DNA of 64,000 nt, taken from positions 1 to 64,000 of the forward strand of contig JAILKL010000120.1 of assembly GCA_024693775.1 (NCBI GenBank), given 5' to 3'. Below are positions 1 to 64,000 of the stretch, one piece after another. A program made the position numbers and the translations under genes. A model generated the notes under the pieces. It saw nothing but the letters and a program-made list of their open reading frames with translations. It did not search any database and had not been told where the DNA came from. The first letter of the stretch is position 1. Each line of letters starts with the position of its first letter. Origin of the DNA: Pseudobutyrivibrio sp. Lineage in GTDB: Bacteria > Bacillota > Clostridia > Lachnospirales > Lachnospiraceae.

Positions 1-9
1 GCATCAGAA

Positions 10-840
10 CTACAGCAAAAATTCTTTTATTTTCTTTTCAACAAGCTTCACATCAATTGGAGCCTCCGCCGATTCCATAGTAATAATCAAATCTCTACCT
101 AACAGATAATCATTTTTCTCATAGCCTTGTATCTTCTTGAAATTCTTTGTTGCATACTCTATATCAGAAACAATTCCCAGATGCTCCCAATAAATAGTCT
201 TACGCGTTCTAAGGTTAAGTACTACAAAATCAGGATAAATAGTGTTATATCCTAATTCAAGCATTGGTTCATATTGATACGGAACATTATATTTATCCAG
301 CGCATCCGCAATAATCTTCTCTGATTTGGAACGTACCATTTCACCGCGATTTGTCTGATATAGACCTTCTTCGGGAAATAAGTTTTGCTGACCTGGATGA
401 TTAGACAGCCATTTTGCGATATAGCTATCCTCTGGTTCTATTATCGGATCTACCACATGCTTCCTAGCTTCCGGCAATTTTTCATATAAAACTGAAATAT
501 CACTTATATCGTAGTTTGAAATGAACTTATCAAGTTTCTTTCTTAATTCAACAAGCTTTTTATCTGTTGCTAAGGCATAGTCTCTTTGAATAAGTCCGTG
601 AACAAGCTTACTTTTCTCTTTTCCCGCATATATACGCTTACCTGTTTCTTTATCAACCAAATAATATTGGTCGCAGCCGCGGACAGTTGAAGCTTTTACG
701 CCACAGTCTGGCAACTTCTTGAGTTTGGATAAATTCTTATTATTATTTTTAATCAATTCATCTACTTCTTTTAGCTGTTCTACTAATTCTTCTTTGTAAT
801 TTCTCAACTCTTCCTCCATTTTCTTCAGCTGTGCATCCAT
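10..840 (-). CDS. Hypothetical protein with N-terminal coiled coil and C-terminal PD-(D/E)XK nuclease-like region
   Basis: 276-aa ORF; C-terminal segment SKSEKIIADAL...IYPDFVVLNLRTRKTIYWEHLG resembles the E...PDF...(Y)WE core of PD-(D/E)XK folds; N-terminus is Lys/Glu-rich coiled coil. Confidence 0.6.
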   Translation of the reverse strand: MDAQLKKMEEELRNYKEELVEQLKEVDELIKNNNKNLSKLKKLPDCGVKASTVRGCDQYYLVDKETGKRIYAGKEKSKLVHGLIQRDYALATDKKLVELRKKLDKFISNYDISDISVLYEKLPEARKHVVDPIIEPEDSYIAKWLSNHPGQQNLFPEEGLYQTNRGEMVRSKSEKIIADALDKYNVPYQYEPMLELGYNTIYPDFVVLNLRTRKTIYWEHLGIVSDIEYATKNFKKIQGYEKNDYLLGRDLIITMESAEAPIDVKLVEKKIKEFLL

Positions 841-1132
841 ATTTAATACTTCTACTAATTAGGATGCATAAACAATATTACAATTCTCCAGCTATGCATC
901 CTTTGTAAGGCTTTTACCATTATGGGATGCATAAATCACCTTATTTTTCCTTGATTTCCACCATATACTTCTTATTTCCAACGTATTATGCAACCAATTT
1001 TTCAATTAGACCAATTCGGGATGCATAGTGTCTGATGCTTATGCATCCCAATTTAGAGTTTTTAATTAATGGGATGCACGACTAAAATTTGGCATACATC
1101 CTTGCTAACCAAATCAATGTTTTGGGATGCAT
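831..1132. repeat. Cluster of nine GGGATGCAT-like motifs, mostly alternating in orientation, forming short inverted pairs
   Basis: Read directly: 831-838(-), 861-869(+), 894-901(-), 924-932(+), 1018-1026(+), 1041-1049(-), 1071-1079(+), 1094-1101(-), 1124-1132(+). Confidence 0.8.
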
Positions 1133-1320
1133 TGCCCTCTATAAACCTCAAATAAATCTAATAAATTCACCCTGGGATAAGTGGCGAAATGAAACAATCC
1201 GCCTAGATAGTGATAGAAAAATATCATCCTTCAAATAAATGATAGAAATATAACCATTTAGCGTAAAAATGTCAACACCAATACATTGCATATTGTCATT
1301 TTATTGTCATAAGAAATAAA

Positions 1321-1364
1321 AAAGCCTCTGGAAGCATTGAAAATTCAATGTTTCCAGGGGCTTT
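1321..1364 (-). terminator. Rho-independent terminator of guaA
   Basis: AAAGCCTCTGGAAGCATTGaaaattCAATGTTTCCAGGGGCTTT inverted repeat just after the guaA stop. Confidence 0.85.
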
Positions 1365-1369
1365 AAAAA

Positions 1370-2917
1370 TTACTCCATCTCCACTGTGCCTGGTGGCTTA
1401 GATGTAAGGTCATAGAATACGCGGTTGACGCCCTTGACCTCGTTGATGATGCGGCTCATTACGCGCTGAAGAACCTCAAATGGAATCTCTGATGCCTCAG
1501 CTGTCATGAAGTCCACTGTCTCTACAGCACGTAGCACGACTGCATAATCATAAGTACGCTCATCTCCCATAACACCTACGGAGCGCATGTTAGTGAGCGC
1601 TGCGAAATACTGATCAGGAAGCTTTTCAAGCCCTGCCTCAGCAAGCTCTGTTCTATAGATATAGTCAGCATCCTGAACAATGCGAACCTTTTCTGCTGTA
1701 ACCTCTCCGATGATACGAATACCAAGTCCTGGACCTGGGAATGGCTGACGGAATACTAAGTATTCTGGAAGACCAAGCTCTAAACCTACCTGGCGTACCT
1801 CATCCTTGAAAAGATTGCGAAGTGGCTCGATGATTTCCTTGAAATCAACGTAGTCAGGGAGGCCACCTACGTTGTGATGAGACTTGATAACCACTGACTC
1901 ACCACCAAGTCCTGACTCAACAACATCTGGATAAATAGTACCCTGTGCAAGGAAATCTACTGTTCCAATCTTCTTAGCTTCTTCCTCGAAGACACGGATA
2001 AATTCCTCACCAATAATCTTACGCTTGCGCTCTGGCTCTTCTACGCCAGCAAGCTTTCCATAATATCTCTCTGCTGCATTAACACGAACAAAGTTTATAT
2101 CAAATGAACCATTAGGGCCAAATACACCCTCTACCTCATCTCCTTCGTTCTTACGAAGTAGACCATGATCTACGAAAACACATGTAAGCTGTTTTCCAAT
2201 AGCTTTTGCTAAAAGTGCTGCAAGTACAGATGAATCCACACCACCTGAAAGGGCAAGTAATACCTTTCCATCTCCTACAGTCTCACGGATTTCATTAATA
2301 GTATGCTCTACAAATGAATCCATTCTCCACTCACCTGCTGTACCACAGATATTGCGTACAAAATTGTGAAGGATGTCCTTTCCCTGTACAGTATGAAGAA
2401 CCTCAGGGTGGAACTGAATAGCATAAAGCTTTTTGTCCTCATTAGCTGCTGCAGCAACTGGGCAATCAGCTGTGTGAGCAATAATATCAAATCCTGGTGC
2501 AGTCTTGCTGATGTAATCAAAATGACTCATCCAAACAGTAGTAGTCTTTTCTACACCTGCAAATAGTGTATCAAAAGCACCATCGATGAAAGTTTCTGTC
2601 TTTCCATACTCTCTAACTGGAGCCTTTTCTACCTTTCCTCCAAGGACATGCATCATAAGCTGTGCGCCATAGCAAAGGCCGAGCACTGGGATGCCAAGTT
2701 CGAATAATTCCTTAGTATATGTAGGCGCTCCCTCTTCATAACATGAATTAGGACCTCCTGTAAGGATAATTCCCTTTGGATTCATTTTTTTAATCTGATC
2801 GATTGGGGTGCGATAAGAATAGATTTCGCAATAGACATTACATTCTCTGACACGACGAGCAACCAGCTGGTTGTACTGTCCGCCAAAGTCGATAACAATG
2901 ACTTTTTCCTGGTTCAT
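1370..2917 (-). CDS. guaA: GMP synthase (glutamine-hydrolysing)
   Basis: 515 aa; GATase class I ([15 protein letters not shown]), ATP-PPase SGGVDSS, C-terminal PPGTVEME. Confidence 0.97.
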
Positions 2918-3109
2918 TAGACACTCCTTTGAAAAAAATTCAACAAATTTCCTATAGTATAGGAGAATTTTTGCATTTCTTCAACCATAAATATTAATAA
3001 AATCAACATTTAATTCGATATAAAAGATGAGATATTTTCTAATCATTAAATGAACTAATATCTCGAGCCCAAAAACGAATTTATTTTGTTCAAATAAAAG
3101 GATCTAGAT

Positions 3110-3610
3110 ATGAATGTAACTATTACAAATTCCTTAAGCCTAAGATTATATTATGGAAGCTATTCAAAGCTTGCCAAGGGGTCCACACGTAATGATGTTA
3201 CTACTGGCACCCTTTCTTTTGCTGACTCTAGAGCTCTGAGAAATGCTATCAGAAAACTACAGGATTTTGATTTTCAGGAGGCGACGGATACACAGATTCA
3301 GGAAAAACTAAATGCCTTTGCCAGTGCTATGAACAACACTCTAAGCTCTGCAAAATCCTACGGAACCAACGATACATCTGTAAAAAATGCTGTAAATAAA
3401 ATAAAGACTCTAAATAATGAATACGCATCTGATTTGAAAAAAATCGGTATCACTGTTAATAAGGACGGCACCATGTCTGTCTATGAAAACGCTGCAACCA
3501 ACTATTCAGCTAAGCGCTTTGATAACTTTTTTGATAAGGATTCTTCATACCTAAATAGCATCTATGATGCTGCAAAACGTATAAACCGAAAGGTAGATAT
3601 TATGCTCTAG
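3110..3610 (+). CDS. Hypothetical protein (flagellar hook-associated/FliD-like composition)
   Basis: 166-aa ORF; Ser/Asn/Ala-rich, 'ITVNKDGTMSV' is reminiscent of hook-associated proteins; family uncertain. Confidence 0.55.
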   Translation: MNVTITNSLSLRLYYGSYSKLAKGSTRNDVTTGTLSFADSRALRNAIRKLQDFDFQEATDTQIQEKLNAFASAMNNTLSSAKSYGTNDTSVKNAVNKIKTLNNEYASDLKKIGITVNKDGTMSVYENAATNYSAKRFDNFFDKDSSYLNSIYDAAKRINRKVDIML

Positions 3611-3718
3611 CTTTTAAACTTGAACTTTTCTATTATTTAGACTACATTATCATATGGAAAAGATTGTTTATTTGCGAGGGAGGACAGCTTTTCCTATTTT
3701 ATTTTCGGAGGATGAATA

Positions 3719-5107
3719 ATGAATCTATTGAAACCCTCAAAAAGAGGGCTAAAAATCATAATAGTAGGATGTGGTAAAGTTGGTAGAACTCTTGTAGACC
3801 GCCTATCTAAAGAGGGTCACGATATTGTAGTCATCGACAAAAATCAAGACACTATCAATTCACTTGTTAACCTTTATGATATTATGGGCATCCAGGGAAA
3901 TGGCGCTAGTTATAACACACAGTTAGAGGCTGGCATCACCGATGCCGATTTAATTATTGCAGTTACAAATTCAGATGAATTGAATCTTCTTTGCTGCACA
4001 ATTGCAAAGCAGGTTGGTGACTGTGCATCTATCGCTCGAGTTCGAAACCCAGACTATTCAAAAGAAATTTCATATCTACAAGAAAAATTAGGTCTTGTAA
4101 TGATTATTAACCCTGAATTAGAAGCAGCTCAAGAGATTTCTTCTATACTATCTCTTCCTTCTACCTTAGAGGTTTCTTCTTTTGCCCACGGCCAATCAGA
4201 AATGGTTGAATTCAAAATCGATGAAGGCAATGTTCTAAATGGCCTGGCCATTAAAGACCTAAATTCAACAATAACAAGCCGTGTGCTCATTACAGCTGTA
4301 AAGCGTGGCTCTGAGGTAACCATCCCATCCGGTGATTTTGTGCTAAATGCAGGAGATATTGTCCTTGCTGTTGGTACTAGACGTTTCGCCCGTATTTTCC
4401 TAGGTGAAATCGGATTCAAGACACGTCAGGTAAAGGATTGCCTGATTGTTGGTGGTGGAAAGGCTTCATATTACTTAGCCAAAATATTATTACAAAGTAA
4501 AATCAACGTACGCATTATCGAAAGAAATAAGGAACGTTGCGAGGAATTAGCAGTTGCTCTACCAAAGGCCACCATTATAAATGGTGATGGCGGCGACGAG
4601 GCTCTTCTTCGTGAGGAGGGTATCGAATACGTAGAAAGCTTTGTTCCTCTTACAGGAATTGACGAGGAAAACATTTTGCTCACCCTTTATGCCAACCAGG
4701 TCAGTGACACAAAGGTGGTTACAAAGGTAAACCGTATTAATTTTGATAACGTACTTTCACAGCTAAACCTAGGCTCCGTTGTTTATCCTAGACATATTAC
4801 TGCGGAATCAATCATCGCTTATGTTAGAGCTAAAAGTGCATCTGGTGATGGAGATGATATCCTTACTCTCTACCATCTTCTTGATCAAAAAGTTGAGGCT
4901 ATTGAATTCAAAATCAGAGAAGAATCAAAGGCTACAGGCGTGCCTTTCTCTGTATTATCCTTCAAGGATAATGTGTTGGTGGCTGCCATTAATAGAAATG
5001 GTAAAATCATCATTCCTACAGGTTCTGATACCATTGAGGTAAATGACACTGTAATCGTTGTCACTACACACACTGGATTCGCTACAATTTTAGATACTTT
5101 GAGGTAA
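3719..5107 (+). CDS. trkA: Trk system potassium transporter TrkA (RCK/TrkA-N, TrkA-C domains)
   Basis: 462 aa; two Rossmann motifs (IIVGCGKVGRTL, LIVGGGKASYYLA) and TrkA-C regions; followed by trkH. Confidence 0.95.
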   Translation: MNLLKPSKRGLKIIIVGCGKVGRTLVDRLSKEGHDIVVIDKNQDTINSLVNLYDIMGIQGNGASYNTQLEAGITDADLIIAVTNSDELNLLCCTIAKQVGDCASIARVRNPDYSKEISYLQEKLGLVMIINPELEAAQEISSILSLPSTLEVSSFAHGQSEMVEFKIDEGNVLNGLAIKDLNSTITSRVLITAVKRGSEVTIPSGDFVLNAGDIVLAVGTRRFARIFLGEIGFKTRQVKDCLIVGGGKASYYLAKILLQSKINVRIIERNKERCEELAVALPKATIINGDGGDEALLREEGIEYVESFVPLTGIDEENILLTLYANQVSDTKVVTKVNRINFDNVLSQLNLGSVVYPRHITAESIIAYVRAKSASGDGDDILTLYHLLDQKVEAIEFKIREESKATGVPFSVLSFKDNVLVAAINRNGKIIIPTGSDTIEVNDTVIVVTTHTGFATILDTLR

Positions 5108-5113
5108 CTTTTA

Positions 5114-6634
5114 ATGAATAAATCGGTAATTCGCTTTGTTTTAGGATATGTCATAGGATTTCTAGGATTGTTTTTATTGCTTCCAGTTCTTGTGGCATTT
5201 ATATATCACGAATCAGAATGGATGGAATACGCTATTGTCGCTTTTCCATGCCTAATAATCGGCGTAATCAATTCAAATTTACGTCCTAAAAGATTTGCTT
5301 TTTATTTAAAAGAAGGATTTTTCTGCACAGGTGCATCATGGGTAGCGCTCTCAGCAATTGGGGCCCTTCCTCTATATCTTACCGGCGAAATTCCTACATA
5401 TATCGACGCATTATTTGAGGCAGTTTCAGGCTTTACCACCACTGGTGCATCGGTAATCGATAATGTAGAGCTACTCAGCCATGCTTCTTTATTCTGGCGA
5501 AGCTTTACACATCTTATCGGTGGTATGGGAGTACTTGTATTCCTTCTTACAGTCATTCCTCTAGCCGGAGGTGATGGCACACAGTTCAACCTTATGAAGG
5601 CAGAATCTCCTGGCCCATCAGTTGGAAAGCTTGTACCAAAGCTAAAGAACACAGCACAAATGCTTTATATTATTTATCTAGGTCTTTGTGGTTTAGAGAT
5701 TGTTTTTCTATTGATTGCAGGTATGTCTCCATTCGAGGCGATTAATACAGCCTGTGCCACTGCTGGTACTGGTGGATTTGGTATATACGCAGATAGCTGT
5801 GCTGACTTTAATGTTGCTTGTCAGTGGATAATCGCTACCTTCATGTTTATATTTGGTGTAAATTTCAACTTCTATTACTACATCCTTTTCCATCATGCAA
5901 AGGATGCCTTCAAAATGGAAGAGGTAAGAATGTATGCCCTACTTACAGTTGCTTCAGTAGGCATTATCACTATAAACACCTTGAGCAGCAGCGCCGGACT
6001 ATTTGATGCTCTCACAAAGGCAGCCTTCCAGGTTACTTCTGTGCAGTCATCAACTGGTTTTTCTACTACAGACTTTGCCCTATGGCCACAGGCAAGCCGC
6101 TGTGTACTGGTTATCCTTATGTTCATAGGCGCCTGCGCAGGTTCCACTGGTGGCGGTATAAAGGTATCCCGTTTTATCTTAATGGGAAAGGCCGTACACA
6201 AGGAATTAATCAGCTATATTCATCCACGTAGCGTCCGTAAGACCATGATGGATGGCAAGCCAGTAGACCATGATACAATACGTTCAAACAATGTATTCTT
6301 CGGTACTTTTATGATTATTTTCTTTATCAGTACATTTTGTTTGTCCTTTGAGAATTTGGATTTTTCAACTGTATTCACAGCTGTTATAGCCACCATGAGT
6401 AACATTGGTCCTGGTCTTAGCAAGGTCGGACCAGCCTTGAACTTTGGCTTTTTCAACAATTTTTCAAAGATCATTCTTATTATTGATATGCTGGCTGGCA
6501 GACTGGAATTGTTCCCAATTCTAATGCTATTCCATCCAACTATCTGGAAAGAGCTGGCCACCTCACATCATGTCCCAAAACTTAAGAATGCAGGAAAATG
6601 TTGGAACGAACAATCAAAAATGAAAAAATTTTAA
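5114..6634 (+). CDS. trkH: TrkH family potassium uptake protein
   Basis: 506 aa polytopic; selectivity-like motifs (AVSGFTTTGAS, CATAGTGGFG, VQSSTGFSTTDF, MSNIGPG). Confidence 0.95.
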   Translation: MNKSVIRFVLGYVIGFLGLFLLLPVLVAFIYHESEWMEYAIVAFPCLIIGVINSNLRPKRFAFYLKEGFFCTGASWVALSAIGALPLYLTGEIPTYIDALFEAVSGFTTTGASVIDNVELLSHASLFWRSFTHLIGGMGVLVFLLTVIPLAGGDGTQFNLMKAESPGPSVGKLVPKLKNTAQMLYIIYLGLCGLEIVFLLIAGMSPFEAINTACATAGTGGFGIYADSCADFNVACQWIIATFMFIFGVNFNFYYYILFHHAKDAFKMEEVRMYALLTVASVGIITINTLSSSAGLFDALTKAAFQVTSVQSSTGFSTTDFALWPQASRCVLVILMFIGACAGSTGGGIKVSRFILMGKAVHKELISYIHPRSVRKTMMDGKPVDHDTIRSNNVFFGTFMIIFFISTFCLSFENLDFSTVFTAVIATMSNIGPGLSKVGPALNFGFFNNFSKIILIIDMLAGRLELFPILMLFHPTIWKELATSHHVPKLKNAGKCWNEQSKMKKF

Positions 6635-6654
6635 AAATCGTTTACAATAAACAT

Positions 6655-7308
6655 ATGAATATTACAATCTTAAAAATGACTGATGCTTACGAGTATCAGT
6701 CATTTTATAAATCACAGAAAAACTTAATAATAAAAGACTTTAGAGAATTGGAGGGCACCAGATGCTATCTAGATGATGCTGCCAAAAGCACCATCACAGA
6801 ATCCATAAAGGATTGCCCTGTGGATGGCATTCATTTTATCGACTCCGGCAATTACCATTATCTATCATTACTATGGCTTTCTATGATTGATGAGCCCTTC
6901 AATCTCGTGCTATTCGACCACCATCCTGACAATCAACCACCTAGTTTTGGCTCTATTACCTCCTGTGGAGGCTGGGTACTAGAATCTCAGGAAACACTAC
7001 CTCACCTTAATAACGTATATACGTATGGCGTAGGCCAGGAAATACCGCCAAAAAGCATTCCTAACGACCTTCCTATATATATTTCTATAGACAAGGATGT
7101 TCTTTCCACAGAATACGCAATTACGGATTGGGATCAGGGTGATATGACATTGCCCACAATGATTTCCATGCTAAAAGATATTTTCCACAATCATAAAATT
7201 ATAGGTGTAGATATCTGTGGTGATAGCAGTGAAGAGGCTTCCTCTGGGGCAGAGATTAATAATCTGACAAATGAGACTCTTTTTGACTTTTTGTGTGCAA
7301 ACTTTTAA
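6655..7308 (+). CDS. Arginase/agmatinase (ureohydrolase) family protein
   Basis: FDHHPDNQPP, ISIDKDVL and GVDICGD metal-ligand motifs; start at 6655 (MNITILK) preferred over the ORF-track start 6598, which lies inside trkH. Confidence 0.8.
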   Translation: MNITILKMTDAYEYQSFYKSQKNLIIKDFRELEGTRCYLDDAAKSTITESIKDCPVDGIHFIDSGNYHYLSLLWLSMIDEPFNLVLFDHHPDNQPPSFGSITSCGGWVLESQETLPHLNNVYTYGVGQEIPPKSIPNDLPIYISIDKDVLSTEYAITDWDQGDMTLPTMISMLKDIFHNHKIIGVDICGDSSEEASSGAEINNLTNETLFDFLCANF

Positions 7309-7393
7309 AATATAAGTAAGGATTCATTGGTTATTTTTACAATAAATTTGCTATACGGAATCTTAAATAATTGTCTTATAGGAGGGCACCACT

Positions 7394-7996
7394 ATGTATC
7401 CAGTTATTACAATCAGTAGAGAGTTCGGCAGCGGTGGCCATAGCATTGGCGAAAAGGTTGCAAAACAACTTAACATCCCTTTTTACGACGGTGAAATCGT
7501 AAATAGAGTTGCCGTGGAAAGCGGCTATGCAAAAGAGTTAATCGAGACTCAAGGCGAATATACTTCATCCACAGCAATGTGGTTTGATATTTCTTCAGCA
7601 GGCTCTATGTACTTCCAAAGTCCACAGGACGAAATCTTTATAGCGCAGAAAAAGGTTATCCTCGAATGTGCTAAAAAGGGACCATGTGTAATCGTTGGTC
7701 GTTGTGCTGATTATATTCTTCGTAAGGAAGGTATCCGCAGCCTCAATGTAATGATTCACGCTGATATGGAGCACAGAAAAAAGAGAGTCTTAGAAAGATA
7801 CGAAAATATCGAAAACGTTAGTATTGAAAAAAGACTTGCTAAAAAGGATAAGCAGAGAAAAACCTATTACAAATATTATACAGACAAAAATTGGGGCGAT
7901 TTCCGCGAATATGATGTTATGCTAGACAGCGGTACATTAGGCGAGGAAATGTGCGTAAAGACTATCTGTGATTTAGCAGAAACATTCCCAGAATAA
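7394..7996 (+). CDS. Cytidylate kinase-like family protein
   Basis: 200 aa; MYPVITISREFGSGGHSIGEKVA P-loop variant, VIVGRCADYIL; RBS GGAGGG upstream. Confidence 0.9.
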   Translation: MYPVITISREFGSGGHSIGEKVAKQLNIPFYDGEIVNRVAVESGYAKELIETQGEYTSSTAMWFDISSAGSMYFQSPQDEIFIAQKKVILECAKKGPCVIVGRCADYILRKEGIRSLNVMIHADMEHRKKRVLERYENIENVSIEKRLAKKDKQRKTYYKYYTDKNWGDFREYDVMLDSGTLGEEMCVKTICDLAETFPE

Positions 7997-7999
7997 AAT

Positions 8000-8035
8000 A
8001 AAGAGTCTCTCACGTGAAAGTGAGGGACTCTTTTT
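8000..8035. terminator. Bidirectional terminator between convergent genes
   Basis: AAAGAGTCTCTCACgtgaaaGTGAGGGACTCTTTTT. Confidence 0.85.
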
Positions 8036-8037
8036 AA

Positions 8038-9069
8038 TTACTGAATATTTGAATACCAGAACTCTACTGCTCTATTTAACCAGCCATCTGCTTTTGTATG
8101 ACGGCCTAGCCCTATGCCATGTGGCACTCCAAAATGCTTTTCATAGATATGCTTAATATTATGCTTTTTCAGGCATGAATCAAACACATCTGCATGTCTG
8201 CTGGCTGGGACAAGTACATCCCAGGAACCTGAATACATAAATGTAGGTGGGTAGTCCTCCTCGATATACTTTTGCACATCTAGAAGCTCACGTCCTCTAC
8301 GTATATGCGATAATCCAAACATATGGAAGCTTCCTCGATTTGAAAGCCATACTCCCAATATACCAATCCAAATATTCCAATATGGATGGTGTAACCAATC
8401 GTTTACGCAGGTCCATGGGTATCCTAGGATGATTGTTGCAGGCTTTGGAAGCTGATAATCCATATAGCCAAATTTGTGACTGGCAAAAATGCCTGCAAGG
8501 TTTCCGCCTGCTGAAAATCCCATGAGTGCATAGCCTTCCATGGTGATATTCCACTTCTCCTGATTTTTCTCTATTAACTGTAATGCTTTGCCTAGGTCCT
8601 CCATAGGTCCGAAGGCTGTGCAGGAAATACCTGTTCTATACTCTAAAATAAAGGCATTTACTCCCATTCTATTGAGGGCAGCAGCCAAAGGATATCCCTC
8701 CTGCTTTGTACAAAGATGTGCATAGCCTCCTCCAGGCAGGATTACTACAAATCTCTTGCTAGTAGGATTATCACTTGGGAAATACATAAGGCGTACATCA
8801 TTTTTCTTTTTATCTGCCTTCATTTCCTCGATGGAATATACAGGAATCTGTGTAAATCTACCATCTGCCTTTAGCTTTTTGACTCTGAGCTTTCCACCCT
8901 TTACGTCATTGCTCATCTTTTCGATGAAATACATTCTAAGTACTGAATATAATGTAAAAGCAAAGGTCAGAATCAGGTATACAACCAAAATGGTACGTAC
9001 TGCTTCTCCTGCTCCATCCGCAAACAAATAAATATTTTTCATATTAGTCTCCAGTTTATTTAAATTCAC
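8038..9069 (-). CDS. Alpha/beta hydrolase with N-terminal membrane segment
   Basis: 343 aa; VVILPGGGYAHL (HGGG-type oxyanion hole), GFSAGG nucleophile elbow. Confidence 0.85.
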   Translation of the reverse strand: MNLNKLETNMKNIYLFADGAGEAVRTILVVYLILTFAFTLYSVLRMYFIEKMSNDVKGGKLRVKKLKADGRFTQIPVYSIEEMKADKKKNDVRLMYFPSDNPTSKRFVVILPGGGYAHLCTKQEGYPLAAALNRMGVNAFILEYRTGISCTAFGPMEDLGKALQLIEKNQEKWNITMEGYALMGFSAGGNLAGIFASHKFGYMDYQLPKPATIILGYPWTCVNDWLHHPYWNIWIGILGVWLSNRGSFHMFGLSHIRRGRELLDVQKYIEEDYPPTFMYSGSWDVLVPASRHADVFDSCLKKHNIKHIYEKHFGVPHGIGLGRHTKADGWLNRAVEFWYSNIQ

Positions 9070-9112
9070 TCACCAAAAAAATATATTAATATTATAATCG
9101 AATTTTTTCAAT

Positions 9113-9149
9113 AAAAAAACCAATAGGCAGTGAACTCACCACCTATTGG
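9113..9149 (-). terminator. Terminator of the Fe-S/FAD oxidoreductase gene
   Basis: CCAATAGG...CCTATTGG followed by T-tract on the minus strand. Confidence 0.8.
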
Positions 9150-9167
9150 ATATTTAATCATTTCAAA

Positions 9168-11957
9168 TTATCTTTTTGAGCCTTTAAAACGAACCTTTAC
9201 TGCCTGCTTTAAGCCGTATGGTAATACATGCTTTAGCTTGTCCTCAGAAGGTGTCATCTTAGAGCACTCTGGATGCTCTCGGTAAAGCTTGATTGCATCG
9301 AATTCGCACTTTGTAGTACATACACCACATCCGATACACTTGTTTTCATCAACAACAGAAGCGCCGCACTTGAGACATCTAGCTGTCTCCTTTTTAATCT
9401 GCTCTTCTGTAAGCTCTACTGTCTTGTCACGGAATGTAAGCTCTCCAGTAACTGTAGTCTTTGATACTCCAGGAATCTGACGTGGGCTGTGATCATAATC
9501 GTCAATACGGATATCGTCCTTATTGAGCTCGATGAAATCACGACGGTTACGTCCGATTGTAAGTGAGCTATGTGGCTGTACAAATCTGTGGATAGAAATA
9601 GCACCCTCACGACCTGCTGCAATTGCATCAATTGCAAACTTAGGACCTGTGTACATATCACCACCAACAAAGATATCTGGCTCATCTGTCTGGTATGTAA
9701 GAGCATCAGCCTTTGGTCCACGCTCGATAACAACCTTTGAGCCCTTGAAGAGATCTCCGTATACGCTACGCTGTCCCACTGAGAAGATAACGTGCTTGCA
9801 CTCTACTGTCATTGTATCGTTTTCATCGTACTGTGGAGAGAATCTACCATTCTCATCCTTTACACGAGTACACTTCTTTAATACGATGCCCTTTACTGCG
9901 CCTGCCTCGTCAACGAGAACTTCCTTTGGACCCCAACCACAGTTGAGCTCAACGCCCTCAGCCTCAACGATTTCGATTTCCTCTGCAGAAGCTGGCATAA
10001 TATCTCTAGTCTCAAGGCAGAACATAGAAACCTTTTCATTGCCAACACGGCGAGCTGAACGAGCAACATCGATAGCAACGTTTCCACCACCGATAACAAC
10101 TACATCGCCCTTGATATCATAAGCCTCGTTTTCAGAAACCTCATGAAGGAAATCAACAGCTGTCTGTGTACCGATAGCATCATCACCAGGAACTCCTGGC
10201 TTGTTGCCTCCCTGGCAACCAATAGCAACATAGAATGCCTTGTAGCCCTGTCCACGTAACTCATCAAGAGTAATGTCCTTGCCTACCTCTACGCCGCATT
10301 TAATATCTACACCAAGCTCTTTGATAATATCGATCTCGGCATCAATAACATTGTTTTCAAGAACAAATGATGGAATACCATAACGAAGCATACCACCTGG
10401 ATATTTGCTCTTCTCGAAGATTGTAGGATGATATCCCTTAAGTGCAAGATAGTAAGCGCAAGAAAGACCTGCAGGACCTGCACCAATAATAGCAACCTTT
10501 TCTGTAAATTCACCCTTCTGCGAAGGAACAATCTTCTTTGGAATGTAACGTGTCTCAGCCTTTAAATCCATCTCAGCTAAGAAACGCTTAACCTCATCAA
10601 TTGCGATAGCCTCGTCGATAGTCCCACGAGTACAAGCAGCCTCGCAACGTCTGTTACATACACGACCACAGATAGCTGGAAGTGGGTTGTCCTGCTTGAT
10701 AAGAGCAAGAGCCTCTTTGTAACGGCCCTGAGCTGCCATACGAAGATAACCCTGGATAGCAATGTGTGCTGGACAAGCTGTCTTACATGGAGCTGTACCA
10801 GTATCATAGCAATTGATTCTATTAGTGTCGCGATAATCATCGTTCCAATCGTCTGTAGTCCACTTCTTCTCTGTTGGAAGAACATGCTTTGGATATGCTA
10901 CCTGGCTACCGTCAGCCTTGCAAATCTTCTGGCCAAGCTTTACAGCACCAGCTGGGCAAGCCTCAACACATTTACCGCAGGCAACACAATCCTCTGCTGT
11001 AACATGCGCTACATATGCAGAACGTGACATATTAGGTGTATTAAATAACTGTGATGTTCTAAGTGCATAGCATACATTTACATTACAGTTGCAGATAGCG
11101 AAAATCTTGTTTTCACCATCGATATTTGTAATCTGGTGAACGAATCCATTGTCCTCAGCCTGCTTAAAAATTGCAAGAGCTTCCTCACGTGTAATGTACT
11201 CGCCACCCTTGTTTGTCTCTACTACATAGTCGGCCATATCGCCTACAGCGATACACCAACCCTCAGGATCATCTGCACAGCCCTCGTCATATGTCTTTCT
11301 AGAAAGACGACATGAGCATGGGCTCTTTGCATATTTTCCCTCGTATTTGTCGAGCCAATAAGAAATCTTCTCAAGACCAATTGCTTCCTGCTCCATGCTG
11401 ATAGCCTCTTCTACAGGAATAACGTGCATACCAATGCCAGCGCCTCCTGGTGGTACCATGTGTGTAAGTCCCTCTAGTGGAAGACGGCTCATTCGCTCAA
11501 AGAAGCGTCCCATCTCAGGATTTTCATTTAAGAAATCCTGATTCATATTTGAAAATTCTGCAGAACCAGGTACAAACATAGGAAGTACCCACTGCTTTTC
11601 ATGAGCTTCGTTTTCATAGTTCCACTCAAGAAGTCCTGTGTAGCTAGCCTTCTCAAGTCTTTCTTTAAGAGTTTCCTCGTCTAAACCAGTAATGTCGAGA
11701 AGCTGTGCGAAAGTTTTTGGCTTTCTGATGCCTCCCATTGAAAGTGCAAGCTCTGCGATTTCCTTTGTTGGTGCAAGCTTTGCAACAGCCCAGTACTCTG
11801 GATCATACTTTGTGATCTTCTGAAGACCAAGCTTAATCTTTGCTCTGTCAGTGATAGTCTTTCCAAGCTCGAGAATCTCAGGGCGCATATCCTCGTCCTT
11901 TAACTCCTCTACCCAAGCTGGATGGAAATCACCCAATCTGTCTGGTCCGATACCCAT
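9168..11957 (-). CDS. Multidomain FAD/NAD(P)-dependent oxidoreductase with 4Fe-4S domains (GltD-like core, ferredoxin-like segments on both sides)
   Basis: 929 aa; CVACGKCVEACPAGA and CIGCGVCTTKCEFDA ferredoxin motifs, IIGAGPAGLSCAYYLALKG and VVIGGGNVAIDVARSARR Rossmann motifs, CGRVCNRRCEAACTRG. Confidence 0.92.
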   Translation of the reverse strand: MGIGPDRLGDFHPAWVEELKDEDMRPEILELGKTITDRAKIKLGLQKITKYDPEYWAVAKLAPTKEIAELALSMGGIRKPKTFAQLLDITGLDEETLKERLEKASYTGLLEWNYENEAHEKQWVLPMFVPGSAEFSNMNQDFLNENPEMGRFFERMSRLPLEGLTHMVPPGGAGIGMHVIPVEEAISMEQEAIGLEKISYWLDKYEGKYAKSPCSCRLSRKTYDEGCADDPEGWCIAVGDMADYVVETNKGGEYITREEALAIFKQAEDNGFVHQITNIDGENKIFAICNCNVNVCYALRTSQLFNTPNMSRSAYVAHVTAEDCVACGKCVEACPAGAVKLGQKICKADGSQVAYPKHVLPTEKKWTTDDWNDDYRDTNRINCYDTGTAPCKTACPAHIAIQGYLRMAAQGRYKEALALIKQDNPLPAICGRVCNRRCEAACTRGTIDEAIAIDEVKRFLAEMDLKAETRYIPKKIVPSQKGEFTEKVAIIGAGPAGLSCAYYLALKGYHPTIFEKSKYPGGMLRYGIPSFVLENNVIDAEIDIIKELGVDIKCGVEVGKDITLDELRGQGYKAFYVAIGCQGGNKPGVPGDDAIGTQTAVDFLHEVSENEAYDIKGDVVVIGGGNVAIDVARSARRVGNEKVSMFCLETRDIMPASAEEIEIVEAEGVELNCGWGPKEVLVDEAGAVKGIVLKKCTRVKDENGRFSPQYDENDTMTVECKHVIFSVGQRSVYGDLFKGSKVVIERGPKADALTYQTDEPDIFVGGDMYTGPKFAIDAIAAGREGAISIHRFVQPHSSLTIGRNRRDFIELNKDDIRIDDYDHSPRQIPGVSKTTVTGELTFRDKTVELTEEQIKKETARCLKCGASVVDENKCIGCGVCTTKCEFDAIKLYREHPECSKMTPSEDKLKHVLPYGLKQAVKVRFKGSKR

Positions 11958-12047
11958 ATTAACTTTTCCTCCTTTTACAACCCTTGTAATTAATTATTTG
12001 CTCCTATTGGAGCTACTCATACCTCAAAAAAAGCTCTATTTATTAGC

Positions 12048-12719
12048 TTAGTTTTTCCAATCAGCGACCTGGCCCCTCAACCAGTCAATCCACTCATCAA
12101 AGCCTTCGCCAGTTTTAGCTGTAACGAAAATAACCTTTGCATTTGGATTAAGCTTATGGATTTGCTCTACTACTGCTTCTTTTGAAAAATCTTCGAACAC
12201 TTTTAGTGTATCGCATTTGTTGATAAGAACCACGTCACATACTGAGAACATCAGTGGATACTTGTGTGGCTTGTCGTCTCCCTCAGGAACTGAGAGAATC
12301 ATAGCATTCTTTGATGAACCGGTATCAAATTCTGCTGGACATACTAAGTTACCAACGTTTTCCAGGAATACAAGATCTAAATCTTCTGTACCAAACTCCC
12401 TAAGACCCTGACGTGTCATGTCTGCATCTAAATGGCACATTCCTCCTGTATGTATCTGAATTGCACGAGCACCTGCTGCTGTAATAGTAGCGGCGTCTAC
12501 ATCAGAATCGATATCAGCCTCCATTACACCGATATTCATCTCGTCCTTTAAACGGGCGATAGTCTGGCATAATGTGGTGGTTTTGCCTGCTCCAGGCGAT
12601 GACATGAGATTTATTAAACATGTCTTTTGAGCTTTGAGCTCCTTGCGAAGAACCTCCGCATCTGCATCATTATCCTCTAAGATGCTTTCCTTTACTTCTA
12701 TAACTTTGTAGTCTGTCAT
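12048..12719 (-). CDS. hypB: Hydrogenase/urease nickel incorporation GTPase HypB
   Basis: 223 aa; SSPGAGKTTTL Walker A, GGMCHLDADM, ENVGNLVCPAEFD, NKCD. Confidence 0.93.
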   Translation of the reverse strand: MTDYKVIEVKESILEDNDADAEVLRKELKAQKTCLINLMSSPGAGKTTTLCQTIARLKDEMNIGVMEADIDSDVDAATITAAGARAIQIHTGGMCHLDADMTRQGLREFGTEDLDLVFLENVGNLVCPAEFDTGSSKNAMILSVPEGDDKPHKYPLMFSVCDVVLINKCDTLKVFEDFSKEAVVEQIHKLNPNAKVIFVTAKTGEGFDEWIDWLRGQVADWKN

Positions 12720-12828
12720 ATTTCCTCCAAGTAACTAAAAAGTCAGGCTCTCTTTATACAAATATACAGTAATTGATAAATTTTTGTCAATTATGAAACC
12801 GGTATATATTCTAGTACAAAGCGCCATA

Positions 12829-12846
12829 AATACACACATGTGTATT
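12829..12846. promoter_or_regulatory. Palindrome AATACACA-CA-TGTGTATT, candidate operator
   Basis: 8+8 inverted repeat with 2-nt spacer in the divergent hypB / transglutaminase intergenic region. Confidence 0.45.
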
Positions 12847-12967
12847 ATTTTATGAAATGTTTGTGAAGCACCCATTTCTACAATATTTGGACAAAAACAT
12901 TATATATAATATCTACACAATAAAAGCTCTTATTATGGATAACTATACAAAATAAGGAGGCGATACA

Positions 12968-13810
12968 TTGAAGGCTCGTCTAATTGATAGCTTTAATTTA
13001 ATAAAACTAATAAAGGATGCTGTCATATCAGCAGCTATTTTACTTTGTTCATTTTCTCCTATTTCTGCACATGCTGCAGAAAGTCCTAATATTGTTCTTT
13101 ATCCATATCATGCACTTTTAAATGAAGCAGAACAGTCTGCTTATAACCAGGCCTACGAAAACAGCTTGGCCTACAATTCTGATTTATTTGTACTTGATAT
13201 GGTAATAACTGAGGCTGGTCTTGAGAATGCAATGAATGCTCTCTTTAATGACCATCCTGAATTATATTGGGTGAACACTTCTTATAAATATTCTGTTGAC
13301 CCAAGGGGCAACGTGAAAAAATTACAGCTAAAATTCGGCTTTACGCCTGCTGAATTTGCTGTTGCACAGGTTAATTATAACACCGTTTTAGACAATATAG
13401 TAAAGGAAGCAAACAAATTTCCTACAGCATTAGAAAAGGAAAAATATATACACGACACAATCTGTGCAATGAATACCTACAACGAATCAAGCATTCTAAA
13501 TCAAAGTGCTTATTCTGCTTTAACCTGCGGCTCCAGCGTCTGTGCTGGATATGCCAGAGCCTTTCAGGTTGCCTGTCAAAGAGTTGGCATACCTTGCTAC
13601 TATGTAACAGGAGAGTCAATGGGTGAAACACACGCTTGGAATATCGTTTATATTAATGGAAAATTTGTCAATGTAGATTTAACCTGGAATGATTGTATTT
13701 CAGAAATCACCGGAGTAAATTCCTATACTTATTTTAATCAAAACGACCTAGTGTTTAATAAGGACCACAGTCGCTCTACACTTTCCACACAACTATATGC
13801 ATGTAATTAA
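12968..13810 (+). CDS. Secreted transglutaminase-like domain protein
   Basis: 280 aa, N-terminal signal-like segment; GSSVCAGYARAFQ, ETHAWN, VNVDLTWND (Cys-His-Asp triad). Confidence 0.88.
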   Translation: MKARLIDSFNLIKLIKDAVISAAILLCSFSPISAHAAESPNIVLYPYHALLNEAEQSAYNQAYENSLAYNSDLFVLDMVITEAGLENAMNALFNDHPELYWVNTSYKYSVDPRGNVKKLQLKFGFTPAEFAVAQVNYNTVLDNIVKEANKFPTALEKEKYIHDTICAMNTYNESSILNQSAYSALTCGSSVCAGYARAFQVACQRVGIPCYYVTGESMGETHAWNIVYINGKFVNVDLTWNDCISEITGVNSYTYFNQNDLVFNKDHSRSTLSTQLYACN

Positions 13811-13811
13811 A

Positions 13812-13849
13812 AAAGAGCTTCAATCAGTTCTACCTGATTGAAGCTCTTT
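13812..13849. terminator. Bidirectional terminator
   Basis: AAAGAGCTTCAATCAGttctacCTGATTGAAGCTCTTT. Confidence 0.88.
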
Positions 13850-13862
13850 CATTATTCTTTAA

Positions 13863-15128
13863 TTATAATTCTGCCTCAAACTCTGCACCACCTGGAAGTG
13901 GATACTTGTCTGTAAGAGTCTTGATGATAGCGCGTGCCTTTTCTACGCCTGCCTCGCCCTCTTTAATAACAATAGCGATTGCCTCTGCAACCTGATCAAA
14001 GTCAGCCTCCTTTAGGCCTCTTGTTGTAGCTGCAGGAGTACCTAATCTGATACCAGAGGTAACGAATGGTGACTTTGGATCGTTTGGAATAGTATTTTTA
14101 TTTGCTGTGATATGGGCATCATCAAGAAGCTTTTCTACTGCCTTTCCAGTTAAATCAAATGGAGTAAGGTCAATAAGCATCAAATGATTGTCTGTACCAT
14201 CTGATACAATCTTGATTCCTCTATCCTGTAAGCCCTTGCAAAGAGCCTGTGCGTTCTTTACTATCTGCGCACCATACTCCTTGAATTCCGGAGTAAGGGC
14301 TTCCTTGAAGCAAACAGCCTTTCCAGCGATAACATGCATAAGTGGTCCCCCCTGAATACCTGGGAAAACAGCCTTGTTGAAGTTATATTTTTCATTTGCC
14401 TCTGCTGTAGCCATAATCATACCACCACGTGGTCCACGTAATGTTTTGTGTGTAGTTGTAGTAACAATATCTGCATAAGGTACAGGACTCTCGTGAAGGC
14501 CTGTTGCAACAAGACCTGCAATGTGAGCCATATCTACAAATAACACTGCTCCAACCTTGTCACAGATTTCTCTGAAACGCTTGAAGTCAATCTTTCTGCA
14601 ATATGCTGATGCACCTGCAATAATCATTTTAGGCTTGCACTCTAAGGCAATTCTCTCTACCTCATCATAATCAATGAAGCCATTATCGTTAACACCATAA
14701 GGAACAATATTAAAGTAGACACCTGAGAAGTTGGCTGGTGAACCATGTGTTAAATGTCCGCCGTGATCAAGATTCATTCCCATAACAGTGTCGCCTGGTT
14801 TTAAAACCGCAAACTGAACTGCCATGTTGGCCTGAGCGCCTGAGTGTGGCTGAACATTTACATAGTCACAACCAAATAACTCCTTTGCTCTCTCTCTGGC
14901 AAGATCTTCTACCACATCTACCTCCTGGCATCCGCCATAATAGCGCTTCCCTGGGTAGCCCTCTGCATACTTGTTTGTAAGAACTGATCCCATAGCTGAC
15001 ATAACAGCTGGAGATACCCAGTTCTCTGATGCAATAAGCTCAATGTGTTCTGACTGGCGATTGTACTCCTTTACAATTGCCTCTGCGATTTCTGGATCTG
15101 TTGTTTTAATGTCCTTTAGTGTGTACAT
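13863..15128 (-). CDS. glyA: Serine hydroxymethyltransferase
   Basis: 421 aa; [41 protein letters not shown] site. Confidence 0.97.
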
Positions 15129-15143
15129 TACTTTCCCTTTCTA

Positions 15144-17777
15144 CTACAAATATTTATTTTCAAACTCCTCATTTGAAAGTGGCTTATCAAATAAGAAGCC
15201 CTGGGCAAGATTTACTGAGAATCGACCAATCATATCTAGCTGCTTGTCCTCTTCAACACCCTCGACACAAACATTTATACCTAGGGTATCTGCCAATTCA
15301 GAAACAGTCTTTACAAATGCCTCTGAGAAATTATCAGAATCAACATCCTGAACAAAAATCTTGTCTATCTTGATTGTATCTATTGGCATTCGCTTAATAT
15401 GATTTAATGATGAATAGCCTGTACCAAAATCGTCTAGGGCTACTCTACATCCCAATGCACGAATATCATCTAAAATTGAAATCATTCTATCTATGTCATT
15501 TATTGCCAGTGATTCTGTAACCTCCAAGGTGAGATTTACTGGATCAATAGCTGTATCCTCTAGGGTCTTTCGAATCTTTTCAACAATATCTGACTGAGTG
15601 ATTTGAACCACTGATAGATTTACATTTATCTTGTATTCAGGGTGTCCAAAATCATTCCAATGCTTGCAGCTCTTTGCGGCCTCCTTTAGCACCTTGTCAC
15701 CGATTTGAGTGATAAGTCCTAGATGCTCTGCCACTGGAATAAATTCCTCTGGCATGATAAGTCCTAACTCCTCTGACTCCCATCTAAGCAGTGCCTCTGC
15801 GCCACAGCAAACTGTAACACCCTCTTTAAATTCCATAATAGGCTGATATAATACAACAAATTCCTTGCAGTCCTCTTCCACAGCTCTACGCATAGCCTGC
15901 TCCATCTTTAGGCGCTCTGCTGCAACCGTGTCTGTGTCTGCATCATAAAACTGGAATCTGTTTTTGCCTTTTTTCTTTGCTTCATGTAAAGCAATATTAA
16001 GTCGTGTAAATACGCTGGCAGAATCGGAGGCATCTGATCCCTTTATTCCACCCATACTCATAGTGCAATAGTATTCCTGTCCATCGATTACCCATGGGTT
16101 CTCAAATAGATTGCGTATTCTTTTAACGATAATATCTAACTGAGGATAAATCTCGTGGTCTATTAAAACGGCAAATTCGTCTCCGCCAATTCTATAAACC
16201 TTTCCATTTATGTGATTAATATCATTTATTGTACGAGAGATGTATTTTAACAGCTTGTCACCAACCTTGTGTCCCAATCCCTCGTTTATGTTTGCAAAAT
16301 CATCTAGATCAAGCATTAATACAGCAAACTCTTTGCCTGTCTTTTTCACAAAGCTAAACTCTGCTGAAATATCCTTTTCACAAGCCTGTCTATTGAATAA
16401 TCCTGTAAGGATATCCTCCTGAGCCTGCTTTTCTATCTTTTTCTGATAAGCTCTCAAATCCGTAATGTCATAGAAGGTGGTAAGTCTAACCTCACGACCG
16501 TCAACCCATTTAATAGTGGCGAAATTGATGTCGTACCATTTTCCTGAACCATTTGCGGAATATCCACTAAATTCATTTAGCACATTTCGCTTGTCAAAAA
16601 GCAATTCCTCGATGGCCACTCTGTCTATCTGATCTGAAAACATTTCAGAAAAAGTATCATTAGTATAAAGAAGCTGTTTTTTCTCCACATCAGAAACTGC
16701 CACGCCATAGGAGGCATTTTGTAAAATAGCCTCTAGAGCATTGTAAGAGCTGGCAAGAGAATTTTTGGTAATCTTCTTTGCTAGGATTGTATGCAAAATT
16801 CGCTTTATATCATTGGCAAAGCGTAAATCATCTACGGTCCATTTTTTCTTTGTGCCAATGGACATGAAGCAAACATACATTGCAGATGCATTATTTACAC
16901 TGATTGGCAGGAAAATACCTGCTTTTATGTCATACTCAGAAAATAATTTTTCAAAGCTGGCTGGTAGCTCAGCGTCTGCCGAAATAGTGTATGGCTTTCC
17001 ATTCATAAATGGAACCTCTTCTATTGGCTTTTCCTGACAGTCTGGCGAAAGTCTTTTTGCACCTTCCTGGGCCCATTCTGAAATCATATCCACAGTGGTA
17101 CCATCAGGACTGAGTCTAAGCAATGCTGTATTTGAGCATTCTAAATAAACAGCTGACTGCTTTAGTACCTCATCTGAAACCCTTGTAAAGGAATCCTCTG
17201 ACTCCAGGTGTCTAAGAATATCTGTCATAATTTCGTTTTTCTTTAGACGATATTCCATGTTCTTTTGGTAATCATTTTCTGCATCCAACTGCTGCTTTAG
17301 GGCAATTGTTCTCAGTTTTTCAGAGAAATAGTATTTGGTAAGTGTCTCTAAAAGGCTGATGGCCTTGTCAAAGCTCTCTAAGGAAGTGCGTCTAATCTCT
17401 GCAGGCAAATAAACATCCTCTGGGATAGCTGTAGCATCCACACCAAAGCATAGCCACACGCCAACTAGCTCCCCTGCATCGCCTCGGATTGCAACACCTC
17501 TATATAATAAATAATCCTCTGTGCCGTAACGCTCAATTATATTTTCAGCGTCACCGTCCACAAAGGAATCCATAATTTCTCTACGTAATTGCGAACTAAA
17601 ATGGTCGTCAACAAACTCCTCCTCAGACTTGTCGCCTGAGAAGGCAGTGATTTGACCATATTTTTTGCTGACACCCATGACATACATGTCATTGGTGTGG
17701 CAAAAAACATCCTGAAGAGACTGCATCTCTCCATTATTTATTTCTTGAGTTAAATCTATTCGATTGTTTGAGTCCAT
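15144..17777 (-). CDS. Dual GGDEF/EAL cyclic-di-GMP enzyme with GAF/PAS-like sensor region
   Basis: 877 aa; RIGGDEFAVLI (intact GGDEF), GAEALLRWES (intact EAL), DDFGTGYSS. Confidence 0.95.
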   Translation of the reverse strand: MDSNNRIDLTQEINNGEMQSLQDVFCHTNDMYVMGVSKKYGQITAFSGDKSEEEFVDDHFSSQLRREIMDSFVDGDAENIIERYGTEDYLLYRGVAIRGDAGELVGVWLCFGVDATAIPEDVYLPAEIRRTSLESFDKAISLLETLTKYYFSEKLRTIALKQQLDAENDYQKNMEYRLKKNEIMTDILRHLESEDSFTRVSDEVLKQSAVYLECSNTALLRLSPDGTTVDMISEWAQEGAKRLSPDCQEKPIEEVPFMNGKPYTISADAELPASFEKLFSEYDIKAGIFLPISVNNASAMYVCFMSIGTKKKWTVDDLRFANDIKRILHTILAKKITKNSLASSYNALEAILQNASYGVAVSDVEKKQLLYTNDTFSEMFSDQIDRVAIEELLFDKRNVLNEFSGYSANGSGKWYDINFATIKWVDGREVRLTTFYDITDLRAYQKKIEKQAQEDILTGLFNRQACEKDISAEFSFVKKTGKEFAVLMLDLDDFANINEGLGHKVGDKLLKYISRTINDINHINGKVYRIGGDEFAVLIDHEIYPQLDIIVKRIRNLFENPWVIDGQEYYCTMSMGGIKGSDASDSASVFTRLNIALHEAKKKGKNRFQFYDADTDTVAAERLKMEQAMRRAVEEDCKEFVVLYQPIMEFKEGVTVCCGAEALLRWESEELGLIMPEEFIPVAEHLGLITQIGDKVLKEAAKSCKHWNDFGHPEYKINVNLSVVQITQSDIVEKIRKTLEDTAIDPVNLTLEVTESLAINDIDRMISILDDIRALGCRVALDDFGTGYSSLNHIKRMPIDTIKIDKIFVQDVDSDNFSEAFVKTVSELADTLGINVCVEGVEEDKQLDMIGRFSVNLAQGFLFDKPLSNEEFENKYL

Positions 17778-18820
17778 CCGTATTTATCTGGTAAGCGACC
17801 CCACTGAATACCTGTTAAGGTGTCATATAGCTTTTGAGTCAACTCGCCAGTTTCTCCTCCACCTATTACAACAACATCATCTTTGTATCTAAGCTCCCCA
17901 ACAGGAGAAATAACTGCTGCTGTTCCTGTTCCGAAGACCTCCTCAAGAGTGCCATCATGGCCTGCTTTCATAAGGTCATCAATTGCTAAGCGCTCTTCTC
18001 TAACATTGTATCCCCAATCTCTAAGAAGATGAATCATAGAATCACGGGTAACACCTGGAAGAACTGTTCCAACGATTGGTGCTGTCCAGATTTCTCCAGC
18101 AATCTTGAACATAATGTTCATAGTGCCAACTTCCTCAACATACTTTCTTTCGTTTCCATCAAGCCAAAGTACCTGTGAGTAGCCAAGCTTTTCTGCCTTT
18201 ACCTGACCAGCGATTGAACCAGCATAGTTTCCACCACATTTAGTGAAACCAGTACCGCCAGCAACTGCTCGTACTAATTCATTTTCTACTAAAATCTTTA
18301 CTGGGTCAAGTCCTGTTGCATAATAAGCGCCAACTGGACAACAAAGAATCATGAATTTGTAAGATTTTGCCATATGTACGCCGAGTGCTGCCTCTGTTGC
18401 AAACATAAATGGTCTAATATAAAGTGAAGTATCTTTCTCTGAAGGAACCCATGCCTCCTCAACCTTTACAAGTGCTTTTACAGCTGCTACAAAGTCTTCT
18501 ACTGGGAAGGCTGGCATGCAAAGACGCTCATTTGAATTGATCATTCTCTTTGCATTCATTTCAGGTCTAAATAACTGAATCTTTCCGTCTTCTCTACGAT
18601 ATGCCTTCATACCCTCAAAGGTTTCCTGAGCATAGTGAAGTGTCATACATGCTGGGTCTAATTCGATTGGTCCCTCTGGTACAATTCTTGCATCGTGCCA
18701 GCCAATCTCTCTATCCCAATCACATACAAACATGTAATCAGTCATATATTTACCAAATCCAAGATTTTTCTCGTCTGGCTTTTCCTTTAGAACCTTTCTT
18801 TCTTCAAATCTGATATCCAT
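17756..18820 (-). CDS. ilvE: Branched-chain amino acid aminotransferase
   Basis: 354 aa; YAQETFEGMKAYR, GGNYAGS, EVGTMNIMF, EEVFGTGTAAVISPVG. Confidence 0.95.
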   Translation of the reverse strand: MDIRFEERKVLKEKPDEKNLGFGKYMTDYMFVCDWDREIGWHDARIVPEGPIELDPACMTLHYAQETFEGMKAYRREDGKIQLFRPEMNAKRMINSNERLCMPAFPVEDFVAAVKALVKVEEAWVPSEKDTSLYIRPFMFATEAALGVHMAKSYKFMILCCPVGAYYATGLDPVKILVENELVRAVAGGTGFTKCGGNYAGSIAGQVKAEKLGYSQVLWLDGNERKYVEEVGTMNIMFKIAGEIWTAPIVGTVLPGVTRDSMIHLLRDWGYNVREERLAIDDLMKAGHDGTLEEVFGTGTAAVISPVGELRYKDDVVVIGGGETGELTQKLYDTLTGIQWGRLPDKYGWTQTIE

Positions 18821-19027
18821 AATACGCCTCCAACTTTTTATAACATTATTTCTGCCAATTTTTCCTTATTATCGTACTTTTGAACTTATGCGTCAATACT
18901 TTAGTGTGCTAAATTGAGATTATTTTATAAAGTCTGAACAATGTTTGAAAATTCTGTATCATTTATCATTTTCCTTTTTCTGTCTGATATAATCAAGATG
19001 AATTATTAGCAAAAAGGACTGAAAAAT

Positions 19028-20935
19028 ATGAATATTACTTCTCAATTTTGCGGTCTGATTATCATTCTCATGCTGCTAATCTTCTATAGAAGACAGCCTA
19101 CCATGGGATTGGCTTCAGAGCGCAGTTTTAAACTAACCTTATATTCAATTTTGACATGCTTAATTCTTGACATGACAGCTTGCTATTTTATCTCACATTC
19201 TTATTTATTTAATCAATCAATAGTTTTATTTGTAAATAAATTGTATTTAATAAGTATAGAATCAACGATTTTTTCCGTTCTTTCTTATACTATTGCCGAG
19301 ATTGTAGAAAGATATGGAAATGCCGAGGATCAATTGAAAAAGGTAGGAGCCCATATCTTTTATGTAATTGGCATCATAGTTACCCTATACCTGCCAATAT
19401 CCACCTACTTTGATGGCCGTTATGTATATGCAAAGGGCCTAGCGGTATATGCCACCTATTGTATTAGTTCATTGTATACGCTGGTGATTTTATACTACTC
19501 ATTTAAGCTACGGCAGTATATTAAGTCTAAAAAAAGACATGCAATTATATTCACTGCAATTGTCTGGGGCTTTGCTGCATTTATACAATTTTTCAATCCA
19601 AAGCTTTTGATTATTAGCTTCGCCATTTCCATCGGTGTTCTTATTATATTTTTTGAGGTGGAAAATCCTGAAGCGCCGATTTCTAGACGTACAGGACATT
19701 TTAGTTCAGCTGTTATAAAGGAATACATCGATTACCTTTACCTAGATAAAAAAAGATTTTCAGTTATGATGATTTCCTTTAAAACAACTGCAGAATCAAA
19801 CTCTGATGCAGCCCTATTACATCAGACAATAGAAATGCTTTCAGATTTCTTATTTACTATTAATAGCGCCAAAATATTCGATACCTTCGAGGGCTATTTT
19901 ATTTTGGTATTTGATAATACAGACTTCATGGAAAGCACAAAATTTAAGATTGCAAATTATATTCAATCTGTAGAAGATAATCCTGATATTTCAGGTGCCA
20001 TCACATTGCTGCGACCTTTTTATATGATTGTTCCAGATAGCCGCATAGTGGATAATGCCACCGAGCTACTATCTGTTTTAACAGACTTTATGCCTAATGA
20101 ACATTCTATAGCCACAAAGGATGAGATTATAATCGACTCCACAGCTGTAGCCAGTCTTAGGGTAAAAAAGGATGTGGAAAACCTTGTTGTTAATGCCATA
20201 GCAAATAATCAAATAGAGGTTCACTATCAACCAATCTACAATGTGGCAGAAAATAAATTTACATCGGCAGAAGCCCTTGTACGCATCAGACTATCTGATG
20301 ATAAGCTAGTAATGCCTAGCGAATTTATTCCTATTGTGGAAGAGACCGGCCGAATCGTTGCATTGTCTGACGCCATTTACAGAAAAGCTTTATCCTTTAT
20401 GGATACCTATAAAATACAGCGACTGGGAATAGAGCAGATTGAATTAAATCTGTCTGCTTCGCAATGTGAAAACCCTATATTTCCTACTCGCTTTCAGGAT
20501 TTGCTAAAAAAATACAATGTTCCAAATGAGCTTATTAACTTAGAAGTAACAGAGACCTCGTTCCTTAGGAATCAGGATATTTTCTCCGATAATCTTAATA
20601 AGCTAAGCAGCATGGGATTTAATATTTCCCTGGACGATTTTGGATCAGGCAGCTCTAATCTAAACTATGTAATAGACATGCCTGTGAATATCATAAAGCT
20701 AGATAAGCATTTAACTAAGGAATATTTTAATAGCAAAAGAGCAAAGGCTGTCATGGAGGCTATAGTTGATATGGCCCACATCCTCGATTTAAAAATCGTT
20801 GCCGAGGGAATCGAGACCAGCGATCAGGTGGAAGCCATGAGAATTCTCGGCGTAGACTACATTCAAGGATACTATTTTTCTACTCCACTTCCGGAGCATG
20901 AATTTTTAAAATTTATACAGTCAAACAACCTTTAA
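19028..20935 (+). CDS. Membrane EAL-domain protein with degenerate GGDEF
   Basis: 635 aa; polytopic N-terminus, GGDEF position reads FEGYFILVF, EAL motif SAEALVRI plus DDFGSGSSN. Confidence 0.9.
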   Translation: MNITSQFCGLIIILMLLIFYRRQPTMGLASERSFKLTLYSILTCLILDMTACYFISHSYLFNQSIVLFVNKLYLISIESTIFSVLSYTIAEIVERYGNAEDQLKKVGAHIFYVIGIIVTLYLPISTYFDGRYVYAKGLAVYATYCISSLYTLVILYYSFKLRQYIKSKKRHAIIFTAIVWGFAAFIQFFNPKLLIISFAISIGVLIIFFEVENPEAPISRRTGHFSSAVIKEYIDYLYLDKKRFSVMMISFKTTAESNSDAALLHQTIEMLSDFLFTINSAKIFDTFEGYFILVFDNTDFMESTKFKIANYIQSVEDNPDISGAITLLRPFYMIVPDSRIVDNATELLSVLTDFMPNEHSIATKDEIIIDSTAVASLRVKKDVENLVVNAIANNQIEVHYQPIYNVAENKFTSAEALVRIRLSDDKLVMPSEFIPIVEETGRIVALSDAIYRKALSFMDTYKIQRLGIEQIELNLSASQCENPIFPTRFQDLLKKYNVPNELINLEVTETSFLRNQDIFSDNLNKLSSMGFNISLDDFGSGSSNLNYVIDMPVNIIKLDKHLTKEYFNSKRAKAVMEAIVDMAHILDLKIVAEGIETSDQVEAMRILGVDYIQGYYFSTPLPEHEFLKFIQSNNL

Positions 20936-20954
20936 GAATAAAAGGGAGGACTTT

Positions 20955-21479
20955 ATGCACACTTTTCAACCTTATCCAATCGATATGCTAGAATGGAATC
21001 CAATTAAAAAATTTGAAGACGAGGGCATCGCTATTGTCAGTGAAGCCAACGGTAAAGCCAACGCTACCTCATCTCATTTTGGCGGAGTTGGAAGACTTTG
21101 GGACAAAAATGTTGCCTACATTTTTGTTAGGGAGAGTCGATACACTGTGGAGCTGTTAGATAATTCCGAGACCTTTTCTGCATGCTTCTTTGATATGGAA
21201 GCAAAGGCCAATAAACAGATACTAAAGATTCTAGATGCCCTTAGCGGTAGAAATGAGGACAAGCTGGCAGAATGCAAAATCACATTGGCTCATGCCATGG
21301 ATGTGCCATACATAGACGAAGCCAATTTCTTGATTCTCTGCAAAAAGCTTGCAAAGGTACACATTACTCCTAATTCCATTTTGGAAAATGACATTATGGA
21401 AAAATTCTATGCAGGCAAACACGCCGGAGACAATCACATAATGTACATTGGAGAAATTCTAGATATTCGCGCAAGATAA
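20955..21479 (+). CDS. Flavin reductase-like family protein
   Basis: 174 aa; WNPIKKFEDEGIAIVSEANGKANATSSHFGGVGRLW. Confidence 0.75.
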   Translation: MHTFQPYPIDMLEWNPIKKFEDEGIAIVSEANGKANATSSHFGGVGRLWDKNVAYIFVRESRYTVELLDNSETFSACFFDMEAKANKQILKILDALSGRNEDKLAECKITLAHAMDVPYIDEANFLILCKKLAKVHITPNSILENDIMEKFYAGKHAGDNHIMYIGEILDIRAR

Positions 21480-21482
21480 AAC

Positions 21483-21516
21483 AAAAACACCTATAGCTTA
21501 AAGCTATAGGTGTTTT
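21483..21516. terminator. Bidirectional terminator
   Basis: AAAACACCTATAGCTTAAAGCTATAGGTGTTTT. Confidence 0.88.
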
Positions 21517-21529
21517 AATTTGCAATCTA

Positions 21530-22789
21530 TTAACGATTGAAGAATTCTACAAACTCTTCGTAGCCATCATTTGAAAGCTGTTCCTTCTGGAACTTTTTGT
21601 TTTTGTTCATACGAACAACAAGGACTGTCTGTCCCTCAGCACGAGCAGCCTTTGCCTGAGACATAATATCTGCAAGCTTTTCTGCTGGGCATCCCTTTTC
21701 TACAAGGTATGCTACCTTCTTGCCTTCGTGTGGTACCTTGAATCCCTGCTCCATAAGGAGAAGAATAATTCTCTCAAAACCAATTGAAAAGCCACAAGCT
21801 GGTGTGCTCTGACCTGTAAAGTTTCCAATCATCTTGTCGTAACGACCGCCGCCACCGCAGCTGCCACCAAACTCTGGAATAGCGATTTCAAAAATTGTAC
21901 CTGTGTAATAGCTCATACCACGTACAAGTGTTGGATCAAATTCTAACTCGAACTGTGCTTCCTTTGTAGCATTAACTGCTGCTGCAATCTCACGCATCCA
22001 ATCAGCAACCTCTGTATCAAGGAACTCACCGAGCTTGTCGAGGAGTAAATCCATTCCCTTTGAAACATCAGAAACATTCTCTAATAATGAGAATAACTCA
22101 ACATATTTGTCGATAGACTCCTTTGCGTAGCCCTCTTCTAATAATTCCTTTGAAACTCCGTCCAAACCAATCTTGTCCATCTTATCAAGGATAATGAAGA
22201 TTGAATCGTAATCCTTTTCCTCAAATCCAGCATAAGCTGCCATAGCCTTTAGGATTCTACGCTCATTAATACGAATCTCGAAATTCTTGAATCCGATACG
22301 TCCAAGTGTAGTTGTTGTAGCAAGGATAAGCTCGATTTCTGCTAAGTTACTAGGCTCACCCAAAATATCAATATCACACTGTGTGAACTGTCTATAACGT
22401 CCACGCTGTGGTCTATCAGCTCTCCAAACAGAGCCAATCTGTAGAGACTTAAATGGTGATGAAAGCTCGTTAGCATGGTTTGAATAGAATCTGCAAAGTG
22501 GAACTGTAAGGTCATATCTCATACCAAAATCCACAACATCCTCTTCTGTCTGAGCCTCAGGAATATTAAGCTTTTCGCCTCTCTTCATTACCTTGAAGAT
22601 AAGCTTTTCATTCTCTCCACCCTGCTTGCTAGAAAGATTTCCTATAGACTCCATAGCTGGTGTCTCAATAGGTGTAAATCCAAATGAACGATATGTCTCC
22701 TTGATAATAGAAGTAACGTAATCTCTTACCTCCATCTCATATGGCATGATATCCTTCATTCCGTTAACTGGTTTCTTGTTTAAAGCCAT
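21530..22789 (-). CDS. hisS: Histidyl-tRNA synthetase
   Basis: 419 aa class II aaRS; MRYDLTVPLCR, VWRADRPQRGRYRQFTQCDIDILG, GGGGRYD. Confidence 0.97.
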   Translation of the reverse strand: MALNKKPVNGMKDIMPYEMEVRDYVTSIIKETYRSFGFTPIETPAMESIGNLSSKQGGENEKLIFKVMKRGEKLNIPEAQTEEDVVDFGMRYDLTVPLCRFYSNHANELSSPFKSLQIGSVWRADRPQRGRYRQFTQCDIDILGEPSNLAEIELILATTTTLGRIGFKNFEIRINERRILKAMAAYAGFEEKDYDSIFIILDKMDKIGLDGVSKELLEEGYAKESIDKYVELFSLLENVSDVSKGMDLLLDKLGEFLDTEVADWMREIAAAVNATKEAQFELEFDPTLVRGMSYYTGTIFEIAIPEFGGSCGGGGRYDKMIGNFTGQSTPACGFSIGFERIILLLMEQGFKVPHEGKKVAYLVEKGCPAEKLADIMSQAKAARAEGQTVLVVRMNKNKKFQKEQLSNDGYEEFVEFFNR

Positions 22790-24219
22790 TTTAAATCCTC
22801 TCTAAGTCTTTCTCTTTTTCTATCTATCATTTCATCAATTCTGTCCATATATAGCTGAACATCTTTGACATTCTCTGATCGTGTAACTGTAGCTCCATGA
22901 TTTGAAACATACTTGCATGAGCAGCCACAGCCAAGTGCCATTATAGTTTGTTTTTCTTCCATTATCAAGATATTGTACAAACCTTCATTGCCCGCAGTGG
23001 CATATCCAATATTTTCAAGATTAGCTGCCATGTTCTTTTGACGATATAAATAATAAGGCACCATATTCATTCTATGGGCTGCCTCAAGGCATATATCCAT
23101 ATGCTTTTGAGAATTCTCAATTAGGTAATCATCATAGGATTCTCTATCGATATTTAATCTGGCAGAATGCTTTAATGCCAATGAATGAACAGTCATATTA
23201 TCAGGAGCAAGCTTTTCTACCTCTGACAGGGTATACTCCACATCCTCAATAGTCTCTCCAGGCAATCCTAGAATCAAGTCCATGTTAATGTTTTTAAATC
23301 CCAGCTCTCTAGCCCATCCATATACTCTATGGATATCCTCAACCTTATGGAATCTACCAATTAAATCTAGGGTCTTTTGATTCATGGTCTGTGGGTTTAT
23401 AGAAATACGAGTAACAGGATGATTGCGCATTACCTGAAGCTTTTCGTAGGTAATGGAATCAGGTCTTCCAGCCTCGATGGTGTATTCCAAAAGTGACTTT
23501 GTATCAAAATATTTATCTATAAGTGTAAGTAATCGCTCTAAATGCTCCTCATCTAAGGATGTAGGTGTACCTCCACCTATGTAAATCGTAGTAAGGCTCT
23601 TTTCCTTGCAGGCATCGGCAGTAAAGGCCATCTCCTTTTCAAGAGCATCGATATAATCATCTAATTTTTTCTTCCAAAGGCCGATTGGATATGATGTAAA
23701 TGAGCAATAGAGACAAGTACTAGGACAAAATGGAATGCCTATATAAACAGAATATCCATTATCATAATCAATCTTTGATAATAGTTCATGCTCCTTGTGT
23801 GAAACCTCCAAGCTAAGGTCAATCTTCTCCTGAGAAGTAAGGTAAGTCTCCTTCATGTATGAAGCCACCTCTTCATCTGTGGCGCCATCCTCAATCATGC
23901 CCAAGCTAATTTTTGTAGGGCGAATGCCTGTTAATGTACCCCAAGGTAAGGTTTTACCAGTACGCTCACTTAAGCTTTCGTAAATAGCCAATTTTAGGCG
24001 ATTTTTGGTATCTGGACGATTGGAATAATCTATCTCCACCTTTTTTCCATCTAATGTAAGCACATTGTCAGAATACTGAACATCCATGGTAAACAGGATA
24101 TCTTCATCCTCTGGAGCGTTGTCAGTACCTATCTTTACCTCCTGCTTTGGATAAAACGCCTTTACAAGAGAATAAATGTCATATTCAAAATTGTCTTCGT
24201 TTAACTTTACATAAATCAT
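22780..24219 (-). CDS. hemZ: HemZ-type coproporphyrinogen dehydrogenase (radical SAM)
   Basis: 479 aa; CPSTCLYCSF (CxxxCxxC), YIGGGTPTSL, GLPGET. Confidence 0.9.
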   Translation of the reverse strand: MIYVKLNEDNFEYDIYSLVKAFYPKQEVKIGTDNAPEDEDILFTMDVQYSDNVLTLDGKKVEIDYSNRPDTKNRLKLAIYESLSERTGKTLPWGTLTGIRPTKISLGMIEDGATDEEVASYMKETYLTSQEKIDLSLEVSHKEHELLSKIDYDNGYSVYIGIPFCPSTCLYCSFTSYPIGLWKKKLDDYIDALEKEMAFTADACKEKSLTTIYIGGGTPTSLDEEHLERLLTLIDKYFDTKSLLEYTIEAGRPDSITYEKLQVMRNHPVTRISINPQTMNQKTLDLIGRFHKVEDIHRVYGWARELGFKNINMDLILGLPGETIEDVEYTLSEVEKLAPDNMTVHSLALKHSARLNIDRESYDDYLIENSQKHMDICLEAAHRMNMVPYYLYRQKNMAANLENIGYATAGNEGLYNILIMEEKQTIMALGCGCSCKYVSNHGATVTRSENVKDVQLYMDRIDEMIDRKRERLREDLKWL

Positions 24220-24311
24220 AAATCTTATTTCTTTCTAACTATAAATCAATAGAAAATCTGCCAGAATCCCTAGTCATAAAAACAGGCCAGGTATGCACCT
24301 GACCTTTTATT

Positions 24312-24935
24312 TTATAAGTATGGATTGTACATTTTCTCATCACCAATGGTGGTGGCAGATTCGTGTCCTGGATAGCAAATTGTATCCTCTGGTAATACCA
24401 TAAGCTTTTCGCGAATGCCATTTACAAGCTGTGACATAGAACCTCCAGGAAAATCTGTACGTCCCACTGAGCCACAGAACAATGTATCACCTGTAAACAA
24501 GATGCCCTCATCTTTAAAATAATAGCAACAGCCTCCAGGTGTATGACCAGGTGTGAATAAGCATCTAAGATGGAAGCCTGCCAAGTCAAGTTCCTGTTCA
24601 TCCTTTAAATAAATGTCAGCCTTATATTTAGTTGGCTTGAAAATCATATCTCCTGAAAGATTGATTTCAGGAGTTTCCAAGGTTACCTGCTCCTTTTCAT
24701 GAGCATAAACCTGGATGTGATATTTTTCTGCTGTCTCCTCAAGTGCACCTACATGATCAAAATGTCCATGTGTAAGAAGTATAGCCACAGGTGTAACCTG
24801 TTCCTCCTCTATGGCAGCAAAGATACGCTCTGCAGCAGAACCTGGATCAATTACTATGCATTCTTTTGTCTTATCATTAATAGCCAAATAGCAATTCATT
24901 GCACATACTGGCAAAAATACTCTTTTAACCTTCAT
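24312..24935 (-). CDS. MBL-fold metallo-hydrolase (glyoxalase II-like)
   Basis: 207 aa; LLTHGHFDHVG, FTPGHTPGG, FTGDTLF. Confidence 0.92.
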   Translation of the reverse strand: MKVKRVFLPVCAMNCYLAINDKTKECIVIDPGSAAERIFAAIEEEQVTPVAILLTHGHFDHVGALEETAEKYHIQVYAHEKEQVTLETPEINLSGDMIFKPTKYKADIYLKDEQELDLAGFHLRCLFTPGHTPGGCCYYFKDEGILFTGDTLFCGSVGRTDFPGGSMSQLVNGIREKLMVLPEDTICYPGHESATTIGDEKMYNPYL

Positions 24936-24936
24936 A

Positions 24937-27240
24937 TTATCCTCTAGGTCTCTCTACATCGATAATTGATTCGATTTGTTTAATCTTCTCTACCAAAGCT
25001 CTCAGCTGTTCCTTGCTCTGTGTGCCAAACTTGATGGTAATGGTAGCAACGCCCTGCTTGCTGGTCTTTGAATGGATGGAATCAATATCGATTTCGCGCT
25101 CTGTAAATATACGAGTAATATCTACTAATAAACCCGTTCTATTATTTCCGTAAATATTTATTTCTGTAAGGTATACTCCGCCCTTTTGGCCGTCCTCTGT
25201 AGCACCTGGTGCCCATTCTGCCTCAATCAATCTCTCCTTTTCAAACTCTGGAAGATTGATCATGTTGATGCAGTCAGTACGGTGGATAGAAACACCACGA
25301 CCTCTTGTGACAAAGCCTACGATTTCGTCTCCTGGAACAGGATTACAGCACTTTGAAAAACGAACTGATACATCATATAAGCCGCTAACTGTAATACCGT
25401 TTTTAGACTTTGGTCTGATTTTGTCTGTAGAGCCTGTATGCTCAGCGAGAACCTCTTCATCAGTAACCTTAATAGGATGGTCCTTTTGCCATGCTGTAAA
25501 CATTCTATTGATAACGGCACCTTCCTTGATGGCACCCTGGCCTACAGCTGCAAGCGTATCATCCCAGCTATGGAATCCATATTTGTTTTTAATTAATTCC
25601 TGATATTTAGGCTTGTTGAGCTCACCTAAATCCACGCCCTTTTGCTTGGCTGAATTAATAATAAGCTCCTTGCCCTTTGCAATATTCTCGTCCTTGGACT
25701 GAGTTCTAAACCACTGGTTGATTTTGTTTTTAGCCTGAGAGCTCTTTACAATATTTAACCAATCACGGCTAGGTCCATTTGTATTTTGCGAGGTAACAAT
25801 CTCAATACGATCACCATTTTGAATGACATAATCGATAGGAACCAGCTTGCCATTGACCTTTGCACCTATCATGCGATTTCCAACAGCTGAATGGATGGAA
25901 TATGCAAAATCAATAGGTGTTGAACCATTTGGTAAGTTCTTTACATCACCTGATGGTGTGAAACAAAATACTGTATCTGAAAATAGATTTAAGTCTGATT
26001 TTAATAAAGAAGAGAATTCCTTGTTGTCGGAAATCTCCTGCTGCCATTCGAGGATTTCTCTAAGCCATGAAAGCTTTTCCTCCTCGCCCATAACAGTAGA
26101 GCCCTCTCCGCTCTCCTTGTATTTCCAATGGGCAGCGATACCATACTCAGATGTACGATGCATTTCGTAGGTACGAATCTGAATCTCAAATGGTGCACCA
26201 TTTGGGCCGATGACTGTAGTATGTAAGGACTGATACATGTTAGGCTTTGGCATAGCTATATAGTCCTTGAAACGGCCTGGAATAGGTGTGTACATCTCGT
26301 GGATAACACCTAATGCTGCATAGCAATCCTTTATGGAATCTACAATAATACGGACTGCGAACAAATCGTATATCTGGTCGATGGTCTTGTTTTGGTTGAC
26401 CATCTTTTTGTAGATACTGAAGAAATGCTTTGCACGGCCATAGACCTCAGCCTCAATCTCAGCATCCTTTATATGCTTTGATACGTCACTGACAAGTGAG
26501 TTTATGTAATCTGTTCTTTGATCGCGACGAAGGGCAATCTTTTCTACTAAATCATAGTATGCAGTTGGCTCTAAGTATTTGAGGGCCAAATCATCAAGCT
26601 CGATTTTAACCTTGCTGATACCAAGTCGCTGGGCTAATGGAGCATAAATCTCCATAGTCTCCTTGGCCTTTTCCTTTTGCTTTTCAGGTCTCATGTACTT
26701 GAGAGTACGCATATTGTGAAGTCTATCAGCTAATTTAATAAGGATAACACGGATATCCTTTGCCATAGCAAGGAACATCTTACGAAGGTTTTCTGCCTGA
26801 ATTTCTACCTTGTCTGCATCATAATTTAACTGTCCTAATTTGGTGACGCCATCAACAAGCTCTGCAACTTCTTCTGAGAACTCCTGAGCAATCTCCTCCT
26901 TTGTGAGAATGGTATCCTCTACAACATCGTGAAGAAGACCAGCTGCTATTGTTTCCTTATCTAATTCTAGATCTGCAAGGATAATAGCAACACAAAGTGG
27001 ATGAATAATGTATGGCTCGCCTGACTTACGTACCTGTCCCTCATGAGCATTTCTAGCCACCATATAGGCCTTTTCGATCATGGAAATATCTGTATTTGGA
27101 TGATATTTACGAATGCGATTGATTAGCTCCTGATAAAGCTCATTTGGGTCAACAAAATCTGTAGTCGCAATGACACCATGGTGCTCTGACACAATTTTAT
27201 TTTCAATTTTTTCAAGTTCATTTTGTGAATGTGCTGCCAT
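24937..27240 (-). CDS. relA: RelA/SpoT-type bifunctional (p)ppGpp synthetase/hydrolase
   Basis: 767 aa; HD domain (LLHDVVEDT), synthetase domain, TGS and ACT domains. Confidence 0.96.
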   Translation of the reverse strand: MAAHSQNELEKIENKIVSEHHGVIATTDFVDPNELYQELINRIRKYHPNTDISMIEKAYMVARNAHEGQVRKSGEPYIIHPLCVAIILADLELDKETIAAGLLHDVVEDTILTKEEIAQEFSEEVAELVDGVTKLGQLNYDADKVEIQAENLRKMFLAMAKDIRVILIKLADRLHNMRTLKYMRPEKQKEKAKETMEIYAPLAQRLGISKVKIELDDLALKYLEPTAYYDLVEKIALRRDQRTDYINSLVSDVSKHIKDAEIEAEVYGRAKHFFSIYKKMVNQNKTIDQIYDLFAVRIIVDSIKDCYAALGVIHEMYTPIPGRFKDYIAMPKPNMYQSLHTTVIGPNGAPFEIQIRTYEMHRTSEYGIAAHWKYKESGEGSTVMGEEEKLSWLREILEWQQEISDNKEFSSLLKSDLNLFSDTVFCFTPSGDVKNLPNGSTPIDFAYSIHSAVGNRMIGAKVNGKLVPIDYVIQNGDRIEIVTSQNTNGPSRDWLNIVKSSQAKNKINQWFRTQSKDENIAKGKELIINSAKQKGVDLGELNKPKYQELIKNKYGFHSWDDTLAAVGQGAIKEGAVINRMFTAWQKDHPIKVTDEEVLAEHTGSTDKIRPKSKNGITVSGLYDVSVRFSKCCNPVPGDEIVGFVTRGRGVSIHRTDCINMINLPEFEKERLIEAEWAPGATEDGQKGGVYLTEINIYGNNRTGLLVDITRIFTEREIDIDSIHSKTSKQGVATITIKFGTQSKEQLRALVEKIKQIESIIDVERPRG

Positions 27241-27412
27241 GATATCACCTACCTTTAATTTTTAGCGGTACCCGCCATAAATTTTTATTAAATATTATAT
27301 AATTTGCTTATATAATTTGCAATAATTCTGGTTCCTAAATTTAGCGAATTTTCCGTATTTTACTGTACAAATATTATATTTTTTGATATTATCCTTAATG
27401 GAATTTTATGTA

Positions 27413-27450
27413 GTTGGATAGCTGTCTTTAGGTATCCAACTTGTTTTTTT
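27413..27450 (+). promoter_or_regulatory. Terminator-like attenuator upstream of ABC-F gene
   Basis: GTTGGATA gctgtctttagg TATCCAAC followed by TTGTTTTTTT directly before the RBS. Confidence 0.6.
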
Positions 27451-27463
27451 GAAAGGAAATAAT

Positions 27464-29101
27464 ATGATACAAGCTAATAACGTTACTCTTCGTTTTGGCA
27501 AAAAAGCCCTTTTCGAAGAGGTAAATATCAAATTTACTGAGGGTAACTGCTATGGCATCATCGGTGCCAACGGTGCTGGTAAATCAACATTTCTTAAGAT
27601 TTTATCTGGCCAGCTAGAGCCTACTAGCGGTGAGATTACCATGTCACCAGGCAACAGACTTTCATTCTTAGAGCAGGACCACTTCAAATATGATGAGTTC
27701 ACTGCCCTAGACACTGTTATCATGGGTAATCAGCGTCTTTATGACATTATGAAAGAAAAAGACGCTATATATATGAAGGAAGATTTCTCTGATGAGGATG
27801 GAATCCGTGCTGCAGAGCTTGAGTCTGAGTTTGCAGAGATGGATGGCTGGAATGCCGAGTCAGATGCAGCAACTCTTCTTAATGGTCTTGGTGTTGATAC
27901 AGAGTTCCACTACACTCAGATGTCTGAATTACCTGGTGCTCTAAAGGTCAAGATTCTTCTTGCTAGAGCCCTTTTCGGTTCACCTGATGTACTTCTTCTC
28001 GATGAGCCTACAAACCACCTTGATTTAGATGCTATTGCATGGCTCGAGGAGTTCCTTATCAACTTCGAGAACACTGTTATCGTAGTATCCCACGACAGAT
28101 ACTTCCTTAACAAGGTATGTACACATACAGCAGATATTGATTATGGTAAGATTCAGCTTTACGCTGGTAACTACGATTTCTGGTATCAAAGTTCACAGCT
28201 CATTATCCAGCAGCGTAAGGAAGCTAATAAAAAGAAGGAAGAGCAGATTAAGGAGTTACAGGAATTCATTCAGCGATTCTCTGCTAACGCTTCAAAATCT
28301 AAGCAGGCTACATCTCGTAAGCGTGCATTAGAGAAGATTCAGCTTGATGACATTCGACCATCTAGCCGTAAATACCCTTACATCGATTTCAGACCACAGC
28401 GTGAAATCGGAAACGAAGTTCTTTCTGTTGAAAACCTTACAAAGACCATCGATGGAGAGGTTATCCTTGATCACCTTTCATTCAACGTAGGTCGTGAGGA
28501 CAAGATTGCATTCGTTGGTTCAAACGAAAAGGCAAAGACAGTATTATTCCAGATTCTTGCTGGCGAGATGGAGCCAGACGAGGGAAGCTACAAATGGGGC
28601 GTTACAACTAGCCAGTCATACTTCCCTAAGGACAATACACAGATTTTCGATACAGACCTTCTCATCGTAGATTGGCTTACACAGTTCTCTGAGGTAAAGG
28701 ATGCTACATATGTACGTGGATTCCTTGGCCGTATGCTTTTCGCTGGAGATGACGGTGCAAAGAAAATGAAGGTATTATCTGGTGGAGAAAAGGTACGTGT
28801 ACTTCTTTCTCGTATGATGATTGAAAACTCAAATGTACTTATGCTTGATGAGCCTACTGACCACCTTGATATGGAGTCAATCACAGCTCTCAACACTGGT
28901 CTTCAGAAGTTCTCAGGAGTAATCCTTTTCTCTTCTCGTGACCACGAGATTGTACAGACAACAGCTAACCGTATCATCGAAATTCTTCCAAACGGAAGCA
29001 TGATCGACAAGATGACTACTTACGACGAGTACCTCGAGTCAGACGAAATGGCTCGTAAACGTACAGTTCTCGAGCTTTCATCTGAAGAAAACGACGATTA
29101 A
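27464..29101 (+). CDS. ABC-F family ATP-binding protein (YbiT/EttA-like)
   Basis: Duplicated ABC domains (GANGAGKST; LLLDEPTNHLDLD; LSGGEKVRVLLSR); ATG 27464 with AAAGGA RBS preferred over the upstream start in the track. Confidence 0.93.
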   Translation: MIQANNVTLRFGKKALFEEVNIKFTEGNCYGIIGANGAGKSTFLKILSGQLEPTSGEITMSPGNRLSFLEQDHFKYDEFTALDTVIMGNQRLYDIMKEKDAIYMKEDFSDEDGIRAAELESEFAEMDGWNAESDAATLLNGLGVDTEFHYTQMSELPGALKVKILLARALFGSPDVLLLDEPTNHLDLDAIAWLEEFLINFENTVIVVSHDRYFLNKVCTHTADIDYGKIQLYAGNYDFWYQSSQLIIQQRKEANKKKEEQIKELQEFIQRFSANASKSKQATSRKRALEKIQLDDIRPSSRKYPYIDFRPQREIGNEVLSVENLTKTIDGEVILDHLSFNVGREDKIAFVGSNEKAKTVLFQILAGEMEPDEGSYKWGVTTSQSYFPKDNTQIFDTDLLIVDWLTQFSEVKDATYVRGFLGRMLFAGDDGAKKMKVLSGGEKVRVLLSRMMIENSNVLMLDEPTDHLDMESITALNTGLQKFSGVILFSSRDHEIVQTTANRIIEILPNGSMIDKMTTYDEYLESDEMARKRTVLELSSEENDD

Positions 29102-29112
29102 TTTAAATATCA

Positions 29113-29146
29113 AAATAGCCACGGCAATGCCGTGGCTATTTTTTTA
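29113..29146. terminator. Terminator of ABC-F gene (hairpin plus T-tract)
   Basis: AAATAGCCACGGCAatgCCGTGGCTATTTTTTT. Confidence 0.88.
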
Positions 29147-29167
29147 TTTATAGTTTAATTTAAAAGT

Positions 29168-30343
29168 CTACACCATCATCTTATAAATCTTAGTGCAATC
29201 CTCAGTATCTAGCTTTACAAAGCCCTGAATATAACCTGGTCTGCCATCGCCGTAGCAAAGAGCCTGTACAAGCTTTGGAATATCCTCTTCCTTAGCCCCT
29301 AGCTCTGCAAATGTAAGCGGCATGCCAATTGACTTGAGGAAATTTTCTAATGCTGCAATACCAGCAAGTGCTGTAGCCTCCGGATTGTCAAAATCCATCT
29401 GACATCCCCACACTCTAGTAGCCAGCTTAGCAAATCTCATAACGTCATGCTTGTAAACATATTTAAATACTGCTGGCATAGTTACAGCCAAGCCTGCACC
29501 ATGTACACAGTCGTATTCAGCAGAAAGCTCATGTTCAATATTGTGACTGTTCCAATCCTGACTACGTCCAACTCCGCAAGAATTGTTATGAGCCATCATA
29601 CCAGCCCACATAATATTTGCTCTAGCTTCATAATTGTTTGGGTCTGCTATTACTCTAGGACCTTCGTGAATCATGGTAAGTAGCAAGCCTTCAATCAAAC
29701 GGTCAGTCACCTCAACATCCTTTGAATTGGTGAGATATCTCTCATGAAGATGAGCCATAATATCTGTAATACCAGCAGCTGTTTGATATGGAGGAAGTGT
29801 CTGTGTAAGAGCAGGATTTAAAATACTAAACTTTGGTCGAATAGCATCGCCAGTTGCTCCACGTTTAAACATGCCCTCTTCCTTTGTAATTACTGAATCA
29901 GGACTACCCTCACTACCTGCTGCGGCAATGGTTAAAATTGTTCCCACAGGAAGAGCCTCTGTAATATATTTTCCAGAATAAAAATCCCAGAAATCTCCGT
30001 CGTAAACTGCGCCTGCAGCAATGGCCTTAGAAGAATCTATAGTGCTACCACCGCCTACCGCAAGAACAAAATCAATACATTCCTTTTTACATAAATCAAT
30101 ACCTTCGTATACTAAACCACTTCGTGGATTAGGCTTTACGCCACCTAGCTCCACATAGGCTATATTCTCATCATCCAAAGACTTTTTTACTCTATCTAAA
30201 AGCCCCGATCTAACTACACTGCCACCACCATAATGAATAAGCACCTTGTGCCCGCCGAATCGCTTAACATAAGCCCCCGCATCATTTTCAGTGTCCTTAC
30301 CAAAGGCAAAGTAAGTTGGTGAGTAAAAGGTAAAATTCTCCAT
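29168..30343 (-). CDS. Iron-containing alcohol dehydrogenase (butanol dehydrogenase-like)
   Basis: 391 aa; HYGGGSVVRSG, AVGGGSTIDSSKAIA, AHNNSCGVGRSQDWNSHNIEHELSA, HGAGLA. Confidence 0.93.
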   Translation of the reverse strand: MENFTFYSPTYFAFGKDTENDAGAYVKRFGGHKVLIHYGGGSVVRSGLLDRVKKSLDDENIAYVELGGVKPNPRSGLVYEGIDLCKKECIDFVLAVGGGSTIDSSKAIAAGAVYDGDFWDFYSGKYITEALPVGTILTIAAAGSEGSPDSVITKEEGMFKRGATGDAIRPKFSILNPALTQTLPPYQTAAGITDIMAHLHERYLTNSKDVEVTDRLIEGLLLTMIHEGPRVIADPNNYEARANIMWAGMMAHNNSCGVGRSQDWNSHNIEHELSAEYDCVHGAGLAVTMPAVFKYVYKHDVMRFAKLATRVWGCQMDFDNPEATALAGIAALENFLKSIGMPLTFAELGAKEEDIPKLVQALCYGDGRPGYIQGFVKLDTEDCTKIYKMMV

Positions 30344-30479
30344 AAAAACCTCCTAAATATAGTCAACCAATAGTTTCGCATAACATAGATAAAAGCCAAT
30401 ACACAATTTCCCAATTACCCTCATTATACAGTATATTCCCCATAATTCCACTAAATACATCAACCGTGCTCCCCTATCA

Positions 30480-30720
30480 GGCGTCTGCTTTTCTTTTATA
30501 GCGAAATAAAAAGCCGTGAATTTGCCTTAGACTATCCTTCAAGGTCTTAACTTGAATGCTAACTAACAATTTCTATGTTCCTAATTTGGTGAGTATAGCG
30601 CAGCGATACCAAATTAGGAATCATAGAATTGTTAGTGTAAGCATTCATTCAATAACCTACATAGATAGTCTAAGGCGAATTCACGGCATACCTATTTTTA
30701 CGCAAAAGGAAAGAGACGCC
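30480..30720. repeat. Long imperfect foldback (~241 bp), candidate structured ncRNA or foldback element
   Basis: Arms align end to end: ggcgtct.../...agacgcc, gccgtgaatttgccttagactatc / gatagtctaaggcgaattcacggc, CCTAATTTGGT / ACCAAATTAGG. Confidence 0.8.
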
Positions 30721-30755
30721 AGCGGAGCGTCTCTTTCAAAAGGGAGAATAATGTT

Positions 30756-30821
30756 ATGAAAAAATTGTATCTCTTTCGAGATGAGTATATATTACCTGAT
30801 ATTTTTGTACAAGTGGTGTAA
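30756..30821 (+). CDS. Candidate 21-aa small ORF MKKLYLFRDEYILPDIFVQVV
   Basis: Strong Shine-Dalgarno AAAGGGAG upstream of the ATG; immediately downstream of the 30480-30720 foldback; not in the ORF track because of size. Confidence 0.35.
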   Translation: MKKLYLFRDEYILPDIFVQVV

Positions 30822-30828
30822 AAAGTGT

Positions 30829-30865
30829 GAATTGTCTGTGAAATGATAAAATATACAGACAATTC
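30829..30865 (-). terminator. Probable pyk terminator
   Basis: GAATTGTCTGT ... ACAGACAATTC inverted repeat, minus-strand T-rich tail ACACTTTTTAC. Confidence 0.65.
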
Positions 30866-30951
30866 AAAACTCTTGTAGCTTAATCAGTCATAAACCTTAT
30901 TCTTCCATTTATTTAACTTTAAATAAAGTCTGGTTCTTATACTACTATTGA

Positions 30952-32364
30952 CTAGATAGACTCAACCTTGATTGTGTTTGTGTTACCAGTTGTACCATCA
31001 ATTGGGCCACCTGTAAGAACTACTAAATCACCCTTCTGAAGGTCAAGCATGTTCTGAACACGGCTTGTAGCGTGCTGGAACATAACATCAAGTGATGTAA
31101 ACTTGTCAACGAGTACTGGTGTAACACCCCAGCAATATGCAAGCTTTCTCCAGATCTTCTGATCTGTTGTCATAGCGATTGTGTCAACTGGGCAACGGTA
31201 ACGGCTTACCTTACGAGCTGTGTTACCTGACATTGTGCAAGCAACGATAGCCTTTGCTTCTACGTCGATAGCCATAGAGCATGTAGAGTGGCAAACAGCG
31301 TCTACTGTGTTGTCGATGTTTACGTCATCCTTGTGGAAACGTCTCTCATAGTTGATGTCAGCCTCTGTTGTCTCAGCGATCTGAGCCATAGTTCTAACAG
31401 CCTCTACTGGGTACTTACCCTGAGCAGACTCACCTGAAAGCATGATGCATGATGAACCATCGTATACAGCGTTTGCAACGTCTGAGATCTCAGCACGTGT
31501 TGGACGTGGGTTGTTGATCATAGACTCAAGCATCTCTGTAGCTGTAACTACTGTCTTACCGATCTGACGGCACTTTGCGATGATGTCCTTCTGAGCTGCT
31601 GGAAGGTTAACGAATGGAATCTCAACACCAAGGTCACCACGAGCAACCATGATACCATCAGCGATCTCGCAGATTTCCTCTACGTTATCAACACCTGACT
31701 GGTTCTCAATCTTAGCGATGATCTCGATATCCTTACCACCGTTCTCATCTAAGAAAGATCTAAGCTCGATCATATCCTTCTTTGTAGATACGAATGAAGC
31801 TGCTACAAGATCAACTTCCTTCTCGATACCGAAAAGAAGGTCCTTCTTGTCCTGCTCAGAAAGGTATGGGCCTGACATAACCTTGTTAGGGAAGCTCATA
31901 GACTTCTTGTTGCTCATTGTACCACCTGTTGTACACTTAGTAACGATATCATGACCGTTAACAGCTGTAACCTCGAAGAATACAATACCATTACATACTG
32001 AAAGTGTATCACCTACAGAAAGCTCATTGTGAAGGTTCTTGTAGTTTACAGATACTCTTGTCTGATCACCCTCAACCTCATCAGTTGTGAATGTGAATGT
32101 GTCACCCTCTTTTACTGTGACAGAACCATCCTTGAATGTACGGATACGATACTCTGGACCCTTTGTATCAAGCATGATAGCGATTGGAAGGTTAAGATTC
32201 TTGCGAACCTTCTTTACCAAATCCATCTTGAATCCCTGCTCTTCATGATCTCCGTGAGAGAAGTTCATTCTAGCAACGTTCATACCAGCCTTTGCCATAG
32301 CTGTGAGTGTCTCCTCATTCATGCTGGCTGGACCAATTGTACAGATAATCTTTGTTTTTCTCAT
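30952..32364 (-). CDS. pyk: Pyruvate kinase
   Basis: 470 aa; MRKTKIICTIGPAS, IAKIENQSGVDN, MVARGDLGVEIP, TATEMLESM. Confidence 0.97.
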   Translation of the reverse strand: MRKTKIICTIGPASMNEETLTAMAKAGMNVARMNFSHGDHEEQGFKMDLVKKVRKNLNLPIAIMLDTKGPEYRIRTFKDGSVTVKEGDTFTFTTDEVEGDQTRVSVNYKNLHNELSVGDTLSVCNGIVFFEVTAVNGHDIVTKCTTGGTMSNKKSMSFPNKVMSGPYLSEQDKKDLLFGIEKEVDLVAASFVSTKKDMIELRSFLDENGGKDIEIIAKIENQSGVDNVEEICEIADGIMVARGDLGVEIPFVNLPAAQKDIIAKCRQIGKTVVTATEMLESMINNPRPTRAEISDVANAVYDGSSCIMLSGESAQGKYPVEAVRTMAQIAETTEADINYERRFHKDDVNIDNTVDAVCHSTCSMAIDVEAKAIVACTMSGNTARKVSRYRCPVDTIAMTTDQKIWRKLAYCWGVTPVLVDKFTSLDVMFQHATSRVQNMLDLQKGDLVVLTGGPIDGTTGNTNTIKVESI

Positions 32365-32588
32365 GATATAACTCCTAACTTATATATAAAACAACATTTT
32401 TGGTTAAAAAAAATCAAAAATCCATTCAATAATACCATTTTTGATACCATGCGTAAACCCATATCTAAAATTAACAAAATTTTCACATTCGTTTCGTTAA
32501 TAATCAACAAGTTTTTAATTTTAATGGCCATTTTTTAAGGAAAAAGTCCTATTACAGTCTCTGGATTAAATCCCCCATCAAATAAAAA

Positions 32589-32622
32589 AACTAGTCTTTA
32601 GATTTGTGTCCAAAGACTAGTT
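32589..32622 (-). terminator. Terminator of eno
   Basis: AACTAGTCTTTAGatttgtgtcCAAAGACTAGTT with minus-strand T-tract. Confidence 0.85.
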
Positions 32623-32651
32623 CCTTTTATATATTTAGCTTTACGTTTTTG

Positions 32652-33950
32652 TTATTTTACGTTGAAGGCATCCTTTCCTGGATAGCAAGCTGCTGCACCA
32701 AGCTGCTCTTCAATTCTAAGGAGCTGGTTGTATTTAGCAACACGCTCTGTTCTAGAAGGAGCACCTGTCTTAATCTGGCATGTGTTAAGAGCTACTGCAA
32801 GATCAGCGATTGTTGTATCCTCTGTCTCACCTGAACGGTGTGAAGAAATAGCTGTATAGCCTGCCTTGTGAGCCATCTTGATAGCCTCAAGTGTCTCAGA
32901 AACAGAACCGATCTGGTTGAGCTTGATAAGGATTGAGTTACCACAACCATTAGCGATACCCTTTGAAAGACGCTCTGTATTTGTAACGAAGAGGTCATCA
33001 CCTACAAGCTGTACCTTGTCACCAATCTTAGCTGTCATCTTCTTCCAGCCATCCCAATCTTCCTCATCAAGACCATCCTCGATTGAGATGATTGGATACT
33101 TGTCAACAAGAGCTGCCCAGTGATTGATAAGCTCGTCTGTAGTAAAGTCCTTACCAGACTTTGGCTGATGATAGAAGCCCTTACCCTTTTCTGACTTCCA
33201 CTCACTAGCTGCTGCATCCATAGCAATCATAAAGTCCTTGCCTGGCTCGAAACCAGCTGCCTTGATAGCCTTTAAGATTGTATCAATAGCATCCTCATCA
33301 TTCTTAAGTGAATTAGGAGCGAAACCACCCTCATCACCTACTGCTGTAACGTCTCCCATATCCTTAAGGATAGCCTTAAGTGAATGGAATACCTCAGCGC
33401 ACCAGCGTAAGCACTCGCTGAATGAAGAAGCGCCTACAGGCATAATCATGAATTCCTGTGTATCAACAGCACTATCCGCATGAGCACCACCATTTAAGAT
33501 GTTCATCATTGGAACTGGAAGCTTTGTGCCCTGAACACCACCAAGAAATCTGTAAAGTGGAATATCAAGTGATGTAGCTGCTGCTCTACAGCAAGCAATT
33601 GAAGTTGCAAGAATTGCATTTGCACCAAAGTTTGACTTGTCCTTTGTTCCGTCAGCCTGAATCATAGCTGCGTCAATTGCATAGATATCAGATGCATCCA
33701 TACCACAAATCGCCTCTGCGATAGGTCCATTAATATTTGCAACCGCCTTTGTAACACCCTTTCCCAAATATCTATTTTTGTCGCCATCACGTAACTCAAG
33801 TGCCTCAAACTCACCTGTTGACGCACCTGATGGAGCCATGCCGCGTCCTACTGTACCGTCTACAAGAGTAACCTCGCACTCAACTGTAGGGTTTCCTCTT
33901 GAATCAAGAATCTCTCTACCAATTACCTTTTCAATCTCTAAGTAATCCAT
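32652..33950 (-). CDS. eno: Enolase
   Basis: 432 aa; [54 protein letters not shown]. Confidence 0.97.
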
Positions 33951-34025
33951 AAAAATCCATCCTTTCGATAAATTAAATTAATAGTTATCTATTCAATCCC
34001 ATCCCTGCCAGAGAAACGGGAGAAT

Positions 34026-34103
34026 AAATCGTAGATTAGGGCTCCACCACGTATCGGAAGTAGCAATTCCTCAACGTGGAAAAAAGGAGCGCTACAATGA
34101 TTT
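34026..34103 (-). promoter_or_regulatory. Candidate structured 5' leader of eno
   Basis: Nested stems AAATC...GATTT, GCGCTCC/GGAGCCC, CCACGT/ACGTGG, GGAA/TTCC in the divergent intergenic region upstream of eno. Confidence 0.45.
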
Positions 34104-34205
34104 ACACTTAGTTAGTATTTTCTAACTATTGATAGATTAGCAGAACTCCATGATGACGTCAATAAAACTTCTATTAAATTTTTATAAAAAATTCACTCTT
34201 CGTAG

Positions 34206-35261
34206 TTAACGCATTTCGTAATCAATTTTGATATTGTTATTTTCGGTGGTTATCTTTACAGATGCACCTGAAATAATAGGCATTGCAGGAGCCAAATGTC
34301 CCACATCTGCATCCATGATTATAGGCACATTGTATTTTCCAAGAATACCTGTTACAGCATTGTATTGGTCTAATCCCATCATCTCCTGTTTCCAGGCAGC
34401 TGCAGGGCGGCCAATAACAAAGCCCTTTGCATATTTAAACCAGCCTGCTCTATCCAAATTCCACAATGCACGTCTAATGGACATAACATTTAAATCGCAG
34501 GCCTCTAAAAACCATATAATTCCCTGGTCCTTATATTTTTCGCTGAACTGTGCAACCATGTCATAGCTTGTGCCAACTAAATTGGCAAGACAATCTAGAC
34601 AGCCTCCAGTAATTCTACCCTCTACTACAGGTAATCTATTCATTTCAGCTGAGCCATTGAATAGTCTAAGCTCTTTTTTCTCAGTTAGATTGTAGGATAC
34701 AAAAGGATGCTCCTCATCCTTTAGGGATTCCACCTCAAAAAGCTCAAATCCTTCCACAGAAGAGCTTTTACCTGTAAAAAGGTCTATTGCATCATATAAT
34801 GACTTGTGTGGCTCGTTTTGACCAAATGCGCCGATGCTTGGCCCATAAATAGAAGCCACATCACATATTGTGTTTAATAAAAATGTAAAGTTTGTGTTAT
34901 CGGAATATCCCATGTACCATTTTGGCTCTGAGGACTTTATAGCATCAAAATCAACATAATCCAAGGTTTCGCACATTAACTCACCACCGCCACAGGTCAT
35001 AAGCATATCGTTGTCGCTGCTACAGTAATATTCCGTAAGCTCAGTACCACAATTTTCAGGAGTAGAGCTAATGCCAATACCATCGTTCCTGCGGCAATTT
35101 GGTCCCTCTACCATCTTGTAGCCCATATTTTCAAATCGTACTAGGGCCGCATCCATGCAGCTTTTGTATGGTTCATCTGCACAGCCAAAGGAAGGTGCCA
35201 CCAGTCCAATTGTTCCCTTATCTTTTAAATACTCTGGAAATCTCATATAGTCTGTTTTCAA
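34206..35261 (-). CDS. LD-carboxypeptidase / MccF-like S66 peptidase
   Basis: 351 aa; LVAPSFG, MGYSDNTNFTFLLN, GGCLDCLANLVGT, ACDLN. Confidence 0.9.
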   Translation of the reverse strand: MKTDYMRFPEYLKDKGTIGLVAPSFGCADEPYKSCMDAALVRFENMGYKMVEGPNCRRNDGIGISSTPENCGTELTEYYCSSDNDMLMTCGGGELMCETLDYVDFDAIKSSEPKWYMGYSDNTNFTFLLNTICDVASIYGPSIGAFGQNEPHKSLYDAIDLFTGKSSSVEGFELFEVESLKDEEHPFVSYNLTEKKELRLFNGSAEMNRLPVVEGRITGGCLDCLANLVGTSYDMVAQFSEKYKDQGIIWFLEACDLNVMSIRRALWNLDRAGWFKYAKGFVIGRPAAAWKQEMMGLDQYNAVTGILGKYNVPIIMDADVGHLAPAMPIISGASVKITTENNNIKIDYEMR

Positions 35262-35324
35262 TCTCCTCTAATTATTCTCGCTTACCCTAATATTAACATG
35301 TTCTCCACAAAGAATCTATGAAAT

Positions 35325-35363
35325 AAAAAAGACCGATAGCAGGTGTAGTTTCCTGCTATCGGT
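35325..35363 (-). terminator. Terminator downstream of the siroheme synthase N-domain gene
   Basis: ACCGATAGCAGG...CCTGCTATCGGT with minus-strand T-tract. Confidence 0.85.
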
Positions 35364-35372
35364 GAATATTTC

Positions 35373-36005
35373 TTATAAAGTCATGCTAATAGACATAAGC
35401 AGTTCCTCAACCTCTTCGTCTGTAGGGATACCGTCATAGCAAAGTGCGTAGTCTATCAGCTGTTCAAAAGCACTCTTCCTAGCTGATTCCATTGGAAATA
35501 GCTCTTTGATTGGATTTCTCCAACGCCCAAGCATTTCGTTTAGTTCACCTAGCTTTGGTGTAAGAATTTCTTTTTCTCTGTTACGCAGATATTGAGTAAG
35601 TGCTGGGCTATTTCCACTGCTAGAAAAAGCACCTATCAGATTCTGCTCCTTTATGTATGAAGGAAAAATAAAGGTGCATAATTCCTTGTTATCCACAACG
35701 TTTATAGGAATATTGCCTTCTTTGCACATCATATATGCTACCTTGTTGACTTCGTCGTCGTCAGTAGCAGCAACCACTAAAGCTCTATCCTGTAAATCAA
35801 ATGGTGTAAACTCTCTTTGTTCTAAAAGTAAATGGTCTGTTTCCTCGGATAATGCAGCCAGGTCCATGCATATTTCTTTAGCCACCACATGAACACGTGC
35901 TCCAAATTCAAGTAACACCTTTACCTTTCTATAGGCAACTGTACCGCCGCCTATAACCAGGCAATTTGCCTCTGTTAAATCTACAAACATTGGAAAATAT
36001 GCCAT
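35373..36005 (-). CDS. Precorrin-2 dehydrogenase/sirohydrochlorin ferrochelatase-type protein (CysG N-domain-like)
   Basis: 210 aa; YFPMFVDLTEANCLVIGGGTVAYRKVKVLLEFGARVHVVA. Confidence 0.9.
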   Translation of the reverse strand: MAYFPMFVDLTEANCLVIGGGTVAYRKVKVLLEFGARVHVVAKEICMDLAALSEETDHLLLEQREFTPFDLQDRALVVAATDDDEVNKVAYMMCKEGNIPINVVDNKELCTFIFPSYIKEQNLIGAFSSSGNSPALTQYLRNREKEILTPKLGELNEMLGRWRNPIKELFPMESARKSAFEQLIDYALCYDGIPTDEEVEELLMSISMTL

Positions 36006-36053
36006 AACACCCTCCTTGTTATTAAGATTTAAATAAAGTCTGCTGCAAGATGA

Positions 36054-36776
36054 TTAGCAAACTGCTATAAGATCTTTTATGACCTCTGACGCAAGAATAA
36101 GTCCAGCAACTGGAGGACAAAATGCACTAGAACCCGGAACTGCTCTGCGTCCCTCTGCTGGCTGCTCTACTTCCTCAACATCTGTACTAGGCTCTATTGG
36201 TTTTTCATCAGAGAAAACCACCTTTAGAGAATCGATACCACGCTTTTTAAGCTCCTTGCGCATAACCTTTGCAAGGGGACACATGGTTGTTTGCTTTATA
36301 TCTGCAATTCTGAATCTGCTGGCATCTAGCTTGTTTCCGGTACCCATACTACTAATGACAGGCACACCCATTTCCTTGCATTTCATGATTATCTCTAGCT
36401 TTGCAGTAACTGTATCCACTGCATCCACTACATAATCATAGGTTTCAAATGGAAAATCCTGAGAATTTTCTGGAAGAAAGAAGCATTTACGAACAGTAAT
36501 ATCCGCATCTGGATTAATATCCAACATTCTTTCCCTCATCACCTCTACTTTATCACGTCCGACTGTAGAATGTGTGGCAATTATTTGTCTATTTATGTTT
36601 GTAAGACTGATGTCATCATTATCAATAAGGTCAAAATGTCCTACTCCGGAGCGTACTAGAGCCTCACATACGTAGCCTCCGACACCACCTATGCCAAATA
36701 TTGCCACTCTTTTATTTTTTAAATTCTCAATGGCTGTTTTGCCAATTAGTAATTCTGTTCTCGAAAACTGATTCAT
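36054..36776 (-). CDS. tcdA: ThiF-family tRNA threonylcarbamoyladenosine dehydratase
   Basis: 240 aa; RTELLIGKTAIENLKNKRVAIFGIGGVGGYVCEALVRSGVG, D-NINRQ. Confidence 0.9.
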   Translation of the reverse strand: MNQFSRTELLIGKTAIENLKNKRVAIFGIGGVGGYVCEALVRSGVGHFDLIDNDDISLTNINRQIIATHSTVGRDKVEVMRERMLDINPDADITVRKCFFLPENSQDFPFETYDYVVDAVDTVTAKLEIIMKCKEMGVPVISSMGTGNKLDASRFRIADIKQTTMCPLAKVMRKELKKRGIDSLKVVFSDEKPIEPSTDVEEVEQPAEGRRAVPGSSAFCPPVAGLILASEVIKDLIAVC

Positions 36777-36778
36777 AA

Positions 36779-38143
36779 TTAGTTCTTAAATGAATGTATA
36801 GGCGCTGGGATACGTCCCTCTCTGTTGATGAAATCAGCACAAGAGAACTTATTCACAGGCATGATTGGCGCATAACCAAATAATCCACCAAACTCTACTG
36901 TATCGCCTACACCCTTTCCTATTACTGGTATAAGTCTAGCTGCTGTAGTCTTTTGATTTACCATGCCAAGAGCCATCTCATCTGCAATCATACCTGAGAT
37001 AGTAGTAGCTGGTGTATCACCAGGGATAGCAATCATATCAAGACCAACTGAGCATACACATGTCATAGCTTCAAGCTTTTCTAATGTAATGGCGCCAGCT
37101 TCAACTGAATTAATCATGCCCTGATCCTCAGATACAGGAATGAATGCACCAGAAAGACCGCCTACATATGAGCTGGCCATAACACCACCCTTTTTAACCT
37201 GGTCATTTAACATTGCAAGAGCTGCTGTTGTTCCAGGAGCACCTGCATATTCAAGACCGATTTCACAAAGGATATCTGCAACTGAATCTCCAACAGCTGG
37301 TGTTGGAGCAAGTGATAAATCGATGATACCAAAAGGTATGCCAAGACGCTTTGAAGCTTCCTGTGCCACAAGCTGTCCAACGCGAGTAACCTTGAAGGCT
37401 GTCTTTTTGATAGTCTCACAAAGAACCTCAAAGCTTTCTCCACGAACAGACTCAAGAGCCTTTTTAACAACACCAGGGCCAGAAACACCAACATTGATAA
37501 TGGCATCTGCCTCTGTAACACCATGGAATGCACCGGCCATAAATGGATTATCATCAGGAGCATTACAGAATACAACAAGCTTCATGCAATCTACTGAATC
37601 TCTATCCTTTGATAAATCAGCCACCTGTAAAAGAATATCTCCCATAAGGCGAACTGCATCCATATTGATACCTGTTTTTGTGGAAGCTAAATTAACTGAA
37701 CTACAAACTCTCTCTGTCTCAGTAAGAGCCTGTGGAATAGAACGGATTAGCATCTCATCAGCTGTGGTCATACCCTTTGAAACAAGTGCTGAATAACCAC
37801 CGATAAGATTGGCACCGACAGCTTCTGCTGCACGGTCTAATGTATGAGCTAAAGTAACGAAATCCTCTGGCTTTTTGCAGGCTGCACCACCAATAAGCGC
37901 AATTGGTGTAACCGAGATTCTACGGTTTACGATTGGAATACCATAGTCTCTTTCGATTTCCTTTGCAACCTTGTCCAAGTCCTTTGCTACGCTAGTAATG
38001 CGGTTGTATACATTTTCGTTTACTTTATTAAGATCTGAGTCGATACACTCTAGAAGACTGATTCCGATAGTGATTGTGCGGACATCAAGAGTCTGCTCCT
38101 CTACCATTTTGTTAGTCTCTAGGACTTCTCGTAAATTTACCAT
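36779..38143 (-). CDS. PFL family protein (UPF0210/DUF711)
   Basis: 454 aa; [38 protein letters not shown]. Confidence 0.88.
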
Positions 38144-38153
38144 TTTCTTCTCC

Positions 38154-38432
38154 TTATAATCTATGCATCTTTTCGAAGATTTCTTCTTTTTGAGCCTTTA
38201 CCTGAACTCCGATTTCATTTCCGAGCTCTTCTAATTCGTTTTGGAGCTGAGCAAATTCACGATTTGATGAATTGATATCAACAATCATCATCATGTTGAA
38301 ATAACCCTGAACGATTGTCTGGGTGATGTCTAGTACATTAACTCCACCATCAGCTAAATAGGTGCAAATACGAGCAATAATACCTACAGTATCTTTGCCA
38401 ACTACAGTAATAATTACTTTGTTCTGTTCCAT
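38154..38432 (-). CDS. ACT domain protein (UPF0237-like)
   Basis: 92 aa; [47 protein letters not shown]. Confidence 0.9.
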
Positions 38433-38511
38433 TACATTACTCCTTTAAATATAAAATCTAAGCTAAGCTTAGTTATGCACTAGAAAAAATATTCTATTTT
38501 GTAAGTTGCTA

Positions 38512-39312
38512 TTAAACAACTACCCTTTGGGAAACCTCGCTGCGTGAGGCAACAGTAATATCAAAATCTGCTCCCTTATATGGAGTAGTCTGATCCATAG
38601 TTACCTCTAGACGTACTGTCTCGTAGGCTAAATCTGGATAGTTATTTTCATGGGACAAATGTCCTAAAAATACGTGTTTTACATTGTCATGAAGTACCTG
38701 GCTGAGGAGTTTTCCACTGGCCTCGTTGGATAAATGACCATGATCCCCAAGTATTCTTTGCTTTAGTGGATAAGGGTATGCCCCCACCTCTAACATGTGG
38801 ATATCATGGTTTGCTTCTAGAAGCATAGCGTCCAAGCCTGTCAAATTCTCGACAATATAGCCATCATAATAACCTAAGTCAGTGCAGACTGCAACCTTAG
38901 AATGCTGATTTTCTATACGATATGCAACTGGATCTGCTGCATCATGACTAATACGAAATGGGTGTACTGTGAGACTACCTAAGACAAAATCCTCATCCGG
39001 TCTGATGACGTGGAATAATGTATCATCAATGGCACCGAGGCTTTTCATAGAACGTATCGCATTGATAGTGCCAGCAGTAGCATAGATCGGTACGTGATAT
39101 TTACGTGCAATAACTCCTAGCCCAGACACGTGGTCGGAATGCTCATGAGTCACAAGCAATCCAGCCATGTCTGAGGTAGTATAATCGTATTGATTCATGC
39201 CAGCTTCTATACGCTTTCCTGAAATACCAGCATCAATCATTACGTGAGTATCATCATCACCCACACAAATACAATTACCACTACTGCCACTTGCAATACT
39301 AAAAAAATCCAT
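38512..39312 (-). CDS. MBL-fold metallohydrolase (YycJ/WalJ-like)
   Basis: 266 aa; SIASGSSGNCICVGDDDTHVMIDAGIS, LVTHEHSDHVSG. Confidence 0.92.
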   Translation of the reverse strand: MDFFSIASGSSGNCICVGDDDTHVMIDAGISGKRIEAGMNQYDYTTSDMAGLLVTHEHSDHVSGLGVIARKYHVPIYATAGTINAIRSMKSLGAIDDTLFHVIRPDEDFVLGSLTVHPFRISHDAADPVAYRIENQHSKVAVCTDLGYYDGYIVENLTGLDAMLLEANHDIHMLEVGAYPYPLKQRILGDHGHLSNEASGKLLSQVLHDNVKHVFLGHLSHENNYPDLAYETVRLEVTMDQTTPYKGADFDITVASRSEVSQRVVV

Positions 39313-39354
39313 TATTAATTCAAATCTTCCTTACTATAAATTCTACTGTTGAAT

Positions 39355-41451
39355 TTAACTGCTCTTTTCCTCATCCTTCCAGAAAACCTCTACCTCATCA
39401 TTTGGGTGAAGCTTGTCTGCGTAGCAGCATTTACTTCCATTGATTTTGGTAACAACAGCTCTACCATTTCCCGCATTTGTATCGAAATCAATGAGATTAA
39501 ATATATCTACAAAAATATAATCCTTTTTACCTGAAAGAACCATGTTCTTTCCATTTATCTTTACAGGAATATCTACTGTCTCCACCTTCATCTTGGTGTG
39601 GATATCTGTGATAGTATCAGATGACTCTGAATCCTCCTCTGGCTCATAGCCCTCTGGAAGTCCCTCGCCATCCTCTACAATGTAATCTCCTGCGTATGCC
39701 ACAGGTGTAGTGGTGGTCCAATCAATTACAAAGTTTTCATAAACTAAGGTGTCATAGCTAGAAGGTCTGCTATTTACCAAAATCTCATATCTATCATCGA
39801 TAGAGACATCCATAAACTCAGCCAACTGTCCAACAGTATAATATGCTCGAGTTTCAATGACATCGCCCTCTTTGATGGTGTAGGTAGGTGGCACCATAGA
39901 GCCGTTTACCTCAACGAATTTAGGGCATTTTACTCTGTGACCACAGACTGTAAAGTACAAATATTCTGTAGTAAATTCTTCTAAATCTGCAATAGTACCA
40001 TTTCCACCGGCACCCTCTGTAGAAGGTATGAGCTCAATATCACAATTAAACTCAAGCGGTGTGTTGATACCCACTGACTTGCCATTCATTTTTACAATGG
40101 CTGATTCTCCCTCTGTACCGCGAATCATGCGAGACACTCCATTTACCTTGAAGTTTACTTCGCGACCTCTGCGAGGGAATAGCTGGTCTGCTGAAAATCC
40201 TGCCTGCATAGCAGCATCTACAATTGTAAGCTGACCATTATCATATAATTTCATCATCTCACCGTTGAAGTGAATCATGATGAAGTTGTTCTTTGTCTCG
40301 TAGTAATTTAAGCAAATACCGATAGGTGTGACAAGAAGAGAATCCTTTTTGATGTCCTCCTGCTCGAACACGATATTTTTCATGACCTCTTCACCACGAA
40401 GGGCCACACGCTCGTTTACTATCTTTAGGTCCTTTGAGAGGGCCTCTGTGAATCCATGGATTTTTCCGCCTCCACCAACAACAAATGCTGCTGATACGGA
40501 TTTGCCTCCATTTAATTCTTTTATCTTATCTGATACCTCCGATGCAATCTTTTGCATTACAGGATCAGTTAATTTCCAAACATCTTGTGACTTTATGGTA
40601 TGAGTAATACCCATGATATCCTCATAGGTAATCTCTCCACCCTCTGTAGATGCGCGTTTGATAGTTTCTGCAGTGGCAAAATCTACCAGGTACTCATGTA
40701 CAAGCACCTCTGTAAGCTCATCTCCAGCCATAGGAATCATACCATATGCAATAATACTGCCATCGCGGGTGACACAAATATCAGATGTGCCAGCTCCCAC
40801 ATCAATAAGGGCAATATTTAACATTCTGAAATTTTGAGGAATGGCAACATTGATGGCTGCAATAGGCTCCAATGTAAGATTTGCAACAGAAAGACCTGCT
40901 TTTCCAACAGCTGAATACAAACCATCTACAACATCCTCTGGTAGGAATGTAACAATAATATCCTCACCAATCATATCTGCCTTGTGATCTTCTAGTGATG
41001 AGAATACATCTCCATTTAAATAATATTTTACAGTAGAGTAGCCAACACAGAAGAACTTGTATTTGTCGTTTTCTGCACCCTTTAGCTCCTTTCCTGCCTG
41101 CTCAATACCCATCATATCCAGGGTATGTAAGTCCTCTCCCTTTACCACTGTCTCCTCAGGATAATCCATATCCACATGAGTGGTAACTGTACGAAGCACA
41201 CGACCAGCAGCAGCTATACATACTTCTGTGAGAGTAAGGCCTGTAGCCTCCTCAAGTGCCTCTTTTACTTCTGCGCAGGTGGCACCAACACGACCAATAT
41301 CGTGAATCTGACCATCTAGCATAGCTCTAGTATCATGCTCTCTGAGAGCCTGAGCTATTACATGAAATTCTTCCCCATCTAGATATCCCACTGTACCAAT
41401 GACATTTCTGGTACCGATATCTAATCCAAATACGATGTCCTTCTTCTCCAT
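39355..41451 (-). CDS. FtsA-like actin-fold ATPase with long C-terminal extension
   Basis: 698 aa; DIVFGLDIGTRNVIGTVG, ALIDVGAGTSDICVTRDGSI, AAFVVGGGGKIHGFTEAL; ~300-aa extension ending HPNDEVEVFWKDEEKSS. Confidence 0.85.
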   Translation of the reverse strand: MEKKDIVFGLDIGTRNVIGTVGYLDGEEFHVIAQALREHDTRAMLDGQIHDIGRVGATCAEVKEALEEATGLTLTEVCIAAAGRVLRTVTTHVDMDYPEETVVKGEDLHTLDMMGIEQAGKELKGAENDKYKFFCVGYSTVKYYLNGDVFSSLEDHKADMIGEDIIVTFLPEDVVDGLYSAVGKAGLSVANLTLEPIAAINVAIPQNFRMLNIALIDVGAGTSDICVTRDGSIIAYGMIPMAGDELTEVLVHEYLVDFATAETIKRASTEGGEITYEDIMGITHTIKSQDVWKLTDPVMQKIASEVSDKIKELNGGKSVSAAFVVGGGGKIHGFTEALSKDLKIVNERVALRGEEVMKNIVFEQEDIKKDSLLVTPIGICLNYYETKNNFIMIHFNGEMMKLYDNGQLTIVDAAMQAGFSADQLFPRRGREVNFKVNGVSRMIRGTEGESAIVKMNGKSVGINTPLEFNCDIELIPSTEGAGGNGTIADLEEFTTEYLYFTVCGHRVKCPKFVEVNGSMVPPTYTIKEGDVIETRAYYTVGQLAEFMDVSIDDRYEILVNSRPSSYDTLVYENFVIDWTTTTPVAYAGDYIVEDGEGLPEGYEPEEDSESSDTITDIHTKMKVETVDIPVKINGKNMVLSGKKDYIFVDIFNLIDFDTNAGNGRAVVTKINGSKCCYADKLHPNDEVEVFWKDEEKSS

Positions 41452-41476
41452 GCCTACTTCCCCTTTTTCGTGTATA

Positions 41477-42076
41477 TTAACGGTTACTAGCTAAAATTTC
41501 TTTTAGCTGTGCCAAGGTCGATTCCTTGTCTCCGCTATTATCAATAACTCTTTGGCAATGTTTTCTAAAATCATCATCTGAACGCTGACTGGCTATGGTG
41601 GCCTCTATGCGTTCTTTTGTATAACCCCTAGATGCAGCAAGGCGCTCTGCCCTGATTTCTGGGCTAGCAAATATATACCACATCTCATCAACAAGTTTAC
41701 CATAACCACATTCTATGAGCAATGCAGCCTCAAAGAAAAAATACTCTATGTTGTGCTTTTCTTTTTCAGCCTGTACTTGATTTAGTACTTCCTTCTCAAC
41801 CGCTGGGTGAACAATGGCATTTACCTTTTCTCTCATTTCATCAGAGGAAAACATAAGTCTGGCCATCTTAGGTCTATCAATTTCACCGTTAGATGCCAGT
41901 ATACTTTCCTCCCAAGGTAAAGCAACCACCTGATCAAAGCAATCATGCCCCTTGGTCATCAGCTGCGCTGCCACCTCATCTGCTAATAATACCTTGCAAT
42001 TAAAATTTTCCTTTAATAGGGAAAGAACGGTGCTCTTTCCAGCACCGATCCCTCCTGTAATTCCTATAAATTTCAT
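41477..42076 (-). CDS. coaE: Dephospho-CoA kinase
   Basis: 199 aa; MKFIGITGGIGAGKSTVLSLL. Confidence 0.95.
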   Translation of the reverse strand: MKFIGITGGIGAGKSTVLSLLKENFNCKVLLADEVAAQLMTKGHDCFDQVVALPWEESILASNGEIDRPKMARLMFSSDEMREKVNAIVHPAVEKEVLNQVQAEKEKHNIEYFFFEAALLIECGYGKLVDEMWYIFASPEIRAERLAASRGYTKERIEATIASQRSDDDFRKHCQRVIDNSGDKESTLAQLKEILASNR

Positions 42077-42079
42077 AAT

Positions 42080-43036
42080 TTATTCTTCAAACATATCCTC
42101 ATTTGTAGAAGTCTGACCCATATTTACGTCATTCTCTACATTTGTATAATTCTGCTGTGTACCCTGGGTATACTGCTGATTCTGTGTATACTGAGCATTC
42201 TGCTGATACTGTGTATTCTGCTGATACTGAGCATTCTGCTGATACTGTGCATTCTGCTGGTACTGAGCGTTCTGCTGGTACTGTGCGTTCTGCTGGTACT
42301 GTGCGTTCTGCTGGTACTGCGCATTCTGCTGGTACTGATACTGCTGCTGAGGTGGATACATGCGAATTCTCTTTAAGAAATCGTAGATGCCTGCATCAGC
42401 TATTGTTACATAAGGACTTACATATAAAATATCAAGAATACCACATGAACATGCTCCTAAGAGCTCCCATCCCAAGAATGAAAGATCCATCACAAAAATA
42501 TCAGCCTTGAATCCATTTGTCATATACTTTGACATCTTAAAGCAATCCATAATTGAAAGATCTGGTCTATCAACTAAAAGGTATGGAACCATACGATATT
42601 CATATGATTTAATAACACCTGGAACAATTAATAATAAAGTCCAAAGCATAATAAATAGGTCTCTTAAGAACATACCGCCTAAGATTCTAAGGAACATTCC
42701 TGATCTAAAAGCCACAAAAATATCCTTTATCTCTGGCTGATATCCGCTGTAAACCTTGTAGCAGAAAAAGCATCTACCTGCAATAAAAAGCAATGCCCAC
42801 AAAGAGCTAAGCCAAACAGCCCCCTCTAATCCTGCATAAAATGAAAATGGTGCAACTGTGTCATACATGATGCTATTCATGTAGGTCTCAAAATTGAATC
42901 CGTAATAAACGAATTCCACAATAAGTGTAAGTGCGGATGCAAGTAATCCACAAAGGAAAATAATTCCTACAATTGAAGCATAGTTTGCTGAAATAGCCGC
43001 TCTGGCATTTCTTTTGATGTCCTGTCTAGGAAACAT
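42080..43036 (-). CDS. DUF975-type membrane protein with Gln/Asn/Tyr-rich repeat tail
   Basis: 318 aa; polytopic N-terminus, C-terminal (QYQQNA)n. Confidence 0.8.
   Translation of the reverse strand: MFPRQDIKRNARAAISANYASIVGIIFLCGLLASALTLIVEFVYYGFNFETYMNSIMYDTVAPFSFYAGLEGAVWLSSLWALLFIAGRCFFCYKVYSGYQPEIKDIFVAFRSGMFLRILGGMFLRDLFIMLWTLLLIVPGVIKSYEYRMVPYLLVDRPDLSIMDCFKMSKYMTNGFKADIFVMDLSFLGWELLGACSCGILDILYVSPYVTIADAGIYDFLKRIRMYPPQQQYQYQQNAQYQQNAQYQQNAQYQQNAQYQQNAQYQQNAQYQQNTQYQQNAQYTQNQQYTQGTQQNYTNVENDVNMGQTSTNEDMFEE
42172..42352. repeat. In-frame 18-bp tandem repeat array encoding (YQQNAQ)n
   Basis: Repeating ctgctggtactgtgcgtt / ctgctgatactgtgcatt units. Confidence 0.95.
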
Positions 43037-43055
43037 AACATTAATCCTCCTGTTA

Positions 43056-45761
43056 CTAGTGAGCCTCAGCCCATGTTTTTCCTGCGTTCATATCGATTTC
43101 TAGCTTTACAGCAAGATCTGCGGCATTCTCCATCTCCCTCGCTATGAGTGCCTCGACCTTTTCTCGTTCATCCTCATAAGTCTCCACTAAGAGCTCATCG
43201 TGAACCTGTAAAAGTAGTTTTGAACGCATTTGCTCCTCTAATAATTTGTCATGAACCTTTACCATAGCAATCTTGATAATATCAGCAGCTGTTCCCTGAA
43301 TTGGAGAATTCATAGCTACTCTCTCGCCAAACTGACGAGTCATGAAATTGCTAGATGCAAGTTCAGGAATTGGACGTCTTCTACCATACATAGTAGATAC
43401 ATATCCCTTTTCTTTTCCCTCGGCTTTGAGCCCCTCCAAAAATTCGTGCATCTTTGGATAAGCCACAAAATAATTATCTATATACCCCTGTGCTTCCTTG
43501 CGACCTACACCAATATCCTTGGCTAGGCCAAATGCGCTGATACCGTAAACAATACCAAAGTTTACTGCCTTTGCGCTGCGTCTTTGTAAATCAGTAACCT
43601 CTTCAAATGGTGTATGGAATACAAGTGAGGCTGTGGAACGATGAATGTCCTGTCCAGCCTTAAATGCACCGATGAGGTTTTCATCACCAGACATATGAGC
43701 TAAAACTCTAAGCTCAATTTGAGAGTAATCTGCGTCAAGGAATACGCAGCCCTCCTTCGGATAGAATACCTTTCTAACCTCCTTGCCAAGCTCCATTCTA
43801 ATTGGAATATTCTGAAGATTTGGCTCTGTTGAGCTAATACGTCCTGTGGCTGTAACTGTCTGCATAAATGTAGAATGAATTCTTCCATCCTCTGCAACAC
43901 AGGTAGCAAGACCATCTGCATATGTGCTCTTTAGCTTTGCCAGCTGTCTGTACTCTAAGATATCTCTGATAATTGGATACTTTGGAGCAAGCTCCTCTAG
44001 TACGTCTGCTGCTGTAGAATAGCCAGTCTTTGTCTTCTTTAGGCCTTCTACACCCATCTTCTCCACTAATATAACGCCTAGCTGCTTTGGAGAATTGATG
44101 TTGAATTCCTCCCCAGCCTGGCTATAAATGCTCTTTTCGAGCTCGACAATTCTAACTGCGAGTTTATCGCCAAATACCTTTAATGCCTCTGCATCCATGG
44201 CGATACCCTCAATTTCCATATCAAATAAAGTATATACAAGTGGCATTTCAATATCATCATAAATATGATTCATGCCCTGCTCTGTAATCTCTGCTATTAC
44301 CTTTTCATAGGATGCCCTGGCTACATAAGCATTGTAGCAGGCAAATGTAGTAATCTCTTTTGAAAGACTGTCATCATTTAAGGCATCCTTTAGCTTTTTC
44401 TTTCCAAACAAATCTGCCTGAGATGGAATCATTACACCAAGCATCTCTGAAGCAATATCATCTGCTGTATATTCCTTTTTCAGTGGATTAATTAAATATG
44501 CTGCCACTGCCACGTCTACTGCATTTGGAAGAATCTCGACTTTTCCACCATTCTTGTGAACTAATTCCTTTTCATCCACATTTAAAAGGTTGAAAAGTAG
44601 ATGCATAGCGTGTTTTAAGTCCCAAAAGCAAAGCTTTACGCCAGATTTGCTAAGGTCAATAAGCTTGTGACCCAAATAATCAGCTGTGATAAAGCCACTG
44701 CAATCCACATAAACATTTTCTTCACCGGCAGAAATAGCTATACCGTGAATATTTTCATCCTCATCAGACATAATATTTACGCCCATAAATGTCTCTTTTT
44801 TGCTGGCGCAATTTGAGAAAAATGTCTCCACTTCATTTAGATCATTTATACTCTTAAAGCTTTCGCTGGTATTGTCCTGAACCTTTGAAGTATCAGTATT
44901 TTCAAACATAGGAATAAGCTTCTTTAGCTCATATCTCTTGCAGAGTACATAGGCTTCCTCTGTAAAAAGATTGCCAAGGACTGTAGCAGCTTTATCGAAT
45001 TCAATAGGTGCGTGCACATTGATTGTGGCAAGCTCCTTTGAAAGCACTGCTGTCTCCCACTGCTCAGCAAGCTTTGTAGCTGCTCTAGGTGGCTTGAGCT
45101 CAGAAACGTGAGCATAGCACTCCTCGATAGAGCCATACTCCTGAATAAGCTTTGACGCTGTCTTTTCTCCAATGCTCTCAACTCCAGGAATATTATCAGA
45201 TGCATCACCCATAAGGGCCTTTACATCTATAAACTGATGAGGTGTAACACCATAAAGCTCCTTTACACCATCAGCATAATAGTTTTCTATTTCTGTACCA
45301 GTCTTCTTTGTCTTTGGAATAGAAATCTTTACCTTTTCTGTGGCAAGCTGTAATAAATCTCTATCTCCAGAAACAATAGTGACATCGAATCCATCCTCTT
45401 CACCCATTCGAGAAAGAGTACCAAGAATATCATCGGCCTCCCATCCTTCAAGGGTAATTACGGTAATTCCCATTGCTTTTAGCATTTCCTGAATACGTGG
45501 AACCTGCTCCTTTAGCTCTGGTGCCATAGGCTTTCTGGTGCCCTTGTATCCGTCAAACATCTTGTGTCTAAAGGTAGGGGCATGCACATCGAAGGCTACC
45601 GCAATATTGTCTGGCTGCTCAGTATCGATAAATTTAAGCATCATGTTCAAAAAACCAAAAATGGCGCCAGTATGCTCACCGGCGCTATTTGTAAGGTCAG
45701 GTAATCCATAAAATGCTCTATTTAAGATGCTGTGTCCATCCATTAAAAGTAATTTACTCAT
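43056..45761 (-). CDS. polA: DNA polymerase I
   Basis: 901 aa; N-terminal 5'-nuclease domain, DADYSQIELRVLAH, RRSAKAVNFGIVYG, QVHDELLVE. Confidence 0.97.
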   Translation of the reverse strand: MSKLLLMDGHSILNRAFYGLPDLTNSAGEHTGAIFGFLNMMLKFIDTEQPDNIAVAFDVHAPTFRHKMFDGYKGTRKPMAPELKEQVPRIQEMLKAMGITVITLEGWEADDILGTLSRMGEEDGFDVTIVSGDRDLLQLATEKVKISIPKTKKTGTEIENYYADGVKELYGVTPHQFIDVKALMGDASDNIPGVESIGEKTASKLIQEYGSIEECYAHVSELKPPRAATKLAEQWETAVLSKELATINVHAPIEFDKAATVLGNLFTEEAYVLCKRYELKKLIPMFENTDTSKVQDNTSESFKSINDLNEVETFFSNCASKKETFMGVNIMSDEDENIHGIAISAGEENVYVDCSGFITADYLGHKLIDLSKSGVKLCFWDLKHAMHLLFNLLNVDEKELVHKNGGKVEILPNAVDVAVAAYLINPLKKEYTADDIASEMLGVMIPSQADLFGKKKLKDALNDDSLSKEITTFACYNAYVARASYEKVIAEITEQGMNHIYDDIEMPLVYTLFDMEIEGIAMDAEALKVFGDKLAVRIVELEKSIYSQAGEEFNINSPKQLGVILVEKMGVEGLKKTKTGYSTAADVLEELAPKYPIIRDILEYRQLAKLKSTYADGLATCVAEDGRIHSTFMQTVTATGRISSTEPNLQNIPIRMELGKEVRKVFYPKEGCVFLDADYSQIELRVLAHMSGDENLIGAFKAGQDIHRSTASLVFHTPFEEVTDLQRRSAKAVNFGIVYGISAFGLAKDIGVGRKEAQGYIDNYFVAYPKMHEFLEGLKAEGKEKGYVSTMYGRRRPIPELASSNFMTRQFGERVAMNSPIQGTAADIIKIAMVKVHDKLLEEQMRSKLLLQVHDELLVETYEDEREKVEALIAREMENAADLAVKLEIDMNAGKTWAEAH

Positions 45762-45827
45762 ATAATATAAAACTCCTGATCATAAGGCTGTCCATACGGG
45801 CAGCCCTTGTTAAATTCTAATTAAAAA

Positions 45828-47621
45828 CTAGATAGCTCTAGTCTCCTTTGCAAGCCAAGCATTCTCTTCATCTGTAAGGTATGGCTTGAGTGTCTCTCTA
45901 ACACTTGCATGGTAGTCGTTAAGTGTCTTCTTTTCAGTCTCTGTCATCATCTCTGGGATAACTGGATCAAGGTCGATTGGGCAGAATGTAAGAGACTCAA
46001 AATGTCTAAAGTCGCCGTATTCTGTTGTCTCTCCAGCTACGCAAAGAAGCTCGTTTTCGATACGGATACCAAATCCGTCCTCAATGTAAAGACCTGGCTC
46101 ATCTGTAGTAACCATACCTGGCTGAATCTCTGCTGCGTTCTTACCCTGTGGAACTCTCCAACGGAAGTTGTTAGGACCCTCATGAACATTAAGAATATGT
46201 CCAACACCGTGTCCTGTACCACAACGATAATCAAGACCCATATCCCAAACTGGACCACGTGATAATACGTCAAGGTTTGCACCTGTAACTCCCTTAGGGA
46301 AGTTTGCTGCCAATAATCTAAGGTGGCAGCGAAGAACTACTGTGTAGTACTCCTTCATCTGCTGTGTGAGCTCACCAAGAGCGATTGTACGAGTGATATC
46401 TGTAGTACCCTCAAGGTAGTGAGCACCTGAATCTACAAGAAGGAATCCCTTTGGCTCAAGTGTTGCCTCAGAGCCTGGCTTTGCACTGTAATGCATCATT
46501 GCAGCATTTGGGCCATAAGCAGAAATAGTATTGAATGAAAGATCTACAAAGTTTTCCTGCTCTCTACGTCTAGCCTCATAGTAATCAGAAGCTGTGATTT
46601 CTGTCATTGGCACCTTGCCAACATTTTCCTTAATGTACTTGATAGCCTTTGTACAAGCAACGCCATCTTTAATATGGGCAATTCTTGTGTTCTTAATTTC
46701 TGTCTCGTTCTTTACTGCACGCATAAGCTCTGAAGGGTTTGTTCCCTTTACGACCTTTGCTGAACCACCAAGAGCCTTTACAAGATTGTAGTTTACAACC
46801 TCATCATCTAAAAGTACTGTCTTGTCAGCCATATCAGCACTCTGCATGTAGTGATATACCATATCATATGGGTAAAGCTTTACGCCGTTGTCGTTGAGAT
46901 AGCTCATTACCTCCTCTGGCCAATTTGTTGTGTCAGTAAATAAGATAATGCTATCCTCTGTGATAATTAAGAATGAGAGGAAAACAGGAACATTTGCAAT
47001 GTCATTTCCTCTGATATTAAGAATGTATGCAATATCATAAAGGCAAGTAACAAGATGTGCATTTGCCTTTTTCTTCTTCATCTTTTCGCGGATACGATAA
47101 ACCTTTGACTGCATAGTCTCACCTGAGAACTCATCCTCAAGTACCCATGTAGTAGCCTGTGGAAGAGCTGGTCTATCCTCCCAAATCATGTCTACTAAAT
47201 CTTCTGTAGTAAATAACTCGCCGCCCTTTTCCTTTGCAATCTCAGCGTATTTAGCAGCATTTTTAGCAGATACACATCTGCCATCAAAGCCTAAGCAACC
47301 ACCATCTAAGAAATTCTTTTTGATGAACTCATCTACCTCTGGAACACCTGGCTCACCCATGCGCTCCAAAATAACCTCTGAATCAGCAACCTGACGAGCT
47401 GCCTGAACGAAATATCTACCATCAGTCCATAAATGTGCTTCCTTTTGTGTCACAATTGCAGTACCAGCAGAGCCTGTAAAGCCTGTCATAAAGCTACGAG
47501 CTTTGAAGTGCTCTCCTACATATTCTGATGAATGAAAATCGTCTGTAGGAATCAAATACATATCGATTCCTCTTTCATTCATTAATTTTCTAAGTGCCGC
47601 AATTTTCTCGTTAGTTGTCAT
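45828..47621 (-). CDS. Aminopeptidase P family protein (M24B)
   Basis: 597 aa; DSGAHYLEGTTDITRT, GTGHGVGHILNVHEGP, TDEPGLYIEDGFGIRIENE. Confidence 0.95.
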   Translation of the reverse strand: MTTNEKIAALRKLMNERGIDMYLIPTDDFHSSEYVGEHFKARSFMTGFTGSAGTAIVTQKEAHLWTDGRYFVQAARQVADSEVILERMGEPGVPEVDEFIKKNFLDGGCLGFDGRCVSAKNAAKYAEIAKEKGGELFTTEDLVDMIWEDRPALPQATTWVLEDEFSGETMQSKVYRIREKMKKKKANAHLVTCLYDIAYILNIRGNDIANVPVFLSFLIITEDSIILFTDTTNWPEEVMSYLNDNGVKLYPYDMVYHYMQSADMADKTVLLDDEVVNYNLVKALGGSAKVVKGTNPSELMRAVKNETEIKNTRIAHIKDGVACTKAIKYIKENVGKVPMTEITASDYYEARRREQENFVDLSFNTISAYGPNAAMMHYSAKPGSEATLEPKGFLLVDSGAHYLEGTTDITRTIALGELTQQMKEYYTVVLRCHLRLLAANFPKGVTGANLDVLSRGPVWDMGLDYRCGTGHGVGHILNVHEGPNNFRWRVPQGKNAAEIQPGMVTTDEPGLYIEDGFGIRIENELLCVAGETTEYGDFRHFESLTFCPIDLDPVIPEMMTETEKKTLNDYHASVRETLKPYLTDEENAWLAKETRAI

Positions 47622-48994
47622 TATCTCTTATTCTCCTTACTATTCTGAGACTTTGAATTTTCCTGTGAATCCTGTGTATCCTCAGAGTCCTCTGTTACCT
47701 CAGACTCCTCAGTCTCAGACTTTTTATTACTATCTATTGTCTGCTCTGACAGATAATCAATGAAATACTGTCCCTGAGCGGATAAATCATCATAAACCCA
47801 GTCAGCAGTCTTTGTGCATTCTGAGCTAATTAAAGCAGAACCTTCGTCTTTGTTTGAAAGATTCCAAACTACTGTAGAAAGATTGTATTCATCTAAAATA
47901 TCAACCCACTTTGCAGCTTCCTTTGTATCCACAGAACCATCTCCGTCGGCAGCTACAAATCCACACTCTGAAATAAATACTGGCAATCCAGCATCAAGAG
48001 CGTCACCAAGCTCATTTCTATAGCTAGACTTGTGTGTACCAGCATAGAAATGGAAAGTGTACATAATGTTATCAAAATCCAGCGGATCATCCACTACAGA
48101 TGCTAGGTCGCTGCAATAATTTGGTGTACCTACCAAAATAACTGCGTCCTCATCCACGTTTCTAATAACAGGGATAACCTCATTAGCATAATCCTTTACG
48201 TCAGCCCATGTGGTATCACCATTTGGCTCATTACAAATCTCATAGATAACATTTTCGTTATCCTTGTATTTGCGAACCATCTCGCCAAAGAACTGAATAG
48301 CGTCTGACTTGTACTCATTAGGATTTGCATCGTTTAGAGTATGCCAGTCAATAATGATGTACATATCATTTTCAGTGGCTGCATTGACAGCATCATCTAT
48401 TTCTTCTTTAAGCTTTTCCTGATTGTCAGCACTGCCTACGCAATAGCCATCATAATCGCTTGTGTACATAGCCAGTCTAAATACATTGATACCCCAGTCA
48501 TCTCTCAATGACTTTATAGAATCTGCAGAGGCAAACTCTGGGAACCAGCTCATGCCATGAGAACTAACTCCCACTAATCTGGCTGACTGCCCCTCGCTAC
48601 CTACAAGAGCTCCATCCTGTACTGATAGCTGACCATAGTAGTCTAATTTATTGCCTGTCAAGGTATCCTCTGTAGCCTGAGCTTTTTCGATAACATCCGG
48701 CTTTGCAATAGCATTTTCCTTTACAGACTTGTCTACCTTAGCCGCATCCTCCTTGACACTGCCTTGTGTCTCAGTTTCCTTTGGCTCTTCTTTTTTAACC
48801 TCTACATTAGCTTCTTTTTGCTGAGATTTTTCAGCATCTGCAGTTGCCTTCTCTTCGTCAACTGAAGCTGTTGTAACATCCCACGGGAAGGAAACCTCTC
48901 CCTTATAGTAGCTGATACCGAAAACGCCACCTACAACACAAACTGCAAGAAGTAATACAAGTAATACTGTTCTGGTTTTCTGTTTCGAATTCAT
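47621..48994 (-). CDS. Secreted or anchored GH5 family cellulase-type glycoside hydrolase
   Basis: 457 aa; N-terminal TM, GVSSHGMSWFPEF, IYEICNEPNG, VFISECGF; acidic Ser/Glu-rich tail. Confidence 0.92.
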   Translation of the reverse strand: MNSKQKTRTVLLVLLLAVCVVGGVFGISYYKGEVSFPWDVTTASVDEEKATADAEKSQQKEANVEVKKEEPKETETQGSVKEDAAKVDKSVKENAIAKPDVIEKAQATEDTLTGNKLDYYGQLSVQDGALVGSEGQSARLVGVSSHGMSWFPEFASADSIKSLRDDWGINVFRLAMYTSDYDGYCVGSADNQEKLKEEIDDAVNAATENDMYIIIDWHTLNDANPNEYKSDAIQFFGEMVRKYKDNENVIYEICNEPNGDTTWADVKDYANEVIPVIRNVDEDAVILVGTPNYCSDLASVVDDPLDFDNIMYTFHFYAGTHKSSYRNELGDALDAGLPVFISECGFVAADGDGSVDTKEAAKWVDILDEYNLSTVVWNLSNKDEGSALISSECTKTADWVYDDLSAQGQYFIDYLSEQTIDSNKKSETEESEVTEDSEDTQDSQENSKSQNSKENKR

Positions 48995-49018
48995 ATGGTT
49001 CCCTCCAAATGATTAATT

Positions 49019-49225
49019 TTAGTCAAAAGTGATTGTAGCCTCGCCCTTGTGAGCATACTGCAAATAATCATATAATCTGGATCCATTAAGTAAGTCCATG
49101 GCATCCAAATCAAAATCGAACTCCTCGAAGTCCACTTCTTCTATAAACTTATCTAACTCCTCATTGCTGAGTGAATTAACATATTCTTTTATTTCCATAA
49201 TTGTTTTTCCAGTCAAATCATACAT
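49019..49225 (-). CDS. Small acidic hypothetical protein
   Basis: 68 aa; Asp/Glu-rich. Confidence 0.5.
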   Translation of the reverse strand: MYDLTGKTIMEIKEYVNSLSNEELDKFIEEVDFEEFDFDLDAMDLLNGSRLYDYLQYAHKGEATITFD

Positions 49226-49347
49226 AAAAACTACCTCATTTCTTGCTTATTTTACAGTCCCTACCATTATAGTACATTCCCCTCATTTAAAAAAGGGCTA
49301 AGGCTTCGGATGTTTTTATGTAGATGTTGTGAATTATGTTGAGGTCT

Positions 49348-49365
49348 GTTATCATATATGATAAC
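49348..49365. promoter_or_regulatory. Perfect palindrome GTTATCATATATGATAAC, candidate autoregulatory operator
   Basis: 18-bp perfect palindrome ~20 bp upstream of the XRE gene start. Confidence 0.55.
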
Positions 49366-49386
49366 TTATAAGCAAGAGGTGTTGTC

Positions 49387-49635
49387 ATGAAGGATCGCTA
49401 TGTAGATGGAGTTGTCACGCCCCAAGCTATGGCGGCTAGGCATTCCGTCGCGCAGGAGCTTCGAGACACTCGCCACCAACTTAATATGACTCAGGAATCT
49501 TTGGCCGACTTGGTTGGTACCAAAAAATCCAATATCTCCCGGATGGAGAGCGGAAAATATAACCCATCCTTGGATTTTTTGGTAAAGGTGGCAGATTCAT
49601 TGGGAAAAAATCTAGATGTACATTTAATTGATTAG
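49387..49635 (+). CDS. XRE-family HTH transcriptional regulator/antitoxin-like
   Basis: 82 aa; LRDTRHQLNMTQESLADLVGTKKSNISRMESGKYNPSLDFLVKVADSLG. Confidence 0.88.
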   Translation: MKDRYVDGVVTPQAMAARHSVAQELRDTRHQLNMTQESLADLVGTKKSNISRMESGKYNPSLDFLVKVADSLGKNLDVHLID

Positions 49636-49660
49636 TATTGGAAGGTTTTAAAGATTAGTT

Positions 49661-49945
49661 ATGAAGAAAAAACCCAAGCTTTCAAAGCATGTAAACAGGG
49701 ATGTGGTTTTGTGCGAAACCACCAATAGAATTGTTTCAAATCATACTTCTAATTTGTTATTACAGGAATCAGTTCCTTTTTCCAAGTCATGGCACAGGAT
49801 TCCTTTCTTTAGACGTCGCTCCTACAACGGAGCCAATCAGGTATGTGTCATTTCTATCAGTCGCACACAATATTCAAAAGCCCGTCGCGTGCTCCATCTT
49901 TTAGAGGATAGAGATTACGACAGGCTCTTACTAAACGTCATATAG
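49661..49945 (+). CDS. Hypothetical basic protein downstream of XRE gene
   Basis: 94 aa; continuous ORF in operon-like spacing with the XRE gene. Confidence 0.5.
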   Translation: MKKKPKLSKHVNRDVVLCETTNRIVSNHTSNLLLQESVPFSKSWHRIPFFRRRSYNGANQVCVISISRTQYSKARRVLHLLEDRDYDRLLLNVI

Positions 49946-49946
49946 C

Positions 49947-50786
49947 TTACTTTTTATCCAGGACTTCGTTCATACTGCCAGAGCGAAAGCCCTGGATATC
50001 TATCGTTACATAGGAAAATCCCAGCTGTTTCAGCCTATTATTCACTTTTATTCTAATTTCATCTTTCAAAAGCTTAGGTATGTCACTTTCTAGAAGCTCT
50101 ATACGTGCCATCAGTGCTCCATCGGCCTTTCCCTCATGAAGTCTTACTCTATATTGAACAAATCCCAATTCCCTTAAAAACTTCTCTGCGTTTTCCACCA
50201 TAGATAATTTTTCTTTTGTGATTTTTTCACCGTAAGGCACTCTACTTGCAAGACATGCAAAGCTTGGTTTGTTATATGTAGGGACACCAAATTTCTTTGA
50301 AAGAATGCGGATTTCATCCTTTGTGAAGCCCAGCTCTCTAAGTGGACTTTTTACCTGTAGCTCCTCCACTGCCTTCATGCCTGGACGATAGTCACCCTCA
50401 TCATCCTTGTTGGCTCCCTCTATCAAATTCTCTATACCAAAAGACTTTGCCACTGAAAGCATTTCAGTAAACAATGCCTTTTTACAATGATAGCATCTAT
50501 CCTTTGGATTTTTTGAAAACTCTGGTATATCCATTTCATCAAGCACTCTGATTTCATGAGAAATACCTAGTTTTTGACAATAGGCTTTTGCCTCCTCAAG
50601 CTCTGCCTGCGGAACTGCCCCCATAGAAACTGTGATAGCCATCGCCTGTGGACCCAATGCCTCCTTTGCAGCATATAGCAAAAAGGTGGAGTCAACTCCA
50701 CCTGAAAATGCCACCGCCACCTTTGAAAGCTTTTTCAAATATAGCTGTAGCTCGTTATATTTTGCCAAAAGATTTTCCTGTACCAT
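49947..50786 (-). CDS. larE: ATP-dependent sacrificial sulfur transferase LarE
   Basis: AVAFSGGVDSTFLLYAA PP-loop; CYHCKKALF; internal ATG 50786 (MVQENLL) preferred as start. Confidence 0.88.
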   Translation of the reverse strand: MVQENLLAKYNELQLYLKKLSKVAVAFSGGVDSTFLLYAAKEALGPQAMAITVSMGAVPQAELEEAKAYCQKLGISHEIRVLDEMDIPEFSKNPKDRCYHCKKALFTEMLSVAKSFGIENLIEGANKDDEGDYRPGMKAVEELQVKSPLRELGFTKDEIRILSKKFGVPTYNKPSFACLASRVPYGEKITKEKLSMVENAEKFLRELGFVQYRVRLHEGKADGALMARIELLESDIPKLLKDEIRIKVNNRLKQLGFSYVTIDIQGFRSGSMNEVLDKK

Positions 50787-50802
50787 AAAACCTCCTAAAG
50801 GC

Positions 50803-51672
50803 TTACTGCTCGTCATAAGTATCAAGGAAATGATGTCTGACACCGTCCTGCTTGTAAGCAATAACTGTGGCTAGATTTACGTTTTCCACACTGCGGAAAA
50901 TATTGGATTCCACATATGGATTTATCTTTTTAAGCTCCGCAATAAGATTTCTAATCTCTAATCTCTTTGATTCTGATGAGCCGTCTTCTCTAATGGTGTC
51001 ACAATGCTCTGTAAAATGACATGCGCACTGAAGGAATCTAAGACCATTGTATTTTCCCCAAGCGATAATATCATCCTGACGAATGAGATACATAGGTCGA
51101 ATAAGCTCCATGCCCTCAAAGTTTGTAGAATGAAGCTTTGGCATCATAGTCTGCACCTGAGCCCCATACAACATGCCCATTAAAATGGTCTCAATAACAT
51201 CATCATAATGATGACCAAGAGCTATTTTATTGCAGCCCAATTCCTTTGCCTTTGCATACAGATGTCCACGACGCATTCTTGCACAGAGATAGCATGGATT
51301 CTTTTCCACAGTATCAACGGCATTAAAAATATCGCTCTCATAAACAGTAATAGGAATGCCCATAACACGTGCATTGTCCTCAATAAGCTGTCTATTAGTA
51401 TCAATGTAGCCTGGATCCATAACTAAAAAGGTCAATTCAAAATTAACCTTTTTATGCTTTTGAATCTCCTGGAAAAGCTTTGCCATAAGCATGGAATCCT
51501 TTCCACCAGAAATGCAAACCGCAATATGGTCTCCCTCCTGAATCATCTGATATTCCTTGCAGGCTCGCGCAAATGGGGAAAACAGAGACTTATGAAACTT
51601 CTTTCTAATACTCTTTTCTATAAAAGCCTGACGTTCACTATCAGACATTAAATCAAATCTTATTTCTTCCAT
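50803..51672 (-). CDS. TtcA/TilS-like tRNA thiolation PP-loop protein
   Basis: 289 aa; AVCISGGKDSMLMAKLF, CYLCARMRRGHLY, ALGHHYDDVIETILM. Confidence 0.87.
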   Translation of the reverse strand: MEEIRFDLMSDSERQAFIEKSIRKKFHKSLFSPFARACKEYQMIQEGDHIAVCISGGKDSMLMAKLFQEIQKHKKVNFELTFLVMDPGYIDTNRQLIEDNARVMGIPITVYESDIFNAVDTVEKNPCYLCARMRRGHLYAKAKELGCNKIALGHHYDDVIETILMGMLYGAQVQTMMPKLHSTNFEGMELIRPMYLIRQDDIIAWGKYNGLRFLQCACHFTEHCDTIREDGSSESKRLEIRNLIAELKKINPYVESNIFRSVENVNLATVIAYKQDGVRHHFLDTYDEQ

Positions 51673-51690
51673 AAAAAAAACTTTCTAAAA

Positions 51691-52086
51691 CTATCTTCTT
51701 CTAATCAAATGGTAGATACCTAATATAATACCGCGAATCAGGGCAAATACCAAGAACATCGCCATAAATCCCCAGACGCCAAATACTATATCATCAAAAT
51801 CCATTATTCCAGCCCCGGTAATCTTTTGCTCTATCTCTATAGCAAAGGTCAACAGCAAAATTAACGTAAATACGTATATCCAGCTAATAACCAAAACATG
51901 ATTTGTCTTTGCAAGCAATGTAAAAAGTGGATGAATCAAAAAAATCATCAGCATGCCAACACATCCGATAATCAAAAAGTGCAATTCCTTATCAGAGAAG
52001 TTTGCCTCATAGGCATCATTCAAAGATAAAAAATAGGTATGAGAATCGTTAATAAAATCCAAAATTGTATACAAAAAAGTATTCAT
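51691..52086 (-). CDS. Hypothetical membrane protein
   Basis: 131 aa with several hydrophobic segments. Confidence 0.7.
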   Translation of the reverse strand: MNTFLYTILDFINDSHTYFLSLNDAYEANFSDKELHFLIIGCVGMLMIFLIHPLFTLLAKTNHVLVISWIYVFTLILLLTFAIEIEQKITGAGIMDFDDIVFGVWGFMAMFLVFALIRGIILGIYHLIRRR

Positions 52087-52154
52087 AAACCCGCTCCTTA
52101 TGTTAAAATATAGCTTAGTAGCTTAAAAGTAATTATCTATCGGGAGGATAAAAA

Positions 52155-53366
52155 ATGGGCAATGTAATCGTCGCACAGTCAGGCGGACCTACTGTGGCAA
52201 TTAATGCCAGTCTCGCTGGCGTCATCGAGGGAGCTCTTCGTTCTAATTACGATAAAATATATGGCTCCATCAACGGCATCCTAGGAATCAAGGATGATAA
52301 TATCATTGATTTATCAGAAATTGCAAATTCTGATTCTACATTTCTACAGAAACTAAAAACAACTCCAGCCATGTATCTTGGCTCATGTCGCTTCAAGCTT
52401 CCTAGTGCTGATTCCGGCGACCCTGTATATAATACATTATTCCAACAGTTTTCTAAATATAATATTGATGCATTTTTCTATATCGGTGGAAACGACTCCA
52501 TGGACACAGTAGACAAGCTCTCAGCTTACGCTAAATCCATAGACTCACACATTCGCTTTATAGGCATCCCAAAAACAATCGACAACGATTTATGCATAAC
52601 TGACCACACACCAGGTTTTGGCTCTGCAGCAAAATACATTGCCACCACCACAATGGAAGTCATTTATGATGCCCTTATATACAACTCACCTAGTGTCACA
52701 ATCATCGAGGTAATGGGACGTGACGCAGGCTGGCTTACAGCAGCCACATCTCTTGCAAGAAATGAATACTGCTGTGGACCAGACCTCATTTACCTACCAG
52801 AGACACCATTCAACACAGAGCTCTTCATAGCAGACCTATCTCGTCTTCTAAAAGAAAAGACAAACATAGTTGTAGCCGTATCTGAAGGCATCCGAGACGC
52901 CGCTGGAAAATACATTTCAGCATCCACAGGCACCCTAGACAACTTCGGACACGCACAGCTTTCAGGTGCAGGCAAAACTCTCGAATACCTAGTCAAGGAT
53001 CGTCTCGGCGTAAAGGTACGTTCAATAGAAGTAAACGTACTCCAACGTGCAGCCGCACATTGCGCCAGCCTAACCGACCAAAACGAATCCGTAGAGCAAG
53101 GTCGTCATGGTGTAGCCTTCGCAGAACAAGGTGTAACAGGTGCCATGGTCATCCTAAAACGTACCAGCAACGCACCATACACCGTAGAATACAGCTACGC
53201 ACACATCCACGACATCGCCAACGAAGCCAAGGAAGTCCCACAAAACTGGATCAACGAATCCCACAATTGGATAACCCAGGAAATGCTCGACTACCTACAG
53301 CCTCTCGTCCTCGGCGAACCCGACCTCACCTACAAAAACGGACTTCCCGTTTACGTACGCAGATAA
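52155..53366 (+). CDS. pfp: 6-phosphofructokinase, probably pyrophosphate-dependent
   Basis: 403 aa; YIGGNDSMDT and IPKTIDNDL (Lys in place of the Gly of ATP-PFKs), GRDAGWL. Confidence 0.9.
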   Translation: MGNVIVAQSGGPTVAINASLAGVIEGALRSNYDKIYGSINGILGIKDDNIIDLSEIANSDSTFLQKLKTTPAMYLGSCRFKLPSADSGDPVYNTLFQQFSKYNIDAFFYIGGNDSMDTVDKLSAYAKSIDSHIRFIGIPKTIDNDLCITDHTPGFGSAAKYIATTTMEVIYDALIYNSPSVTIIEVMGRDAGWLTAATSLARNEYCCGPDLIYLPETPFNTELFIADLSRLLKEKTNIVVAVSEGIRDAAGKYISASTGTLDNFGHAQLSGAGKTLEYLVKDRLGVKVRSIEVNVLQRAAAHCASLTDQNESVEQGRHGVAFAEQGVTGAMVILKRTSNAPYTVEYSYAHIHDIANEAKEVPQNWINESHNWITQEMLDYLQPLVLGEPDLTYKNGLPVYVRR

Positions 53367-53370
53367 CCAA

Positions 53371-53397
53371 AACCACCGGCTCGTCCGGTGGTTTTTT
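53371..53397 (+). terminator. pfp terminator
   Basis: AACCACCGGctcgtCCGGTGGTTTTTT. Confidence 0.9.
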
Positions 53398-53401
53398 ATT
53401 G

Positions 53402-53979
53402 CCCTCCTGCCGCCGCCCCTGCCCCCTGGCTCTGACGGTCTCAAAAACTCTCAAAGAATTAGAATTATCTAAATGGGCAATCGAGCAAGTCTATACACAG
53501 TTGTTCTTCTGACGGTTTTACAATTCTGGCAGGACTGTTCGTACTAAGCAGACATTCTCAATCTATATCAAGAAACTTCAACAAGGTATGTCCCACACAG
53601 GCTCTTGATTTTAAGTGGAGCTCTAGAAGCACAGAAGTGAATTACATAGCCAACTGGCATGCCGAGCCATGGACGGCGAGGCAAATGCCAGCTGAACATG
53701 GACGTGAATCTGGCATGGTGCCAGTTGGCTAAGTAATTTAATTCGTCTTGCTTCTTGTGCTACACGACCAATGAAAGAGCCTGTGTGGGACATACCTTGT
53801 TGAAAATTCTAGAGAATAACTATAAATGTCTGCTTAATGCGTACAGTCCTTTCGAATAGTAAAACGCGGCAGAAGTACACCTGCACATACTCGATTTTGC
53901 CCATTAAGATAATTCATAATTCTTCTCGAATTGTTTTTGAGACCGTCAGAACCAGGAGGCAGGGGCGGCGGCAGGAGGG
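53402..53979. repeat. Giant imperfect foldback (~578 bp), candidate giant structured ncRNA or foldback mobile element
   Basis: Arms align end to end; perfect blocks include ccctcctgccgccgcccctgcc/ggcaggggcggcggcaggaggg and 30-bp ttcaacaaggtatgtcccacacaggctctt (53577-53606) vs its complement (53775-53804); apex agccaactggca (53648-53659)/tgccagttggct (53719-53730). Confidence 0.92.
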
Positions 53980-53990
53980 GGACTACATAA

Positions 53991-54023
53991 AAAAAAGAGC
54001 CTCCGATTTTGGAAGCTCTTTTT
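53991..54023 (-). terminator. atp operon terminator
   Basis: AAAAAGAGCcTCC gattt tGGAaGCTCTTTTT. Confidence 0.82.
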
Positions 54024-54032
54024 GTTTTTGGG

Positions 54033-54446
54033 TTATTTGCTGTAATGTGCACCCTTTAGTCTGGCCATTGCTCGTGCTATGTTTGCGTTAGAAATTTCGT
54101 ATTCTACTCTACTTTGTTTCTGCTGCAACTGCTCCTGAGCACGTTCAAGTGCTTCTTGTGCACGGAATGTATCAATGTCCTCTGGACGTTCGCAAGAGTA
54201 TGTTACAACCTTTACGGAACCATCTGGATAAACTGTGATAAGTCCATCTGCGATTACTGCGTATTGCCATTCACCGTCAGGCTTTTTGAATCGGATGTTT
54301 CCGATGTCTACAACACCAGTAAAGGTTTCGTGATGATTCATGATTGCCATCTCTCCATCCAAGGCTGGAAATATTAATGATTCGCAATCTCCATCGTAAA
54401 AGACACCATCACAGGCTATTATTTTTAAATTAAATAATGATGCCAT
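54033..54446 (-). CDS. atpC: F1Fo ATP synthase epsilon subunit
   Basis: 137 aa; LKIIACDGVFYDGDCESLIFPALDGEMAIMNHHE; operon position. Confidence 0.93.
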   Translation of the reverse strand: MASLFNLKIIACDGVFYDGDCESLIFPALDGEMAIMNHHETFTGVVDIGNIRFKKPDGEWQYAVIADGLITVYPDGSVKVVTYSCERPEDIDTFRAQEALERAQEQLQQKQSRVEYEISNANIARAMARLKGAHYSK

Positions 54447-54449
54447 AAG

Positions 54450-56863
<2,414 letters not shown>

Positions 56864-56866
56864 GTT

Positions 56867-58882
56867 TTACTCCTGATTTTTCTTGAATTCAGTAGCTGCT
56901 TCAATAATGGCAGCCTTTAAGTCATCAGTAAGATCCTTTGAAGAGTCTAACTGACTAATGATATCTCCATGCTCTGCAGCAAAGAAGCTAAGCATATCTG
57001 CTCTGAATTTCTTGATATCTGCAATATCAAGATCACTGAAGATATGAGCATTTGCTGAAACAAGGATGATAACCTGCTCTGCCATTGAGAATGGTCTGTT
57101 AAGTGGCTGCTTTAATAATTCCATAAGTGCACGACCATGAGCTAACTGCTTCTTTGTTGCATCATCAAGATCTGATGAGAACTGTGTGAAGACTTCCATC
57201 TCACGATACTGTGCAAGGTCGATACGGATAGAACCTGCAGCCTTCTTCATTGCCTTTGTCTGTGCAGCACCACCAACACGTGATACAGAAAGTCCTACGT
57301 TAACCGCTGGACGCTGACCTGCGTTGAAAAGCTCAGACTCAAGGAAAATCTGACCATCTGTAATTGAGATAACGTTGGTAGGGATATAAGCTGAAAGATC
57401 ACCTGCCTGTGTCTCAATGATAGGTAAGGCTGTAATAGAACCGCCACCTGCTTCGTCTGTAATTCTAGCTGAACGCTCAAGAAGTCTTGAGTGAAGGTAG
57501 AATACATCACCTGGATATGCCTCACGTCCTGGAGAACGCTCAAGCAATAATGAAATAGCACGGTATGCAACAGCGTGCTTTGATAAATCATCATAAATGA
57601 TAAGTACATCTTTGCCCTGATACATAAAGTACTCAGCAAGCGCTGTACCTGCATAAGGAGCAATGTACTGAAGTGGTGCTGGGTCAGATGCTGTAGCACT
57701 GACAATGATTGTATAATCCATTGCACCGTTGTCTTTTAACTGGTTAACAAGCTTTGCGATTGTTGAAGCCTTCTGACCGATGGCAACGTAAACGCAAATA
57801 ACATCCTTGCCCTTCTGATTGATAATTGTATCAGTTGCGATAGATGTCTTACCTGTCTGTCTATCACCAATGATAAGCTCACGCTGACCACGGCCGATAG
57901 GGAACATTGAATCGATAGAAAGAAGACCTGTTTCCATAGGAACACTAACTGACTTTCTATCTACGATACTAGGAGCTGGGCACTCAACTGGTCTGAAATC
58001 ATCAGCTGCGATTTCACCCTTTCCATCAAGTGGAGAACCTAGTGAATCTACGATTCTTCCAAGGAAGCCGCTGCCTACTGGAAGACCTGCCATCTTACCA
58101 GTACGAACTACCTTAGAACCTTCTTTGATTTCTGTGTCACGGCCGAACAAGATAACACCGATTTCATCACGACGTACATCCTGTACCATACCCTTTACAC
58201 CACAATCAAAGATAACGATTTCTCCGTAGAAGGCATGGTCAATACCATCAACATTGGCGATACCATCACCAACCCAGTTAACGATACCAACCTCTTTATC
58301 CTTAACCTCTAGCTCGAAATCATCGATGCTGGCCTTTAAGATAGATAAAACGTCCTTTTCTACCTGTGAAGCACCAACACTAGCATTAATCTTTGCTGTT
58401 AACTGATTGATACGTCCCTGCTCACTCCAGTCATATTCCTTTGTGCCAACAGAAAGAATGAAACCACTCTTAAGTGAGTCATCCTGCTCCATATCAATAG
58501 TAATATCATCAATATTAAATTCTTTCTTTATGAACTTTTTAATTCCATCAAGCTGCTCATCTGTAGGAGCTGTAACAAAGCGAAGCTTTGCGCTCTCGAT
58601 CTTATCAGTCTTCTTCTGAATAGACTCCTTGTATGCAGCTACAATATTATTGAATTCATCAAAATCCCCGTTATCGCATAGTAGCTTAAGGAAATTACGA
58701 ATATCCTGTGGAAAAATTCTTTCGATTACCACATGCTTTTTAGCAATGGCAACTGTAGGATCCGCAAGTTCCTGTCCGATAGCTGGTACAGCCTCTAGTA
58801 TAGAAGCGGCAGACTGTAATAGTGCCTCAGCATTGGCTACGCTATGAAGATCACGGGCATAACTAATAGACTTCTCTGTCAC
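56867..58882 (-). CDS. atpA: Fused F1Fo ATP synthase delta-alpha (AtpH-AtpA) protein
   Basis: 671 aa; residues ~1-175 delta/OSCP-like, then alpha-like [34 protein letters not shown]...[11 protein letters not shown]; no separate atpH between atpF and this gene. Confidence 0.93.
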
Positions 58883-58884
58883 TT

Positions 58885-59367
58885 TTATTCACCTGCTTTA
58901 CCTAAAAATTCGTTAAACAGTTCGCTGTCAACTTCAGCCCCTGTCTTGCTACCTACAACCTTTGTGGTTGCATTAACTACCATATCAGCAATCTCTTTCT
59001 TTGCACTGGCAATGATTTCTTTCTTCTCGCCCTCTGCATCTGCGATTGCCTTGTCACGGATATCCTTAGCATTTGCTTTTGCATCAGCAACGATCTGCTG
59101 ATACTGACCATCAGCGCTCTTTCTAGCGTCTGAAATAATCTGCTTTTTCTCTGTCTCAGCAGAAGCTAACTTCTCTTCGTACTGCTTTGCAAGCTCATTA
59201 GCTTCGTTCTCCTTAGCCTCAGCCTTACCGTAAACCTCATTTGCCTCTTCCTGGCGCTTTGCAATTATGTTTGCAATAGGCTTGAAGAAGAAATGCTTGA
59301 AGGCAATAAAAAGGATAAGAAGGTTAAATACTGTCCAAAGAATATTCCAAAATGAAATGTTAATCAT
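58885..59367 (-). CDS. atpF: F1Fo ATP synthase b subunit
   Basis: 160 aa; N-terminal TM, long Ala/Lys/Glu-rich helix. Confidence 0.94.
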
Positions 59368-59408
59368 ATTTTATACCTATCCTTAAATAATCCTTATAAA
59401 TAATCGAT

Positions 59409-59654
<246 letters not shown>

Positions 59655-59699
59655 TCATTACTTAAAAATAACTAATAACTAATTTTCTAATATTAAATT

Positions 59700-60386
59700 T
59701 TATTCGATAGCTTCCTTTAAATATAAAGAAGTTAAGAATACGAATACATATGCCTGAAGTAATCCATCGAAAATATCGAAATATAATGAGAATACTGCAG
59801 GAATAACTGGTGGAACAACGATTTTAAGAAGCTCCATAATAACGAATGCACCAAGTACGTTACCAAAAAGTCGCATACACAATGACAATGGTCTTGTGAA
59901 TACATCCAAAATGTTAAATGGTGTTACGATTGGAACTGGCTCAATAAATGAATGAAGCCATTTCTTTGCTCCCTTGTGATAAATGCCTGCTGCTTCGATC
60001 AATACGATACTCATAATGGCCAATGCTGCAGTCACATTTAAATCTTTAGTTGGTGACTTAAAGCCAAACAATCCAATAACATTGGAAAGACCAATAAACA
60101 AAAGAACTGTAGTAAGGTATCCTGTATAGGCCTTACCTTCTTCGCCTAATGTTCCGCCGACAATGCCTGTAAGCTTTTCATAAACAAGCTCAGCAAATGC
60201 CTGCTTTTTACTAATGTTTTGTGTCCTCAGTCCAGTAGTCAAAAAAATGGCTAATAGGATAAGAACACCCATTACAATCCAAGTTACAACAACCGATTCC
60301 AATATAGGGATATCTAGACCGCCTAAATGAATGGTGAAGACTGTTTCGCAATTTAGCTCTTCTACAAGCTTTTCTGCTAAAGTCAA
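59700..60386 (-). CDS. atpB: F1Fo ATP synthase a subunit
   Basis: 228 aa; SLCMRLFGNVLGAFVIMELL, conserved Arg region. Confidence 0.95.
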   Translation of the reverse strand: MTLAEKLVEELNCETVFTIHLGGLDIPILESVVVTWIVMGVLILLAIFLTTGLRTQNISKKQAFAELVYEKLTGIVGGTLGEEGKAYTGYLTTVLLFIGLSNVIGLFGFKSPTKDLNVTAALAIMSIVLIEAAGIYHKGAKKWLHSFIEPVPIVTPFNILDVFTRPLSLCMRLFGNVLGAFVIMELLKIVVPPVIPAVFSLYFDIFDGLLQAYVFVFLTSLYLKEAIE

Positions 60387-60589
60387 GAAAACACCTCCTT
60401 CTTTAATTTCATGTCCCTTATTTTAGACTTTTTGCCCAAAAATATAATATACAGATTGTGCAATGTGTATATCCCCCTAGCCTTGACTTCGGCAGTTGTT
60501 CCATACGCATATACAAATCACCTGAATTGAATATAAACTTACTACAAATATGCGAAAAAATTATGACTTTTCTATGTCAATGACATTAA

Positions 60590-60614
60590 AAAAAGAGTAG
60601 TCTTTCGACTACTC
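60590..60614 (-). terminator. Terminator overlapping the 3' end of the guanine deaminase gene
   Basis: GAGTAGTctttcgACTACTC with minus-strand T-tract; overlaps the stop codon. Confidence 0.75.
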
Positions 60615-61901
60615 CATTCTTGTATATATTTTCTTGCCTTTGACAAATTTGTCTTTAATTATTGCATCAGCATCGTTGTAACACATTCGCTCAATTCTCT
60701 CTCTAATGGACATATCTCTCATTGAGAACATCTTGCTGTCGTCAATGACTACCGCATCAAAATCGTATCCCTCCTTGAAGGAACCAACCTTTCCAAAGTA
60801 GCTGCCGCCTCCCTCTGTGGCAAGATAGAATACCTCCTCAAAGGTAAGTGGCTTTACGTCTGTGTCAACTAGTCTGTAGTACATCTTTGATGCCTGTAAT
60901 GTGATAAGCATGGTCTTGATCATATTCATAGAAGAACCAGCTGCCACATCTGTACCAAGACCTACATGGATGCCTGCATCCAAGAATTTTCTGATAGGTG
61001 CAATACCTGATGTAAGATTCATATTGGAATCTGCACAGTGAGCAATGTATGCTCCGTGCTTCTTGAGAATCTCTATTTCCTTTTCATCTGAATGAACACA
61101 GTGCGCCATGATAGTAGGCTGTTCAGCTGTGCCCATAGTATCAAATAACTCATACGCATTTGCGTAGCAGGTAGACTCTGGAACCAGCTCCTTTACCCAT
61201 GCAACCTCAGATTTGTTTTCTGAAAGATGTGACTGGATTCTAAGGTGCTTTTCCTTTGCCAGCTCTCCGAGGCCTTTCATAAGGTCATCTGAGCATGATG
61301 GGATAAATCTAGGTGTAAGAATAGGCATGGTATTCTTGTAGCGTCCCTCAATTGCAGAAAGCCATTCTCTAGTAGCCTCGAGGGATGTAGCTGCATCAGC
61401 CTCCTGAAGATTTTCTCCACCGTTTCGGTCCATGTTGACCTTTCCGACATAGGTAACCAAACCAGTCTCATCGAGCTGATCCATCAACTCGATAGTAGCC
61501 TCGTTGTGAAGTGTACCAAAAACTACACCACGTGTAGTGAAGCATCTACGTAAATCCTCAGTGAAATACTCGTAAGCCTTTTTTGCATATTCCTTGTTAG
61601 CGTACTTTGCCTCTTCTGGAAATGTGTATGTAGAGAGCCACTCTAAAAGCTCCTCATCCATTCCGATACCACGGAAGGTATACTGTGGTGCATGAACATG
61701 CAAATCTGTCATACCTGGGATAATAAGTCTCTCACCATAATCGTATAGTGTGAGATCCTTGTACTGCTCTGGAAGCTCTGGGAATGCACCTTTGCACACT
61801 CCATCCACACATACAAGATATCCACGGTAGTATGTTGTAATTCTATTTTTATCCTCAGAGAAGGCAATGCCTCCTCTTAATACAAATGTATTATTAGTCA
61901 T
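60609..61901 (-). CDS. guaD: Guanine deaminase/amidohydrolase
   Basis: 430 aa; PGMTDLHVHAPQY, RIQSHLSENKSEV, MAHCVHSDEKE, GLGTDVAAG. Confidence 0.88.
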   Translation of the reverse strand: MTNNTFVLRGGIAFSEDKNRITTYYRGYLVCVDGVCKGAFPELPEQYKDLTLYDYGERLIIPGMTDLHVHAPQYTFRGIGMDEELLEWLSTYTFPEEAKYANKEYAKKAYEYFTEDLRRCFTTRGVVFGTLHNEATIELMDQLDETGLVTYVGKVNMDRNGGENLQEADAATSLEATREWLSAIEGRYKNTMPILTPRFIPSCSDDLMKGLGELAKEKHLRIQSHLSENKSEVAWVKELVPESTCYANAYELFDTMGTAEQPTIMAHCVHSDEKEIEILKKHGAYIAHCADSNMNLTSGIAPIRKFLDAGIHVGLGTDVAAGSSMNMIKTMLITLQASKMYYRLVDTDVKPLTFEEVFYLATEGGGSYFGKVGSFKEGYDFDAVVIDDSKMFSMRDMSIRERIERMCYNDADAIIKDKFVKGKKIYTRME

Positions 61902-61913
61902 TTAGTATAAATC

Positions 61914-62180
61914 CTATCCCTGTAATCCTCTAGCCTGTCTATCCATATCTTCAACAACGATATCGTAGATCTCGCCAAGAGTTCTGCAGTACTCTAATAC
62001 CTTCCATGGCTCATTTGTATGATAGTGAATCTTGATAAGCTCCTCATCACCTACTGCAAGTAAGCTATCGCCTACGAAATGCTCGATGATGTAATCGTTG
62101 ATCTCATCCTCGTCAAGATCCTCTCCTTCGATTAGAAGCTGTGTATCATATCTAAATTCTATTGTTTGCTCTGGTAACAT
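61914..62180 (-). CDS. Stand-alone domain resembling the C-terminal part of DAK2/FakA-like proteins
   Basis: 88 aa; EFRYDTQLLIEGEDLDEDEINDYIIEHFVGDSLLAVGDEELIKIHYHTNEPWKVLEYC. Confidence 0.7.
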   Translation of the reverse strand: MLPEQTIEFRYDTQLLIEGEDLDEDEINDYIIEHFVGDSLLAVGDEELIKIHYHTNEPWKVLEYCRTLGEIYDIVVEDMDRQARGLQG

Positions 62181-62378
62181 AATAATCCTCCATTTAGCCT
62201 TTCTCTCGATTTTTATAAATCACAGCATATACTTTACCACATTGTACTCAAAAAGGCGAGTAAGTTTTAACTAACCAAATCCTTTTCTTCTATATAATAT
62301 GGTAATAATTATATAACTATTTTTTCACAGTTTAATGCTAGGATTAGGCTATGAACTTTCAACCATGAGGACATTGCT

Positions 62379-62540
62379 ATGAAAAAGAAGATTGAGACTT
62401 TTCACACCATAATAGATGACAGTGGTGAGCACAAAAATTACAAAGAAATCAATGCAGCCATATTTGTTTCCTTATGCAGAATTGTAACCGTAATACTAAT
62501 AGTACTAGGCGTCATGGCGTTTATTAAAGGGAATTTCTAG
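62379..62540 (+). CDS. Small single-TM membrane protein (53 aa)
   Basis: ATG at 62379 to TAG at 62540: MKKKIETFHTIIDDSGEHKNYKEINAAIFVSLCRIVTVILIVLGVMAFIKGNF; below the ORF-track cutoff; upstream of the channel gene. Confidence 0.6.
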   Translation: MKKKIETFHTIIDDSGEHKNYKEINAAIFVSLCRIVTVILIVLGVMAFIKGNF

Positions 62541-62548
62541 GTGATAAT

Positions 62549-63277
62549 ATGTACGATTTCAAAAAGCGAATCTATGAAGTCATAGAGGTATCCAGCGTAG
62601 GTGATTATTCCAGCAAATCCTATGATATGCTAATGACCACCACAATTATCGTCAGCATGGTACCTCTGACAATGAAAACTGAAAACATATATACAAAGTG
62701 GATAGAGATTACCACCAGTATAATTTTCTTAATAGACTACTTTGCAAGAATCTATACTGCAGACTACAAGATGGGTTTCAAAAGCTACAAAGCCTACATA
62801 GCCTATATGCTTACCCCTCTTGCAATATTTGATTTTTTATCAATACTGCCCGTAATATACCTATTCACTCCGCTAACCTCCACATTGGATTTACTGAGAC
62901 TGTTTAGATTCTTTAGAGTATTCAAACTGGCCAGATATTCAAAGACAATGATAATTATCAGTAATGTGGTAAGAAAGGTTAGAAAGCAGCTGATGGCTGT
63001 GCTGATTTTGATTGTGGTGTATATCTTTGTTTCAGCCATGCTCATCTTCCAGCTGGAACCGAATTTGTTTAACTCCTTCTTTGATGCACTATATTGGGCT
63101 ACCATTTCCATTACCACCATCGGATATGGAGACATCTCTCCTATAACACCGATTGGTCGAATGATTACCATGGTATCTGCTCTGGTTGGTGTGGCCATCA
63201 TTGCACTGCCAACCGGCATTATTACTGCAGGCTACATGAATGAAATTAATAAAAAGAAATCAAAATATGAGCTGTAG
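62549..63277 (+). CDS. Voltage-gated-like potassium channel
   Basis: 242 aa six-TM; S4-like LLRLFRFFRVFKLARYSK, filter TISITTIGYGDISP. Confidence 0.93.
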   Translation: MYDFKKRIYEVIEVSSVGDYSSKSYDMLMTTTIIVSMVPLTMKTENIYTKWIEITTSIIFLIDYFARIYTADYKMGFKSYKAYIAYMLTPLAIFDFLSILPVIYLFTPLTSTLDLLRLFRFFRVFKLARYSKTMIIISNVVRKVRKQLMAVLILIVVYIFVSAMLIFQLEPNLFNSFFDALYWATISITTIGYGDISPITPIGRMITMVSALVGVAIIALPTGIITAGYMNEINKKKSKYEL

Positions 63278-63293
63278 AATTAATCTACAGCTC
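63267..63293. terminator. Terminator between convergent K+ channel and glgD genes
   Basis: GAGCTGTAGAttaaTCTACAGCTC. Confidence 0.75.
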
Positions 63294-63300
63294 ATTTCTT

Positions 63301-64000
63301 TTAAATCTTATCTCTTCTCTTTATATAAGCCGGTGTTCCAGATTCTGAAACTACCTTCTTAATATTTTTAATCTCGGCCCATTTATCAATTACCGCATTT
63401 TCGATATAAGCATCATCACCTATATCTGCATAGGAAAGAACGATAGAGTTCTTTACCACTGCACCTTTACCTATATGTACATTACGTCCGATAATAGAAT
63501 TTTCCACAGTACCCTCGATTTCGCAGGCATTACATACCATGGAATTTACCACATTTGAATTGTGGTAATACTTGGTAGGACATGCATCTGTGGTCTTTGT
63601 GTAAAAAGGCCACTCAGCCTTAAAGAAGTCCATGGCTGTCTGGTAATCTAAAAGCTCAAGATTTGCTCTATAATAGTCATCCAGACTGGTAATAGCTGCA
63701 AAATATCCTTTATGCTGATAGCCTCTAATATCCAGCTCATCTACAGAAAGTGCAATCATGTCAGCCATAGAATATCCTGAGGATTCCTTCTTGGCCTTCT
63801 TTATTAGGTCAATGAAAATCTCCTTTGACATAACATAGGTATCCATGCTGATATCCTTTTCTTTGGCAGTACCCATGTTTCTCTCTAGCGACTGTACGCC
63901 CTTTTGCTTATTTAGCTTTACCACATTACATGCCCTGTAATAATCCTTTGCCTGGTCTACCTTGTGATAAAGTAAAGTAATATCTGTTCCGGACGCCACA
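63301..64000 (-). CDS. glgD: Glucose-1-phosphate adenylyltransferase GlgD-type subunit, C-terminal part (truncated by window edge)
   Basis: 232 aa; YMSKEIFIDLI-like segment, left-handed beta-helix repeats NSIIGRNVHIGKGAVVKNSIVLSYADIGDDAYIENAVIDK; open at the window end. Confidence 0.88.
   Translation of the reverse strand, partial: VASGTDITLLYHKVDQAKDYYRACNVVKLNKQKGVQSLERNMGTAKEKDISMDTYVMSKEIFIDLIKKAKKESSGYSMADMIALSVDELDIRGYQHKGYFAAITSLDDYYRANLELLDYQTAMDFFKAEWPFYTKTTDACPTKYYHNSNVVNSMVCNACEIEGTVENSIIGRNVHIGKGAVVKNSIVLSYADIGDDAYIENAVIDKWAEIKNIKKVVSESGTPAYIKRRDKI

Follow-up and report, generated by a model that had tools for sequence, protein, structure and literature searches.

A 578-bp foldback between pfp and atpC of a rumen Pseudobutyrivibrio, probably an old mobile-element copy with a TwoAYGGAY apex

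Introduction

Between the convergent pfp and atpC genes of a rumen Pseudobutyrivibrio, a 578-bp sequence folds back on itself. An earlier note on the 64,000-nucleotide stretch of DNA analysed here (the window) recognized no known RNA class in this sequence and considered that it could be a giant rod-like ncRNA, a dsRNA source or a foldback (MITE-like) element. The locus raises two questions: what kind of element this is, and what keeps its long arms complementary.

Results

Anatomy and location of the foldback

The coordinates and anatomy in the earlier note were right (Table 1). Folding of positions 53402–53979 gave −335.7 kcal/mol on the + strand, compared with −155 ± 6 for shuffled sequences (z −29.6), and −350.8 kcal/mol on the − strand (z −31.0). 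The GC-rich closing stem opens with CCCTCCTGCCGCCGCCCCTGCC (53402–53423, 22 bp), whose reverse complement forms the right end of the element (to 53979). The 30-bp perfect block (53577–53606 with 53775–53804) is an exact inverted repeat. As had been described, the element is placed between terminators, with the pfp stop/terminator (approximately 53371–53397) on one side and a terminator-like hairpin (53992–54023) on the other. Because pfp and atpC were not adjacent in the relatives read, no empty site was shown at this position. The pfp–atpC junction (53366–54033) is not conserved in these relatives, and the element thus marks a synteny breakpoint.

Table 1. Features of the pfp–atpC region in the window
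Feature	Positions	Strand	Basis
pfp, 6-phosphofructokinase, convergent with atpC	52155–53366	+	403-aa ORF; relatives in named Pseudobutyrivibrio genomes
Entire foldback, an old copy without canonical tips	53402–53979		z approximately −30 on both strands; approximately 35 relatives dispersed through the genome
Closing stem, left half, locus-specific, GC-rich	53402–53444	+	Outside the shared core; complementary to the right end
Conserved core, left arm, with perfect block 53577–53606	53445–53623	+	Common to copies in the genome and genus
Apex with the TwoAYGGAY RNA motif (RF01731) and two CAUGGACG hairpin loops	53624–53753	+	55.7 bits
Conserved core, right arm, with perfect block 53775–53804	53754–53936	+	Inverted repeat of 53445–53623
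Closing stem, right half, locus-specific, GC-rich	53937–53979	+	Inverted repeat of 53402–53444
atpC, ATP synthase epsilon subunit	54033–54446	−	137-aa ORF adjoining the beta-subunit ORF

The foldback belongs to a dispersed family

The Rfam and genome searches that the earlier note had proposed were both positive, the former for the apex and the latter for multiple copies; neither feature could be seen in the window by itself. Analysis by cmscan assigned the apical domain on the + strand to TwoAYGGAY (55.7 bits, E 1.8e-6; gathering score 43), so the view that no known RNA class is present was wrong for this part of the element. Other Rfam matches, including mir-4662, were rejected; they scored far under their gathering scores, as expected of any hairpin. 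The foldback core was found at about 35 distinct dispersed places in the window genome, many of them lying, as repeats are expected to, at the ends of contigs. Most copies matched the window element only from query base 42–44 or so onward, which leaves the closing stem outside the common core. A fresh local inverted duplication was ruled out because the core is common to copies genome-wide, and a plasmid or phage source was rejected for want of any match. A literature search for MITEs in Butyrivibrio or Pseudobutyrivibrio found nothing.

TwoAYGGAY was present in 27 of the 29 genus members, with 49 matches in one genome. Across the class it occurred in 28 of the 293 genomes sampled, mostly as several copies in each. 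Within the genus, nearly all complete copies were the centres of giant foldbacks of approximately 570–850 bp; foldbacks of other genera and families mostly measured 200–350 bp. In the window genome, the outer arms of four copies (L002, L007, L009 and L012) appear to be swapped between copies, which appears to reflect recombination or contig misassembly.

Young copies carry tips common to an IS4-type element

Young copies were bounded by the 14-bp tips GTTACYATTCACAG/CTGTGAATRGTAAC, and many copies in strain MD2005 (G021) by GTTACCATTCACAG...CTGTGAATGGTAAC. In some copies (L151, L166), the terminal tips had changed on both arms together. Exact 8-bp direct repeats abutted 3 of the 28 two-tipped elements (L172, L179 and L181), and repeats matching at 7 of 8 positions were found at another three (L242 and L245/L246, of which L245 and L246 are the same site in different species), compared with 0 of 756 in a control with mismatched pairing. 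Most tip-bearing copies showed no visible target duplication. In the window copy, neither a canonical tip nor a target duplication was found, and this copy is therefore old or altered.

The same 14-bp tips and a 7/8 duplication bound a 1748-bp element in another genome of the family (L287, G384), which encodes an IS4 transposase (NF033592, 167.8 bits, cut-off 115). A 1710-bp relative with the same tips occurs in Pseudobutyrivibrio G003 (L306), together with a second copy that is 99.6% identical (L301); the aligned transposase frame of the G003 copies contains in-frame stops. No close homologue of the IS4 transposase was found in the window's own genome, which is 82% complete. From the common ends, on which the IS4 link is based, we infer that an IS4 transposase would move the foldback in trans. 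The option of a foldback (MITE-like) element was thus supported by the many dispersed copies, the terminal inverted repeats, the 8-bp duplications and the IS4-family element with the same ends.

Two other mobile sequences were found. A separate MITE of approximately 190 bp with the same GTTACTATTCAC tips as the foldbacks (L230–L234, L238–L240 and L242–L244) occurs in G009, a genome in which no TwoAYGGAY was found. On contig 197 of G005, an IS110-family transposase gene lies between both tips of a 752-type foldback (L276, 4829–6055), probably as the result of IS110 insertion into the hairpin. IS110 was ruled out as the mobiliser, since its copy (L229/L276) interrupts the element and looks like a secondary insertion.

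The arms covary without the mispair balance of an RNA

Covariation was measured in an alignment of 26 cores with 125 consensus pairs. Two-sided changes were found at 106 of the 125 pairs (0 of 500 shuffles), with a covariation score of 0.614 compared with 0.187 for shuffled and approximately 0.1 for slid partners. Standard changes were two-sided in 776 cases versus one-sided in 58. The arms thus covary, as the earlier note had proposed to examine, but the G-U excess typical of RNA was absent. Mispairs tallied over 115 unique foldback elements comprised 593 G-U versus 658 A-C, and G-A versus C-T was balanced too (678 versus 639), whereas RNase P RNA gave 320 G-U versus 6 A-C in the same genomes by the same measure. 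Structural RNAs tolerate G-U but not A-C. The near equality of the two in the arms therefore means that selection on a single RNA strand is not what maintains the pairing, and long-RNA selection does not explain the arms. With arm matching arising from a DNA process, base-pair covariation alone is no proof of RNA here.

The neighbouring genes of 100 copies were convergent in 31 cases, divergent in 9, tandem in sense orientation in 26 and tandem in antisense orientation in 34; no strand is preferred, and promoter regions are avoided. The window element contains one promoter-like match, which is the number expected by chance.

The closing stem is hypervariable, and the core is inverted at several orthologous sites

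The closing stem (42 nt) and the adjacent core were compared among 29 copies of one genome, G021. The closing stem had a GC content of 64%, with an identity of 0.54 between copies and of 0.82 from arm to arm within a copy, the latter value being too low because the arms had been cut with a register offset of a few bases; in alignments, closing stems were near-perfect within a copy and nearly unrelated between copies. The adjacent core had a GC content of 31% and identities of 0.71 from arm to arm within a copy and 0.88 between copies. The GC richness of the closing stem would be accounted for by GC-biased repair.

Copies from different species were treated as orthologous when both flanks matched. 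When the two members of a base pair had both changed, 88 of 135 core cases and 37 of 58 outer cases still obeyed Watson-Crick pairing, against a chance expectation of one third; the comparisons have species in common, so that p-values are indicative. The core was inverted relative to its flanks at about 6 of 13 independent orthologous sites between species, with at least one fragmented assembly involved in every inversion. Misassembly is a less likely but possible cause of these inversions because the longest perfect stem in the elements concerned is 42 bp or less, which is under usual assembly word sizes. The flanks diverged more than the apex and core in several close pairs of orthologs (for L048/L072, flank 0.113, core 0.017 and apex 0.007), which was not so in distant pairs.

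Template switching during replication has been reported to homogenize inverted-repeat arms and to invert spacers (PMC8604942), and to generate and preserve hairpin stems (PMC8794818). As the simplest single mechanism, it best explains both the arm matching and the core inversion. Core mismatches persist, which indicates that the copying of arms is incomplete.

The apical hairpins look strand-specific

TwoAYGGAY was described in a comparative screen in 2010 from human gut, gamma-Proteobacteria and Clostridiales sources, and was tabulated there as 'probably' RNA and 'probably not' cis-regulatory (PMC2864571). In the apical helices, + strand mispairs were 20 G.A/A.G versus 0 C.T and 9 G-U versus 0 A-C, and only these hairpins look strand-specific, unlike the arms. 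The GGA[CT] hexaloop of the first apical hairpin was kept in 114 of 115 copies, a figure that is biased upward in that copies were partly found by the GGA[CT] sequence. The second apical loop was variable. The apical hairpin may thus be read as a single strand, either RNA or DNA.

CsrA binding of TwoAYGGAY was later proposed from motif matches (PMC4333381), which raises the possibility that the apical hairpins alone act as RNA, a mobile CsrA decoy for which the foldback would be the carrier. This would add to a foldback-transposon explanation and not exclude it. The conserved first loop, the asymmetric apical helices and the presence of csrA in all 29 genus genomes are consistent with such a role, but many copies lack GGA in the second loop, no promoter beyond chance was found in the window element, csrA is present also in G009 and G026, in which TwoAYGGAY was not found, and the apical asymmetry fits folded single-stranded DNA as well. 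We regard a CsrA decoy as attractive but tentative, and as more likely wrong than right. As csrA is universal in the genus, it was ruled out as an explanation of the TwoAYGGAY distribution. On contig 1 of G021, a TwoAYGGAY copy (L223, approximately 1042–1201) lies directly downstream of csrA and ahead of flagellar genes.

Discussion

The window element is probably an old copy of a non-autonomous foldback (MITE-like) transposon, the arms of which are kept complementary by DNA-level copying from arm to arm. In the mechanism we propose, an IS4 transposase acting in trans would insert the foldback at new sites, after which one arm would be copied onto the other, most likely through replication template switching in the hairpin, and the same process would invert the intervening segment. 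The outer closing stem would drift fast and become GC-rich while staying near-perfect, and the inner core would retain its sequence and fixed mismatches. The apical TwoAYGGAY hairpins, conserved strand-specifically, may function either as RNA or as single-stranded DNA in folded form.

The arms could instead be kept paired by selection on the DNA for a hairpin or cruciform, which might for instance serve as the substrate of recombination or transposition, rather than by selection-free arm copying. The strand-symmetric mispairs, the GC-rich near-perfect closing stem and the lower divergence of the core than of the flanks in several close ortholog pairs would agree with such selection. However, arm copying alone predicts both the symmetry and the inversion, the closing stem changes too quickly to be used sequence-specifically, and we know of no protein that needs it; this explanation is rather unlikely. 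Also rather unlikely is a reading in which these mobile foldbacks form a bacterial class that carries a conserved regulatory hairpin (TwoAYGGAY, which may be a CsrA decoy) throughout the genome, with the two arms continuously rewriting and inverting one another. A giant rod-like structured RNA, one of the options in the earlier note, with transcription of the entire hairpin and pairing maintained by selection on the RNA, is very improbable, because the very stable fold, the compensatory changes and the Rfam motif at the apex are outweighed by the lack of a G-U excess, the ratio of two-sided to one-sided changes, the random orientation to flanking genes, the cores inverted at several sites and promoter-like matches at chance level.

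Judged from its sequence, the element is of a known kind (MITE/foldback with IS4-type ends) with unusually clear evidence for DNA-driven arm covariation. Like MITEs mobilised by IS4-family elements, the foldbacks of this family are short, non-coding and multi-copy, with 14-bp terminal inverted repeats as in the IS4 element and 8-bp duplications at some copies. They differ from such MITEs in that nearly the whole 570–850 bp is a foldback with an Rfam RNA motif inside, that the GC-rich closing stem is hypervariable, and that the core is inverted between species at some sites. Eukaryotic Foldback elements likewise consist mostly of long inverted repeats, but their arms are tandem modules, whereas the present elements are bacterial and have IS4-type ends and irregular arms. 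The apex resembles TwoAYGGAY RNA in its GGAY loops and its score above the gathering score; Rfam describes that family with 168 positions and the type Cis-reg, whereas the present motif caps a mobile foldback oriented randomly to genes. Quasipalindromes corrected by template switching show the same arm homogenization and spacer inversion (PMC8604942), but the foldbacks are much larger (approximately 500 bp between closing stems) and occupy dozens of sites per genome.

These results provide a genomic carrier for TwoAYGGAY, an Rfam family without known function. They also serve as a warning that extreme covariation can come from DNA processes, and the ratio of G-U to A-C mispairs, which separates RNA from DNA cases, may be applicable to other candidate RNAs. 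With dozens of independent palindromes per genome, arm-to-arm copying and inversion become measurable in natural bacteria; self-rewriting mobile foldbacks, if this reading is true, would be a natural record of replication template switching.

In a genome of another genus of the same family (G233, L262–L267), short TwoAYGGAY foldbacks likewise had a conserved core inside locus-specific GC-rich closing stems. In a genome of another family (G091, L249–L256), TwoAYGGAY copies had longer common flanks and different ends, which suggests a second, independent mobile carrier of TwoAYGGAY.
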